Shown piece by piece: positions 1 to 43,008 of a stretch of DNA of 43,008 bases. Positions within the stretch are counted from its first letter, which is position 1; every line of letters begins with the position of its first letter. Source of the stretch: a virus; IMG/VR virus record IMGVR_UViG_3300021961_000195, positions 1 through 43,008 of that record; one strand, written 5' to 3'. Both the position numbers and the translations under genes were made by a program. The notes under the pieces were generated by a model. It was not told the origin of the DNA and made no database searches. It was given only the letters and a program-made list of their open reading frames with translations.

Positions 1-196
1 CTTGTGGTCCCTCGCGCTCGGCGTCGGCCACGAACCACAATCGTTGACGGATATGCGGCGCCCCGAAGCCCGCAGCAGGGATACCGGCCGCTGCGAAGGC
101 GTAACCGATTCCTTCCAGGTCAGCTTGAACAAGGTCGAGCCAGCCGTGGCGGATCGCTGCTTCAACCTGTTCACCAAAGACGACCGCAGGTTTGCA
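1..196. repeat. Left copy of the terminal direct repeat (contig overlap)
   Basis: Bases 1-196 match 42813-43008 in the same orientation, with one difference: G at 127 against A at 42939. A methyltransferase gene and a leftward operon are continuous across the join, so the molecule is circular or circularly permuted, or carries a short direct terminal repeat. The single mismatch means the overlap is not a perfect k-mer duplication. It could be a population variant or an error near a contig end. Confidence 0.97.
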
Positions 197-520
197 CTGG
201 CGGACAAGGTTGAACCAGTCAGGCCAGAGGTGGCGGTCGTCGGTAACTCCCGCGCCTTTTCCGGCTGCGCTGAATGGCTGGCAGGGGCGGCTTCCGGTCC
301 ACACGGGCCGGTCGTCGGGCCATCCGGCGAGTCGCAATGCGTAACTCCACACGCCGATTCCGGCGAAGAAGTGGCATTGCTTGTATCCTTTGAGGTCATC
401 TGGTCGGACATCCTTGATGCTCCTTTCGTCCACGTCGCCCGGCGCAATGTGGCCTGCGGCAATCAGATTGCGCAGCCACTGTGCGGCATACGGGTCAATC
501 TCGTTATAATAGGCAGTCAA
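1..520 (-). CDS. DNA (cytosine-5-)methyltransferase, N-terminal part (continues at 42812)
   Basis: This is the 5' part of a C5-cytosine DNA methyltransferase that runs off the left edge and resumes at 42812 (358 residues in total, stop at 42256). It transfers a methyl group from SAM to cytosine in DNA. Seen here: the SAM-binding FAGIG motif at residues 52-56, the catalytic PCQ motif with Cys80 (TGSRPCQPFS), and GEQV around residue 117 in place of the usual ENV. The start is a TTG at 520 with AGGAG six bases upstream. No better start is visible, and the resulting opening residues (TAYYNEIDPYAAQWL) match my memory of this phage Dcm-like family. It may protect phage DNA from host restriction. 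It lies just downstream of a terminator. The family call is firm; the recognition sequence cannot be read. Confidence 0.93.
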   Translation of the reverse strand, partial: MTAYYNEIDPYAAQWLRNLIAAGHIAPGDVDERSIKDVRPDDLKGYKQCHFFAGIGVWSYALRLAGWPDDRPVWTGSRPCQPFSAAGKGAGVTDDRHLWPDWFNLVRQCKPAVVFGEQVEAAIRHGWLDLVQADLEGIGYAFAAAGIPAAGFGAPHIRQRLWFVADAEREGPQ

Positions 521-532
521 TCCCGGCTCCTG

Positions 533-566
533 AAGAAAAAGACCCCTCCCCCACACGGGGGAGAGG
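533..566 (-). terminator. Intrinsic terminator between the DUF2815 gene and the C5 methyltransferase gene
   Basis: On the minus strand a 10-bp stem (arms at 557-566 and 543-552, one G-U pair, loop GTGT) is followed by a T-rich run (TCTTTTTC). It ends just before the AGGAG of the methyltransferase. Leftward transcription should therefore drop before the methyltransferase-polymerase-primase genes unless read-through or antitermination occurs. Confidence 0.75.
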
Positions 567-590
567 AAAGCTGCAGCACCTGGGAGAAAC

Positions 591-1175
591 TTAGAACAGG
601 GCCGCCGCACCGCCGCCGGAAGCTGCGGCCGCTGCGGTCTTTTCCTGCGGGATTTCGTCGAAGTCGTCCGCCGCTGCGACACCGCCGCCGGACAGGCGCT
701 CGCCGTCCTTGACGTGCTGGACGCCGAGCAGGCTGGCGTTGATGCGCTTGCCAAACTGGTTGTCCTGCGCCCAAAACTCGACAATGATGTTGCCGTAGCT
801 GCCAGAGTAGGGCTTGCCGTCTGCTGCCACCAGCGGTTCACGCTGCGGGCCAATGACCAGCGGGCGCAGTTCGTTGCTGGCGTTGATGAACAGGTTGCCC
901 GCGTAGCCCGGCTTGTCGCTCTTGGCGTCGCCATCGTGCAGGCACAGCCGGTCGCCGGCGGCGAGTTGTTTCAGCACGTCAGCAGCTTTGGCCCCCCACT
1001 TCTCGGTCGCCACGTCGGACATTGCCTTCTTGACTTCGGCCAGTTGCGGGTGGTCCTTGCCGAAGATGCAGACAACGGAGAACTTTTCCTTGCCCTCGCC
1101 GGTTTGCGGTTTCTGCGCGGTGAACAGCGACTGCGTGTAGTTGAAGCGGACATCCTTGATCTGAACTCTTGCCAT
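591..1175 (-). CDS. DUF2815-type phage single-stranded DNA-binding protein
   Basis: A 194-residue protein starting MARVQIKDVRF that resembles the DUF2815 family, an OB-fold group usually annotated as phage single-stranded DNA-binding proteins. It would coat single-stranded DNA at replication forks. The ATG at 1175 has AAGGAG eight bases upstream. The body (residues 1-160) is ordinary globular sequence. The tail is Ala/Gly-rich and ends in AALF, without the strongly acidic tip of E. coli SSB, although an acidic stretch (ADDFDEIPQE) lies about 20 residues before the end. Its neighbours are a Cas4-like nuclease, a helicase and, beyond a terminator, the DNA polymerase, which supports a replication or recombination role. 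The family is fairly certain; the activity is inferred. Confidence 0.8.
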   Translation of the reverse strand: MARVQIKDVRFNYTQSLFTAQKPQTGEGKEKFSVVCIFGKDHPQLAEVKKAMSDVATEKWGAKAADVLKQLAAGDRLCLHDGDAKSDKPGYAGNLFINASNELRPLVIGPQREPLVAADGKPYSGSYGNIIVEFWAQDNQFGKRINASLLGVQHVKDGERLSGGGVAAADDFDEIPQEKTAAAAASGGGAAALF

Positions 1176-1209
1176 ACGTGTTGCTCCTTAGAAAAAGAAG
1201 GGGGAGATG

Positions 1210-1956
1210 CTACTGTTGGCTCGCGATCCCTTCTACCACCGCGAAATCGTTTGCTGTTACTCTCGGCCCCGCGGGCTTGCGGTAGCCGGTCTTGACTGCC
1301 ACGTCGCACCGCTTGGCCTTCGCCGCCTGGCACCAGCGGCACTGCTCCTCGCCCGGCACCGGCTGCGCGTCCGGGTTCCTTGTTGCGGCGGCGGCCTGCA
1401 CCACTTCGCCAGCGAAGTCCAGCAATTCAAACGCCGGAAAGACATGCCGCTGCACCCAGTCGTCCGGGTTCTCCAAGCGGGGTTGCACGATCGCCACTTC
1501 CACTTCCTTCGGCGGAATAAAGCAGTCCAGCAGCGCGCCCAGGGCATAGAGTTTCAACTGCTTGTTGCCCTCGGCTGGCACAGGAACCCCGGTCCCGAAC
1601 TTGAAGTCCGTCACGATCAGCCGGTTGCCTTGATCGACCACGGCGATATAGTCCGCCGTGCCGCCCGTGTCCGGATCCAGCTTGGACAACTGCGGTGTCA
1701 GGTCGACCTCGGCCCGCCCGCCGGGGTAGCGCCGGCAGAAGTCCAGATAGAACTGAATGCTGTCCGCGTGATCCTCGACGATGGCGTCCGCGTTCAGGTT
1801 CTGCTTCAGGCAGTAGGCTGCGATGGAATGCGCCATGGTGCCGAGGCTGGCGTAGGGCGATTCGACGTGCGGCACCCCGTCCGAAAGCCGGATACTGGCA
1901 GGGCACGGCATCCAGCGGTGCGCCGCGGACGCAGAGAGGCGGGCGTGGACACCCAC
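1210..1956 (-). CDS. Cas4-like PD-(D/E)XK nuclease (DUF2800 type)
   Basis: A 248-residue protein beginning MGVHARLSASAAHRWM. It resembles DUF2800 phage proteins of the PD-(D/E)XK superfamily, related to Cas4 and RecB nuclease domains. Candidate active-site residues are His43 (GTMAHS), Glu83, Asp102 (GGTADYIAVV) and the pair Asp117/Lys119 in DFKFG. A C-terminal cysteine cluster (QCRWC then KRCD) could bind an iron-sulphur cluster, as in Cas4. I chose the GTG at 1956 because GAGGA lies nine bases upstream and it overlaps the stop of the 39-residue gene before it (TAGTG); the frame is open further upstream but that stretch looks non-coding. It probably trims DNA ends during replication or recombination. 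Confidence 0.8.
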   Translation of the reverse strand: MGVHARLSASAAHRWMPCPASIRLSDGVPHVESPYASLGTMAHSIAAYCLKQNLNADAIVEDHADSIQFYLDFCRRYPGGRAEVDLTPQLSKLDPDTGGTADYIAVVDQGNRLIVTDFKFGTGVPVPAEGNKQLKLYALGALLDCFIPPKEVEVAIVQPRLENPDDWVQRHVFPAFELLDFAGEVVQAAAATRNPDAQPVPGEEQCRWCQAAKAKRCDVAVKTGYRKPAGPRVTANDFAVVEGIASQQ

Positions 1957-2075
1957 TACTGGTTTTCCTCGTCCTGAAGTCCGAGCAGGGCGGCAGCCAC
2001 GACACCATCGTCGTAGTCGCCGTTGGTCATCTCGCCTTTCAAAAGCATGCCGATGCTGAAGAATGAGCAGATCAC
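1956..2075 (-). CDS. 39-residue acidic peptide, unknown function
   Basis: A small gene starting with GTG at 2075, preceded by AGGAGG seven bases upstream and overlapping the stop of the previous gene (GTGA). Its own stop overlaps the next start (TAGTG), so it is locked between neighbours by translational coupling on both sides, the main evidence that it is real. The product begins MICSFFSIGMLLKGEM and ends with an acidic helix-like segment (LLGLQDEENQ). An internal ATG at residue 16 would give a 24-residue version. I recognise no family. Confidence 0.65.
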   Translation of the reverse strand: MICSFFSIGMLLKGEMTNGDYDDGVVAAALLGLQDEENQ

Positions 2076-2584
2076 TTCGCCGCCTCCTGCGCTGCCTGGA
2101 TGAACGCAGCATAATCTTCGCGCTTCATATCCCGCAGGCGCGTGACGTTGAACTTGCCCATGACTTCCTGCGCGGCCGGCAGCCCCTTGGTGTTGAACAC
2201 CGCTTCCAGTGCCTTCTGCGCGTCGTCTTGGGTGGGGGCCGCAGCCACTCCCTGCCCTACGCCCTCGTTGGAAGGCGCAGTTGACGCCGCGGCAGTCGAG
2301 GGTTGCGGTTCGGGTGCCGAAGCAGTCGAAGCATCCGGCCCGGCGGAAGCGCTACCGGTTTCTTGACTTTCGCCAGTTGCTGCCTTCGACGCTTCAGCAT
2401 TCTTGTATGAGCCGCGGCCCTTGCCTTTGTCGGCCCTTGACTTACGGGTGGTCGAGGCAGCCGGAGTCGACGGACTCTGCGTTTCATTGCTACGCTGCGC
2501 TTGTGGCGCTGGCGCCCCGACCAGTTTGCCCAGTGCCACGATCGCTTCGTCGTAGCTCTTGAATGACAGTTTGACTTCGACCAT
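2072..2584 (-). CDS. Hypothetical protein with disordered Ala/Ser/Pro-rich middle
   Basis: A 170-residue protein of unknown function. Residues 1-25 (MVEVKLSFKSYDEAIVALGK) look like a short folded segment. Residues 25-120 are a low-complexity Ala/Ser/Thr/Pro/Gln linker with a basic patch (RKSRADKGKGRG). The last 45 residues (from DDAQKALEAVF) look helical and contain a run like a small nucleic-acid-binding motif. It lies 10 bases after the helicase stop codon and overlaps the following 39-residue gene by four bases. The linker between two ordered ends suggests an accessory that tethers two partners in the replication arm. That is inference only. Confidence 0.75.
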   Translation of the reverse strand: MVEVKLSFKSYDEAIVALGKLVGAPAPQAQRSNETQSPSTPAASTTRKSRADKGKGRGSYKNAEASKAATGESQETGSASAGPDASTASAPEPQPSTAAASTAPSNEGVGQGVAAAPTQDDAQKALEAVFNTKGLPAAQEVMGKFNVTRLRDMKREDYAAFIQAAQEAAK

Positions 2585-2594
2585 CGGTTCTCCC

Positions 2595-3815
2595 TCAGTA
2601 AAGTTGATTCAGTTCTCGCACCCGGCGCATTAGCACCTGTTGCACCCGGTCATCCGTGCTGCCTGGCCACGTTACCACGTCGACCGTCACCTTGTCTTCC
2701 TTCTCCATGCTGACTAGACGATTGACCGCTTGCACATTGTTCCCCGGCACCCAGTCAAGCTCCAACGCAAACCCGTGTCTCGCTGAACTCAGATCAATCG
2801 CAGTACCCATGGCCATAATATTCCCGCATATCACGTCTGTCAAGCCTTTTTGTAAATTATCCTGAATCCGCTCGCGGGAACGCGGGCCGGTCTTGCCGGT
2901 AATCAATTCCGCGCTGATGCCGCAGTCATTCAGCAGGCGCGTCAAATGTTCCAGCGGCTCAGTGTGCCAGCCAAAAACCACAGTCTGTTGTAGCAGATCG
3001 TTCTGAATGGCGAAGTCAATGTGCTTGGCCAGCGGCAGCACCTTGGCGTGCGCGACCGCAACCCGGTCGCTCGCGTCCGCGCACTGGTTGGACTCCAGCC
3101 ATTCGGCCAGCTGCTCGTCAGACAATCCTGCCGGCACCTGGATGTCCGCCTGCCCGTTCGGCTCCACTTCCAGAAACTGGAAGTCAATGTCCGGCATCTC
3201 CGGGGCGACTTCCTTGCGCGTGCGGCGGAGCATGAACGTCGCCAGCAGGGCGCGCAGCTCCGGTATCATCTTTTCCTTGGTGCCGGTGATCTTCTGCGTG
3301 AACTTGTTGATGGTGCAGTATTTGCCGACGAACCACTGATAGTCCATCTTGGTCGCACCGAACGCGCGCATCATTGGCCACAGTTCGCCCGCATGCTTCG
3401 GCGCCGGGGTGCCGGAGAGCGGCCAGGTGGCTCCGGCATAGCGGCAGAATCCGGTGTTGCTGTAGACCGCCCGGGTGCGCAGCGCGTCCGGGTTCTTGGC
3501 GAAGTGCGCCTCGTCCGGAATGAACACGTCCGCCGTTCCCTTGATCCCCTGCGTCCACAGTTCCGTCAGCTTGTTGTAGGACATGACCTCCAGCCTGGGG
3601 AGCGGGCCGGAGGGCCACCACTTCTCCACTTCCCGGTGCCAGTGTGGCACGGCAATGGCTGGGCAGCCGACCCGGATGGACGTGGCGCCCCGCTTGTGCG
3701 CGGCGAGGATCGCCTGCGGCGTCTTGCCGACCCGCATCTCGTCGGCCAGCAGCGCGCACTTGCGCCCGGCCAGGAAGTCACGGCCTTCGATCTGGTAGGG
3801 GCGGGGGGTTAGCAT
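2595..3815 (-). CDS. SNF2-type superfamily 2 helicase/ATPase
   Basis: A 406-residue superfamily 2 ATPase of the compact SNF2-like phage type. Visible motifs are a Walker A (ADEMRVGKT, residues 24-32), the DEAH box (residues 101-104), motif III (LSGTP, residues 133-137), an SNF2-typical segment (LRRTRKEVAPEMP) and, near the C-terminus, a region around NNVQAVNRLVSMEKEDKV where motif VI should be. The usual second arginine finger (QxxxRxxRxGQ) reads NRLVSMEK, so that motif has diverged. It probably translocates on double-stranded DNA and supports replication or recombination. It starts seven bases inside the end of the upstream GIY-YIG gene. The family is secure; the role is inferred. Confidence 0.88.
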   Translation of the reverse strand: MLTPRPYQIEGRDFLAGRKCALLADEMRVGKTPQAILAAHKRGATSIRVGCPAIAVPHWHREVEKWWPSGPLPRLEVMSYNKLTELWTQGIKGTADVFIPDEAHFAKNPDALRTRAVYSNTGFCRYAGATWPLSGTPAPKHAGELWPMMRAFGATKMDYQWFVGKYCTINKFTQKITGTKEKMIPELRALLATFMLRRTRKEVAPEMPDIDFQFLEVEPNGQADIQVPAGLSDEQLAEWLESNQCADASDRVAVAHAKVLPLAKHIDFAIQNDLLQQTVVFGWHTEPLEHLTRLLNDCGISAELITGKTGPRSRERIQDNLQKGLTDVICGNIMAMGTAIDLSSARHGFALELDWVPGNNVQAVNRLVSMEKEDKVTVDVVTWPGSTDDRVQQVLMRRVRELNQLY

Positions 3816-4192
3816 GCTGGGGGCTGCGGCGTGTAGCGGGCCAACCAGTCTTGAAGTGCCTGCCGTTTTTGTTCGCGTTTTCGGTCCCGTTCTTCCTTAG
3901 TAGACACTACATCTAGTTTACCTTTACCTTGAATATAAAGCACTGTTCTTCGGACGATACCGTGCTTCATAGAGAACCACTCGCCGCGAATATGGGCGGG
4001 GGCGCAAAGCCTATGGAGTCGACGCTCCATATACGCCGCGTCGTTCGCCCACTTTTCGCCTATCAGTTCAAGTTCAGTCGCGTTACCAACCTGTATGCCC
4101 GAAAGCCTAGCCTTAACGTTCGTCGCCTTACCGATTTTTACAGCGTTGTTCTTGGGGTCTAAAATTGCGTAAATATAACGACAACCAGACAT
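3809..4192 (-). CDS. GIY-YIG-type (T5orf172/MUG113-like) nuclease-domain protein
   Basis: A 127-residue protein. RYIYAILDPKNNAVKIGKA followed by NVKARL resembles the compact GIY-YIG variant found in T5orf172/MUG113-like domains, with the conserved Tyr pair at residues 6 and 8, KIGKA around residue 20 and an arginine at 29. A conserved Glu follows in YMERRLHRL. The C-terminal third is basic and lysine-rich (KEERDRKREQKRQ), suited to binding DNA. The ATG at 4192 has AAGGAG nine bases upstream and overlaps the stop of the preceding gene; a longer open frame upstream lies over that gene and is rejected. Base composition is lower in GC than its neighbours, a possible sign of recent acquisition. 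Nuclease activity is untested. Confidence 0.75.
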   Translation of the reverse strand: MSGCRYIYAILDPKNNAVKIGKATNVKARLSGIQVGNATELELIGEKWANDAAYMERRLHRLCAPAHIRGEWFSMKHGIVRRTVLYIQGKGKLDVVSTKEERDRKREQKRQALQDWLARYTPQPPAC

Positions 4193-4419
4193 TATTTCCG
4201 CTCCTTTATCGCCCGCCGCACTGCGGAGGCATCCATGTCGAACATATCGCAGAACCAGTTGAACGACCCTTCCCGCTCGCTCTTGGACGCCACCCATATC
4301 TGCGTCTTGTGCCATTCCTGCTCGGCCTGCTGCACCGCTTCATGCACCGGCATCTTCGCCAGCGCTACGCGGGAGGCGAACACGCTGGCCAGCACGGTGT
4401 TGTCTGGATTGTTGCTCAT
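4192..4419 (-). CDS. 75-residue hypothetical protein
   Basis: A small soluble protein (MSNNPDNTVLASVFASRV...) of unknown function. The ATG at 4419 overlaps the previous stop (ATGA), which favours it over an ATG eight codons upstream. The C-terminal part (FNWFCDMFDMDASAVRRAIKER) looks like the recognition helix region of a small helix-turn-helix, so DNA binding is possible. Its stop overlaps the start of the GIY-YIG gene. I recognise no named family. Confidence 0.72.
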   Translation of the reverse strand: MSNNPDNTVLASVFASRVALAKMPVHEAVQQAEQEWHKTQIWVASKSEREGSFNWFCDMFDMDASAVRRAIKERK

Positions 4420-4532
4420 TTTCTTTTTCCGCAGTTGATGCACTTCCGAAAAATACGATCAGCCGATTCATAATCGTACACCCAGGTATGAAACCCGCGC
4501 AGCAGACAGCGAAGGCGCTGAAGCAGAATCAC
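4416..4532 (-). CDS. 38-residue peptide with C-terminal CxxC
   Basis: A very small gene. The GTG at 4532 overlaps the metallophosphoesterase stop (GTGA) and has GGAG seven bases upstream. A longer frame from 4622 exists but would lie wholly inside the phosphoesterase gene, so the short form is preferred. The product starts MILLQRLRCLLRGFH and ends CINCGKRK. The CxxC near the basic tail, with an upstream Cys and His, could bind a metal or nucleic acid. No family recognised; its stop overlaps the next gene (ATGA). Confidence 0.62.
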   Translation of the reverse strand: MILLQRLRCLLRGFHTWVYDYESADRIFRKCINCGKRK

Positions 4533-5401
4533 CCGTATCTCCGTTTCAGGAAGTTGATGGACAACGCCATCTCGTCGAATTGCCCATCCTTGACTTCGTG
4601 TAAAAACCACATACCGCGCCAATGCCGGTTCGCCAACGGGGACATGTACGGCTCGTCGTGCTGATAGAAGCTGCCGGAGATGATGGCTGTCAGTGCCCGT
4701 CCGTCCGCACGCAGCGCGTAGGCTGTCTCCCGCCCCTGCTGGTGGCCGGCAAAGCAGGACATGTGCATCTTCTGCAGGATGGCCCGCGGGGATGTGATCG
4801 GGCGCCCCATGACACCGGACGGGAAAAAGTGACAGAACGACACGCCCCCGATCACCACCGGCTGCAGGTAGGGCACGACGTTCCAGCCGTAGGACTCCAG
4901 CTTCAAGTCTTTCTTGGAAATCACCCCGGACAGTTCGTTCGGGTTGCGGCGCACGGCCCGGTCGATGCGATCTTCGTGGTTGCCCTCGGTGAACACCATC
5001 AAGGGTTTGTAGCCAGCCTTCTTGGCAATGGGGTTCAGGAACCGCTCCATCGCGTCGCAGCCCGCGTCAACGTCCTTCCGATAGCGCTTGCCTTCCTTCT
5101 CTACGGAGCCAGGCTGCGCCCATTGCGAGAGCGAGGGCATGTCCCAAAAATCCCCGATGCAGACAATGACATCCGGCTGCTTGTCAGCAATGTACTGGCC
5201 AGCGTAGGTGATGTGGTCAGTCGCCACTCCTTCACGCACCTGGGCATCCGTGACCACCGCAACGCGCAGACCGTGCGCGGGCGCGTTGGGCACCTTGATT
5301 TCCTTGGTCGGAGCGGGCAGTGGATCCTCAATGGTAGTGCGCTGCGCCAATTCATCCTTGCGGAAGGCTTTTGTGCGGCGTAGACGTTCAGCCAGTCGCA
5401 T
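4529..5401 (-). CDS. Calcineurin-like metallophosphoesterase
   Basis: A 290-residue phosphoesterase. The two-metal core is visible: Asp52 in VVTDAQVREG, GDFWD at 83-87, GNHEDR at 140-145, a histidine in the SFCHFF segment near 191, and GHQQGRE near 219. Two standard positions differ: DxH reads DAQ and GHxH reads GHQQ. This kind of divergence occurs in phage and Mre11-like members but could change the metal preference. The substrate could be DNA (exonuclease) or a nucleotide. The ATG at 5401 has a strong AGGAGG eight bases upstream and overlaps the preceding gene by 14 bases. The family is confident; the substrate is not known. Confidence 0.82.
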   Translation of the reverse strand: MRLAERLRRTKAFRKDELAQRTTIEDPLPAPTKEIKVPNAPAHGLRVAVVTDAQVREGVATDHITYAGQYIADKQPDVIVCIGDFWDMPSLSQWAQPGSVEKEGKRYRKDVDAGCDAMERFLNPIAKKAGYKPLMVFTEGNHEDRIDRAVRRNPNELSGVISKKDLKLESYGWNVVPYLQPVVIGGVSFCHFFPSGVMGRPITSPRAILQKMHMSCFAGHQQGRETAYALRADGRALTAIISGSFYQHDEPYMSPLANRHWRGMWFLHEVKDGQFDEMALSINFLKRRYG

Positions 5402-5825
5402 TGAGTTCCTCCTGTATCACCCGGCGGGCGGTATCCAGATCGGGGGCTTGCGCGAGCAGCTCGGCAACCTCCTTCAGCACTTTTGCGCGCCTCGTACGCT
5501 GCGATTCCCGCACTTTTTGCGCGCTCAACCTGGCGGGGTCGCGGGCGTAGCTCATGTAAGTGGACGCCGTATTCGTCGCAAGACCCAGCTTCTCCAGAAA
5601 AGCCTTGAACCCGGCGCTGTAACTCTCTTTGCCGCCAACACCTACTGGGCCGGGCATCGCGGCACGGGCGGCGACCAGGCGTTGCCCGAGCAGCAACACC
5701 GCGTCCTTGAACTCGCCCCGCGCGTCGTTACGGCGGGCAATCAGTTCGCGGCACTCGGCCAGTGTGCGGGCTTCATCGAACGCAGCCTGCACTATGGCTG
5801 GCGGATTGATTTGTTCAGGAGTCAT
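5388..5825 (-). CDS. Hypothetical helical protein, possibly DNA-binding
   Basis: A 145-residue, mostly alpha-helical protein with no family I can name. The middle segment (FKAFLEKLGLATNTASTYMSYA) looks like a helix-turn-helix: LGLATNTASTYM would be the turn and recognition helix. The C-terminus (from AKVLKEVAELLAQAP) is a charged helix. The ATG at 5825 overlaps the upstream stop (ATGA), fixing the start, and the gene runs 14 bases into the phosphoesterase gene. A regulatory or nucleoid-type role is possible but unsupported. Confidence 0.75.
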   Translation of the reverse strand: MTPEQINPPAIVQAAFDEARTLAECRELIARRNDARGEFKDAVLLLGQRLVAARAAMPGPVGVGGKESYSAGFKAFLEKLGLATNTASTYMSYARDPARLSAQKVRESQRTRRAKVLKEVAELLAQAPDLDTARRVIQEELNATG

Positions 5826-6139
5826 TTAACCACCAGTGGGGTTTTCATTTCCAACCGCTTCTGCGCGTATGCCAGTGCTCGCCAGCACACCTTCACGTAA
5901 TGCGGTACGCCGTCGGTATCCAGCGGCACGCCCGCCGCTTCGTCGGCCAGGTGTCGCATCAGCGCGTCCAGTTCGTCACCGGACTTCGACCGATCCCAGT
6001 GCAGCGGCTTGCCCGGGTTGTGCTGGTCGTTGCCTTTCTTGGATAGCTCCGCCACCGCGGCGATCGCGTCGGGGAAATACTTGATGAACCCCGAGTATAT
6101 CGGGATCGCTTTGCGGGCAGCGGCTTCGGTTGGCAGCAT
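5822..6139 (-). CDS. dATP/dGTP diphosphohydrolase N-terminal-type domain protein
   Basis: A 105-residue protein carrying the pattern I associate with the phage dATP/dGTP diphosphohydrolase N-terminal domain (also described as DUF5664): IYSGFIKYFPDAIAAVAELS, then GNDQHNPGKPLHWDRS, then DELDALMRHL, and a late VCWRALAYAQ helix. The conserved His/Asp/Glu residues in this pattern could bind a metal and hydrolyse or sense purine deoxynucleotides. The ATG at 6139 overlaps the preceding stop (TGATG). Clustered with other DNA-metabolism genes, it may adjust the nucleotide pool. The resemblance is good; the activity is not proven for this stand-alone form. Confidence 0.72.
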   Translation of the reverse strand: MLPTEAAARKAIPIYSGFIKYFPDAIAAVAELSKKGNDQHNPGKPLHWDRSKSGDELDALMRHLADEAAGVPLDTDGVPHYVKVCWRALAYAQKRLEMKTPLVVK

Positions 6140-6402
6140 CAGTGGGCCTCCAGTTTGCGGGCAAGACGTTCAGCAACGATCCGCAGCCTGGCGTTGAACC
6201 AGCGGCGGATTACATACGAGCGAACTACGGAAATGACGGTGTAGATCAGGCCGATCACGAAGTTGGTGCCGACCGTCAGGCTGGTAAAACCGAACTGCGG
6301 CAGGATAATCAGGTTGGCCACGAAGTTGATGGCGAAGCCGATGCCGACGTTGACCCACGCTTCAATCAGGCTGCCGGTGCGGGTCTGGTCGACGACCTTC
6401 AT
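6139..6402 (-). CDS. Small two-helix membrane protein
   Basis: An 87-residue protein with two probable membrane helices: WVNVGIGFAINFVANLIIL (about residues 16-34) and VGTNFVIGLIYTVISVV (about 44-60). A basic arginine-rich tail (RSYVIRRWFNARLR) should stay in the cytoplasm. This layout (SLIEAWVNVGIGFAINF...VVRSYVIRR) recurs in small membrane proteins of many podophages and siphophages, where the function is unknown. The ATG at 6402 overlaps the preceding stop (ATGA). It may act at the host inner membrane early in infection. Confidence 0.78.
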   Translation of the reverse strand: MKVVDQTRTGSLIEAWVNVGIGFAINFVANLIILPQFGFTSLTVGTNFVIGLIYTVISVVRSYVIRRWFNARLRIVAERLARKLEAH

Positions 6403-6581
6403 TTCGGTATCGCCTTTCCGTTCCAGGTGTGGGGTCGTGCGGTCAGGCTGACGCAGACGGTGCGGACTTTGCCGAGTGTTGCGACCTGCCCCGCCGCGCG
6501 CTCACAGCCCATCAGCGTGTCGAAAGGGCCGACCTGCTGGGGGTCGTAGCCAAGCAGTGTGAAGATCAGGATGTATTTCAT
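6399..6581 (-). CDS. Small exported or membrane-anchored protein
   Basis: A 60-residue product starting MKYILIFTLLGYDPQQ. The short hydrophobic N-terminus after a lysine may be a weak signal or anchor, although there is no clear cleavage site. The rest contains two cysteines (GCERAAGQ, VRTVCVSL) that could form a disulphide if exported. The ATG at 6581 overlaps the RuvC-like gene's stop (ATGA), and the gene's own stop overlaps the next start. Function unknown. Confidence 0.7.
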   Translation of the reverse strand: MKYILIFTLLGYDPQQVGPFDTLMGCERAAGQVATLGKVRTVCVSLTARPHTWNGKAIPK

Positions 6582-7057
6582 TTATCCAGCCCTCCATACA
6601 GCGCCAATAAAACCGCCTCGGCGCGGCCGTCGTGCTTCTTCAGCGGCCAGCGGTGCGCCTCTTTCGGCAGCCGGCGTGAGGCTTCGGCCCGGCTCGCATC
6701 CTTTGGCTGCCCCAATAACCGGAAATGCCGCTTCCACACCTGGGGCGAAACGGTCCTGATCTGGATTCCACATGCCGCCAGTATGCCGTGGATTGCGCCC
6801 GTTGTAAAGCCAAAATTGAAGGAACTCGTCACCCCCTGACCGGGCATGGCGGCGACCATCTCAACCACGGCAAAGTCAATCCGCCCCCGGTGCAACTCGA
6901 CCCAGGCGGATAGCTGGTGCAGGTCCAGCTGGCGCTTGGTCTTGCTGTTGACCGTACGCTCCACCGTAGGCAAGTCAATCAAGTCCAGCACGGATCCGCC
7001 GGCCAGCAGCGCCGCCGCTCCGGACAGGCCGGGGTCAATGCCGAGGATGGCGGTCAC
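6578..7057 (-). CDS. RuvC-like Holliday junction resolvase
   Basis: A 159-residue RNase H-fold nuclease that should cut branched DNA before packaging. The acidic motifs are visible: Asp8 in ILGIDPGLSG, Glu66 in FAVVEMVAAMPGQG, and KKHDGRAEA (Asp143, Glu148). SSFNFGFTTGAIHGIL matches the phage RuvC-type core. Length is close to bacterial RuvC. The GTG at 7057 overlaps the previous stop (GTGA), leaving IDPG near the N-terminus as expected. It is probably the phage's junction-resolving enzyme, working with the helicase, nuclease and DNA-binding protein further along this arm. Confidence 0.87.
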   Translation of the reverse strand: MTAILGIDPGLSGAAALLAGGSVLDLIDLPTVERTVNSKTKRQLDLHQLSAWVELHRGRIDFAVVEMVAAMPGQGVTSSFNFGFTTGAIHGILAACGIQIRTVSPQVWKRHFRLLGQPKDASRAEASRRLPKEAHRWPLKKHDGRAEAVLLALYGGLDK

Positions 7058-7206
7058 GCCTTCACCAGCGTTCCGGGCGCCACCGGCTCCGCGTCGAGGG
7101 TCGATAAAGCCATGTCGCAGAGGGCGTTGATTTCATCGCCGCCAACGGCATACCCATTTTCAACATCCCGCTTGTATCGCTCTATCTGCTCTCTAGTCAG
7201 TTTCAC
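7054..7206 (-). CDS. 50-residue hypothetical protein
   Basis: A small gene on the minus strand, GTG start at 7206 overlapping the previous stop (GTGA) with GGAGGG nearby upstream, and stop overlapping the RuvC-like start (GTGA). The product begins MKLTREQIERYKRDVEN, a charged helix, and continues GDEINALCDMALSTLD. The double coupling and good Shine-Dalgarno make it credible. No family recognised. Confidence 0.72.
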   Translation of the reverse strand: MKLTREQIERYKRDVENGYAVGGDEINALCDMALSTLDAEPVAPGTLVKA

Positions 7207-7616
7207 TCGTGCGTCCCTCCCAAGTTATGCAGCAGACCATGACCAAGCAAAAATATCGCAGTCCGGTCGTTAAATGAAGTCGGCGCTGGTGCGATCAGTT
7301 CCATTCCGCCAACAGGCCTAATGTGAGCGCACTCCCAATGCAGTCCGCCGCACATTTTTGACGACTTCGCCAGCGACTCGGCGTATCCGTCCGTCAGCGT
7401 GACTTTCGTGCAGATCGTGTATTCACCGGGCGGCGGGATATGGATGTCTTTCAAAACAACTGTGGAGTCGATGGCAGCTAAGACTGAGCAGCCGACCATC
7501 GTCATCAGCAGGATCAGGATGGCAAAGCCGATAATGAAGCGTTGCTCCAGCTCGGTTGCCGGGCGATTGCGGCCCTGGTTGGCGTTGATGTCGTCGTCAT
7601 CCATTTCGTTCTCCAT
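7203..7616 (-). CDS. Membrane-anchored protein with a degenerate metzincin-like motif
   Basis: A 137-residue protein with a charged N-terminal segment, one membrane helix (about residues 28-48, IGFAILILLMTMVGCSVLA) and an external domain with several cysteines (TICTKV, KMCGGLHWECAHI). Near the C-terminus HGLLHNLGGTH fits the spacing HxxxHxxGxxH of metzincin metalloproteases, but the catalytic Glu after the first His is Gly. The three histidines could still bind zinc. MVGC at the end of the helix resembles a lipobox but lies too deep for an ordinary lipoprotein signal. The start overlaps the preceding gene by 20 bases. Function unknown. Confidence 0.7.
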   Translation of the reverse strand: MENEMDDDDINANQGRNRPATELEQRFIIGFAILILLMTMVGCSVLAAIDSTVVLKDIHIPPPGEYTICTKVTLTDGYAESLAKSSKMCGGLHWECAHIRPVGGMELIAPAPTSFNDRTAIFLLGHGLLHNLGGTHE

Positions 7617-7794
7617 ACGTTGCGCCCCGCGGTTCCTCGCTGCCTTTCACCAGGCAGTAGCCAAAGCACTGCACGCAATCGCACCCTGGCAGCGGATTGC
7701 CGCGCCGACCTTTATCGAATACAACCGTTGACGGGCGATTACCGTTCTTGAGACTGAATACCGTGACCTTTTTTCCATCCGGTGTGCGTATCAT
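7597..7794 (-). CDS. 65-residue cysteine-rich hypothetical protein
   Basis: A small protein starting MIRTPDGKKVTVFSLKNG, using the ATG at 7794 with GGAGG five bases upstream. A longer frame to 7842 overlaps the promoter described at 7814-7842 and is rejected. The segment GCDCVQCFGYC holds four closely spaced cysteines and could bind a zinc ion. It is the first gene after the internal leftward promoter, and one copy of the 9-bp CGATTACCG repeat lies inside it. Function unknown. Confidence 0.72.
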   Translation of the reverse strand: MIRTPDGKKVTVFSLKNGNRPSTVVFDKGRRGNPLPGCDCVQCFGYCLVKGSEEPRGATYGERNG

Positions 7795-7943
7795 GTTGCC
7801 TCCGATTTTAGTGAGATTACGCCCGATTACCGAGCCTGTCAACCCCGATTACCGATTATTGCCTGGCGCGGGCGCGTCACCCGCGATTACCGCCTCCAGC
7901 TCCCGGATCCGGGCCATGGCTTCGGTATGGGTTGCGATTACCG
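7736..7943. repeat. Five direct copies of CGATTACCG
   Basis: Exact copies of CGATTACCG lie at 7736-7744, 7824-7832, 7846-7854, 7884-7892 and 7935-7943, all in the same orientation. The second lies in the spacer of a leftward promoter and the third just upstream of its -35; these two start 22 bp apart, about two helical turns. A partial copy (CGATTATTG) follows at 7853. They may be regulator sites or iterons. Confidence 0.8.
7814..7842 (-). promoter_or_regulatory. Leftward sigma70-type promoter inside the repeat cluster
   Basis: On the minus strand a perfect TTGACA (7842-7837), a 17-base spacer and TAATCT (7819-7814) precede the GGAGG and ATG of the gene at 7794. Transcription would start near 7807, giving a very short leader. 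The spacer contains one CGGTAATCG (complement of the repeat) and another lies just upstream of the -35, so binding there should affect RNA polymerase directly. Confidence 0.65.
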
Positions 7944-8154
7944 GAATATTGAAATCCTTACAGAGTAGGCTAACGTACTGATAAGTCACATTCAAGGCGG
8001 CCGCCATTTCCCGCTGGGTGTACCGGCGCCCCTCCCGCTGCAGATAGTCAACCATTTTCGCTTTGGTGAACACCCCGGCCGGTACGGTCCTAGGTTTCCG
8101 GGGTTTACGTAAGGGGATCCTGTACCGTAGCGAGCGCTTTACCGGATCAGCCAT
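7849..8154 (-). CDS. Small helix-turn-helix DNA-binding protein, candidate regulator
   Basis: A 101-residue basic protein starting MADPVKRSLRYRIPLRKPRK. The segment RRYTQREMAAALNVTYQYVS (about residues 44-63) reads as a helix-turn-helix, with EMAAALNVTYQYVSLL the likely turn and recognition helix. The arginine-rich N-terminus could also touch DNA. It ends on the edge of the repeat-bearing promoter that drives the next gene, so it is a natural candidate to bind the CGATTACCG sites, two of which lie in its own coding sequence. The ATG at 8154 is chosen over one at 8175 because it fits a GGGGG Shine-Dalgarno and a shorter overlap. No family name can be given. Confidence 0.72.
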   Translation of the reverse strand: MADPVKRSLRYRIPLRKPRKPRTVPAGVFTKAKMVDYLQREGRRYTQREMAAALNVTYQYVSLLCKDFNIPVIATHTEAMARIRELEAVIAGDAPAPGNNR

Positions 8155-8249
8155 AGCAAACCCCCGGCCAGGCAAACCCCGATAAAAAAGGCGATGACGG
8201 TGAAACCCAGCACGCGTAAACCGTAGATCAGGTTATTGTCTAACATCAT
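8139..8249 (-). CDS. 36-residue single-helix membrane peptide
   Basis: A tiny gene on the minus strand. The ATG at 8249 overlaps the preceding stop (ATGA), with GAGG five bases upstream; a second ATG follows directly at 8246. The product has one hydrophobic span (VLGFTVIAFFIGVCLAGGLL) ending LWLIR. Coupled overlaps on both sides support it. Such peptides in podophages may alter the host membrane; the function is unknown. Confidence 0.65.
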   Translation of the reverse strand: MMLDNNLIYGLRVLGFTVIAFFIGVCLAGGLLWLIR

Positions 8250-8518
8250 TCGCCCCTCGCTTGGCGGATAGCGTCCTCCCGCGACGATGCGCGCGCATAA
8301 ACGCACACAGGCTCGCCGTTGACCCATCCCCATACACCCCACACATTTGAAGGCGTGCCCCAATAGGCGCCGCCGCGGTCGTACCCGTCGCCGCCCCCTT
8401 GGCGCCGCGCGTGCAAGCGTTTGACGTGCTGCAGATTTGCCGAGTTGTCGCTGCGGCGCCCCATTGGCGCGCCGTAACGGCAATTGACATCAGGGAATGG
8501 GTTAAACTGTTTCATCAT
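8246..8518 (-). CDS. 90-residue hypothetical protein, conserved-looking phage type
   Basis: A small protein beginning MMKQFNPFPDVNCRYGAPMG, with GAGAGG in front of the ATG at 8518; a second ATG follows at once. The middle is Gly/Tyr/Trp-rich (GGGDGYDRGGAYWG, VWGVWGWVNG), and the C-terminus (VYARASSREDAIRQARGE) is helical and charged. The opening DVNCRYGAPMGRRS recalls a family of short phage proteins of unknown function. Its stop overlaps the start of the membrane peptide after it. Confidence 0.72.
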   Translation of the reverse strand: MMKQFNPFPDVNCRYGAPMGRRSDNSANLQHVKRLHARRQGGGDGYDRGGAYWGTPSNVWGVWGWVNGEPVCVYARASSREDAIRQARGE

Positions 8519-8527
8519 CTTATCCTC

Positions 8528-8614
8528 TCAAGTTAGCGCCGCACCGATACACAGCACGGCAAGAAAAAACAAATCAATAGCTAGGACGGCGAGGGCGGTT
8601 TGTATGGGGTTCAT
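8528..8614 (-). CDS. 28-residue hydrophobic peptide
   Basis: A minimal gene on the minus strand whose ATG at 8614 overlaps the previous stop (ATGA) and whose stop lies 13 bases before the next gene's start, next to that gene's Shine-Dalgarno. The product starts MNPIQTALAVLAIDLFF and is a single probable membrane span. Its position in an uninterrupted overlapping run is the main evidence. Function unknown. Confidence 0.55.
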   Translation of the reverse strand: MNPIQTALAVLAIDLFFLAVLCIGAALT

Positions 8615-8838
8615 ACCAGCGCATCCAGTTCGGACTGCGAAACCTCTCGCGCCTTTGCCCCGGCAAGCCATTTGTTGATATGGCGCGAAGTGGTAACACT
8701 CCAGCGCTTGTCAGTCCGCACAAAGCCGGAGCCGTCATTCATACAGGCCGCGACCGGCGTTTCGTAGCTGAACAGAATCGTAGCCTTTTCGGTTTCGATT
8801 TCCGTCATGTTGCTTGCGATTGGTTTCAATTTCAGCAT
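8611..8838 (-). CDS. 75-residue hypothetical protein
   Basis: A soluble protein with ATG at 8838 and GGGAG upstream. The segment KATILFSYETPVAAC and the later WSVTTSRHINKWLAG recall a group of small phage proteins of unknown function that share the pattern ILFSYxTPVA. The C-terminal part looks helical. It may be an early accessory protein; nothing in the sequence shows its target. Confidence 0.72.
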   Translation of the reverse strand: MLKLKPIASNMTEIETEKATILFSYETPVAACMNDGSGFVRTDKRWSVTTSRHINKWLAGAKAREVSQSELDALV

Positions 8839-8882
8839 GTCATTCTCCCGTTACTATCCCGGCAAGCCGTGCCGGTGCGGTT

Positions 8883-9098
8883 TTACTTGTTGCGTTTCGC
8901 TTTCTTCGCTGCACGGTCCGCCAGTACCTGCTGACGCACGGCCATATCAGCGCATGCGGCCAGCGTGGTCCAGAAAACCTTGCGCGTGCGTTCGGCACGG
9001 AACCCAATCACATCACCGGGCGCCAGGATTACCACAATCCGGCGGCCGCGATGGGTTCCGATGCTGCGCCGTGATAGTGCTTTGTTGAGGGGGGTCAT
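8883..9098 (-). CDS. 71-residue basic hypothetical protein
   Basis: Begins MTPLNKALSRRSIGTHRGRR and ends with a lysine-rich tail (DRAAKKAKRNK). The pattern RRIVVILAPGDVIGFRAERTRK, a short beta-rich run between basic ends, suggests a nucleic-acid-binding fold. I chose the ATG at 9098 because it overlaps the upstream stop (ATGA), over an ATG three codons earlier. A 44-base gap holding only the next gene's Shine-Dalgarno follows. No family recognised. Confidence 0.72.
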   Translation of the reverse strand: MTPLNKALSRRSIGTHRGRRIVVILAPGDVIGFRAERTRKVFWTTLAACADMAVRQQVLADRAAKKAKRNK

Positions 9099-9310
9099 TT
9101 CAAGCACCGCGCATATTTAGCAAGATTGCCAGAACCAATGCGGCGCGCGTATTCCCTAGCGCCGCAGTTTTCATTGTTTGCCGCATCCAGAAAATCCAGC
9201 GCAATGCGTTGCTGCGCTTTCCCTTCCAGATTAACCCATTCGGCATTGAATACCTGCTCCAGAATGCCGTACGCGTGCCCGGTCATTATCGCGCCATATT
9301 TATTTGCCAT
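9095..9310 (-). CDS. 71-residue hypothetical protein
   Basis: A small soluble protein starting MANKYGAIMTGHAYGILEQV, ATG at 9310 with GGAG nine bases upstream. The middle (WVNLEGKAQQRIALDFLDAA) is likely helical. The C-terminus contains two cysteines. It is the second gene of the leftward operon after the 26-residue leader peptide gene, so it should be made early. Function unknown. Confidence 0.7.
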   Translation of the reverse strand: MANKYGAIMTGHAYGILEQVFNAEWVNLEGKAQQRIALDFLDAANNENCGAREYARRIGSGNLAKYARCLK

Positions 9311-9312
9311 TA

Positions 9313-9393
9313 TTAAAATCTCCGCAATGTGTGGATGATAGGCTGCGCCAGCGCCCAGCCGGTGATGCTGATGGCGATGAGTAAGAGTGTCAT
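9313..9393 (-). CDS. 26-residue hydrophobic peptide, first gene of the leftward operon
   Basis: An 81-base gene on the minus strand with ATG at 9393 and a strong AGGAG seven bases upstream. The product is a single probable membrane span (MTLLLIAISITGWALAQ) followed by a basic end. It lies between the leftward promoter and the 71-residue gene, two bases apart, so it could also act as a leader that sets translation of the next gene. Function unknown. Confidence 0.6.
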   Translation of the reverse strand: MTLLLIAISITGWALAQPIIHTLRRF

Positions 9394-9435
9394 TTTTATC
9401 TCCTGGTTATGTGCTGCATTGGTGCTACGGTTTGG

Positions 9436-9465
9436 AATTTACGCCCCTTGCTTGATTGCTGTCAA
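9436..9465 (-). promoter_or_regulatory. Main leftward sigma70-type promoter
   Basis: On the minus strand a perfect TTGACA (9465-9460), an 18-base spacer and TAAATT (9441-9436) lie 43 bases before the first start codon at 9393. An AT-rich run just upstream of the -35 (9466-9490) could serve as an UP element. It follows a terminator that insulates it from the gene at 9541-9900. It probably drives most of the leftward arm. Confidence 0.7.
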
Positions 9466-9490
9466 TAGGCTTTGAATAATTATTTACGGG

Positions 9491-9517
9491 CAAAATAAAA
9501 GGGACCGAAGTCCCTTT
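9491..9517 (-). terminator. Intrinsic terminator after the gene at 9541-9900
   Basis: Minus-strand stem AAAGGGAC / GTCCCTTT with a TTCG loop, followed by TATTTTG. It ends transcription of the single gene at 9541-9900 and separates it from the leftward promoter at 9465. The plus strand lacks a T-run after the stem, so it works in one direction only. Confidence 0.8.
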
Positions 9518-9540
9518 AAAATCAACCATTTAGTGTTTTA

Positions 9541-9900
9541 TTATTTCTGGTATTTCTGCCGTTTCTGTGATTGTTCGGCTTTTAACTCCGCTATTTCGTC
9601 AGCGCTTAGTCCGGTTGCGGTTGCGTGGTCGGGATATGCTGCGGCCATTTGTTCAGTCACCCAGGCCAGCAGGTGTTCCGGCAGGACCGTAAAGTCATGC
9701 CCTTTCGCCAGGCGCTTTTCTTCAATGACCCAGCCCAGCCGGAATGACTGACGTTTGCCCACAATGCCTGTACAGAGCACGCGGACGTGGACATAAAGGG
9801 GACAGTCCGCCAGTTCAGCGTAAAGCCTTGCGCCGCTTTCTGGATGATCTGCGATGTGCGAGTCTGGATCCGGTTGCTTGATGTGATATTTGTAAGCCAT
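9541..9900 (-). CDS. 119-residue hypothetical protein, stand-alone leftward gene
   Basis: A monocistronic gene with its own promoter and terminator, next to the divergent control region. The protein starts MAYKYHIKQPDPDSHIAD and has a central segment (LYVHVRVLCTGIVGKRQSFRLGWVIEE) that looks beta-rich. The C-terminal helix is basic and Gln/Lys-rich (AELKAEQSQKRQKYQK). The ATG at 9900 with AGGTG upstream is preferred to a GTG three codons earlier. Its place opposite the terminase genes, with a palindrome over its start of transcription, suggests a regulatory or very early product. I recognise no family and no clear helix-turn-helix. Confidence 0.75.
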   Translation of the reverse strand: MAYKYHIKQPDPDSHIADHPESGARLYAELADCPLYVHVRVLCTGIVGKRQSFRLGWVIEEKRLAKGHDFTVLPEHLLAWVTEQMAAAYPDHATATGLSADEIAELKAEQSQKRQKYQK

Positions 9901-9916
9901 TGGAATCACCTATTAA

Positions 9917-9941
9917 AGAGGATTACTCCTCTATAATAGCA
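9917..9941. promoter_or_regulatory. Extended -10 promoter with overlapping palindrome (divergent region)
   Basis: On the minus strand TGC-TATTAT (9941-9933) is an extended -10 for the gene at 9541-9900. The plus strand shows TATAAT at 9932-9937. Immediately beside them lies the palindrome AGAGGATTACTCCTCT (9917-9932), covering the leftward transcription start. This is a likely operator site. Confidence 0.55.
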
Positions 9942-9960
9942 TGGTTTAGCGGCAATGCGC

Positions 9961-10039
9961 ATTCCGTTTGCGGTTGCGTCGGAAGGTGCGAGCCGGGAAC
10001 CCCTCTTTAGAGGAGGGTCCCGACGCAACGCAACGGAAT
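9961..10039. repeat. Large imperfect inverted repeat in the divergent control region
   Basis: Bases 9961-9982 are complementary to 10020-10039 over 20 base pairs with two single-base bulges. Between them lies a smaller palindrome (CCTCTTTAGAGG, 10002-10013) that shares the AGAGG half-site with the palindrome at 9917-9932. Read as RNA it would form a long hairpin directly ahead of the terminase small subunit gene; as DNA it could be a cruciform or origin element. Confidence 0.75.
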
Positions 10040-10064
10040 AGCCGGAACAGACCTTTCTGGCAAC

Positions 10065-10586
10065 ATGGTAGACTTGTTGAATATGGCGCTAAGTCCCGAA
10101 GTTGCCGCGAAAGTTGCGGCCGCGTTTCCCGACATCCTGCAGGCAATCAGCAATGGCGCACGCGTTGACCAGACTTGCGCGCTGCATGGCCTGGACCGGC
10201 GCATTGTCTGGCAATATTGGAGCACGGACCCGCAACGGCGTACGCAATGGTATGACGCCATGAAGGAATCGGCGGACGCCTTTGCCGACAAAGCATTGGA
10301 CGCTGCAGAGAACGCATCTAGGGACGCGAAAGCGGCGCGCGTACAGCTGGCGACATATCAATGGCTTGCTGAAAAGCGCGATCCAGACCGCTACGGCCAG
10401 CGCATGCGGACTGACGTAAACATCAAGACTGTGGACCTGACAAAGATCATTCAGGACGCCAATGCGCGCTTGATAGCGGCGCAGCAAGGCCGGGTTATTG
10501 AGCACGACACATCTAGTAATAGCAGGGCGCCGGACTCTCGCGCGCATGCACAGCTGGATCCCGCATTGCTCTCGGCCCTGCTATGA
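10065..10586 (+). CDS. Terminase small subunit-like protein
   Basis: A 173-residue protein at the head of the packaging genes. The N-terminal part (VAKVAAAFPDILQAISNGAR) and the following VDQTCALHGLDRRIVWQYW form helix-turn-helix-like helices as in small terminase subunits that pick the packaging site. The middle (DAMKESADAFADKALDAAEN) is a helical oligomerisation region, and ATYQWLAEKRDPDRYGQRMR is a pattern I associate with this family. No good Shine-Dalgarno precedes the ATG at 10065; an in-frame ATG at 10083 is an alternative start. It would form a ring that loads DNA onto the large subunit. Confidence 0.82.
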   Translation: MVDLLNMALSPEVAAKVAAAFPDILQAISNGARVDQTCALHGLDRRIVWQYWSTDPQRRTQWYDAMKESADAFADKALDAAENASRDAKAARVQLATYQWLAEKRDPDRYGQRMRTDVNIKTVDLTKIIQDANARLIAAQQGRVIEHDTSSNSRAPDSRAHAQLDPALLSALL

Positions 10587-10893
10587 TGCAGTGCACATGC
10601 GCACATTGGACCAATTCACCTGGATTGGGCGAACGCAAGTCATTGATTGCTAACGCTTGGTGCAGCGCAAGCGTATATAATCTTCATTATGTCAAATGCG
10701 CGCATTTTGGGTAACTCATTGATTTTTCAGGGAGCCGGCCAATTTTTCGCCAGGCGGGGGGTGATACCCGGCACACCCATGAACTTGCGCCCGATCACCG
10801 TTGCGAGGGGTCGTTGACGCGGCGTCTGCTTGAAAAATAATATTAAAAATTTTGGCTATTGAATTAACGTGGGGTGCCGTGCTATGATGGGGT
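10587..10893 (+). promoter_or_regulatory. Intergenic region with candidate rightward promoters
   Basis: About 307 bases without a gene. TATAAT at 10676-10681 has no well-spaced -35. The best candidate is TTGAAT (10859-10864), an 18-base spacer and an extended -10 TGC-TATGAT (10880-10888). An AT-rich stretch (10830-10865) precedes it. If this promoter is used, transcription starts at or next to the ATG of the HNH gene at 10894, giving an almost leaderless message. I see no clear terminator after the small terminase gene. Confidence 0.5.
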
Positions 10894-11382
10894 ATGGGAA
10901 TACGTGGACGAAAAAAGACCCCAGTAGGGCAGGCGTGCCGAAACGGGCACCCTTACAATCGAAGCCAAAACGGCGACTGTCGGGATTGCCGTCGGGAACG
11001 TAAGCGGCGTAGTCGTAAAAGTAAAGGCAGAAAGCCCCCCACTTGGCTTGGGGAGCTGACGTGGGTTTGGTTTGCGAGGAAAGCGCTTCGGAAGCACAAG
11101 CGCCACGCAGGTCCGCCCCCGTCGCTAGAGGCTCTTGTCGGACTGTGGAGGGCGCAAGCCGGTCGCTGCGCTATAACGGGGCTGCAGATTGAGGGAACAC
11201 CGCACCTTGACCACAAGATCCCTGTTTCAGCTGACGGAACAAACGACATCAGCAATCTTCAGTGGACTAGCGCCGAAGCCAATTATGCCAAGGGCATCAA
11301 AACAACAGCGGAAGTCCAGAGTTGGCTTTTGGCGGCAGCTGACAGTCTTCGCGCCAGGCAGGCTCTTGATGGCCTGCTTTAG
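10894..11382 (+). CDS. HNH endonuclease
   Basis: A 162-residue HNH nuclease lying between the terminase genes. The N-terminus carries a zinc-finger-like group (Cys15, His19, Cys29, Cys32) and a strongly basic stretch (RRERKRRSRKSKGRK) for DNA binding. The HNH core follows: RCAITGLQIEG at 91-101, Asp106-His107, Asn121 and Asn130 (SNLQWTSAEAN). HNH proteins next to terminases often assist packaging cleavage, but this position is also typical for free-standing homing endonucleases. The start at 10894 leaves almost no 5' leader if the nearby promoter is used. Confidence 0.88.
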   Translation: MGIRGRKKTPVGQACRNGHPYNRSQNGDCRDCRRERKRRSRKSKGRKPPTWLGELTWVWFARKALRKHKRHAGPPPSLEALVGLWRAQAGRCAITGLQIEGTPHLDHKIPVSADGTNDISNLQWTSAEANYAKGIKTTAEVQSWLLAAADSLRARQALDGLL

Positions 11383-11385
11383 TGC

Positions 11386-11424
11386 GTTCCGTTGCGCACA
11401 CCCTGAAAGGGTGCGCACCGGAAC
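11386..11424 (+). other. Hairpin upstream of the terminase large subunit gene
   Basis: Arms TGCGCACACCCT (11393-11404) and AGGGTGCGCA (11408-11417) pair over 10 bp with a two-base bulge, and an outer GTTCC/GGAAC pair (11386-11390, 11420-11424) extends it. There is no T-run, so it is not a standard terminator. It may be a processing or translation-control structure. Confidence 0.5.
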
Positions 11425-11442
11425 ACCGACCGGAGAATCCAA

Positions 11443-13011
11443 GTGATCGGCAGCGCCGCACACGAATCCGAAATCCTGGCCCAAGTGCTGTCCTTGCGGA
11501 ACGACCCGTATTCGTTCGTGCACTACGCCTACCCCTGGCGCCGGCCCGGCACCGCCTTTGAACACTACGCCGCCCCGCGCCGCTGGCAACTGGATGACTT
11601 CATGCGGCTGACCGAACACATCCAGGAGCAGGTGTTCCGTTACGAAAACAACCTGCCGTTGCAGATGTGGCGGGAGGCGCGGTCAAGTGGTCGCGGCCCG
11701 GGTAAGTCCGCCAAGTTCGGCATGGCCGCCCACTGGCACATGAGTACGCACATCGGGTCAACAACGATCGTCACCGCCAACACGGAAGGCCAGTTGCGCT
11801 CGCGCACCTTTCCGGAGTATGCGGTCTGGTTCGGCGCCGCGGTCAACGCCCACTGGTTCAGCCTGGAAACCATGCGGATTGTGCCCCAGCCGTGGTTGTT
11901 GGAACTGGTGCGCAAGCTGCCGGAGGAAGGCGGCCTGGGCATCGACCCGAAGTACTGGTTCGTGCAGGGGCAAACCTGGAGCGAGGACAACCCCAACGCT
12001 TTTGCTGGCGTTCACAACCCCTACGGCCTGCTGTTGCAGATGGACGAAGCGGCCGGTATTCCGGGCGAAATCTGGAACGTGTCTGAGGGCTTCTTCACCG
12101 AGCAGAACCCATACCGGTTCTGGATGGCCGCCTCACAGATGCGGAACCGGCAGGGGCGCTTCTTCGACATCTTCAACGACCCGCAGATGGGGCACGGCTG
12201 GAACCTGCGCACCCTGTCGACCCGCGGCATGGAGGGTGTCGACCAGAGCATCGTTGAAGACCAGATCAAGCGCTACGGTGAGGACAGCGATTTCGTCCGG
12301 GTGGAGATTGACGGGCTGCCGCCGCGCACGTCCGAGGACCAGTTCATCCCGTGGGATGCGGTTCGTGCAGCGCAGCAAAACCCGTCGACCTACGACAGCG
12401 GGGAGCCGCTGATCCTGGGCGTGGATCCGGCGCCGCGGGGTAAAACGTCCTGGCGGTTCCGGCAGGGGCGCAACGCCCGGGACTGCTGCGGGTCAGCGAC
12501 CAAAGGTTCGCTGCTGGCGATGGACAATGTGCAGATCGCCAACAAGGTGCTGGAACTGGACGCCAAGTATCGGCCTGACGACATCTGCATCGACTTCGGC
12601 ATGGGCACTGGCGTCATCGACATCCTGCGCCGCCGGCGGTTGCACGCGCGGCTGCATGAGGTCAAGTTCGGCGCAGCACCCGACGACAAGCAGGGCGAGT
12701 ATGCCACGCACGCGGCCGAGTTGTGGTCGAAGATGCGGGACTGGCTGCCAGGCGGGCAGATCGAAAAAGACGACGGGGAGAAGGGTTCCCTGTCCCAGCA
12801 GTTGACCGACCGGGGCTGGAAGTGGAGCGGGCGGGAGGACAACAAGAAAATCCTTGAAACCAAGGACGACATGAAGCGCCGGGGTGTCGCGTCACCGGAT
12901 GACGCTGATGCGCTGGCCTGCACGTTTGAGGTCAACCCGCCGCGCCGGGATGATGTGCGTACGCGTCGGGTCGTAATCGCCGACGGGGTATCGTCGTCTA
13001 TGACCGACTGA
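11443..13011 (+). CDS. terL: Terminase large subunit
   Basis: The 522-residue packaging motor and nuclease. The ATPase part shows a Walker A-like loop (SGRGPGKS, residues 82-89) and Walker B (LLLQMDEAAG, Asp201-Glu202). The nuclease part has the RNase H-fold acids at Asp328 (ILGVDPAP), Asp384 (CIDFGMGTGV) and Asp489 (SPDDADALA). The stretch after GVDPA (PRGKTSWRFRQGRNARDCCG) differs from the pattern I expect but keeps the frame. The start is GTG at 11443 with GGAG upstream. It cuts concatemers and pumps DNA into heads through the portal encoded at 13476. Confidence 0.95.
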   Translation: MIGSAAHESEILAQVLSLRNDPYSFVHYAYPWRRPGTAFEHYAAPRRWQLDDFMRLTEHIQEQVFRYENNLPLQMWREARSSGRGPGKSAKFGMAAHWHMSTHIGSTTIVTANTEGQLRSRTFPEYAVWFGAAVNAHWFSLETMRIVPQPWLLELVRKLPEEGGLGIDPKYWFVQGQTWSEDNPNAFAGVHNPYGLLLQMDEAAGIPGEIWNVSEGFFTEQNPYRFWMAASQMRNRQGRFFDIFNDPQMGHGWNLRTLSTRGMEGVDQSIVEDQIKRYGEDSDFVRVEIDGLPPRTSEDQFIPWDAVRAAQQNPSTYDSGEPLILGVDPAPRGKTSWRFRQGRNARDCCGSATKGSLLAMDNVQIANKVLELDAKYRPDDICIDFGMGTGVIDILRRRRLHARLHEVKFGAAPDDKQGEYATHAAELWSKMRDWLPGGQIEKDDGEKGSLSQQLTDRGWKWSGREDNKKILETKDDMKRRGVASPDDADALACTFEVNPPRRDDVRTRRVVIADGVSSSMTD

Positions 13012-13017
13012 GCAGCG

Positions 13018-13042
13018 TGGTAAAATTGAGGGCATAGGAGGA
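13018..13042 (+). promoter_or_regulatory. Extended -10 promoter before the first small head gene
   Basis: TGG-TAAAAT (13018-13026) followed by GCATAGGAGG, whose AGGAGG is the Shine-Dalgarno of the gene at 13049. No clear -35. The same arrangement (TGG-TAgAAT ... GCATAGGA) recurs upstream of the capsid gene near 18028, which supports both as promoters. Confidence 0.5.
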
Positions 13043-13048
13043 AAGTTT

Positions 13049-13294
13049 ATGGGTTCACTTTTTGGGGCAAAACCGCCAGCGCCGCAGCCGGTGCCGTTGA
13101 ACCCCGCAGACGACAAGGCGGCGGAGCAGCAGCGCATGGAAGCCGAGCGGGCCGCATTGGCGGACAGCAAGGCGCGCGGTCGGGCGTCGACGATTGCAGC
13201 CGGTGGCGACCTGGCGGCCGAAGAACAGTATGGCCGGGGCTTGCTGAAGCGCAAGCAGCGGGTCGGCACGGCGTCCGCGGAGATGCTGGGTTGA
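13049..13294 (+). CDS. 81-residue hypothetical head-region protein
   Basis: A small protein starting MGSLFGAKPPAPQPVPLNPA, with strong AGGAGG seven bases before the ATG. The N-terminus is Pro-rich, the middle an Ala/Glu/Arg helix (AEQQRMEAERAALADSKARG) and the end basic (GLLKRKQR). Short proteins like this often sit between large terminase and portal genes in podophages; the role is unknown, perhaps in the head vertex. Its stop overlaps the next start (TGATG). Confidence 0.75.
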   Translation: MGSLFGAKPPAPQPVPLNPADDKAAEQQRMEAERAALADSKARGRASTIAAGGDLAAEEQYGRGLLKRKQRVGTASAEMLG

Positions 13295-13479
13295 TGGCCA
13301 AGAAGCCGAACCCGGCGATTGAGAAGCTGAAGCGCGACCTGGCCCGGCAGCCGCGGGCGGTTGTGCCGGAAGGGGTGCAGCCGTTGAACGAAGGATTTTT
13401 CAGGGTGCAGGCGTTGCGCGTGAGCCGGCAGGCCAAGCTGCGCAGCGCCGTGGCACCCAAGCTACGAGGCAATCGGTGA
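13294..13479 (+). CDS. 61-residue basic hypothetical protein
   Basis: A very basic small protein (MAKKPNPAIEKLKRDLARQP...KLRGNR) joined to both neighbours by overlaps: TGATG at its start and GTGA at its end with the portal gene. The ATG at 13294 is chosen over the in-frame TTG one codon upstream. Its charge suggests contact with DNA or an acidic partner near the portal. No family recognised. Confidence 0.72.
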   Translation: MAKKPNPAIEKLKRDLARQPRAVVPEGVQPLNEGFFRVQALRVSRQAKLRSAVAPKLRGNR

Positions 13480-15128
13480 ACGAAGACCAGATCAATTTCC
13501 ACATCCAGAAGCTCGGCGCGCTGAAGCAGGACCGGGCGAACTGGGATACGCAGTGGGAGGAAGCGGCGTCGCTGATCCTGCCGGCGCATCGCAACTCATT
13601 TCAGGGCGAGGGCACGGATAATCAGTTCGGCGGCTCCGGCCAGAAGAAAACAGAGTTGCAGTTTGATGCCACGGTTGGCATCGCTTGTCAGCGGTTTGCC
13701 AGCGTGATTGAATCTCTGGCCACGCCGCAGAACAACATGTGGCACCGACTGGTGCCGGCGGACAAGATGCTGAAGCGCAATCGTGCCGTGCGTATGTTTT
13801 TTGACGACCTGAACGAATTGCTGTTCAACCATCGCTATCGCCCGGTTGGCAACTTCGTGGGCAACAGTCAGCAGGTTTATCTTGGGCTGGGCGCATACGG
13901 CAACGGGTCGTTGTATGTCGACAAGCCGGAAGACCAGAAGGGGCTGCGCTATCGCAACATTCACCTGGGCGAATCTTACTTCGTGGAGAATCATGCTGGG
14001 GTGGTGGACACGTTGTACCGCCGGTTCTACATGACCGCGCGCCAGATTTCGCAGCAGTTCCGGCAGCCTGGCGACACGGTGCCGGATGAAGTGACGGAGA
14101 AGGTCAAGAACCCGAACCAGGCCGAACAGAAACTGGAAGTTCTGCACTGCGTCTACCCACGTTCTGACTTCGACCCGCGGCGCGTGGACCCGAAAGGCAT
14201 GCGTTACGCCTCGGTCTACATCTACTGCCAAACCAAGACGCTGATGCGGGAGTCGGGCTACCAGAGTTTCCCGTTCCCGACCGCGCGCTACACGCAGGTC
14301 AGCGGCGAGACGTATGGCCGCGGTCCGGGCCAGTGGGTGCTGCCGGCGATCAAGGTGCTGAACGAAGAAAAGAAAACGATGCTGAAGCAGGGGCATCGCG
14401 CAGTGGACCCGGTGTTGCTCTCGCACGACGACGGCAACTTGGGGTCATTCAGCCTGAAGGCGGGGGCACTGAACCCTGGCGGTGTCAGCAAGGAAGGGCG
14501 GGCGTTGATCCAGCCGCTACCGACCGGGCGCTTCGACATCGGCGACAAGATGATGGAGATGGAGCGCACCACCATCAACGACGCCTTCCTGATTACGTTG
14601 TTCCAGATTCTGATAGACACGCCGCAGATGACGGCGACCGAAGTGCTGGAGCGGGCGCGGGAGAAGGGCATGCTGATTGCGCCCACCGCAGGCCGGCTGC
14701 AGGCCGAGTTCCTGGGGCGCTTGATCGAACGGGAACTGGACCTTTTGTTCCAGCAGGGCTTGATTCCGCCGAACATGCCGTCTATACTACGGGATGCAGA
14801 AGCGGCTGAATACCACATCGAATACGACAGCCCGATGTCCCGCATGGCTCGGGCCGAGAAAGCCGCCGGCTTCATGCGCGCCCTGGACGTGGCCGCGAAC
14901 TACGCCAAGAACACGATGGACCCGTCACCATTGGACTTCTTCAACTTTGACAGCGCAATGCCGGAGATTCTGGACATTCAAGGCGCGCCCGCCGCATGGA
15001 CGCGATCCCTGGACGAAGTGATGGTCATTCGTCAGAAGCGCGACGAGGCCGCGCAAAACCAGCAGATGATCGAAGCCGCACCCGCAGTGGCGGGGCTGGC
15101 GAAGGCAATTCCACCGCAGGGGGCGTAA
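13476..15128 (+). CDS. Portal (T7-type head-tail connector) protein
   Basis: A 550-residue protein of the podovirus head-tail connector family (T7 gp8-like). It forms the dodecameric ring at one head vertex through which DNA enters and leaves and to which the tail attaches. Characteristic segments are DWTQ-like WDTQWEEAASLILPAHRNSF (about residues 23-42), RFASVIESLATPQNNMWHRL (about 68-87) and DAFLITLFQILIDTPQMTAT (about 369-388). The length fits the family. The GTG at 13476 overlaps the upstream stop, with GAGG before it. The order small terminase, large terminase, portal supports the call. Confidence 0.93.
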   Translation: MNEDQINFHIQKLGALKQDRANWDTQWEEAASLILPAHRNSFQGEGTDNQFGGSGQKKTELQFDATVGIACQRFASVIESLATPQNNMWHRLVPADKMLKRNRAVRMFFDDLNELLFNHRYRPVGNFVGNSQQVYLGLGAYGNGSLYVDKPEDQKGLRYRNIHLGESYFVENHAGVVDTLYRRFYMTARQISQQFRQPGDTVPDEVTEKVKNPNQAEQKLEVLHCVYPRSDFDPRRVDPKGMRYASVYIYCQTKTLMRESGYQSFPFPTARYTQVSGETYGRGPGQWVLPAIKVLNEEKKTMLKQGHRAVDPVLLSHDDGNLGSFSLKAGALNPGGVSKEGRALIQPLPTGRFDIGDKMMEMERTTINDAFLITLFQILIDTPQMTATEVLERAREKGMLIAPTAGRLQAEFLGRLIERELDLLFQQGLIPPNMPSILRDAEAAEYHIEYDSPMSRMARAEKAAGFMRALDVAANYAKNTMDPSPLDFFNFDSAMPEILDIQGAPAAWTRSLDEVMVIRQKRDEAAQNQQMIEAAPAVAGLAKAIPPQGA

Positions 15129-15304
15129 TGGGTCAAGCGGCAGATGAACTGATGGCAGGAACAAAACAGCGCAGGCAGTCGACGCGGGAGCTTTTGCGTG
15201 ATCGCGTAAACCCCAACCTTGTTGAGCTGACTGAAGAAGAAAAGAAAAAACAGAAAGACCGGGACGTAACAGGCACCAAGACTATCGGCGGCGCACGCGG
15301 CTGA
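15128..15304 (+). CDS. 58-residue charged hypothetical protein
   Basis: A small charged protein (MGQAADELMAGTKQRRQSTR...) starting within the portal stop (TAATG at 15126). The middle (VELTEEEKKKQKDRDVTG) is a lysine/glutamate-rich helix. No membrane segment is present. It probably belongs to the head operon; unknown function. Confidence 0.72.
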   Translation: MGQAADELMAGTKQRRQSTRELLRDRVNPNLVELTEEEKKKQKDRDVTGTKTIGGARG

Positions 15305-15306
15305 TT

Positions 15307-15855
15307 GTGAAACTAAACCTTGGTAGCGGCGGGCGCAAGCTCGACGGTTATGTCAACGTCGACCTGCAGCCGGAAGAAACACCGGATGTAGTGTGCAACA
15401 TCGGACGTGACCGCTGGCCGTTTGATGACAACAGCGTTGACGAAGCTGAAGCATCGCACATCATGGAGCATCTGTCGACTCCGGAGTTGATGCACTTCAT
15501 GCGCGAGTTGTATCGGGTCTGCAAGCACGGTGCCGAAATCAAGATAACACTGCCGCATCCGAGGCACGACATCTACTTGAATGACCCAACGCATCAGACT
15601 CCCATTCTACCGGCGACGTTGCTGATGTTTTCAAGAGGACAGCTGGAAGCATTGCGAAAACAAGGCAAGCAGTTGACTCCGTTTTGGAAATACACAGGGG
15701 TTGACTTCAAGCTAGACTCAATGGTAAAGTGGCGCTTTAGTGAAGGCGTTGACCCGGACGACAAAGATATTTCTTGGAAGATGACGCATCTGAACAACAT
15801 TATTCAGGAATTTAGCTGCACTATTCGTGCAGTGAAGGCTACGGATGCCGTTTAG
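15307..15855 (+). CDS. SAM-dependent methyltransferase (class I)
   Basis: A 182-residue class I methyltransferase in the head cluster. The SAM site opens the protein (KLNLGSGGRKLDGYVNVDLQ, motif I GSG and the acidic Asp at the end of strand two), followed by the WPFDDNSVDEAEASHIMEHL segment (motif II/III region) and LYRVCKHGAEIKITLPHP, as seen in enzymes acting on small molecules, sugars or proteins. The GTG at 15307 lacks a strong Shine-Dalgarno. GC is lower than in the portal gene. It lies two genes from a glycosyltransferase, so the pair may modify a sugar or a virion protein. The substrate is unknown. Confidence 0.85.
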   Translation: MKLNLGSGGRKLDGYVNVDLQPEETPDVVCNIGRDRWPFDDNSVDEAEASHIMEHLSTPELMHFMRELYRVCKHGAEIKITLPHPRHDIYLNDPTHQTPILPATLLMFSRGQLEALRKQGKQLTPFWKYTGVDFKLDSMVKWRFSEGVDPDDKDISWKMTHLNNIIQEFSCTIRAVKATDAV

Positions 15856-16111
15856 TGAAGTTGTCGAGGCAGCACGCCGCTGGTTGTTTCGGCGTCGCTA
15901 TGCCTACCAGACGACGTTCAAAGGACCGCTGGCGCAGGAAGTTCTGCGCGACCTGGCGCTGTTCTGCCGGGCAACCGAGTCGACGTTCCATGACAACGAA
16001 CGGGTGCAGTCCAAATTGGACGGTAGGCGCGAAGTGTGGTTGCGAATCAGCGCGCATCTGAATCTGTCGCCTGAAGACCTCTGGCGGCTTCTTGACGGAA
16101 GGGATGACTGA
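15845..16111 (+). CDS. Bbp19-like small phage protein
   Basis: An 88-residue protein (MPFSEVVEAARRWLFRRR...) resembling the Bbp19 family named after Bordetella phage BPP-1. The diagnostic run is YQTTFKGPLAQEVLRDLALF, then CRATESTFHDNERVQSKLDG and RREVWLRISAHLNLS. The family lies between portal and capsid genes in BPP-1-like phages and others. Its function is not established, and an assembly role is likely. It begins inside the methyltransferase stop region and ends in a TGATG overlap with the glycosyltransferase gene. Confidence 0.78.
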   Translation: MPFSEVVEAARRWLFRRRYAYQTTFKGPLAQEVLRDLALFCRATESTFHDNERVQSKLDGRREVWLRISAHLNLSPEDLWRLLDGRDD

Positions 16112-17136
16112 TGTATCGTGACGGCAAGCAGGTATTGACTTCGCACGTCCACAGTTTCATTCTCAACCATGGCGCTCTCGGGGACGTGATCTGCTCCCTG
16201 CCGGCGATCGTCAACGCGCGGCAGCGCGTCAGCGACATCGTGGCGATGAAGGTCTACTGCCCGCCGTGGCAGGCTGAGTTGCTGGAGCATCTGCTGGCGC
16301 CGTACGGCAAGTTCACGGTGCGCAGCATCGCCGAGTTCCCGCTGGAGCGGGCGAAGCGGGAGGACTGGGACGGCGGGCCGAACTCGCTGAACGCCGCGGT
16401 CCACAACACCCACACCCGCAACCGCGTTCACATGGTCGACTACGCATTCAACTACCTGCTGGACGCGCGGCCGGAAAACATGCTGGAGCGCAGCTACCCG
16501 ACCGCTGCGCCGATCGGGCCGCGCTATCCTCTGCTGGACGAGCCGTATGTCGTCATCCCGGTTGGGGCCACGTCGGACAACAAGCTGTTCAAGGCGCACG
16601 TCATGGGGCCGATTATCCAGTGGCTGGCTGACAACGACCTGACGCCAGTGCTGGTCGGCACCAAGGTCAGTCACACCCAGGCCGAGATGGGAAGCGGCGT
16701 TACGGAGAAACTCGTCATCCGTGACGAGATAGAGAAACTGCCCGCCGAAGTGGTTGCTTTGTGCGTCGACCTGCGCGAGAAGACGACACTGCTGGAACTG
16801 CGTGATCTGTGCGGGCACGCGGAAGCGGTCGTCGGCGTCGACGGCGGCACGTTGCACCTGGCCGGCACCACCGACACCAACATTGTGTATGCGATGGGTA
16901 CGACGTTGCCGAAGCACCGGTATATTGCGCGCGGCGGCGACCCGAACCACAAGATACGGTATGTCGGCCCGCGTGATCTGGAATGCGCGGGCTGCCAATC
17001 CAACTGGGCGCTGTCCCGGTGGGATTTCCGGTTCTGCGCGTACGGCGACAACAAGTGCATGGATCAACTGCACCCTGACGATTTTATCAACGGACTGAAG
17101 GAGCTTTTATGGCCGAAGCAGACACCACTACTGTAG
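16111..17136 (+). CDS. Family 9 (heptosyltransferase-like) glycosyltransferase
   Basis: A 341-residue GT-B enzyme resembling family 9, the ADP-heptose:LPS heptosyltransferases. N-terminal FILNHGALGDVICSLPAIVN (about residues 17-36) matches the first Rossmann strand and the GDxxxxxP motif. In the C-terminal half, TPVLVGTKVSH, TTLLELRDLCGHAEAVVGVD and GGTLHLAGTTDTNIVYAMGT form the nucleotide-sugar pocket typical of this family. It may alter host lipopolysaccharide to block later phages or to decorate the virion. Finding it between portal and scaffold is unusual. It ends 28 bases inside the scaffold gene. Confidence 0.88.
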   Translation: MYRDGKQVLTSHVHSFILNHGALGDVICSLPAIVNARQRVSDIVAMKVYCPPWQAELLEHLLAPYGKFTVRSIAEFPLERAKREDWDGGPNSLNAAVHNTHTRNRVHMVDYAFNYLLDARPENMLERSYPTAAPIGPRYPLLDEPYVVIPVGATSDNKLFKAHVMGPIIQWLADNDLTPVLVGTKVSHTQAEMGSGVTEKLVIRDEIEKLPAEVVALCVDLREKTTLLELRDLCGHAEAVVGVDGGTLHLAGTTDTNIVYAMGTTLPKHRYIARGGDPNHKIRYVGPRDLECAGCQSNWALSRWDFRFCAYGDNKCMDQLHPDDFINGLKELLWPKQTPLL

Positions 17137-17957
17137 CCGACACCACGACCGCCGCCGACACGACTACAACGGCAACCACGACCGCCCCCTGGCACGGCAT
17201 TACTGACCCGGATGCCGCGGCCTACGTGACTAACAAAGGCTGGCAGTCGCCCGCCGATGTCATCAAGTCCTATCAAGGAGCGGAGAAACTGATCGGCCGG
17301 GATCCGTCGACGCTGGTGCAGTTGCCGCGCGCAGACGACCCGGAGGGCACCCGCGCGCTGTTCCAGAAGCTCGGCCTGCCCGAGTCGCCGGACAAATACG
17401 ACATGAAGGTCGGGCTGCCGAAGGACGCGGCGATCAATGAAGATTTTGCCAAGAACATGCAGGGGTTGCTGCACAAGGCAGGCATCGTACCCAGCCAGGC
17501 GCAGGAATTGATCGGTGGCTACAACGCAATGCTGCTGGCGCAGCAGGAGCAGGCAGCCAAGGATTATGAACTGAACGTGGCCGCCGACAAGCAGGCGCTG
17601 AAAGACGAATGGAAGGGCGGTTACGACCGGATGTTCAATCGGGCGCAGAACGCCGCCACCAAGCTCGGGTTTACGCCTGAACTGGTGGACGCCATCGAGA
17701 AGCACGTCGGCTACGCGGGCACCTACAAACTGCTGGCGGACATCGGAGCTAAGTTGGGCGAGGACGGGTTCGTCGGAGAAGGCAAGACCAACTTTGAAGG
17801 CGAACTGACCCCGGCTGAAGCCAAGAACCAGTGGGATTCTAAGAAGCTCGACCAGAACTTCATGGCCGCGCTTACGGACGCCAGCCACCCGGGCCACAAA
17901 GCGGCGCAGGAACTGCAGACCAAGCTGTTCAAGATCATGTATCCTGAAAACAAGTAA
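17109..17957 (+). CDS. Head scaffolding protein
   Basis: A 282-residue protein placed just before the capsid gene, as expected for a scaffold. Residues 1-26 are a Thr/Ala/Asp-rich flexible tail. The middle (DVIKSYQGAEKLIGRDPSTL, then a helical region to about 250) carries the pattern seen in podovirus scaffolds (LGLPESPDKYDMKVGLPKDA). The C-terminus (ELQTKLFKIMYPENK) is basic and amphipathic, suited to contact the capsid shell. AAGGAG lies before the ATG at 17109. It is followed directly by an intrinsic terminator. Confidence 0.88.
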   Translation: MAEADTTTVADTTTAADTTTTATTTAPWHGITDPDAAAYVTNKGWQSPADVIKSYQGAEKLIGRDPSTLVQLPRADDPEGTRALFQKLGLPESPDKYDMKVGLPKDAAINEDFAKNMQGLLHKAGIVPSQAQELIGGYNAMLLAQQEQAAKDYELNVAADKQALKDEWKGGYDRMFNRAQNAATKLGFTPELVDAIEKHVGYAGTYKLLADIGAKLGEDGFVGEGKTNFEGELTPAEAKNQWDSKKLDQNFMAALTDASHPGHKAAQELQTKLFKIMYPENK

Positions 17958-17978
17958 CTGTTTTAAAAGGACATTTTT

Positions 17979-18008
17979 AAAACCGCAGGGGTTCGCCCTT
18001 GCGGTTTT
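17979..18008 (+). terminator. Intrinsic terminator after the scaffold gene
   Basis: A 13-bp stem (AAAACCGCAGGGG / CCCTTGCGGTTTT, one G-T pair) with a TTCG loop. The 3' arm ends in TTTT followed by CTTG. It stops head-operon transcription before the capsid promoter, so the capsid has a separate transcript. A second UUCG-loop terminator follows the next two genes. Confidence 0.85.
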
Positions 18009-18009
18009 C

Positions 18010-18036
18010 TTGTCTGGAGAGGACGTGTGGTAGAAT
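18010..18036 (+). promoter_or_regulatory. Capsid promoter with extended -10
   Basis: TTGTCT (18010-18015) is a partial -35 with a short 15-base spacer, and TGG-TAGAAT (18028-18036) is a good extended -10. GTGGTAGAAT...GCATAGGA matches the box at 13017-13040. It sits between a terminator and the capsid leader, as a dedicated capsid promoter would. Confidence 0.55.
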
Positions 18037-18042
18037 GGGTGC

Positions 18043-18177
18043 ATAGGAAATACGCGCGGACAAGGTGAAAGCCCCCGCATAGCGGACTGCCTATCGGCCC
18101 CCGAGGTTGGGACAAGCCGGCGATCACCAGCCATATCGGTGAAAACTGACTTGTAATCAATTACTTAGGGGGCAATG
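18043..18177 (+). ncRNA. Structured 5' leader of the capsid gene with two anti-Shine-Dalgarno hexamers
   Basis: About 135 bases without a gene. GCCCCC occurs at 18071-18076 and again at 18097-18102; each is a perfect complement of GGGGGC (18168-18173), part of the capsid Shine-Dalgarno. A TCACC/GGTGA hairpin (18124-18128, 18138-18142) competes with another GGTGA at 18064-18068. The leader can therefore fold in alternative ways that hide or expose the ribosome site. I recognise no named RNA family. Confidence 0.5.
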
Positions 18178-19071
18178 ATGCCTGATAACATCACCGTCGC
18201 AGCGGTACAGCAATACCGTGCGAACGTCGAGCTGCTTCTGCAGCAAAAGGACTCGCGTCTCGCAAACGCGGTTATGAACCAATCTTTCGTTGGCAAGGCC
18301 GCCAGCGTCGTTGAGCAGTTTGGCTCCGCCACTGCGCAGCAACGCACCAGCCGTCATGCTGACACCCCGCTGCTTGATCTGTCGCAGGACAAGCGTTGGG
18401 TCTTCCCGTCCGACTACGAGTGGGCATCCCTGATCGACAATCAGGACCGCCTGCGCGCCATTGTCGAACTGACCAGCCCGTATGCCATGGCTGGCGCCGC
18501 CGCGATGAACCGTGTCAAGGACGACGTGATTCTGACGGCGATCTTCGGCACGAACTACACTGGCGAGAACGGCACGTCGACCGAGACGTTCGGCACGCTG
18601 GGTTCCGGCACCTACGATGTGGGCGTCAACACCGGCGGCACGGCGTCTTCGCTGAACGTGGCGAAGCTGCAAGCGGCCATCCGGATTCTGATGACCGCCA
18701 ACAAGGGCGAACTGGACGAGCCGGTTTACGGCGCAATTTCCAGCTACGAACACGACGCGCTCCTGAAGGAAGTGCAGATCGTCAACAAGGACTACGGCGG
18801 CAACGCCCTCCTGGTCGACGGCAAGGTCAAGCGTTTCATGGGGGTGGACTTCATCCTCACCGAGCGCCTGACGATCACTTCCGGCAACCGCCTGGTGCCT
18901 GTCTGGCTCAAGAGCGGCATGTGCCTCGGCATGTGGGATGGTGTCACCGCCAAGATCAGTGAACGCGCGGACAAAGGTCATGCAACCCAAGTCTACCTCG
19001 CCATGACCCTTGGCGCAACCCGTACCCAGCTGGGCAAGCAAGTCCGCATCAGCTGCGACGACCAAATCTAA
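18178..19071 (+). CDS. Major capsid protein
   Basis: A 297-residue major capsid protein of the phage_capsid_2 type (HK97-fold relative). Recognisable segments: TSRHADTPLLDLSQDKRW (about residues 58-75), DYEWASLIDNQDRLRAIVEL (about 80-99), AGAAAMNRVKDDVILTAIFG (about 107-126) and, near the end, ERADKGHATQVYLAMTLGAT. It lacks a cleaved delta domain, so a separate scaffold (17109) is needed. The ATG at 18178 suits AGGGGG five bases upstream; an ATG directly before it is possible. It has its own promoter and leader and is flanked by terminators, which fits high expression. Confidence 0.93.
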   Translation: MPDNITVAAVQQYRANVELLLQQKDSRLANAVMNQSFVGKAASVVEQFGSATAQQRTSRHADTPLLDLSQDKRWVFPSDYEWASLIDNQDRLRAIVELTSPYAMAGAAAMNRVKDDVILTAIFGTNYTGENGTSTETFGTLGSGTYDVGVNTGGTASSLNVAKLQAAIRILMTANKGELDEPVYGAISSYEHDALLKEVQIVNKDYGGNALLVDGKVKRFMGVDFILTERLTITSGNRLVPVWLKSGMCLGMWDGVTAKISERADKGHATQVYLAMTLGATRTQLGKQVRISCDDQI

Positions 19072-19083
19072 GGAGAGGCTGAC

Positions 19084-19587
19084 ATGGCATTAGTTTCATC
19101 TTCCCAAGTTGTAACCGACCAGTCGGCAGTTCCGGTCGTCAAGGTCAACTCGCAGGAAAAAGGCGCCCCGGTCCGCGTAGCCCATGGCTACCTCGCCGCG
19201 GCGAACTTTACCGGCGGCACCGCAGGCCAGTGGTACACTTTCGTTCGCCTGCCGGTTCGTGCGCAGATCATCGACATCAAACTGACTGGTGCCACCACGA
19301 CCAGCGGTGCGGTGAAGTGCGGTCTGTATCGTCCCGATGGCATCGCCATTGACGACGATGTGTTTGCCACGAACTACGACATGGCGGCTGAGAAGGACGG
19401 CACGACCATTCTGGTTACGCCGACCGCCCTGGAGCGCACGCAGACCATCGCTACCGCTTACGCCACTGCAATCGGCACCGCGGGCGCGACCAGCGACGCC
19501 GAAGTCGACATTGCACTGACGATCGTCACTGCCCTCGGCAGCGGCGTGAATCACGCAATGCACGTGCATTACACCCTGCCGGAATAA
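19084..19587 (+). CDS. Virion protein following the capsid, possible decoration protein
   Basis: A 167-residue Ala/Thr/Gly-rich protein (MALVSSSQVVTDQSAVPVVK...) 12 bases after the capsid stop, with AGGAG before the ATG. The sequence is beta-rich (GQWYTFVRLPVRAQIIDIKL, then GAVKCGLYRPDGIAIDDD) with a C-terminal helix-poor end (NHAMHVHYTLPE). It shares the capsid transcript and is followed by a terminator, which suggests production in similar amounts, as for a head decoration or stabilising protein. No family recognised. Confidence 0.8.
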   Translation: MALVSSSQVVTDQSAVPVVKVNSQEKGAPVRVAHGYLAAANFTGGTAGQWYTFVRLPVRAQIIDIKLTGATTTSGAVKCGLYRPDGIAIDDDVFATNYDMAAEKDGTTILVTPTALERTQTIATAYATAIGTAGATSDAEVDIALTIVTALGSGVNHAMHVHYTLPE

Positions 19588-19597
19588 GGCAGTCTGA

Positions 19598-19630
19598 CCC
19601 TCGGGGCTTCGGCTCCGAGGGGTTTGTTTT
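19598..19630 (+). terminator. Intrinsic terminator after the capsid operon
   Basis: A 10-bp stem (19598-19607 with 19612-19621, one G-T pair), TTCG tetraloop at 19608-19611, then GTTTGTTTT. A very good rho-independent signal, 11 bases after the stop codon. The next gene starts at 19642, so read-through must feed the tail genes or a promoter is hidden in this short gap. Confidence 0.88.
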
Positions 19631-19641
19631 GAAAGGGCATT

Positions 19642-19950
19642 GTGGCTATACCGACCGACTTTCAAGGCTACACCCCGGCAGCTGGAACCACCAAGTCGTT
19701 CAAAATTCTTGGTAGTGCGACCACCGGCATTTGGGCAAACGACGTTGATGGCACGCTTTCCGCCACCAGCGTTCGCGTTGACATCGGCCCGAACTTGGTT
19801 TTGTTTATGACCCAGGCGTACACTGACGCCGCGCTAGTGGCGTTGCTGCAGGATTTCATCAAGCGCATGGGTGGGCTGCACGAAGGCGCGGGCGGGCAAC
19901 CGACCGAAACCACCAAGCAGGTTGCAATTTCCGCCACGACTTGCACTTAA
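19642..19950 (+). CDS. 102-residue hypothetical virion protein
   Basis: A small beta-rich protein (MAIPTDFQGYTPAAGTTKSF...) starting with GTG at 19642 behind GAAAGGG, right after the terminator. The middle (VRVDIGPNLVLFMTQAYTDA) and the helix ALVALLQDFIKRMGG lead to a Thr-rich end. With the next two genes it makes a group of small late proteins between capsid and tail. No family recognised; perhaps head completion or decoration. Confidence 0.75.
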   Translation: MAIPTDFQGYTPAAGTTKSFKILGSATTGIWANDVDGTLSATSVRVDIGPNLVLFMTQAYTDAALVALLQDFIKRMGGLHEGAGGQPTETTKQVAISATTCT

Positions 19951-19962
19951 CGGAGACACGAC

Positions 19963-20202
19963 ATGGCAGTTTTCTTAGCAGGCATCGCCGACACAGACGG
20001 CATCCAGATGACGGAGAACAGCGTGGTCTTTGCTGCTTCTGGCGGTACGCTGGACGCCAGCAACGTCGTCCAGGTGAACTGGGATGGCACGGTGTTTGAC
20101 GGCACCACCGCAGAAGGCAAGCAGCGGCTTGTGGCTGCTCTGGAGTTGATTACCCGCCGCATCCAAACCGCAAAACTTTGGCCGGTCACTTCGGCTTCGT
20201 AA
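19963..20202 (+). CDS. 79-residue hypothetical virion protein
   Basis: A small protein (MAVFLAGIADTDGIQMTENS...) with CGGAG before the ATG. Mostly beta-type with one C-terminal helix (GKQRLVAALELITRRIQTAK). It belongs to the small late group between capsid and tail genes. No family recognised. Confidence 0.72.
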   Translation: MAVFLAGIADTDGIQMTENSVVFAASGGTLDASNVVQVNWDGTVFDGTTAEGKQRLVAALELITRRIQTAKLWPVTSAS

Positions 20203-20213
20203 GGAGCTGACAC

Positions 20214-20630
20214 ATGGCTGACGCAGTAACCACCGTTGTTGTAACCGAGTCGCCCGAGCGCCGCGTCGTTCATCTGACGAACATTTCGGACGGCACGGGG
20301 GAATCAGCAGTTGTCAAAGTGGATATATCCGCGTTGACTGCCGAAGATGGCGGCGTGCCGTCTTCGCTGGATATTGAGCAAGTACGTTGGTCTATTCAGG
20401 GCTTTTCCAGCGTGCGTATTCTGTGGGGTACGACCAGTGCGGTTGTAGCCCTGGCATTGAGTGGCAGCGGTTATGACGACTTCCGCGGCGACGGCTACAC
20501 CAGCGCAAAACGCGGCTTGCAGGATCCGCGCACCGCAACCGGCGAGCGGGATATTCTGCTGACGACCGCGGGCGCAGTCAGCGGCGCAACGTACGACATC
20601 ACCCTCCACCTTCGCAAGTCGCCCGACTAA
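20214..20630 (+). CDS. 138-residue hypothetical virion protein
   Basis: A beta-rich protein (MADAVTTVVVTESPERRVVH...) with AAGGAG before the ATG. Segments such as HLTNISDGTGESAVVKVDIS and VRWSIQGFSSVRILWGTTSA alternate hydrophobic and polar residues like a beta sandwich. The end (TYDITLHLRKSPD) is a typical terminal strand. It is likely a structural protein of the head or neck, inferred from position only. Confidence 0.75.
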   Translation: MADAVTTVVVTESPERRVVHLTNISDGTGESAVVKVDISALTAEDGGVPSSLDIEQVRWSIQGFSSVRILWGTTSAVVALALSGSGYDDFRGDGYTSAKRGLQDPRTATGERDILLTTAGAVSGATYDITLHLRKSPD

Positions 20631-20639
20631 GGGGCGGCC

Positions 20640-21944
20640 GTGAAGCGCAAACTGCTCGCCAATAACGTCGGCAGCGCTCTTTCCTCTTTACTGAATAACG
20701 GGCGGACTTTTTACGCCCCGTTTGCCGATGCCGGCAGTGGCTCGGTATCGCTCGTTGCATCGGGTGCCGGCGCATCCCAGGCGGCGACCTTTACCAGAGC
20801 GACTACTGCAACAACTGTAGATTCATCTGGCTTGATCGTCAGTGTGGCCTCTGGCGTTGCCCGTAGTTACTACGACCCTACGACTTTGGAGTATCGAGGC
20901 TATCTCGCGGAGGGGGCGAGGACGAATCTGCTGCTGCGCAGTGAGGAGTTTGATAACGCTTCATGGACAAAGACAGACACTACGATAACGGCTAACAGCA
21001 TTGTGGCTCCAGATGGAGCAACGACCGCTGATCTTATGACCGAGGGTTCTGCTGGAACCGCTAGGGTTGACCAAGCCGCGACAATAACCGCAAATGCAAC
21101 GGTAACTGTATCAAGATTCATAAAGAGGGGAGATACTGATTGGGTTCGCCTGGAGGTTTTTGAAACGGCGGTGGGCGGGAATAGAATCGACGGGTGGTTT
21201 AACCTTGCCACTGGCTCTGTTGGATCGGCGACCAACACCGGAACGGCAACCGGCGCATCTGTCTCAATCAAAGCGTATTCCAACGGGTTTTACAGGTGCA
21301 TTCTTTCCGGTGCCGTGAATAATGGCGCAACCGCTGTTACTTTCATGTCGGCCAGCGCCACCGCTAACGCATCAACATCAAGAGTCGCCAGTTCTACTCG
21401 TTACGAGTGGGGCGCACAGTTTGAAAACTCAGCCTCCTTCGCCTCATCCTACATCCCCACCACGACCGCTGCTGTTACCAGAAACGCGGACGCTTTAACC
21501 TATGACGCATCGAATTGGAACGCAACGGCTGGAACTTGTTACGCAGAGGCATCTTGTCAATGGACTGCAAGCCCACTGGGGATAATCATTGGGTCTGCTG
21601 CATCATCAACGATATACCCGCTTGGGGTTCAATTCGCGGCGGCTGCCACGACCGTCCAGACTAGAGACGGGACAAATAACATCGTTAAGTCCGGTCTTTC
21701 TAGTATGGCGACCGGAGTTAGGAAAAGAGCCGCGTCATGGGGCGCTGCCGGACTTTTGGCTGGTGGCGATGGTTTAGCAATGGCAACAGGCTCTTATGAT
21801 GGTAATAACAACGCCGGAACCGGCGCTATTGGGATAGGTTGTGACGACGCAAGCGCCGTCCGCAACTGGTTCGGCACCATCCGTAACGTCCGCATTTACT
21901 CCACCCAATTCACTGACGCTCAATTACAGGCTATAACTGCATAA
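20640..21944 (+). CDS. Phage head fibre/spike-like protein
   Basis: A 434-residue protein (GTG at 20640, GGGGCGG upstream). It carries the pattern RTNLLLRSEEFDNASWTK followed by APDGATTADLM, which I associate with the phage head spike/fibre domain and its concanavalin-like sugar-binding fold (also YIPTTTAAVTRNADAL). The rest is Thr/Ser/Ala-rich and beta-structured, ending with NVRIYSTQFTDAQLQAI, typical of such lectin-like domains. It could bind the host surface or polysaccharide. GC is visibly lower than in its neighbours and the gene is inserted between small head genes and the tail tube genes, suggesting exchange with other phages. Confidence 0.78.
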   Translation: MKRKLLANNVGSALSSLLNNGRTFYAPFADAGSGSVSLVASGAGASQAATFTRATTATTVDSSGLIVSVASGVARSYYDPTTLEYRGYLAEGARTNLLLRSEEFDNASWTKTDTTITANSIVAPDGATTADLMTEGSAGTARVDQAATITANATVTVSRFIKRGDTDWVRLEVFETAVGGNRIDGWFNLATGSVGSATNTGTATGASVSIKAYSNGFYRCILSGAVNNGATAVTFMSASATANASTSRVASSTRYEWGAQFENSASFASSYIPTTTAAVTRNADALTYDASNWNATAGTCYAEASCQWTASPLGIIIGSAASSTIYPLGVQFAAAATTVQTRDGTNNIVKSGLSSMATGVRKRAASWGAAGLLAGGDGLAMATGSYDGNNNAGTGAIGIGCDDASAVRNWFGTIRNVRIYSTQFTDAQLQAITA

Positions 21945-22519
21945 TGGCTGCCAGCAACGTACAGATCGCCAATCGCGCCCTGCAGAAGCTGGGTGCCGAG
22001 CGCATTTCCAGTCTGACCCAGGATGCGCCGAATGCTCGTTCGATGAACGCGGCTTTTGTGCGTGTCAGGGATTCGCTGCTGCGCAAATACACTTGGAGCT
22101 TCGCCATCAAGCGCGCGTCGATCGCCGCGGACGCGACCGACGAAACCATCCTCAACACCTGGAAGCGTTACACCAAGCCGAATGACTTTCTGCGGCTGAT
22201 ACGCGACGATGAAACGGGTGAATTTGTTGACTGGAAGATCGAAGGCGACTATATCCTGTCGTCCGACGCATCCCCGCTGCAGATTCGTTACATTGCGCAG
22301 ATCACGGACCCGACGAAGTTCGACTCTTTGTTTGATGAAGCGCTTGCCGCACTGCTGGCGCTGGAGTGCTTCACTGAGATAAAGGACGGCAGCGTCAGCG
22401 ACAAGGCAACCTACAAGCAGGATTACGAAGATACGATCGCGGAAGCCAAGAAAGTCGGCGCTATTGAAAAGGCCGCGCAGGAGTTTCCTGAAGACGAATG
22501 GTTAGCGGCGAGGCGCTGA
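21944..22519 (+). CDS. Tail tubular protein A (T7 gp11-like)
   Basis: A 191-residue adaptor that docks the tail to the portal. The opening NVQIANRALQKLGAERISSL (residues 5-24) and RVRDSLLRKYTWSFAIKRAS (about 39-58) are hallmarks of gp11-like proteins, as is the later IQIRYIAQIT-type segment (LQIRYIAQITDPTKFDSLF). Length agrees with the family. The ATG lies in the upstream stop (TAATG). It works with the gp12-like protein encoded next. Confidence 0.92.
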   Translation: MAASNVQIANRALQKLGAERISSLTQDAPNARSMNAAFVRVRDSLLRKYTWSFAIKRASIAADATDETILNTWKRYTKPNDFLRLIRDDETGEFVDWKIEGDYILSSDASPLQIRYIAQITDPTKFDSLFDEALAALLALECFTEIKDGSVSDKATYKQDYEDTIAEAKKVGAIEKAAQEFPEDEWLAARR

Positions 22520-22520
22520 C

Positions 22521-24803
22521 ATGGCTCGCGCCTCCCTCGTTCAGAACACCACGAACGCTGGCGAACTCAGCCCGTTGCTGCTGGGGCGGCAGGACATCGC
22601 CAAGTACAACAACGGGCTGTATGTCTGCCTGAACGGCATTCCGCTGACCCAAGGCGCGTGGACCCGCCGCCCCGGCACTGCCTACCTGCACCAGACTAAG
22701 TTCCACAATAAAGCCTCGCGGCTGTTCCCGTTCCAGTTCTCCGTCACGCAGACCTACGTTCTGGAGTTCGGCGAGAACTATATCCGGTTTTTTACCAGCC
22801 ATGGCATCCTGACCAATACGGCGCAAAGCATCACGTCGATCAGCAAAGCCAACCCCGGAGTTGTTACAAAAATCTCGCACGGCTACTCCAACGGCGATCG
22901 GTTGTTCCTGTCCAGCATCGTCGGTATGACGCAACTGAAGAACCGCGAAGTGGTCGTCACCAACACCGGGGCGGACACGTTTGAGTTGTACGACAGCGAC
23001 GGCAACGCGATCAACACCACGGACTACGACACATTCACTTCAGGCAACATGGCCGAGATATACGAGGTCACGACGACGATCGACGATCTTGAGTTGGACG
23101 AAGTGCGTGTGCTGCAGTCGGCGGATACACTTTACATCCTGCATCCGGATCACCCGCCGCAGACGCTGGTGCGCAACTCCGCCCTGTCGTGGACGCTTGC
23201 GGACATCGACTTTTTGGATGGCCCTTATGGCCCGGTCAACACAACGACCACTACGCTGTCGCCGGCTGCGGCTACCGGAACAACCACTATAACCGCCAGC
23301 GCCGTCACAGGCATCAACGACGATCAGGGTTTTCTGGCGACCGATGTAGGTCGGCTGATTCGCGCGCAGGAAAGCACCACCTGGGGCTGGGCGAAGATTC
23401 TGACTGTTGGATCAACCGTATCTGTTACGGCGGAAGTGTTTTCGACGCTGACCAACACCAACGCCAAGACTAACTGGCGGTTGGGTATTTGGTCTGACAC
23501 GACAGGCTTCCCGACATGCGGCACGTTCCACGAAGACCGGCTGTTCTTCGCCGGGGCGGCCACAACGCCGCAGCGGCTGGACGGCTCTAAGACCGGGCTT
23601 TACACGAACTTCGCCCCGTCCAGCACGGGCGGCACCGTGGCGGACGACAACGCGGTTGCGTTCACCATGAACTCGGACGACGTGAACGCGATAAAGTGGA
23701 TGGCGTCCAGCGAGAAAGGCATGCTGGTCGGCACGACCCGCGGCGAGTGGCAGGTTCGGCCGTCGACGCTGAACGAAGCGATCACCCCAACCAACATCTC
23801 CGCCAAGCCGTCAACCCGTCACGGCAGCGCCGACGTGGCGCCTGTGCAGGCCAACAACGCTGTGCTGTTTGTTCAACGTGCAGGGCGAAAGCTGCGGGAA
23901 TTGGCCTATGTGTTTGAAGCGGACGGATTCAAGGCGCCGGACATGACGCTGCTGTCCGAACACATTACCCGCCCGAGCGTTACTGAACTGGCCTACCAGA
24001 CGCAGCCACAAGCTATTGTGTGGGGTGTGCGTTCGGACGGCACCTTGTTGGGGTTCACCTACGAACGCGACCAGGACGTTGTGGCCTGGCATCGGCATGA
24101 ACTAGGCGGCTACAGCAACGCTGCACAGACGGCCATTCCGGTTGTCGAATCGGTTGCCGTGGTGCCGGCGCCGGACGCCAGCCGCGACGAACTCTACATG
24201 ATCGTGCAGCGTTACGTCAACGGCGGCACAAAGCGTTACGTCGAGTATCTGAGCAAGATATGGGAATACGGCGACACGCAGACCGAAGCGTTCCAGCTTG
24301 ACTGCGGCAGCACTGTGACGAACGGTTCACCGAGCGACACGGTAAGTGGCGTCTGGTGGCTGGAAGGCGAGACGATTACGCCGTATGTCGATGGCGCGCG
24401 GCACCCGGATGTGACCGTGGCGAACGGGTCGTTCACGCTAAACACCACCGCGACCATCGTGACGTGGGGTTACGCTTACAACAGCGACGGACAAATCATG
24501 CCGCTGGAAGGCGGGTCGCAGGACGGGACATCGCAGGGTAAGACGAAGCGCATCAACGAAGTCTCGTTCTGGCTGATGGATACGCTCGGTTTGAAGTACG
24601 GCCCAAGCGCTGACAATCTGACTGAGATTCTGGAAACACAGTTTGGCGACGACTTTGGAACAGCAACGCCACTGTTTACGGGGGTGCGGCGCAAACGGTT
24701 TGAAGGAAACTACGACTTGTTGGGGCAGGTTTACTGGCGCGCGGACGGACCGTTTCCGGCCACGGTGCTGTCGATCATGCCGAAGGTCAATGTCTCAGAT
24801 TAA
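22521..24803 (+). CDS. Tail tubular protein B (T7 gp12-like nozzle)
   Basis: A 760-residue beta-rich protein that forms the tail nozzle. The N-terminus (NTTNAGELSPLLLGRQDIAKYNNG, quoted here only in part as AGELSPLLLGRQDIAKYNNG) and the RRPGTAYLHQTKFH segment (about residues 51-64) are the standard signature, with QSITSISKANPGVVTKISHG marking the inserted beta domain. Length fits the family. It directly follows the gp11-like gene, the conserved order in podophages. The last 14 bases overlap the next gene. Confidence 0.93.
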   Translation: MARASLVQNTTNAGELSPLLLGRQDIAKYNNGLYVCLNGIPLTQGAWTRRPGTAYLHQTKFHNKASRLFPFQFSVTQTYVLEFGENYIRFFTSHGILTNTAQSITSISKANPGVVTKISHGYSNGDRLFLSSIVGMTQLKNREVVVTNTGADTFELYDSDGNAINTTDYDTFTSGNMAEIYEVTTTIDDLELDEVRVLQSADTLYILHPDHPPQTLVRNSALSWTLADIDFLDGPYGPVNTTTTTLSPAAATGTTTITASAVTGINDDQGFLATDVGRLIRAQESTTWGWAKILTVGSTVSVTAEVFSTLTNTNAKTNWRLGIWSDTTGFPTCGTFHEDRLFFAGAATTPQRLDGSKTGLYTNFAPSSTGGTVADDNAVAFTMNSDDVNAIKWMASSEKGMLVGTTRGEWQVRPSTLNEAITPTNISAKPSTRHGSADVAPVQANNAVLFVQRAGRKLRELAYVFEADGFKAPDMTLLSEHITRPSVTELAYQTQPQAIVWGVRSDGTLLGFTYERDQDVVAWHRHELGGYSNAAQTAIPVVESVAVVPAPDASRDELYMIVQRYVNGGTKRYVEYLSKIWEYGDTQTEAFQLDCGSTVTNGSPSDTVSGVWWLEGETITPYVDGARHPDVTVANGSFTLNTTATIVTWGYAYNSDGQIMPLEGGSQDGTSQGKTKRINEVSFWLMDTLGLKYGPSADNLTEILETQFGDDFGTATPLFTGVRRKRFEGNYDLLGQVYWRADGPFPATVLSIMPKVNVSD

Positions 24804-25212
24804 AAAGATCGTGCCATTTCGGCGCTGGCATGTGGCTTGGATGACGCCGAGCGGAGCAGTGCCGTATGACGCGGCGACGCTGATGGAGATGGAGCGGCAG
24901 AACAGCTGGACAGCCGTGGTCGACGGGGATCCGATCGCTTGCGGTGGGACGTTGAAGCAATGGCCGAGGCGGCATACGGCGTGGACCTATATGACCGCCA
25001 AGACCGGGCCGCACATGATGTTCTTGACGCGGACGGTAAAGGATGTGTTGAAGAAAGTGCCGGGCAGAGTAGAGATGACAGTGCGGTACGATTTTGAGCA
25101 GGGGCACCGCTGGGCAAGGATACTGGGATTTGAAGTGGAAACACCGAGATTGAAAAACTACGGGCCGGAAAGTGAAGATCACACCGGCTACGTGCGGTTT
25201 AACAAGGGGTAG
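24790..25212 (+). CDS. GNAT-fold-like internal virion protein (T7 gp13-like position)
   Basis: A 140-residue protein beginning MSQIKKIVPFRRWHVAWM. It follows the nozzle gene at the place of T7 gp13, an internal virion protein with a GNAT-like fold. Helix-strand pattern MTAKTGPHMMFLTRTVKDVL and the RYDFEQGHRWARILGFEVE end, recalling the GNAT core where HRWARILGFE is the last strand-helix unit, support the comparison. The ATG at 24790 overlaps the previous gene; a longer in-frame start lies deep within it and is rejected. Whether it has acetyltransferase activity cannot be told. Confidence 0.78.
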   Translation: MSQIKKIVPFRRWHVAWMTPSGAVPYDAATLMEMERQNSWTAVVDGDPIACGGTLKQWPRRHTAWTYMTAKTGPHMMFLTRTVKDVLKKVPGRVEMTVRYDFEQGHRWARILGFEVETPRLKNYGPESEDHTGYVRFNKG

Positions 25213-25215
25213 GCT

Positions 25216-25737
25216 ATGGCAGCAGCACTTCCGTTTGTGATGGCAGCCTCGGCGGTTATTGGAGCCATCGGGGCCATTCAGCAGGGCAAGGCGGCGAAGG
25301 CGGCTGCCGACTACAATGCGGCGATCAACATGCAGAACGCCGAAATTGCACGCCGGGATGCGGCAGCCCAGGCGGCGCAGAGCCAGCGCGAAGGCTACCT
25401 GCGGCTCGGAGCCATACGCGCAGCGCAAGGCAAGAGCGGCGGCGCAGCAAGTGAAGGTAGCGTGCTGGACGTGCTGGGCGATCAGGCGGCGCAGAACGAA
25501 CTGGAACGGCAGAACATCGTGTATCAAGGCGAGCAGCGCGCCCGAGGCTACATCAACACGGCCAATCTGGATACGTTCAGCGGCAAGCAGGCGCAGAAGG
25601 CAGGTTATCTGAAAGCAGGCACTGAGCTGCTGAGTGGCGGGGCAAATGCTTACGGCGCTTACGGGAGAACCCTGCCGAAGACTAACGGCGGCTACAGTGA
25701 CTTCGTAAGCGGCTACAACTCCAGGAACTACGGATAA
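25216..25737 (+). CDS. Internal virion protein (T7 gp14-like)
   Basis: A 173-residue protein with an N-terminal hydrophobic helix (LPFVMAASAVIGAIGAIQQG, about residues 5-24) and a long Ala/Gln-rich helix (AAQAAQSQREGYLRLGAIRA). This matches gp14-like ejection proteins that insert into the outer membrane when DNA is delivered. A glycine-rich tail ends it. GGGG lies before the ATG at 25216, and its stop overlaps the next start (TAATG). Confidence 0.82.
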   Translation: MAAALPFVMAASAVIGAIGAIQQGKAAKAAADYNAAINMQNAEIARRDAAAQAAQSQREGYLRLGAIRAAQGKSGGAASEGSVLDVLGDQAAQNELERQNIVYQGEQRARGYINTANLDTFSGKQAQKAGYLKAGTELLSGGANAYGAYGRTLPKTNGGYSDFVSGYNSRNYG

Positions 25738-27275
25738 TGCCCAAGCTCCCAACCAGAAGTGCAGACCTCGGCGGCAGCGTCATCTCCGGCGGCCGGCAGG
25801 CAACCGCTACGGACTTCGGTGCGGTCGACCTGACGGGTGCCGTGCGCGCGGTGCAGCGCGTCGGCAACGAAATCATCCAGACCAAAGAGGAAGACGAGAG
25901 CCGGAAGGTTCTGGTCAGCCAAGCGGAGATACGCGCCAAGTACGCGAAGCGACTGGACGAGGCGGCCACCAGTGGCGAGGACGTTGGCAAGATTCGGCAG
26001 GAGCTGGACAACGATCTGGCGAACGTCACGGCGAACCTGGAGACGCGCAAGGGTGCTGAGACAGCCGCCCTGCACGCCGCAAACACCGGGTCGATATTCG
26101 ACAATCAGGCGAACCAGATTGCAGTGCAACGTGCCACGTTGACGGCGCGGGTGGAGGGTGGCAAGTTTCTGAATAGCACAGGCGCCATTCTGGCGACCAA
26201 TCCCGGTTATCTGCCGCAGGCGGAGCAGGACGTGGACGCATTTGTGGCTACGCTGTCGAAGGTGTCGCCGGAGCAACGCGCCGTCATTGCCAACGATCTG
26301 AAGCAGAATCTGAACGTAGCCGCTGCCATGGCGCAGGCGCGCATTGATCCGGAGGGCATCAAGACTGCTCTGGAAGGCGGTCAGTTTAACATGACTCCGC
26401 AGCAGCGCTCACAAGTCATCCATCAGGCGGAGACGACTATACGAGCGAAGCGGGCGGACGAGCGACTGGCCCGTGCCGAGGAAAAAGAGAAGCGCCGCGA
26501 ACTGAGCGATCAGGCGCGGGATGAATACTTCAAGAACATAGTCAAGGGCAAGACCGACCTTACGGCGATGGTGAATGACCCGCGTCTGGATGTGACCGAC
26601 CGGGAGCATTTGATTGTGTTTGCTGAAGCGCGGGCGAAGGCGGGCGCAGCTGCGGAGCGCAGGTCGAACCAGACCGTGAAGAACAACCTGTGGCTGCAGA
26701 TTTCCAATGGCGAAATCCGCAACAATCAGCCAATCATCGACGCGGTGAACCGTGGCGACCTGAACATTCAGGACGCCGACTACTTGAACGCCAAGGTTGC
26801 CAATCAGAAGGACGAGAACAACCGCAACTTCAGCCAGCGACTGGGGGCCAGGATGCAGACCGTGATCGGCGCCATGCGGTCATCGCCAGAGTATCAGGCG
26901 CAACCTGAACTGGCCGCGGCGATCCAGTTGCAGATGGCCGCCGATGTGGAGCGCCGGTCGTCCGAACTGCGCAAGCAGAATACTTCGCCGGATGTGCTGC
27001 TCGACCCGGATTCCAAGGATTACTATTTTACGCCGAGCCGCATCAAGCAGGTCGCCAGCGACGTGAAGCAGCAGATGCAGGACACCTTATCGCCCGCCAC
27101 TCGCGTTACGTCGCAAGCGGACTATGACGCCCTGCCGGACGGCACGCCTTACATCGACTCCAACGGCACCCGTGGTGTTAAGCGCGGGGCGGCTAAGAAA
27201 CCTGCGGAGCCGGCCACAAAACCGATGGGGTTTGATGTAACCAAAGGCGGCCTGACGCTGCCGGGTAGTCGATAA
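25737..27275 (+). CDS. Internal virion (ejection) protein, 512 residues
   Basis: A long, charged, mainly helical protein (MPKLPTRSADLGGSVISGGR...) resembling podovirus internal core proteins in position (T7 gp15-like). Coiled-coil-prone stretches include DERLARAEEKEKRRELSDQA and the helix around RRSSELRKQN. The C-terminus is low-complexity and lysine/proline-rich before a final hydrophobic strand. It probably forms part of the core stack inside the capsid and of the transenvelope channel. The start overlaps the upstream stop (TAATG). No enzyme motif is visible. Confidence 0.8.
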   Translation: MPKLPTRSADLGGSVISGGRQATATDFGAVDLTGAVRAVQRVGNEIIQTKEEDESRKVLVSQAEIRAKYAKRLDEAATSGEDVGKIRQELDNDLANVTANLETRKGAETAALHAANTGSIFDNQANQIAVQRATLTARVEGGKFLNSTGAILATNPGYLPQAEQDVDAFVATLSKVSPEQRAVIANDLKQNLNVAAAMAQARIDPEGIKTALEGGQFNMTPQQRSQVIHQAETTIRAKRADERLARAEEKEKRRELSDQARDEYFKNIVKGKTDLTAMVNDPRLDVTDREHLIVFAEARAKAGAAAERRSNQTVKNNLWLQISNGEIRNNQPIIDAVNRGDLNIQDADYLNAKVANQKDENNRNFSQRLGARMQTVIGAMRSSPEYQAQPELAAAIQLQMAADVERRSSELRKQNTSPDVLLDPDSKDYYFTPSRIKQVASDVKQQMQDTLSPATRVTSQADYDALPDGTPYIDSNGTRGVKRGAAKKPAEPATKPMGFDVTKGGLTLPGSR

Positions 27276-30200
27276 TGGCGTTTGTTGCCCCAGCTGAAGA
27301 CCTGGCGCCCGCGCCGCCGCAGACCGCCCGCACGATGTTCGGCGACCCGATCATGGGCGGCACGCCTACGCCGCCGCGCCGGGCGCAGAGCATCAGCGAA
27401 GCCTTCGTCTACGGTCTGCAGAGCAGCGCCACCGGCCTTGCCGTGCGCGGCAAGATGCCGGAAGGGGAACTCAGCCCGGACGCCCCGTGGTATGCCCGTG
27501 CGGCAGCTGGTGCCGCGGGCGTTGTAGCCGATCTGCCGCTGTCCGTGGCTGCTGCGGTCCCGGCGGCTGCCGGCGGCCCGATCGCCGCTGGCGCGGCAGC
27601 ATTCGCCGCCCCCATGGCGCTGCGGGAAGCTCTGATCGAAGCCTACGGCAACAACCACGCCTCGTCCTTTGAGGGCGTGTGGGAAATTACCAAGGCGGCG
27701 CTGAAGGGCGGCGTCAAGGGCGGTATCATTGGCGGGGCTACCATGGGCGCTGGGCGCTTCGTGGGGGGCGTTTTGCCCGCTACCGTCGGCGCTACTGCCC
27801 GTGGCGGGGCTGCGCTGGGCGCGGAACTGACGACCCTGACTACGACTGCCGCCGCGCTGGAAGGCCGGATGCCGACCTCGCAGGAGTTTCTGGACAACGC
27901 GATCTTGTTGGGCGGGCTGAAGGGTGCGGTCAAGATGGCCGGAGGCTTGCGCAACATCTACGCCGAAACCGGCAAGACGCCGCCGGAAGTGCTGCTGGAC
28001 GCCAAGAAAGACCCGGCCATCAAGGTCGCCTTGGAAAAACAGGAGATGCCAGAAGCCTACCGCCAACTGGCTGTGGAAGAACGCATCAAGGCCGCAATGG
28101 CGGAAGACCAACGCCCGCAGCTGGTGCAGGAACTGATGCGCCAGGCAAAAGACCCGGAGCAGCCCCTGCAGATGGATCCGGTGCGCTATGAATACATCAC
28201 GGACGCGGAGACGGCCCAAGGCGTCATCCGGGCCACAGCGGAAGCCTACCGGGCCGAAGTCGAAGTCCAGCGCCGCGGCACCGTGCCGACGACCGCCTCA
28301 CTGGCCGAGGGCATCCGGATGGTGGAGACAGGCGAACTGACCGCCCGCACCATCGGTGAGGGTGCTAACAGTTCGGAAATCGCCGCCCGCGCGCTGCTGA
28401 CCAAGGGTGCGGCGGAGCATGCCAAGAGGCTTGCCGAGCAGATGCCCGCCGACCCGGCCGCATGGTCGCCGGAGATGAAACTGCAGATGGCCGCCGCGCT
28501 GGAACGGGTCGGCCTGTTCTACGGCGAACTGGCTGGTGCGGGTGCCGAAGCTGGCCGCGCGCTGCAGATGCTGCGGGAAATCAAGCGGAACCCCGACATG
28601 CTGGGTGACGCTGAAGCGCTGGTCAAGCTCTACGAGCGCAAGGGCAACTTCAACGACATCGCCACGATCGTCCGGCAGCTGAAAGACCCGGAGCAAGTGC
28701 GCCGCTTTGCGCAGGACTTCCAGAAGGCTACGACGACCGAGAAAGTCATCGAAGCGTGGAAGGCGAGCATCCTGTCCGGCCCGCTGACCCATCTGGCGAA
28801 TATGATGGGCAACTCCGTCAAATGGGCTGTGGAAGTGCCTGAAGCGGCCCTTGCAGCCACGCTGACCGCCGCCCAACGTAAGCTGGCTGGCGACCCGCTG
28901 ACCATGGCTCAATTCAAGGCCCGTGCCCTGTCGCCTCTGCTGGGCATTCAGTTGGGCGCAAAGGACGCCTTGACGGTCGCCAGTGCGGTGCTGCGGTCGG
29001 ACACCCTGCAACTGGATAAGGCTGACATCTACCGCACCGCCATTGAAGGCAAGAAGGGTGAAGTGATACGCACGCCGTTCCGGCTGCTGCAGGCGGAGGA
29101 CGCGTTGTTTCGCATACCGGCGCAGCGCGCCAAGGCGTATGAGCTGGCCGTCGATCGAGTGGTCAAGGAAGGGCTGCATCCGGACACCAAGGAAGCACAA
29201 CTGCGCATCGCCGCCTACACCGACCAGCCCGTTCTTGGACTGACTGCCAAAAAAGCGGCCGAAGTGTCGAAGTTGATTGAAGACGCAGGCGGGGAAGCCG
29301 TGTTTGCCCAGCGCCTCGGCCCGCGCCTGGAGACAGCGCAGCGGGCCATTGCCGGCCACTGGATGCAGGCCGTGGTGCCGTTCGTCCGCACCCCGGCGAA
29401 TCTGGTGTCCTGGGCGGTGCAGCACACTCCCGGCATGAACCTGATGTCCAGCCGCTGGCGCGCGGACTTTGCCGCGGGCGGCGAAGCGCGGAACAAAGCC
29501 ATCTCCCGTGTCGTGATCGGCACCGGGCTGACCATGGCCGCCATGTCGCTGACTGAGGGCGGCATGCTGACCGGCGGGGGGCTGTTCGATACTGAAATGT
29601 CGCGCACCAAAGCAGGTGCCGGGTGGCAGCCCTACAGCATCCGGATTGGCGATGAATACTACAGCTATCAGCGTATGGAGCCGGTCGGCAAGGTGCTGGG
29701 TATTGCTGCGGACATGATCGAACTGATGCAATCCAAGAAACTTGACGAAGCAGACGTAGGTAAACTTAGCGCCATGCTGGTGCTGATGTTTGGCAACGCC
29801 ACGGTCAGCACCACGTATCTGTCGGGGCTGGCCAACACCATGAACGCGGTGCTGGACCCGGATCGCTACGGCGAACGGCTGGTCGAAGGCTACGCCTCCA
29901 GCCTGGTGCCGAAGATCATCGGGCAGAGTGTTGCCATTGCGGACCCGTACCGGCGGGAAGTGTCCGGCGCGCTGGACGCCATCCAGAGCCAGCTGCCGAT
30001 CTTCAGGGAACAACTGATGCCGAAGCGGGACGTGTGGGGTCAGCCGTCGGAGAACAACCGCTGGTTCAACGTCATGCCGGTGGCCACGACCAAAGTGTCC
30101 GCCGACAAAGTGAAGACCGAGGCGGTGCGTCTGTCGATCGCCATTGCGGACGCGCCGAAGTCCGTGATCGAACGCGGGCCGCTGAAGCCGAGCGACAAGA

Positions 30201-30496
30201 AGATCGAATTGACCGACGTGGAGCGGGACATCTACCGGCAGGTTGCCGGCGGCAGCGCCATGGAAATCCTGCGCCCGATTGTGAACGCGCCGGACTGGGA
30301 GCGCACTCCGGACTTCGCCAAGGCCAAAATTTATCAGATAGTTTTGGAACGCACCCGCAAGCAGGCGCAGTGGGCCGCGTTGCCACCCGATGCGGAAGGC
30401 CGCGAGAAGATACGGCGCAAGGTCGTTGACACCATTACCAGTCAGACTGAAGCAGTGAGCAAACCGGCGGAGCGGCGCGTGAGGGCTGACCAATGA
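27275..30496 (+). CDS. Large internal virion / DNA ejection protein, 1073 residues
   Basis: The largest gene, in the place of T7 gp16. The N-terminal 250 residues are rich in Ala/Gly with hydrophobic runs (AAAVPAAAGGPIAAGAAAFA; GGIIGGATMGAGRFVGGVLP) that could enter the host membrane. The rest is helical and charged. I do not find the lytic transglycosylase active-site pattern that T7 gp16 has, so peptidoglycan cutting must lie elsewhere or be missing. One hydrophobic segment near AVVPFVRTPANLVSWAVQ might also be membrane-active. It starts in a TAATG overlap and ends in an ATGA overlap. Confidence 0.85.
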   Translation: MAFVAPAEDLAPAPPQTARTMFGDPIMGGTPTPPRRAQSISEAFVYGLQSSATGLAVRGKMPEGELSPDAPWYARAAAGAAGVVADLPLSVAAAVPAAAGGPIAAGAAAFAAPMALREALIEAYGNNHASSFEGVWEITKAALKGGVKGGIIGGATMGAGRFVGGVLPATVGATARGGAALGAELTTLTTTAAALEGRMPTSQEFLDNAILLGGLKGAVKMAGGLRNIYAETGKTPPEVLLDAKKDPAIKVALEKQEMPEAYRQLAVEERIKAAMAEDQRPQLVQELMRQAKDPEQPLQMDPVRYEYITDAETAQGVIRATAEAYRAEVEVQRRGTVPTTASLAEGIRMVETGELTARTIGEGANSSEIAARALLTKGAAEHAKRLAEQMPADPAAWSPEMKLQMAAALERVGLFYGELAGAGAEAGRALQMLREIKRNPDMLGDAEALVKLYERKGNFNDIATIVRQLKDPEQVRRFAQDFQKATTTEKVIEAWKASILSGPLTHLANMMGNSVKWAVEVPEAALAATLTAAQRKLAGDPLTMAQFKARALSPLLGIQLGAKDALTVASAVLRSDTLQLDKADIYRTAIEGKKGEVIRTPFRLLQAEDALFRIPAQRAKAYELAVDRVVKEGLHPDTKEAQLRIAAYTDQPVLGLTAKKAAEVSKLIEDAGGEAVFAQRLGPRLETAQRAIAGHWMQAVVPFVRTPANLVSWAVQHTPGMNLMSSRWRADFAAGGEARNKAISRVVIGTGLTMAAMSLTEGGMLTGGGLFDTEMSRTKAGAGWQPYSIRIGDEYYSYQRMEPVGKVLGIAADMIELMQSKKLDEADVGKLSAMLVLMFGNATVSTTYLSGLANTMNAVLDPDRYGERLVEGYASSLVPKIIGQSVAIADPYRREVSGALDAIQSQLPIFREQLMPKRDVWGQPSENNRWFNVMPVATTKVSADKVKTEAVRLSIAIADAPKSVIERGPLKPSDKKIELTDVERDIYRQVAGGSAMEILRPIVNAPDWERTPDFAKAKIYQIVLERTRKQAQWAALPPDAEGREKIRRKVVDTITSQTEAVSKPAERRVRADQ

Positions 30497-30840
30497 TTCT
30501 GGAACTTGGCAACGGGCGGGAGCTGAAGCTGCCGGACATGGACGACGAGACTGCGCGCCAGATCGGCAAGCTGATCCTGGCCACAGAGAAGCGTGCAGCG
30601 GACGCCGAAGCAGGCATGGCCAAACTGCGCAGGGAAGTTGCGGAACTGAAGCAGCAGGTCGAAGCGCCGGAGCCAGAAACTGACGACAACGAGGGCGAGA
30701 ACGTGGTCGCGGCCATCGAAGCCATGGAGCAGCGGCTGACTGCTTTGTTGCAACGTAGCATTGCTCTGCAGGGCGCCGACCGTATCCTTGTGAATGACGA
30801 AACCGGAACGCCACGTTCCCGCGTGGTCTTGAAAGGATAG
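30493..30840 (+). CDS. 115-residue coiled-coil hypothetical protein
   Basis: A small charged protein (MILELGNGRELKLPDMDDET...) with a probable coiled coil (RRAADAEAGMAKLRREVAEL-type repeat around residues 33-58) and an acidic patch (PEPETDDNEGEN). The start overlaps the ejection protein stop (ATGA) and a second helix (EAMEQRLTALLQRS) follows. It may help assemble the core or tail fibres. No family recognised. Confidence 0.75.
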   Translation: MILELGNGRELKLPDMDDETARQIGKLILATEKRAADAEAGMAKLRREVAELKQQVEAPEPETDDNEGENVVAAIEAMEQRLTALLQRSIALQGADRILVNDETGTPRSRVVLKG

Positions 30841-30843
30841 CAC

Positions 30844-32652
30844 ATGGCCATAGATTCAGACAACACGACACTAAGCAAAGGCGACGAGGACGGCGACACC
30901 TATCGCTCCATTGTTGACGAGAACCAGGTCAAGACTCAGGTTGTAGCCAGCGGCGGGCAAGCGCCTGATGGGACCATAAATATTGCAGGAAATGGTCTGG
31001 CCTTTAGCACTGCAACACCGCTTGCCAATGGCGCGACTTACGACTCCGGCATCCTGAATCTGTCAGGACACACTCAAGTTCAGACCGATGTTCTGTCAAA
31101 TAAAAACGGAACTATAACGGTTGATTTTTGCCGTGACGCTGATGGCACGGACATCTTGCGAACGCTGACTATTCCTTACGTTGGTGGGTCGGGCTTCCAG
31201 ATGTTTTCAGCCCCGGCGTTCACGCCATACGTTCGTTACCGCTTTACGTGCGACGAAACCGGGCAGACAGACTTTTATTTCGACACCAAGTTCTTGAACA
31301 CGGCGCTGTCTCCCCAGCTTCTGCGGCTGGATGCGTTCATTGCCCCTGCGATGTCTGCTTCTCTTGGACGTAACATTCTGGTTGGCAAAACGGATGGCGG
31401 CGATTCTTACCAGAACGTGGCTATCGACAGCCAAGCACATCTGCAAGTGGCAATCGCAGAGCCAAGAACGGCGTTCGGTGAAGTGATGGTTGCTGAATTC
31501 ACTCCTGTCACACAGGTAGACTTTGTGTACGGAGTTAACAACGTCACCACAAATACTTCGGTGACTGGTTCTGGTCAGGTCACAAACGGTAATGGGATGG
31601 TGTCCGTCGAAACCACTGCGGCTACATCGTCCAGTGCGGTAGCGTATTCAAGCAGGGTTCTAAAATATCGTCCGGGTCAGGGTGCGCTGGTTCGGTTCAC
31701 GGCGCTATTTACGACGGGCGCAGCCAACTCTACCCAGTATGCGGGAACCGGATTCTCGGACTTACAAAACGGTATTTTCTTTGGTTACGAAGGCACTTCG
31801 TTTGGTATCTCTTTGGTGAAGGCCGGTACGCCTACCCACATCGCGCAAGCCGATTGGAACGTCGATGTAATGGATGGCACTGGTGGTGACAATAATCCAT
31901 CAGGTCAAAGCCTCGACCCGACACTAGGTAACGTCTATCAAATTAAATATCAATATCTTGGGTTTGGGGCGCTATATTTTTATGTGGAAGATGCTGCCAC
32001 TGGCAGTTTTGTGCTGGTGCATGTCATCCGTTATGCGAACCTGAACTCAACGCCATCGCTGTACAACCCTTCGATGCCGATTCTGTGGGGGGTCAAGAAC
32101 ACAACGAACAACACAAATATAGTTGTGAAAGGTGGCTCTGGCATGGGCGCGGTTGAGGGCAAACGAGAACTGCTCGGCCCGCGTCATGGTGAAAGTACCA
32201 CTAAAACCACTGTCACCACACAGATTGCAGCGTTCACATTAAAAAATGCCACGACGTACAACACAATCAAAAACGGCGGCGCGGTACGCATCCGAACGGT
32301 GACATTTGGCTCCAATACTGGTGGCGTGGGCAACGGCATTACTTACCTTCGCTTCATCAAAAACGCAACTCTTGGCGGTACTCCGAACTTTGTGCCACAT
32401 GATGGTTCAACTTCAGACAACGGCGTAACTATCACAAACGGCAATTCAGTGGTGTCCGTCGATAAGGGTGGAACAACCGTTACCGGGGGAAACACCGAAT
32501 ACAACTCAGTTGTGGCTATCGGCAACTCGATGTCTGAAAATATCACCGACCTTGAGCTATTTATCGGGCCGGGAGAAACGATGACTTTTGCCGTTGAATC
32601 AACCTCGTCGGCCACGGTTGGCGTTGGTATGACCTGGAGCGAAGATTTATAA
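30844..32652 (+). CDS. Large beta-rich virion protein, probable tail or receptor-binding protein
   Basis: A 602-residue Thr/Gly/Asn-rich protein (MAIDSDNTTLSKGDEDGDTY...) with long alternating beta segments. No transmembrane or enzyme motif is visible. The first 60 residues look like an attachment domain, and the C-terminal half (IAAFTLKNATTYNTIKNGGA; LELFIGPGETMTFAVESTSS) looks like a beta sandwich. Lower GC than the flanking genes and position before the tail fibre suggest a receptor-binding or baseplate-like part, perhaps subject to exchange. AGGATAG lies before the ATG. No named family recognised. Confidence 0.75.
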   Translation: MAIDSDNTTLSKGDEDGDTYRSIVDENQVKTQVVASGGQAPDGTINIAGNGLAFSTATPLANGATYDSGILNLSGHTQVQTDVLSNKNGTITVDFCRDADGTDILRTLTIPYVGGSGFQMFSAPAFTPYVRYRFTCDETGQTDFYFDTKFLNTALSPQLLRLDAFIAPAMSASLGRNILVGKTDGGDSYQNVAIDSQAHLQVAIAEPRTAFGEVMVAEFTPVTQVDFVYGVNNVTTNTSVTGSGQVTNGNGMVSVETTAATSSSAVAYSSRVLKYRPGQGALVRFTALFTTGAANSTQYAGTGFSDLQNGIFFGYEGTSFGISLVKAGTPTHIAQADWNVDVMDGTGGDNNPSGQSLDPTLGNVYQIKYQYLGFGALYFYVEDAATGSFVLVHVIRYANLNSTPSLYNPSMPILWGVKNTTNNTNIVVKGGSGMGAVEGKRELLGPRHGESTTKTTVTTQIAAFTLKNATTYNTIKNGGAVRIRTVTFGSNTGGVGNGITYLRFIKNATLGGTPNFVPHDGSTSDNGVTITNGNSVVSVDKGGTTVTGGNTEYNSVVAIGNSMSENITDLELFIGPGETMTFAVESTSSATVGVGMTWSEDL

Positions 32653-32798
32653 TGCTGCTACCACTGCGAACGCTGCTGTACCGCTCCGTCAAGACTCTCA
32701 GAGGGGCATCGGTTTATGTAGTGCAATCAAGGACAAAGGGGAAGCAGCAGAGGCGGCGGGAGTTGACGCCGGGCGAGATGTTGTTGCTCTTGGGGTAA
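32652..32798 (+). CDS. 48-residue arginine-rich peptide
   Basis: A small gene starting inside the previous stop (TAATG at 32650). The peptide begins MLLPLRTLLYRSVKTLRG, carries a basic run (RTKGKQQRRRELTPG) and ends EMLLLLG. It lies between two fibre-like genes and ends 22 bases before the tail fibre start. Function unknown; the coupled start is the main evidence. Confidence 0.6.
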   Translation: MLLPLRTLLYRSVKTLRGASVYVVQSRTKGKQQRRRELTPGEMLLLLG

Positions 32799-32820
32799 AA
32801 TAGAAACTTAGGGGAATCAA

Positions 32821-34527
32821 ATGACTGTAAGCTCAACCAGCAACCGAAAGACTTACACCGGGGACGACGTGACCGTGGCGTTTGCCACCAGTCCGGTCGT
32901 GTTCTTCGACGAGACGGACCTGGAGGTCTACTTGGTCACGACCGCCACCGGGGCGTCGGTGCAGAAGACGTTGACCACGGACTACACGGTGTCCGGCGGT
33001 TCAGGCTCCACGGGCACGGTCACAATGCTGACCGCCCCCGCCAGCACGGAGACGCTGGTCATCCTGCGCGTGTTGCCAATCACCCAGGCGGACGACTTCA
33101 TCAATAATGATCTGAACGATGCTGAAGTGCTGGAAGACCGTCTTGATAAGATGACGATGGTCATGCAGCAACTGGACGAGACGAACGGCCGCGCTATTCG
33201 ACTAGAATCAACTGAAACCCCAACAACCGCGTTGACTGAGCTGCCGTTCGACCGGGCCAGCAAATATCTCGGCTTCGGCGCCAGCAAGGAACTGGTCGCC
33301 CTGGCCGCGCCAACAGATACTGCGCTGACTACCGCTTACGCCGAAACACTGCTGGACGACGCAGACGCCGCAGCCGCGCGCGTTACACTTGGCTTCTCTG
33401 CAGTCGCCGCCAAAGGCGATCTGTTCGTCGGCACGGCGGCTGATACCATCGGCACGCAGTCAGTTGGCACAGACGGCTATAACCTTCAGGCACAGTCCGG
33501 CGCATCCAAAGGCTTGCAGTATCTGCCGGCGCAGCACGGATACACGATGCTCAATGGCTACCTTGCGTGGTCGGTTGCCAGCAGCATTCTGACTGTTGCA
33601 ATCAAGACGTGGGCCGGAACAGACCCATCAGCGACCGACCCGGTTTATGTCGCTTTCCGGAGTGCGACGGCGGCAACGGGGTCGCTCACTGTCCGCAAGA
33701 TCACGGCGGCCACTTCTATCTCCATCAATGACACCGCTACGCTGGGCACGGTCAACAGCACCGCGTTCCGTATATGGGCGGTGCTGTTCGATGACGGCGG
33801 CACGCTGCGCATGGGCGTCATCAACTGCCGCACGTCCGGAAACAACATCTATCCGCTGGGCGCGTTCCCTGTCGCCTCATCCACACTGGAATCTGACTCG
33901 GCGGACTCGGCGCATGTGTTCTACACCGACACCGCCGGAGTAACTTCCAAGGCTTACGCTGTCCTCGGCTACGCAACGTGGGAGTCCGGACTGGCGACCG
34001 CTGGAACGTGGAGTTCCGGCCCGACCCGCGTTCAGCTGTATGGCCTCGGCATTCCGCTGCCGGGACACATGATTCAGGAGCAACTGGATATCGATGGGGC
34101 GTCAAATAACGGAACCACTACAATCCCGTTCGACAGTAGCATCCCGCAGCAAACCGGCGAGGGCAACGAATTTATGTCGGTTGCAATCACCCCGACCAGC
34201 GCAGCTAACGTCCTTGACCGGGAGTGCGTAGCTTATATCGGGAGCAACAGCGCATCCATGCCTGGAATTGGTGCTTTGTTTGATGACTCAACCGAAAACG
34301 CGGTTACAGTCGGGTCAATACTGGCGGGCACGGCGGTATCTACCGGTATGGCGACCCCTGTTGTGCTGCGGCACAGGCGCGTCGCCGCAGGAACGTCGTC
34401 TACGACCTGCAAGTTTAAGGCCGGGACATCCTTGGCGGCGACAACCTATTTCAACAACAACAACGGAACAGCGACTCTTGGCGGGGTTTACTCGTCAAGG
34501 TTATCCGTCAAAGAGATCATGGCTTAA
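32821..34527 (+). CDS. Tail fibre protein (T7 gp17-like N-terminal domain)
   Basis: A 568-residue protein. The N-terminal 130 residues match the tail-fibre attachment domain of podophages: RKTYTGDDVTVAFATSPVVF, LTTDYTVSGGSGSTGTVTML, and LPITQADDFINNDLNDAEVL leading to LEDRLDKMTMVMQQL, a trimerising helix. The rest is beta-rich (repeated Thr/Ala/Gly) with a C-terminal domain (VLDRECVAYIGSNSASMPG) likely to contact the receptor. It attaches to the tail tube proteins above. The ATG at 32821 has TTAGGGG upstream. Confidence 0.88.
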   Translation: MTVSSTSNRKTYTGDDVTVAFATSPVVFFDETDLEVYLVTTATGASVQKTLTTDYTVSGGSGSTGTVTMLTAPASTETLVILRVLPITQADDFINNDLNDAEVLEDRLDKMTMVMQQLDETNGRAIRLESTETPTTALTELPFDRASKYLGFGASKELVALAAPTDTALTTAYAETLLDDADAAAARVTLGFSAVAAKGDLFVGTAADTIGTQSVGTDGYNLQAQSGASKGLQYLPAQHGYTMLNGYLAWSVASSILTVAIKTWAGTDPSATDPVYVAFRSATAATGSLTVRKITAATSISINDTATLGTVNSTAFRIWAVLFDDGGTLRMGVINCRTSGNNIYPLGAFPVASSTLESDSADSAHVFYTDTAGVTSKAYAVLGYATWESGLATAGTWSSGPTRVQLYGLGIPLPGHMIQEQLDIDGASNNGTTTIPFDSSIPQQTGEGNEFMSVAITPTSAANVLDRECVAYIGSNSASMPGIGALFDDSTENAVTVGSILAGTAVSTGMATPVVLRHRRVAAGTSSTTCKFKAGTSLAATTYFNNNNGTATLGGVYSSRLSVKEIMA

Positions 34528-34543
34528 AAAGAAAGGAAACGAA

Positions 34544-34837
34544 ATGGCTGCGCCGGAGGATACAACTTTTTTGTCACAGGTGTTGGCGTGGGTCGCTGCA
34601 GGAATAGCGGCGGTTGGCGCATGGCTTTGGACAACCACTATGGGGCGGATCGCCAAACTGGAGGAAGGCAAAGTGAACCAGAAGACGTTTGACGAATACG
34701 TCGCCCGTGCGGACAAGGATCGGGGCGAGCGCAGGGAAACAGAGCTGTCCTTGTTTCGCAAAATGGACAACATGCGCGACCACGTTGACGAACGCTTTGA
34801 CAAGCTTGCCGAGCTTATACGTGCGAGCAAACAATGA
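34544..34837 (+). CDS. Membrane-anchored coiled-coil protein, lysis region
   Basis: A 97-residue protein with one membrane helix (LAWVAAGIAAVGAWLWTTTM, about residues 13-32) and a charged helix that may coil (KVNQKTFDEYVARADKDRGE, then FRKMDNMRDHVDERFDKLAE). This layout, a short membrane anchor with a long coil, recalls holin accessory (XhlA-like) or spanin-like proteins. AAAGGAAA lies before the ATG at 34544. It is the first gene of the lysis cassette and ends in an ATGA overlap. The role is inferred. Confidence 0.8.
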   Translation: MAAPEDTTFLSQVLAWVAAGIAAVGAWLWTTTMGRIAKLEEGKVNQKTFDEYVARADKDRGERRETELSLFRKMDNMRDHVDERFDKLAELIRASKQ

Positions 34838-35175
34838 AGTTCGACGCGGGCGATCTGCGGGCCGCCTACCGTTTTTTGAAGCAGGTAGCCTTTCACAATG
34901 ATCGTCGACTGCCAGCAGCTGGCCGTGTCGTGTTTGTCGCCAAGCCGCTCAAGGCGCACGGCTACATGGGGGAGTCCGGCGGACGACCCTGCATTTGGGT
35001 TGATACGCAGGACACGAAATCGCTGAACAAGATGCTGCAGATTCTGTCTCATGAAATGGTGCATCTGGCGCTCGGCCACATGGTCGTGCCCAACAAATAC
35101 GCGCACGAAACCGACTTCAAGGAAGCGGCCCGTGCAATCGAAATCGAAATGGGCTGGCCAAAGGGGAGCGTATGA
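34834..35175 (+). CDS. HExxH zinc metallopeptidase-like protein
   Basis: A 113-residue protein with the zinc motif HEMVH (residues 73-77, in ILSHEMVHLALGH); the third ligand may be the following His81 or a later Glu such as those in ETDFKEAARAIEIEM. It resembles SprT-like small metallopeptidases. Within the lysis cassette it might cut a protein partner, or it may be a virion-associated factor; there is no signal peptide. The start overlaps the previous stop (ATGA), and its end overlaps the next gene by four bases. Confidence 0.78.
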   Translation: MKFDAGDLRAAYRFLKQVAFHNDRRLPAAGRVVFVAKPLKAHGYMGESGGRPCIWVDTQDTKSLNKMLQILSHEMVHLALGHMVVPNKYAHETDFKEAARAIEIEMGWPKGSV

Positions 35176-35480
35176 AAACATTACTTGCTGCAGTTCTTCT
35201 ATCTGTTGTCTCGCTGGCGCACGCCGCCTCCGCCCGAATGGACGCGGGCGGGCTTACCGTTATCCTGTCTGCCGATCCTTGCACCGAAGCGAAGGTGCTG
35301 TCCTTCATTCAAGACCAGTATCACGGGATGTTTCGTAAGGCGGACGTGATCTACCAGGGCAAGGCGCTGAAGGCGTGCTGGATGGCGCTGCCTGATCGGC
35401 GCTCCGTGCTGGTGGCTGACGAAACCGGCGACTACGGTGCGGTTCCGATAGCCCTGTTCAAACCTGTCACGGCAATGTGA
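35172..35480 (+). CDS. Secreted 102-residue protein in the lysis cassette
   Basis: The N-terminus is a clear signal peptide (MKTLLAAVLLSVVSLAHAAS, cleavage likely near residue 18-20 at AHA). The mature part has two cysteines (ADPCTEAKV and LKACWMAL) that could pair, and a beta-rich end. A periplasmic role fits its place between a metallopeptidase-like gene and the endolysin; a spanin or lysis-timing part is possible. The ATG at 35172 overlaps the previous gene. No family recognised with confidence. Confidence 0.8.
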   Translation: MKTLLAAVLLSVVSLAHAASARMDAGGLTVILSADPCTEAKVLSFIQDQYHGMFRKADVIYQGKALKACWMALPDRRSVLVADETGDYGAVPIALFKPVTAM

Positions 35481-35842
35481 TGACGCCTCATTTCAGCAAA
35501 GCAGAACTGACCTGCAAATGCGGCTGCGGGATGCTACCGCAGGCTGACTTCATGAACAAGGTGGAGCAGTTGCGTCTGACCGTCGGGTTCGCCCTGCCGG
35601 TCACGTCCGCCGCCAGGTGCCCTGACCACAACGCCCGCGTCTCCGGCACCGGCCGCACTGGCCCGCACACCACAGGCCGTGCCATCGACCTCGGTGTCTC
35701 CGGCCCGCAGGCGCATGCCGTTCTGTCTGCTGCGCTGGCCATGGGCTTTACCGGCATTGGTGTGGCGCAGAAGGGCGCAGGCTCCTTCATCCACATTGAC
35801 GACCTGACCGGCCCGCGCCGGCCTTTTGTCTGGAGCTACTGA
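35480..35842 (+). CDS. Endolysin, M15A-type peptidase
   Basis: A 120-residue peptidoglycan-cleaving enzyme of the M15A (D-alanyl-D-alanine carboxypeptidase-like) group. Zinc ligands fit the pattern: the His in GPHTTGRAIDLGVSG (SxHxxGxAxD type; here PHTTGRAID), the Asp of AIDLG and the His in SFIHIDDL. The front end (HFSKAELTCKCGCGMLPQAD) is the usual M15A lead with three cysteines. No signal peptide, so it needs the holin encoded next. The ATG at 35480 overlaps the upstream stop (TGATG); a GTG one codon earlier is an alternative. Confidence 0.92.
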   Translation: MTPHFSKAELTCKCGCGMLPQADFMNKVEQLRLTVGFALPVTSAARCPDHNARVSGTGRTGPHTTGRAIDLGVSGPQAHAVLSAALAMGFTGIGVAQKGAGSFIHIDDLTGPRRPFVWSY

Positions 35843-35843
35843 C

Positions 35844-36344
35844 ATGGACTGGCTCAAATCAATAGCACCCACGATCGCCACTGTGCTTGGCGGCCCACTG
35901 GCCGGCATGGCAGTTCAGGCCATTGGCTCCGCGATGGGGATGTCCGACGCCACTGGCGACCGCATCAAGGATATGCTGACGGCCGGCAACCTGAACGGCG
36001 AGCAGGTTGCCGCCATCAAGAAAGCGGAACTGGAGCTGGCCGCCAAGCTGGCTGAACTCAAGATCAAGCCGGAGGAAATCGCCGCGCAGGATCGCGCTAG
36101 TGCGCGTCAAATGCAGGCGACCGTGCGCAGCCGGATACCCGGCACGTTGGCCGTCTTGGTGACGCTGGGCTTCTTCGGCATCCTGATTGGTATGATGGCC
36201 GGAGAACTGAAGACTGCCAACAGCGAGGCGCTGCTGATAATGCTCGGCGCACTGGCCGCAGCCTGGGGCGCAGTCGTCAACTTCTACTTTGGATCCAGCG
36301 CTGGCAGCACCGCCAAAAACGACCTGCTGGCGGCCAAGAAGTGA
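35844..36344 (+). CDS. Holin-like protein (three-helix, GTA-holin type)
   Basis: A 166-residue protein starting MDWLKSIAPTIATVLGGPLA. It has an amphipathic N-terminal helix, a charged middle (KKAELELAAKLAELKIKPEE) and two C-terminal membrane helices (GTLAVLVTLGFFGILIGMMA and ALLIMLGALAAAWGAVVNFY), followed by FGSSAGSTAKNDLL. This matches the holin-of-three-helices family known from gene transfer agents and podophages. It would open the inner membrane for the endolysin. GGAG lies 10 bases before the ATG at 35844. A longer frame from 35826 overlaps the endolysin stop and is less likely. Confidence 0.85.
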   Translation: MDWLKSIAPTIATVLGGPLAGMAVQAIGSAMGMSDATGDRIKDMLTAGNLNGEQVAAIKKAELELAAKLAELKIKPEEIAAQDRASARQMQATVRSRIPGTLAVLVTLGFFGILIGMMAGELKTANSEALLIMLGALAAAWGAVVNFYFGSSAGSTAKNDLLAAKK

Positions 36345-36496
36345 CCCCCTGGGAACTGCTGATCGCCTCGGGACTTTACTTGAGCGTGGCGATTCGATAC
36401 CTGCGGCATGACGACCCCGGCATGGCGCTGGCGTTCTTCGCCTACGCACTGGCCAACGTGGGTTTTATTTGGACGGCTCAGTCCTCAACCCGCTAG
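36341..36496 (+). CDS. 51-residue membrane peptide, end of the late operon
   Basis: A small gene starting with GTG at 36341, overlapping the holin stop (GTGA). The peptide has two short hydrophobic segments (WELLIASGLYLSVAIRYL and GMALAFFAYALANVGFIW). It may be a second holin or an antiholin. Its last 32 bases overlap the end of the opposing FmdB-type gene, the convergence point of the two arms. Function inferred from position. Confidence 0.68.
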   Translation: MTPWELLIASGLYLSVAIRYLRHDDPGMALAFFAYALANVGFIWTAQSSTR

Positions 36497-36713
36497 GCAA
36501 TTCCTTCAACGGAATGCCCAGCATGTCCGCAGTGAACTTGTCCGGCCCGCCGCCTTTGCCATACTGACCGGCCATGCGGACGAGCGGCGCGCCCAGAATC
36601 CGCACCATGTCGCCGTCGCATACAGGACAGTAGGTTTCGTCCCGCTTTTCAATCTTGGCGAACTGCTCGCCCTTCCAGTCGCAACGGACGCAGGCGTAGT
36701 CGTAGAAGGGCAT
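36465..36713 (-). CDS. FmdB-type zinc ribbon protein
   Basis: An 82-residue protein with the classic FmdB-like opening MPFYDYACVRCDWKGE and a second CxxC (YCPVCDGDM), which together make one zinc ribbon. The rest (LGAPLVRMAGQYGKGGGPDK) is flexible. The family is widespread and its function is not settled; in phages it may regulate transcription. It is the last gene of the leftward arm and starts on the stop of the PAPS-reductase-like gene (shared base at 36713). Confidence 0.85.
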   Translation of the reverse strand: MPFYDYACVRCDWKGEQFAKIEKRDETYCPVCDGDMVRILGAPLVRMAGQYGKGGGPDKFTADMLGIPLKELPSGLRTEPSK

Positions 36714-37603
36714 TATTTTTCGCTCCAGTCAACTTCGCAGGACTCGACGCAGCCGCTGTCTAGGTCAAGGCCCACTGGCGCGTTGGCATAGACTACGGCG
36801 TCGTTCTCGGCCCGCTCCCACCCCCCGGCAGCGTGCATGGTGCGGAGGTCCGCCACGCCAAGGTTGCCGCGGAAGAACGTACGGCGGTAGCCCGGCACGT
36901 TCTTCTTCGCAAACTCCGGCCCCACCAATCCGTAGTTGCACTCCATGCGCTCAAAGAAGTCGAACGCGGCAGGGTCGTCGTCCATCACGGTGAGTAGTTT
37001 ACGGAACGACTTTTTCCAGCACGTTCTGCAGTTACCTTGATAACCGGCCAGGTTGAGCCGAAACGGCTGCTTCTGCCAAAAAGAATTGACCTGCGGCTTT
37101 GTCGTGGGCGCCCAATCCAACAACGGGTAGATGAGGCGGTCCGCCTCTGCTCTTGGAGAGCGCCTCCCTGACTCGTCTGCGCGAATGCCCACCGCCACAT
37201 GCCGTGCTTTAACCCCCCAACCCAAGCCGCGAACATAACTATCTATCGGTCGTTTTTTTAGCTCCCGCGTACAGCCGAAGAACTTACTGTTTGGTATGCC
37301 GAATTTTTTAATCATCGCCTCAAACGGTTCTCCGGCGCGGCTCGCTGTTTCAAACGACACAACCCGGTGGCCGGTGCCTTTGCCGGGTTCTGGGTTTACA
37401 TCAGCCTCCAACCACACCGTATTGAAACCAAACACCTTGTCGCATTGGTCAACGAACTCCAGCGTCTGCTCGTTCTCCTGTCCCGTGTTAGCGAACAACA
37501 CAACTGCTTCGTTGAAACGGTCGCGCCACTTAGTCAGCAGCAGCCGCGTCATCAGCGCAGATGTTTCCCCGCCGCTGAAGGAGATTACCAGTCGCTTTAT
37601 CAT
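36713..37603 (-). CDS. PAPS reductase-like adenine nucleotide alpha-hydrolase
   Basis: A 296-residue protein of the PAPS reductase/PP-loop group. The PP-loop (SFSGGETSALM, about residues 8-18) binds ATP or an adenylylated substrate, and VVLFANTGQENEQTLEFVDQ follows as in that family. Several cysteines appear later (FFGCTREL, CRTCWKK, and two near the end), which could bind an iron-sulphur cluster. Phage members are often called phosphoadenosine phosphosulfate reductases, but with neighbours that modify DNA this one could also serve sulphur transfer, for example to nucleic acid. That remains open. Start ATG at 37603 overlaps the previous stop (ATGA). Confidence 0.83.
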   Translation of the reverse strand: MIKRLVISFSGGETSALMTRLLLTKWRDRFNEAVVLFANTGQENEQTLEFVDQCDKVFGFNTVWLEADVNPEPGKGTGHRVVSFETASRAGEPFEAMIKKFGIPNSKFFGCTRELKKRPIDSYVRGLGWGVKARHVAVGIRADESGRRSPRAEADRLIYPLLDWAPTTKPQVNSFWQKQPFRLNLAGYQGNCRTCWKKSFRKLLTVMDDDPAAFDFFERMECNYGLVGPEFAKKNVPGYRRTFFRGNLGVADLRTMHAAGGWERAENDAVVYANAPVGLDLDSGCVESCEVDWSEK

Positions 37604-37818
37604 CAGTGCTTCGCCGCCCGAGCGGCCTGCTGCATCGGTTCTTCGATGTACTCGGCCATCAGGAACATCAGCCGGTCGGTGGCGAACTGCCGCGTGGCCG
37701 GACCATGGTTGACCGTGACGAACAGCACAACGTCCAGCAGGCTCTCCGCCGGCGCTTCATCCGGCATGCTGGCGGCCCGCTTGCAACGGTCCAAAAATAT
37801 GTCGTGTTGGTCGCTCAT
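37603..37818 (-). CDS. 71-residue hypothetical protein
   Basis: A small helical protein (MSDQHDIFLDRCKRAASMPD...) between the MT-A70 and PAPS-reductase-like genes, joined to both by four-base overlaps. The second half (TRQFATDRLMFLMAEYIEEP) looks like a long helix and could mediate contact with an enzyme partner. No family recognised. Confidence 0.72.
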   Translation of the reverse strand: MSDQHDIFLDRCKRAASMPDEAPAESLLDVVLFVTVNHGPATRQFATDRLMFLMAEYIEEPMQQAARAAKH

Positions 37819-38399
37819 GCAATCTCCACATCAGGGTTGACTTCGTTGCCCCACACCGCCCATCCGGCGCGAGGCTGCCGCGCGAACATTTCAAGGTACG
37901 GGCCGGGGCTGACTTGCTCAACCATCCAATAGAACTCCGGCGGCTTGGCCGAGTGCTGCGGGTAGCCGTTCTTGTACGGGCGTTTCCAGTTGAACCAAGT
38001 CGTGTTGACGTCGCACTTCGCGGCTAACGACCCGCGACGACAGAACAACACGTATTCGCTGGATATACCGTAACACCCGCCAAGGCCACTACCCTTCGGG
38101 TTTTTTGCCCAGGTCAGTAGTGTTGAGTAATTGAACCCCCATGCGCGCGCCACATCGAACGCCTCGTCAACGTAACGATTGATCGTCCACAAATACAGAT
38201 GGCAGTCATCGGCGGCGGGAATCCGAAGCGCCGCTATCTCTTGCACCGTCATTGTCGGGTAAGCAAGCGGTCGAGCGGCAGCAGTTCCGCCAGCAGACCA
38301 AACCTGCTTTCCGCCAACCACCTTATAAGTACCCAAGGCTCTCCCGGCCTTTACGTCCCACGGGGGATCAGCAACAATAGTCGCAAATGTCACTCGCAT
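37815..38399 (-). CDS. MT-A70-type DNA N6-adenine methyltransferase
   Basis: A 194-residue MT-A70 methyltransferase that should methylate adenine at N6 in DNA. The catalytic DPPW is at residues 11-14 (IVADPPWDV). Other marks are LYLWTINRYVDEAFDVARAW, the segment LTWAKNPKGSGLGGCYGISS, HSAKPPEF and, near the end, MFARQPRAGWAVWGNEV. This matches the phage/IME4-like branch. It may protect phage DNA from host nucleases together with the C5 methyltransferase. The ATG at 38399 overlaps the preceding gene by 10 bases. Confidence 0.92.
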   Translation of the reverse strand: MRVTFATIVADPPWDVKAGRALGTYKVVGGKQVWSAGGTAAARPLAYPTMTVQEIAALRIPAADDCHLYLWTINRYVDEAFDVARAWGFNYSTLLTWAKNPKGSGLGGCYGISSEYVLFCRRGSLAAKCDVNTTWFNWKRPYKNGYPQHSAKPPEFYWMVEQVSPGPYLEMFARQPRAGWAVWGNEVNPDVEIA

Positions 38400-40231
38400 C
38401 TCCTTGTAATCAGCCCTTCTTCGTCAATCTCAATGAATCCCTTTTTCCGCAGCTGGTTCTTCACGTCGTAGATCGCCTGCTTGCGGTTGGACAGGAACTC
38501 GCTGCAGGCTTCCTTCCATTCCGCCACGCTGATCGGCGTGTTGTTTGGCCGCACATCGCACAGCACTTCAAACGCCCGCTTGGCATTCCCGCTCAACCGG
38601 CCCTTCGGCCCTTCAACCACGGTGTCCGGCTCCACAACGCAGCTGGTTTGCTCGTCGCCATCCTCGTCTAAGCCCACCACGACCGGGCGCAACTTGAACC
38701 CGACGGGTGCGCCCATCTCCACGTCCCGCTGCTTGCTGGCCGTCACCCGCCCCTGGTCTACCTCCAGTTCCGTGTCGATCGCCCCGAGCAAGGCGCTGGA
38801 TCCCCGCGCCCCGGCACCTTTGTTCTTGCCGCTGTGATGAATCACCAGCACGCACGCCCCGGTGGATTCGATCAAAGCGGCGATGGCGGAGTTGAACGCG
38901 CCCACGTCCTGCGCGGAGTTCTCGTCCCCGCCCATCAATGCTCTTGCGAGGGTGTCGATCACGATCAGCACCGGCTTCTCCGGCAGTTCCGCAATCAACT
39001 GGCCCAGTTCCTGCCGGCCCGGTTTCTCCCTCAGATTGAAGGCGGCGTTGACCACGTAGAGCGGCACGTCCTTGTTGCCGTACTTCTGGCGCAACGCCTT
39101 GGCCCGCTTCACCAGCCCGCCAGCGCCCTCGTAAGCCAGGTGCAGCACCAACCCGGCGTGGGTCTTGGCGCCCATCCACGGCAGCCCTGCAGCGACGTGG
39201 TAGCCGATGTCGAGGAACACAAAGGTCTTGCCCTCAGACGGGGCGCCGTAGCCGACCGCGTAGGACGCCTTCTGCAGCAGCCCCTTGACCAAATACCCCG
39301 GCCCCTTCCGTTCCGTGTTGGCGAAGTCCGAAAGGCGCTGGGCTTTCGTGCTAGGTTTTGGCGCGATCGTGCTAGATTTTGGCGCGATCGTGCTGGATTC
39401 TGGCACGACAGGGAAGTCGTCCGGCAACGCAGCCGCCACGCCAGGCTCGTTTTGCCCATAATTGTAGGCGTTATCCACTTTAACGCCTAATTCATTGGGC
39501 GTCCACGGTGGGCTGCAACGGTCATTCCACTCAGTCAGCAGCTCCAGCGCCTGCTCCTTAGACACCCCAAGGTCGCGCAGCCCGCAAGCCACGGTGAAGG
39601 TTCTGGCGTCACCCCCCTGCCCTTCGACCGCGCCTTCCTGCTTCGCCAGCCACTCCCTTGCCCGCTCCGTCACCGAAGGCGGAGCATCCGGCACGTTCAC
39701 GTCTACCGGCCGTTCACGTTTCGTGAACTCGCCCAGTTTCTGAACAAGTGCGGTCGGGGCCAACGCTATTGGATTGTCGCGCCGGACAGAATAAACGGTG
39801 CCGTCGATGTCACTTCCAGGCGCCACCACGTACCCATTTGTGGAGCGAACGTCAAGTCCTTTTCCAAGCGACTCGACTCCGTTGGGCACTCCGGGGTGAT
39901 TGTCGGGTAGCCGGTAGAACACGTGACGCCCACCCGTTGGAGTCTCCGTGACGAAGGTGGCCGGTAAATCCATCGACATGCGTAGAAACTCGAAGGCATC
40001 ATCGCCTCCCTTCTTGGTGTCAATGTCGATGACCAGCAGCCCTTCGCAATGAATGCCGATGTTGGCGTTGGGCCACTTGTCGTGCCACCACGGGGCCAGG
40101 TGCTGCGTGACGTTGGTGGCCTTCTTCGGCCAGTCCTTGACCAGCGGCGGCGTCTTTTTGCCGGGCGCGATGGGGAAGACCTTGAAGCCGCGTGCGGCAA
40201 GCCCGAGGGCGGTGTCTAGTTTGGTGGTCAC
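38390..40231 (-). CDS. Bifunctional primase-polymerase / RepA-type helicase
   Basis: A 613-residue fusion. The N-terminal Prim-Pol domain (AEP superfamily) has catalytic Asp69/Asp71 (VIDIDTKKGG) and His103 (GGRHVFYRLP). A linker at about residues 275-295 is built from three copies of a 21-bp repeat (PESSTIAPKSSTIAPKPST). The C-terminal RecA-like helicase (RepA/AAA_25 type) has a Walker A at 329-336 (GAPSEGKT), Walker B (VLIVIDTLARAL) and VIHHSGKNKGAGARGSSALL. It should prime and unwind DNA for the adjacent polymerase. The GTG at 40231 overlaps the polymerase stop (GTGA); a longer frame overlapping that gene is rejected. Confidence 0.92.
   Translation of the reverse strand: MTTKLDTALGLAARGFKVFPIAPGKKTPPLVKDWPKKATNVTQHLAPWWHDKWPNANIGIHCEGLLVIDIDTKKGGDDAFEFLRMSMDLPATFVTETPTGGRHVFYRLPDNHPGVPNGVESLGKGLDVRSTNGYVVAPGSDIDGTVYSVRRDNPIALAPTALVQKLGEFTKRERPVDVNVPDAPPSVTERAREWLAKQEGAVEGQGGDARTFTVACGLRDLGVSKEQALELLTEWNDRCSPPWTPNELGVKVDNAYNYGQNEPGVAAALPDDFPVVPESSTIAPKSSTIAPKPSTKAQRLSDFANTERKGPGYLVKGLLQKASYAVGYGAPSEGKTFVFLDIGYHVAAGLPWMGAKTHAGLVLHLAYEGAGGLVKRAKALRQKYGNKDVPLYVVNAAFNLREKPGRQELGQLIAELPEKPVLIVIDTLARALMGGDENSAQDVGAFNSAIAALIESTGACVLVIHHSGKNKGAGARGSSALLGAIDTELEVDQGRVTASKQRDVEMGAPVGFKLRPVVVGLDEDGDEQTSCVVEPDTVVEGPKGRLSGNAKRAFEVLCDVRPNNTPISVAEWKEACSEFLSNRKQAIYDVKNQLRKKGFIEIDEEGLITRRCE
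39347..39409 (-). repeat. Three tandem 21-bp repeats in the primase-helicase linker
   Basis: Units at 39347-39367, 39368-39388 and 39389-39409, each beginning CGTGCT; the third has diverged. They encode a seven-residue unit of the type STIAPKS, a flexible Ser/Pro/Lys linker between the primase and helicase domains. Copy number may vary between phages by slippage. Confidence 0.88.
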
Positions 40232-42249
40232 TTGCCGTATCGCTCCATGATCCCGCAGTCCGCATGCAACGGAAACCCTGCCGCCCATGCCGGCGGGGTT
40301 CGCATGTGGCGCTCCATATCTATTTTAGTTGCACCTGAATCAGCAAGTGCAACTTCCAAATTACAGTCGTCATGCGTGTGCAAAACGATCGGATAGCCTT
40401 TTGCGTCCAGCGCCAGCATCACTTCCGCCAACAGGTCACGACATGTGCCTTGAATAATATTATTGAACAGACTGCCGCCGTAGGTGCCGATGCGCGCCCA
40501 GTTGCTGGTGTTCTTCGGGTCATGGATGATCTTGCCCTTGCGCCGATCCTCCTGACTTGGCACGGTCATGTAGGTCAACTGCGGCCCGAACTGCCCTTCC
40601 AGAATCTTCGGATACGGATAGCAGATCGCCCGACCAGAGGGTAGCAGGCACCACAGAAACGACCCGACCATGCGGAACTTGGCTTGTCTGCCGGGGTAGC
40701 CGCACTCGCGTATCGTGTCCGGATTCTTGACGGCGGCAATGGCGGCGTTCTGGATGTCGTACCACACGCCCTTGATGCGGGGGTGCGCATTGCGCCACGC
40801 TTCCTTAAACTTGTCCGCTTCCGCGTCCGGCACTTTCACCCCGTATGTCTTGGCCATAACGTGAAATGACCCGACGCCGCCTTGATAGCCGAAGGCCAGT
40901 TCCGACACTTTACCAACCTGGCGTTCCTCTGAGGGGTTCTTGACCGACTCAACCGGGACTCCGAACATCCGAGCATACGCAAGTTCATAAATACCCGGCC
41001 CGGTTTTATTGTCCGCTGCCCTGAAGGCGTCCAGCTTCCAGCTTTCACCAGCGAACCAAGCCTGGCCACGGCCTTCGACGTTGGCAAAATCGCCCGATAT
41101 GATCCGTTTGCCCTTTGGCGCAACGAAAAAACTTCTAAGGCAACTGGACACCACACTGAGCGGAGGACCGTATATCGCGTCAATCGCATCATGCTCTCCC
41201 TTCCGGACGTGTTCAAGGATCCGTTCAACCGCCTCGGCCTTCGGCATGTTGCGCGGCAGGTTGTGCGTCTGCACTGCGCGCCCAGCCCAACGTCCGGTGC
41301 CGGCGCCGTGGTATTGATACATGTTGCGCAGCCGGCCGTCTTCGCCAGCCTGATTCAGCATTACGTTGAACTTGGCGTTGCTGGCTTTTCCGGCTTCTTG
41401 GCGGAGCGTAAGCACCCGTCGAGCGTCAGGCCCGACAGCAGGATCGTCCAGAAGGTCGACCACATCCTGCTTGGCGAGGCCGACGAGGGCACGTTCGCAC
41501 CCGTTGTTAGCGAGCCATTCCTTGATCGGCCCCAGCGCCGTGCAAGTTGTCGCTGCGCCATCTGTCGCCTTCGCCATTTCGTCATCGTAGCGTTCCTTCA
41601 TGGTGTCGGCCAGCTTGACCGCAGCCTTGGCGCTGGGGATGTCGATCTGCACGCCACGCTGGTTGATTTTATAATCCAGCAACCAGACCTTGCGTTCCTT
41701 GGCGGACAGGGGCATCAACCGCTTGCGCGTGGCGCGTTCGACTTCCACGTCAGTTTTGCAATACTCATACAGGCGCGCTTTTTTCTCCGGCTCGTCCCAC
41801 CACACCAGGGGCTTCCCCGGCTTGCTGCGCGGGCGGCACATGCGCAGCATCAAAGCGTAACCTTCCGTGTCCTTACGAACGTGCAGTCCGAGCGCCATCG
41901 CCGCGTCTTCCAGTCTGCCAGGCAGCCCCATCGCGTAGCCAAGAGCCATTGAGCAGTAACCCTGTTCAATCCGCATCTCTGGCCAGCCATATTTGACGGC
42001 GACCTGGTTGTTCAGTGCAATTTCAAACGGAAAGTTCCACGCCGTTACCGCGCCGCCAGCAGCAATGTGTTCATACACCCGCGGCGGGCATGGCTGACCG
42101 GGCACCCACAATTCGACTGGCTCGTCGTTAAACGCATAGGCTCCGCACCATATGTCAGTTGTCGAATGGCGACTGTAGTTCCACAGCCCGACCTCTTTCA
42201 AGTCAAGGACGCTGCGGGTTTCCCAGTCCAGTGCGAGTGAATCAGTCAA
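40228..42249 (-). CDS. Family A DNA polymerase with 3'-5' exonuclease
   Basis: A 673-residue replicative polymerase. Exonuclease motifs: LALDWETRS at the front (Asp/Glu pair, residues 5-13), AWNFPFEIALNN (exo II) and YEYCKTDVEVERA (exo III). Polymerase motifs: ISGDFANVEGRGQ (motif A), ERQVGKVSELAFGYQGGVGS (motif B with Arg, Lys and aromatic pair) and VLHTHDDCNLEV (motif C). These differ from textbook E. coli Pol I in the way of podophage polymerases. The ATG at 42249 is followed at its far end by a GTGA overlap with the primase gene. It replicates the phage genome. Confidence 0.95.
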   Translation of the reverse strand: MTDSLALDWETRSVLDLKEVGLWNYSRHSTTDIWCGAYAFNDEPVELWVPGQPCPPRVYEHIAAGGAVTAWNFPFEIALNNQVAVKYGWPEMRIEQGYCSMALGYAMGLPGRLEDAAMALGLHVRKDTEGYALMLRMCRPRSKPGKPLVWWDEPEKKARLYEYCKTDVEVERATRKRLMPLSAKERKVWLLDYKINQRGVQIDIPSAKAAVKLADTMKERYDDEMAKATDGAATTCTALGPIKEWLANNGCERALVGLAKQDVVDLLDDPAVGPDARRVLTLRQEAGKASNAKFNVMLNQAGEDGRLRNMYQYHGAGTGRWAGRAVQTHNLPRNMPKAEAVERILEHVRKGEHDAIDAIYGPPLSVVSSCLRSFFVAPKGKRIISGDFANVEGRGQAWFAGESWKLDAFRAADNKTGPGIYELAYARMFGVPVESVKNPSEERQVGKVSELAFGYQGGVGSFHVMAKTYGVKVPDAEADKFKEAWRNAHPRIKGVWYDIQNAAIAAVKNPDTIRECGYPGRQAKFRMVGSFLWCLLPSGRAICYPYPKILEGQFGPQLTYMTVPSQEDRRKGKIIHDPKNTSNWARIGTYGGSLFNNIIQGTCRDLLAEVMLALDAKGYPIVLHTHDDCNLEVALADSGATKIDMERHMRTPPAWAAGFPLHADCGIMERYGK

Positions 42250-42255
42250 AGCAGA

Positions 42256-43008
42256 TCAGCCAAGCATGTAGGCTGAGATGACTTCGGCCGCGACCTGCGG
42301 GACAATCGCGTTGCCGTAGGCGCGCAGGCGTCCCACTCTTGCGGAAGCCCCATGAGCCAGCGGGAATGTGCCGGGTTCAACTGGCCGCCACTTTCCATCC
42401 CGGCAGTGGAGCCAGTCAGCATTTCGCCAGTGGCCGTTAGTCGGGCCGGGCCTTCCACATTCTTGACCAACTCCTGATTGCCCAACTCCGTCGAGCGATC
42501 CCCGCCCCGTTTCCTGAAACTGTCCACGGACGGGGTTTGCCAGTGGCCCAACTGCGTCGCGCTGTGCAGCGTGTCCGGTCTGCCGTGATGTGCCCCCGTG
42601 CTCTCGCTGTCCTCCCGCCGTGGTGTCGGCCACCCCGCCAACGTGCCCAGCTGCGTGAGACTGCTGCCGGTCATGTCGGGCGTCATCGTTCCCGCCCGTT
42701 TGCCGTCCGTTGCGGATGGCGTTGTCCACCCCGCCAGATGCACGGCCCTGCCTAGCTGATCGTGGCGGTTGCGATCCTCCACACATTTCCAAGTATCGGG
42801 GTCGCTGGAATCCTTGTGGTCCCTCGCGCTCGGCGTCGGCCACGAACCACAATCGTTGACGGATATGCGGCGCCCCGAAGCCCGCAGCAGGGATACCGGC
42901 CGCTGCGAAGGCGTAACCGATTCCTTCCAGGTCAGCTTAAACAAGGTCGAGCCAGCCGTGGCGGATCGCTGCTTCAACCTGTTCACCAAAGACGACCGCA
43001 GGTTTGCA
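42256..43008 (-). CDS. DNA (cytosine-5-)methyltransferase, C-terminal part (continues from base 1)
   Basis: The rest of the C5-cytosine methyltransferase begun at 520-1. Seen here: FGAPHIRQRLWFVAD (motif VIII-type region), a variable target-recognition stretch with a Gly/Gln/His-rich composition, and the ending RVGRLRAYGNAIVPQVAAEV (motifs IX-X), all in the frame that stops at 42256. The part at 42813-43008 duplicates 1-196. In this copy A at 42939 changes Gln132 (CAA) to a TAA stop, so the copy read alone would be truncated after residue 131. The intact left copy lacks it. Another open frame (42246-42989) covers the same DNA but lacks these motifs. Confidence 0.9.
42813..43008. repeat. Right copy of the terminal direct repeat (contig overlap)
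   Basis: Duplicate of bases 1-196 with one mismatch at 42939 (A, versus G at 127), which creates an in-frame stop in the methyltransferase. See the left copy for interpretation. Confidence 0.97.

Follow-up and report, generated by a model that had tools for sequence, protein, structure and literature searches.

Why are a methyltransferase and a GT9 glycosyltransferase encoded among the head-assembly genes of this virus? The question is raised by the window, which is the entire IMG/VR record of 43,008 bp. A preliminary description had placed a SAM methyltransferase (MTase), a Bbp19-like gene and a GT9 gene between the portal and the scaffold genes. The ORFs of the window agree exactly with the coordinates given for these three genes, and profile matches bear out their identities; a 58-codon ORF in the same interval had been overlooked. 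The features of the region are as follows:

13476..15128, plus strand: portal (head-tail connector) protein (PF12236, E 1.6e-97; phrog_332)
15128..15304, plus strand: 58-codon ORF (MGQAADEL...), its start overlapping the portal stop; L002 and L003 carry counterparts
15307..15855, plus strand: class I SAM methyltransferase, MTase (Methyltransf_11, 23.8 bits against a cut-off of 21.2; phrog_6636 'methyltransferase', E 2.7e-15)
15845..16111, plus strand: Bbp19-like small head-module protein (Phage_Bbp19, PF25181, E 2.9e-11)
16111..17136, plus strand: GT9 glycosyltransferase (PF01075 Glyco_transf_9, 32.8 bits against a cut-off of 22)
17109..17957, plus strand: scaffold or assembly protease-like protein (phrog_3742, E 4.8e-37; phrog_458)
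18175..19071, plus strand: major capsid protein, MCP (PF19821, E 6.8e-68)
19084..19587, plus strand: probable cement (decoration) protein of type A, candidate acceptor (synteny, weak profile match, covariation with GT9)
19462..19509, plus strand: Thr-rich segment ATAIGTAGATSDAEVD, residues 127-142 of the cement protein, speculative acceptor loop

The MTase, Bbp19, GT9 and scaffold genes form an overlapping string, in which the GT9 start codon overlaps the Bbp19 stop. The window also encodes a DNA polymerase and a primase, and a tail fibre or tailspike-type protein. An HNH gene (10894-11382) lies ahead of TerL; in the relatives, many different intergenic sites of the head module have received HNH or endonuclease VII-type genes (L005, L014, L022, L032, L033, L034, L036, L048, L064). 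Three minus-strand genes (36713-37603, 37815-38399, 42246-42989) encode a PAPS reductase-like protein and two DNA methyltransferases. A role in DNA modification was set aside, because these two DNA methyltransferases are far off and on the opposite strand.

Conservation of the portal-scaffold stretch

BPP-1-like podophage heads (BPP-1, BcepC6B, ct8d5349) share with the window the order portal, Bbp19-like gene, scaffold, MCP and post-MCP gene. Unlike the window, the two BPP-1-like head modules annotated here have no GT9 or MTase gene between portal and scaffold.

The first set of relatives consisted of 57 loci collected by profile-guided IMG/VR scans with GT9. GT9 lay between Bbp19 and scaffold in all of them wherever the flanks were present. 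Because these loci had been chosen by GT9, further sampling was done by MCP and by portal. The complete portal-scaffold stretch was present in 125 loci. GT9 was found there in 77, of which 42 had an MTase of the window type, 34 had no MTase and one had an unrelated FkbM MTase. Forty-seven loci had no GT9 in the stretch, and all 47 also lacked the MTase there; in the one remaining locus both genes were remnants. Removal of near-copies left 15 loci with MTase and GT9, 15 with GT9 only, one with FkbM and GT9, one with the remnants and 35 with neither. Relatives without GT9 show the plain portal-Bbp19-scaffold order, and the Bbp19 gene occurs both with and without the enzymes. In L168 (3594-3856) the interval from portal to GT9 shows no Bbp19 ORF, possibly owing to a frameshift or assembly error; the ORF is present in the close relative L049.

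The preliminary description had recommended a search of related podophages for co-location of the genes. Recurrence in dozens of relatives, at GT9 identities of 41-81%, indicates that the arrangement is real and not due to chance. The description had also called the pairing unusual, and this is true among isolates: a tblastn search of INPHARED phages gave no match to the GT9 of the window. MTase matches among isolate phages were set aside, as they share about 40% identity or less and lie in unrelated contexts. A single relative, L129 (39 kb, GT9 64% identity), is an Acidobacteria MAG contig, which is too weak a basis for assigning Acidobacteria as the host.

In the first set a single change on the portal tree accounts for the loci without GT9 (support 99/97); the larger set requires two to three. 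Since so few changes are needed, GT9 was apparently acquired a single time, close to the base of the clade, and retained from then on. MTase presence changed nine times, at least six of these changes being forced by supported branches. All nine fall on the GT9-bearing part, which makes up 42% of the tree length (0.42^9 = 4e-4, a rough figure). The two genes are therefore not only neighbours but linked, as the earlier description had supposed. Further support comes from L061, in which the unrelated FkbM MTase (PF05050, E 1.3e-15) stands between Bbp19 and GT9, from L166, in which the MTase is directly 3′ of GT9, and from the joint decay of both genes in L067 (see below). The pairing had been considered open to refutation if relatives carried only one of the genes, in unrelated places. 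This is mostly not the case, apart from two distantly related genomes. In L274, whose head module is without GT9 and whose cement protein was found by a type-B query, a distant GT9 homologue (L274:5-373, G309) with a comparable Cys cluster stands immediately ahead of TerL. In L258 a distant MTase is located downstream, in a tail region. Because of these homologues sited elsewhere, the coupling is not absolute.

The glycosyltransferase and its methyltransferase partner

The phage GT9 belongs to PF01075 by its score above the Pfam cut-off, by the GT-B fold of its AlphaFold model (pLDDT 87) and by the conserved acidic residue of its N-terminal GD...LP motif. The family, the fold and the motif are shared with WaaC and WaaF, and D25 aligns with D13 of WaaC. 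Conserved positions are D25, K158, D244-G245-G246, H249 and the four cysteines 292/295/309/316; among these, the catalytic-site residues D25, K158, DGG 244-246 and H249 are invariant in 37 diverse sequences (41-81% identity). This argues against GT9 being an inactive structural or assembly protein, a reading that would fit its location in the head module and its retention independently of the MTase. Moreover, L067 and L212 have lost GT9 while their core head genes stay and only the cement type differs. We regard an inactive GT9 as highly improbable.

Fold matches of the GT9 model (Z 20-24) were TibC (4RB4; Z 23.6, 285 positions aligned), a Veillonella GT9 (3TOV; 22.7), WaaF (22.5) and WaaC (20.3). 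The top three are about tied, and ranking TibC over WaaF by fold was rejected as not decisive. TibC, of the TibC/Aah (BAHT) group, is a protein O-heptosyltransferase with an iron finger formed by C339/342/358/370 (PMC4358343). The window GT9 has a four-Cys cluster near its C-terminus (C-x2-C-x13-C-x6-C) that resembles this finger, with a different spacing. The N-terminal beta-barrel domain of TibC is missing in the phage protein of 341 amino acids, whose residue 1 aligns with residue 73 of TibC. As a mark of a protein acceptor the Cys cluster is weakened by the Cys clusters of some other bacterial GT9s. The NCBIfam equivalog cut-offs are not reached for BAHT (TIGR04414, 12.5 against 200 bits) or for LPS heptosyltransferases I/II (TIGR02193, 36.4 against 185.3 bits; TIGR02195, 27.6 against 134.6 bits). 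Since the folds are about tied, the curated cut-offs fail and Cys clusters occur elsewhere, fold and family, as judged from sequence and model, would suit a protein and an LPS acceptor alike.

The preliminary description had offered two functions, LPS remodelling and decoration of the head. In the former, GT9 would add a sugar to LPS core intermediates late in infection and the MTase would finish that sugar. This would keep progeny from being trapped on debris or make the cell resistant to superinfection. LPS is the classic GT9 acceptor, and the best-known GT9 enzymes are LPS heptosyltransferases, including the close fold matches WaaF and WaaC. Fast divergence is frequent in host-facing functions, and in some pairs the GT9 and MTase alleles outpace the neighbouring structural genes: for L056 and L091, DNA identity is about 80-90% in the flanking portal and scaffold genes and about 57-76% in MTase-Bbp19-GT9. 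The tail fibre or tailspike-type gene would also be in keeping with LPS remodelling. However, GT9 stays far below the heptosyltransferase I/II cut-offs and, unlike WaaC and WaaF, is found in a phage head-gene setting. The gtr seroconversion cassettes (e.g. PMC3688519) are, as here, phage-borne surface-glycan genes, but they include a GtrA flippase and GtrB (GT2), neither of which was found in the window or in five relatives searched; a match to the tyrosine-integrase family is likewise absent from the window. LPS remodelling also leaves unexplained the position of GT9 among head genes and its covariation with the cement protein, described below. As the main function we consider it unlikely; head decoration fits better.

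The partner enzyme is placed among class I SAM methyltransferases by the Methyltransf_11 cut-off, the GxG motif and the fold, its AF2 model (pLDDT 93.8) giving class I MTase fold matches. GxG, D19 and PHPxH...LxDPTH are invariant. Its GC3 is 0.61, compared with about 0.8 for TerL, portal, GT9 and MCP, and this lower value suggests that the MTase is probably a later arrival than the neighbouring core genes. Such a compositionally distinct and sporadic gene could belong to a moron-like pair that merely happens to reside in the head operon and that has a housekeeping effect in the host cell or acts on small metabolites or nucleotides. HNH and endonuclease VII genes do insert in the same region. 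GT9, however, is near-universally retained, and dN/dS values of about 0.05-0.4 in the pairs compared indicate purifying selection, whereas genes that are merely resident are usually more sporadic. This explanation is very unlikely in our opinion.

In three genomes that lack the MTase a sigma-70-like site lies in the post-portal gap (L033:1167-1235, L023:7636-7727, L212:3211-3262). TTGACA occurs near the portal stop in all three gaps, and L033 has TTGACA-17-TATCAT, which looks like a promoter placed at the MTase site to drive Bbp19 and the genes after it. A tie between such a promoter and MTase loss was rejected, because it is present in few loci only.

The probable cement protein and its covariation with GT9

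The protein encoded after MCP matches Bbp16 of BPP-1 by position. Bbp16 is a jellyroll cement protein of the outer capsid surface, where its C-terminus is exposed (PMC3863775). A profile search gave a weak match between the post-MCP protein and the solved cement protein 7EEL (E 0.018), and two PHROGs annotated as 'virion structural protein', phrog_8455 and phrog_486, are matched by its homologues. It is a probable cement protein. The C-terminal half is of type A in GT9-bearing phages and of other types in GT9-less phages, including type B in L067; wrong-frame rows (L015, L060, L091) were left out of this comparison. Unlike that of the window, the cement proteins of GT9-less relatives are not type A. 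The Thr-rich segment ATAIGTAGATSDAEVD is kept in type A proteins, and an LWxxLG...-like sequence is found there in type B. No single Thr of the segment is invariant, and its role as an acceptor loop is speculative. The Thr-rich N-terminus of the scaffold protein was rejected as an acceptor marker, since it is kept in L067, whose GT9 is deleted.

Among GT9-bearing phages the identity of the cement protein to that of the window is uneven (about 33-90%). It does not follow MCP identity, which suggests that the cement protein has been exchanged between lineages. Distances were compared by partial Mantel tests given MCP in 32 GT9-bearing loci, using HMM-based picks of the cement protein. Cement and GT9 distances correlated with r 0.74 (p 0.0002), cement and MTase with 0.53, GT9 and scaffold with 0.27. 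The scaffold and MCP genes separate GT9 from the cement gene, yet cement and scaffold gave only 0.06. With all subtypes included, the cement protein was the strongest head-gene partner of GT9 outside the MTase. Subtype A2 of the cement protein forms a single clade on the tree of that protein and, together with L113, on that of GT9. On MCP the A2 grouping takes four to five changes and is rejected (AU p 0.012), whereas it is not rejected by the scaffold data (p 0.495); both the subtypes and the tested group were defined only once the sequences were known.

Within GT9 subfamily I, correlation of GT9 with cement (0.31) was no stronger than with portal (0.65) or scaffold (0.46), and GT9 also correlated with g21944. 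The specific signal therefore comes from the deep subtype split, which represents few events, and from one loss lineage. The within-subfamily pattern would fit glycosylation of another virion protein (MCP, a tail or an internal protein), with the link to cement arising only because lineages are shared or have recombined. The leading place of cement across all subtypes speaks against this, as does the conflict of the MCP phylogeny with the GT9 subtypes, and we find it decidedly unlikely. Covariation at the sequence level provides moderate evidence for a link between GT9 and the cement protein.

Natural loss of the enzymes and the favoured explanation

L067 is close to the window (MCP 86%, portal 78%). 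It has separate internal deletions in MTase and GT9, and the Bbp19 gene between them is intact. No other GT9 was found in its 43-kb record. The core head genes are otherwise kept and the cement protein differs, being of type B. L067 is also without other genes of the window; the PAPS reductase-like gene and the two DNA methyltransferases are absent from its record. L212 was found by a scan with the L067 cement protein alone. It has a type B cement protein and lacks both enzymes altogether, so the prediction that type B cement goes with absence of the enzymes came true. L212 is a sister of L067 (portal 94.6%, MCP 89.6%; portal 77% and MCP 84% to the window). As the two form one lineage, they count as one loss event.

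The explanation that we favour, and to which we assign about equal weight for and against, is that the phage GT9 glycosylates the capsid cement protein, with optional methyl capping by the MTase. It draws on the single gain of GT9, its invariant catalytic residues, the variable MTase, the GT9-cement covariation and the L067/L212 lineage. GT9 would be made along with the head proteins and would transfer a sugar from a host nucleotide-sugar to a phage virion protein, the best candidate being the cement protein (19084-19587) encoded directly after MCP. The adjoining MTase, or a replacement enzyme like the FkbM of L061, may then methylate the glycan. A possible benefit is protection of the capsid or less sticking to debris. 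From the comparisons we infer the enzymatic activity, the donor (heptose or another sugar), the acceptor, the methyl target and the benefit.

Most documented cases of virion glycosylation by phage enzymes come from mycobacteriophages. Phage glycosyltransferases that modify capsid or tail proteins are cited for Che8, Corndog and Myrna (in PMC11256854, PMC12363180). There, as proposed here, phage-encoded glycosyltransferases act on virion proteins; the activity of the window GT9 is deduced from its sequence. In Maravista the glycosyltransferase genes sit near the 3′ end of the genome, outside the head module, whereas GT9 of the window lies inside it. In a limited literature search we found no earlier description of a head-module GT9 that tracks the cement protein.

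We tentatively suggest, with somewhat more doubt than assurance, that GT9 is a dedicated virion-protein glycosyltransferase in a large podophage clade, that swappable methyltransferases cap the cement glycan and that surface glycans vary between close relatives. If true, this would extend virion glycosylation to GT9, an enzyme family known for LPS. A GT9-cement pair in a widespread podophage head operon would name the likely acceptor in advance, and the function could be tested directly by setting GT9-bearing phages against L067/L212, a lineage that is without the enzymes by nature.
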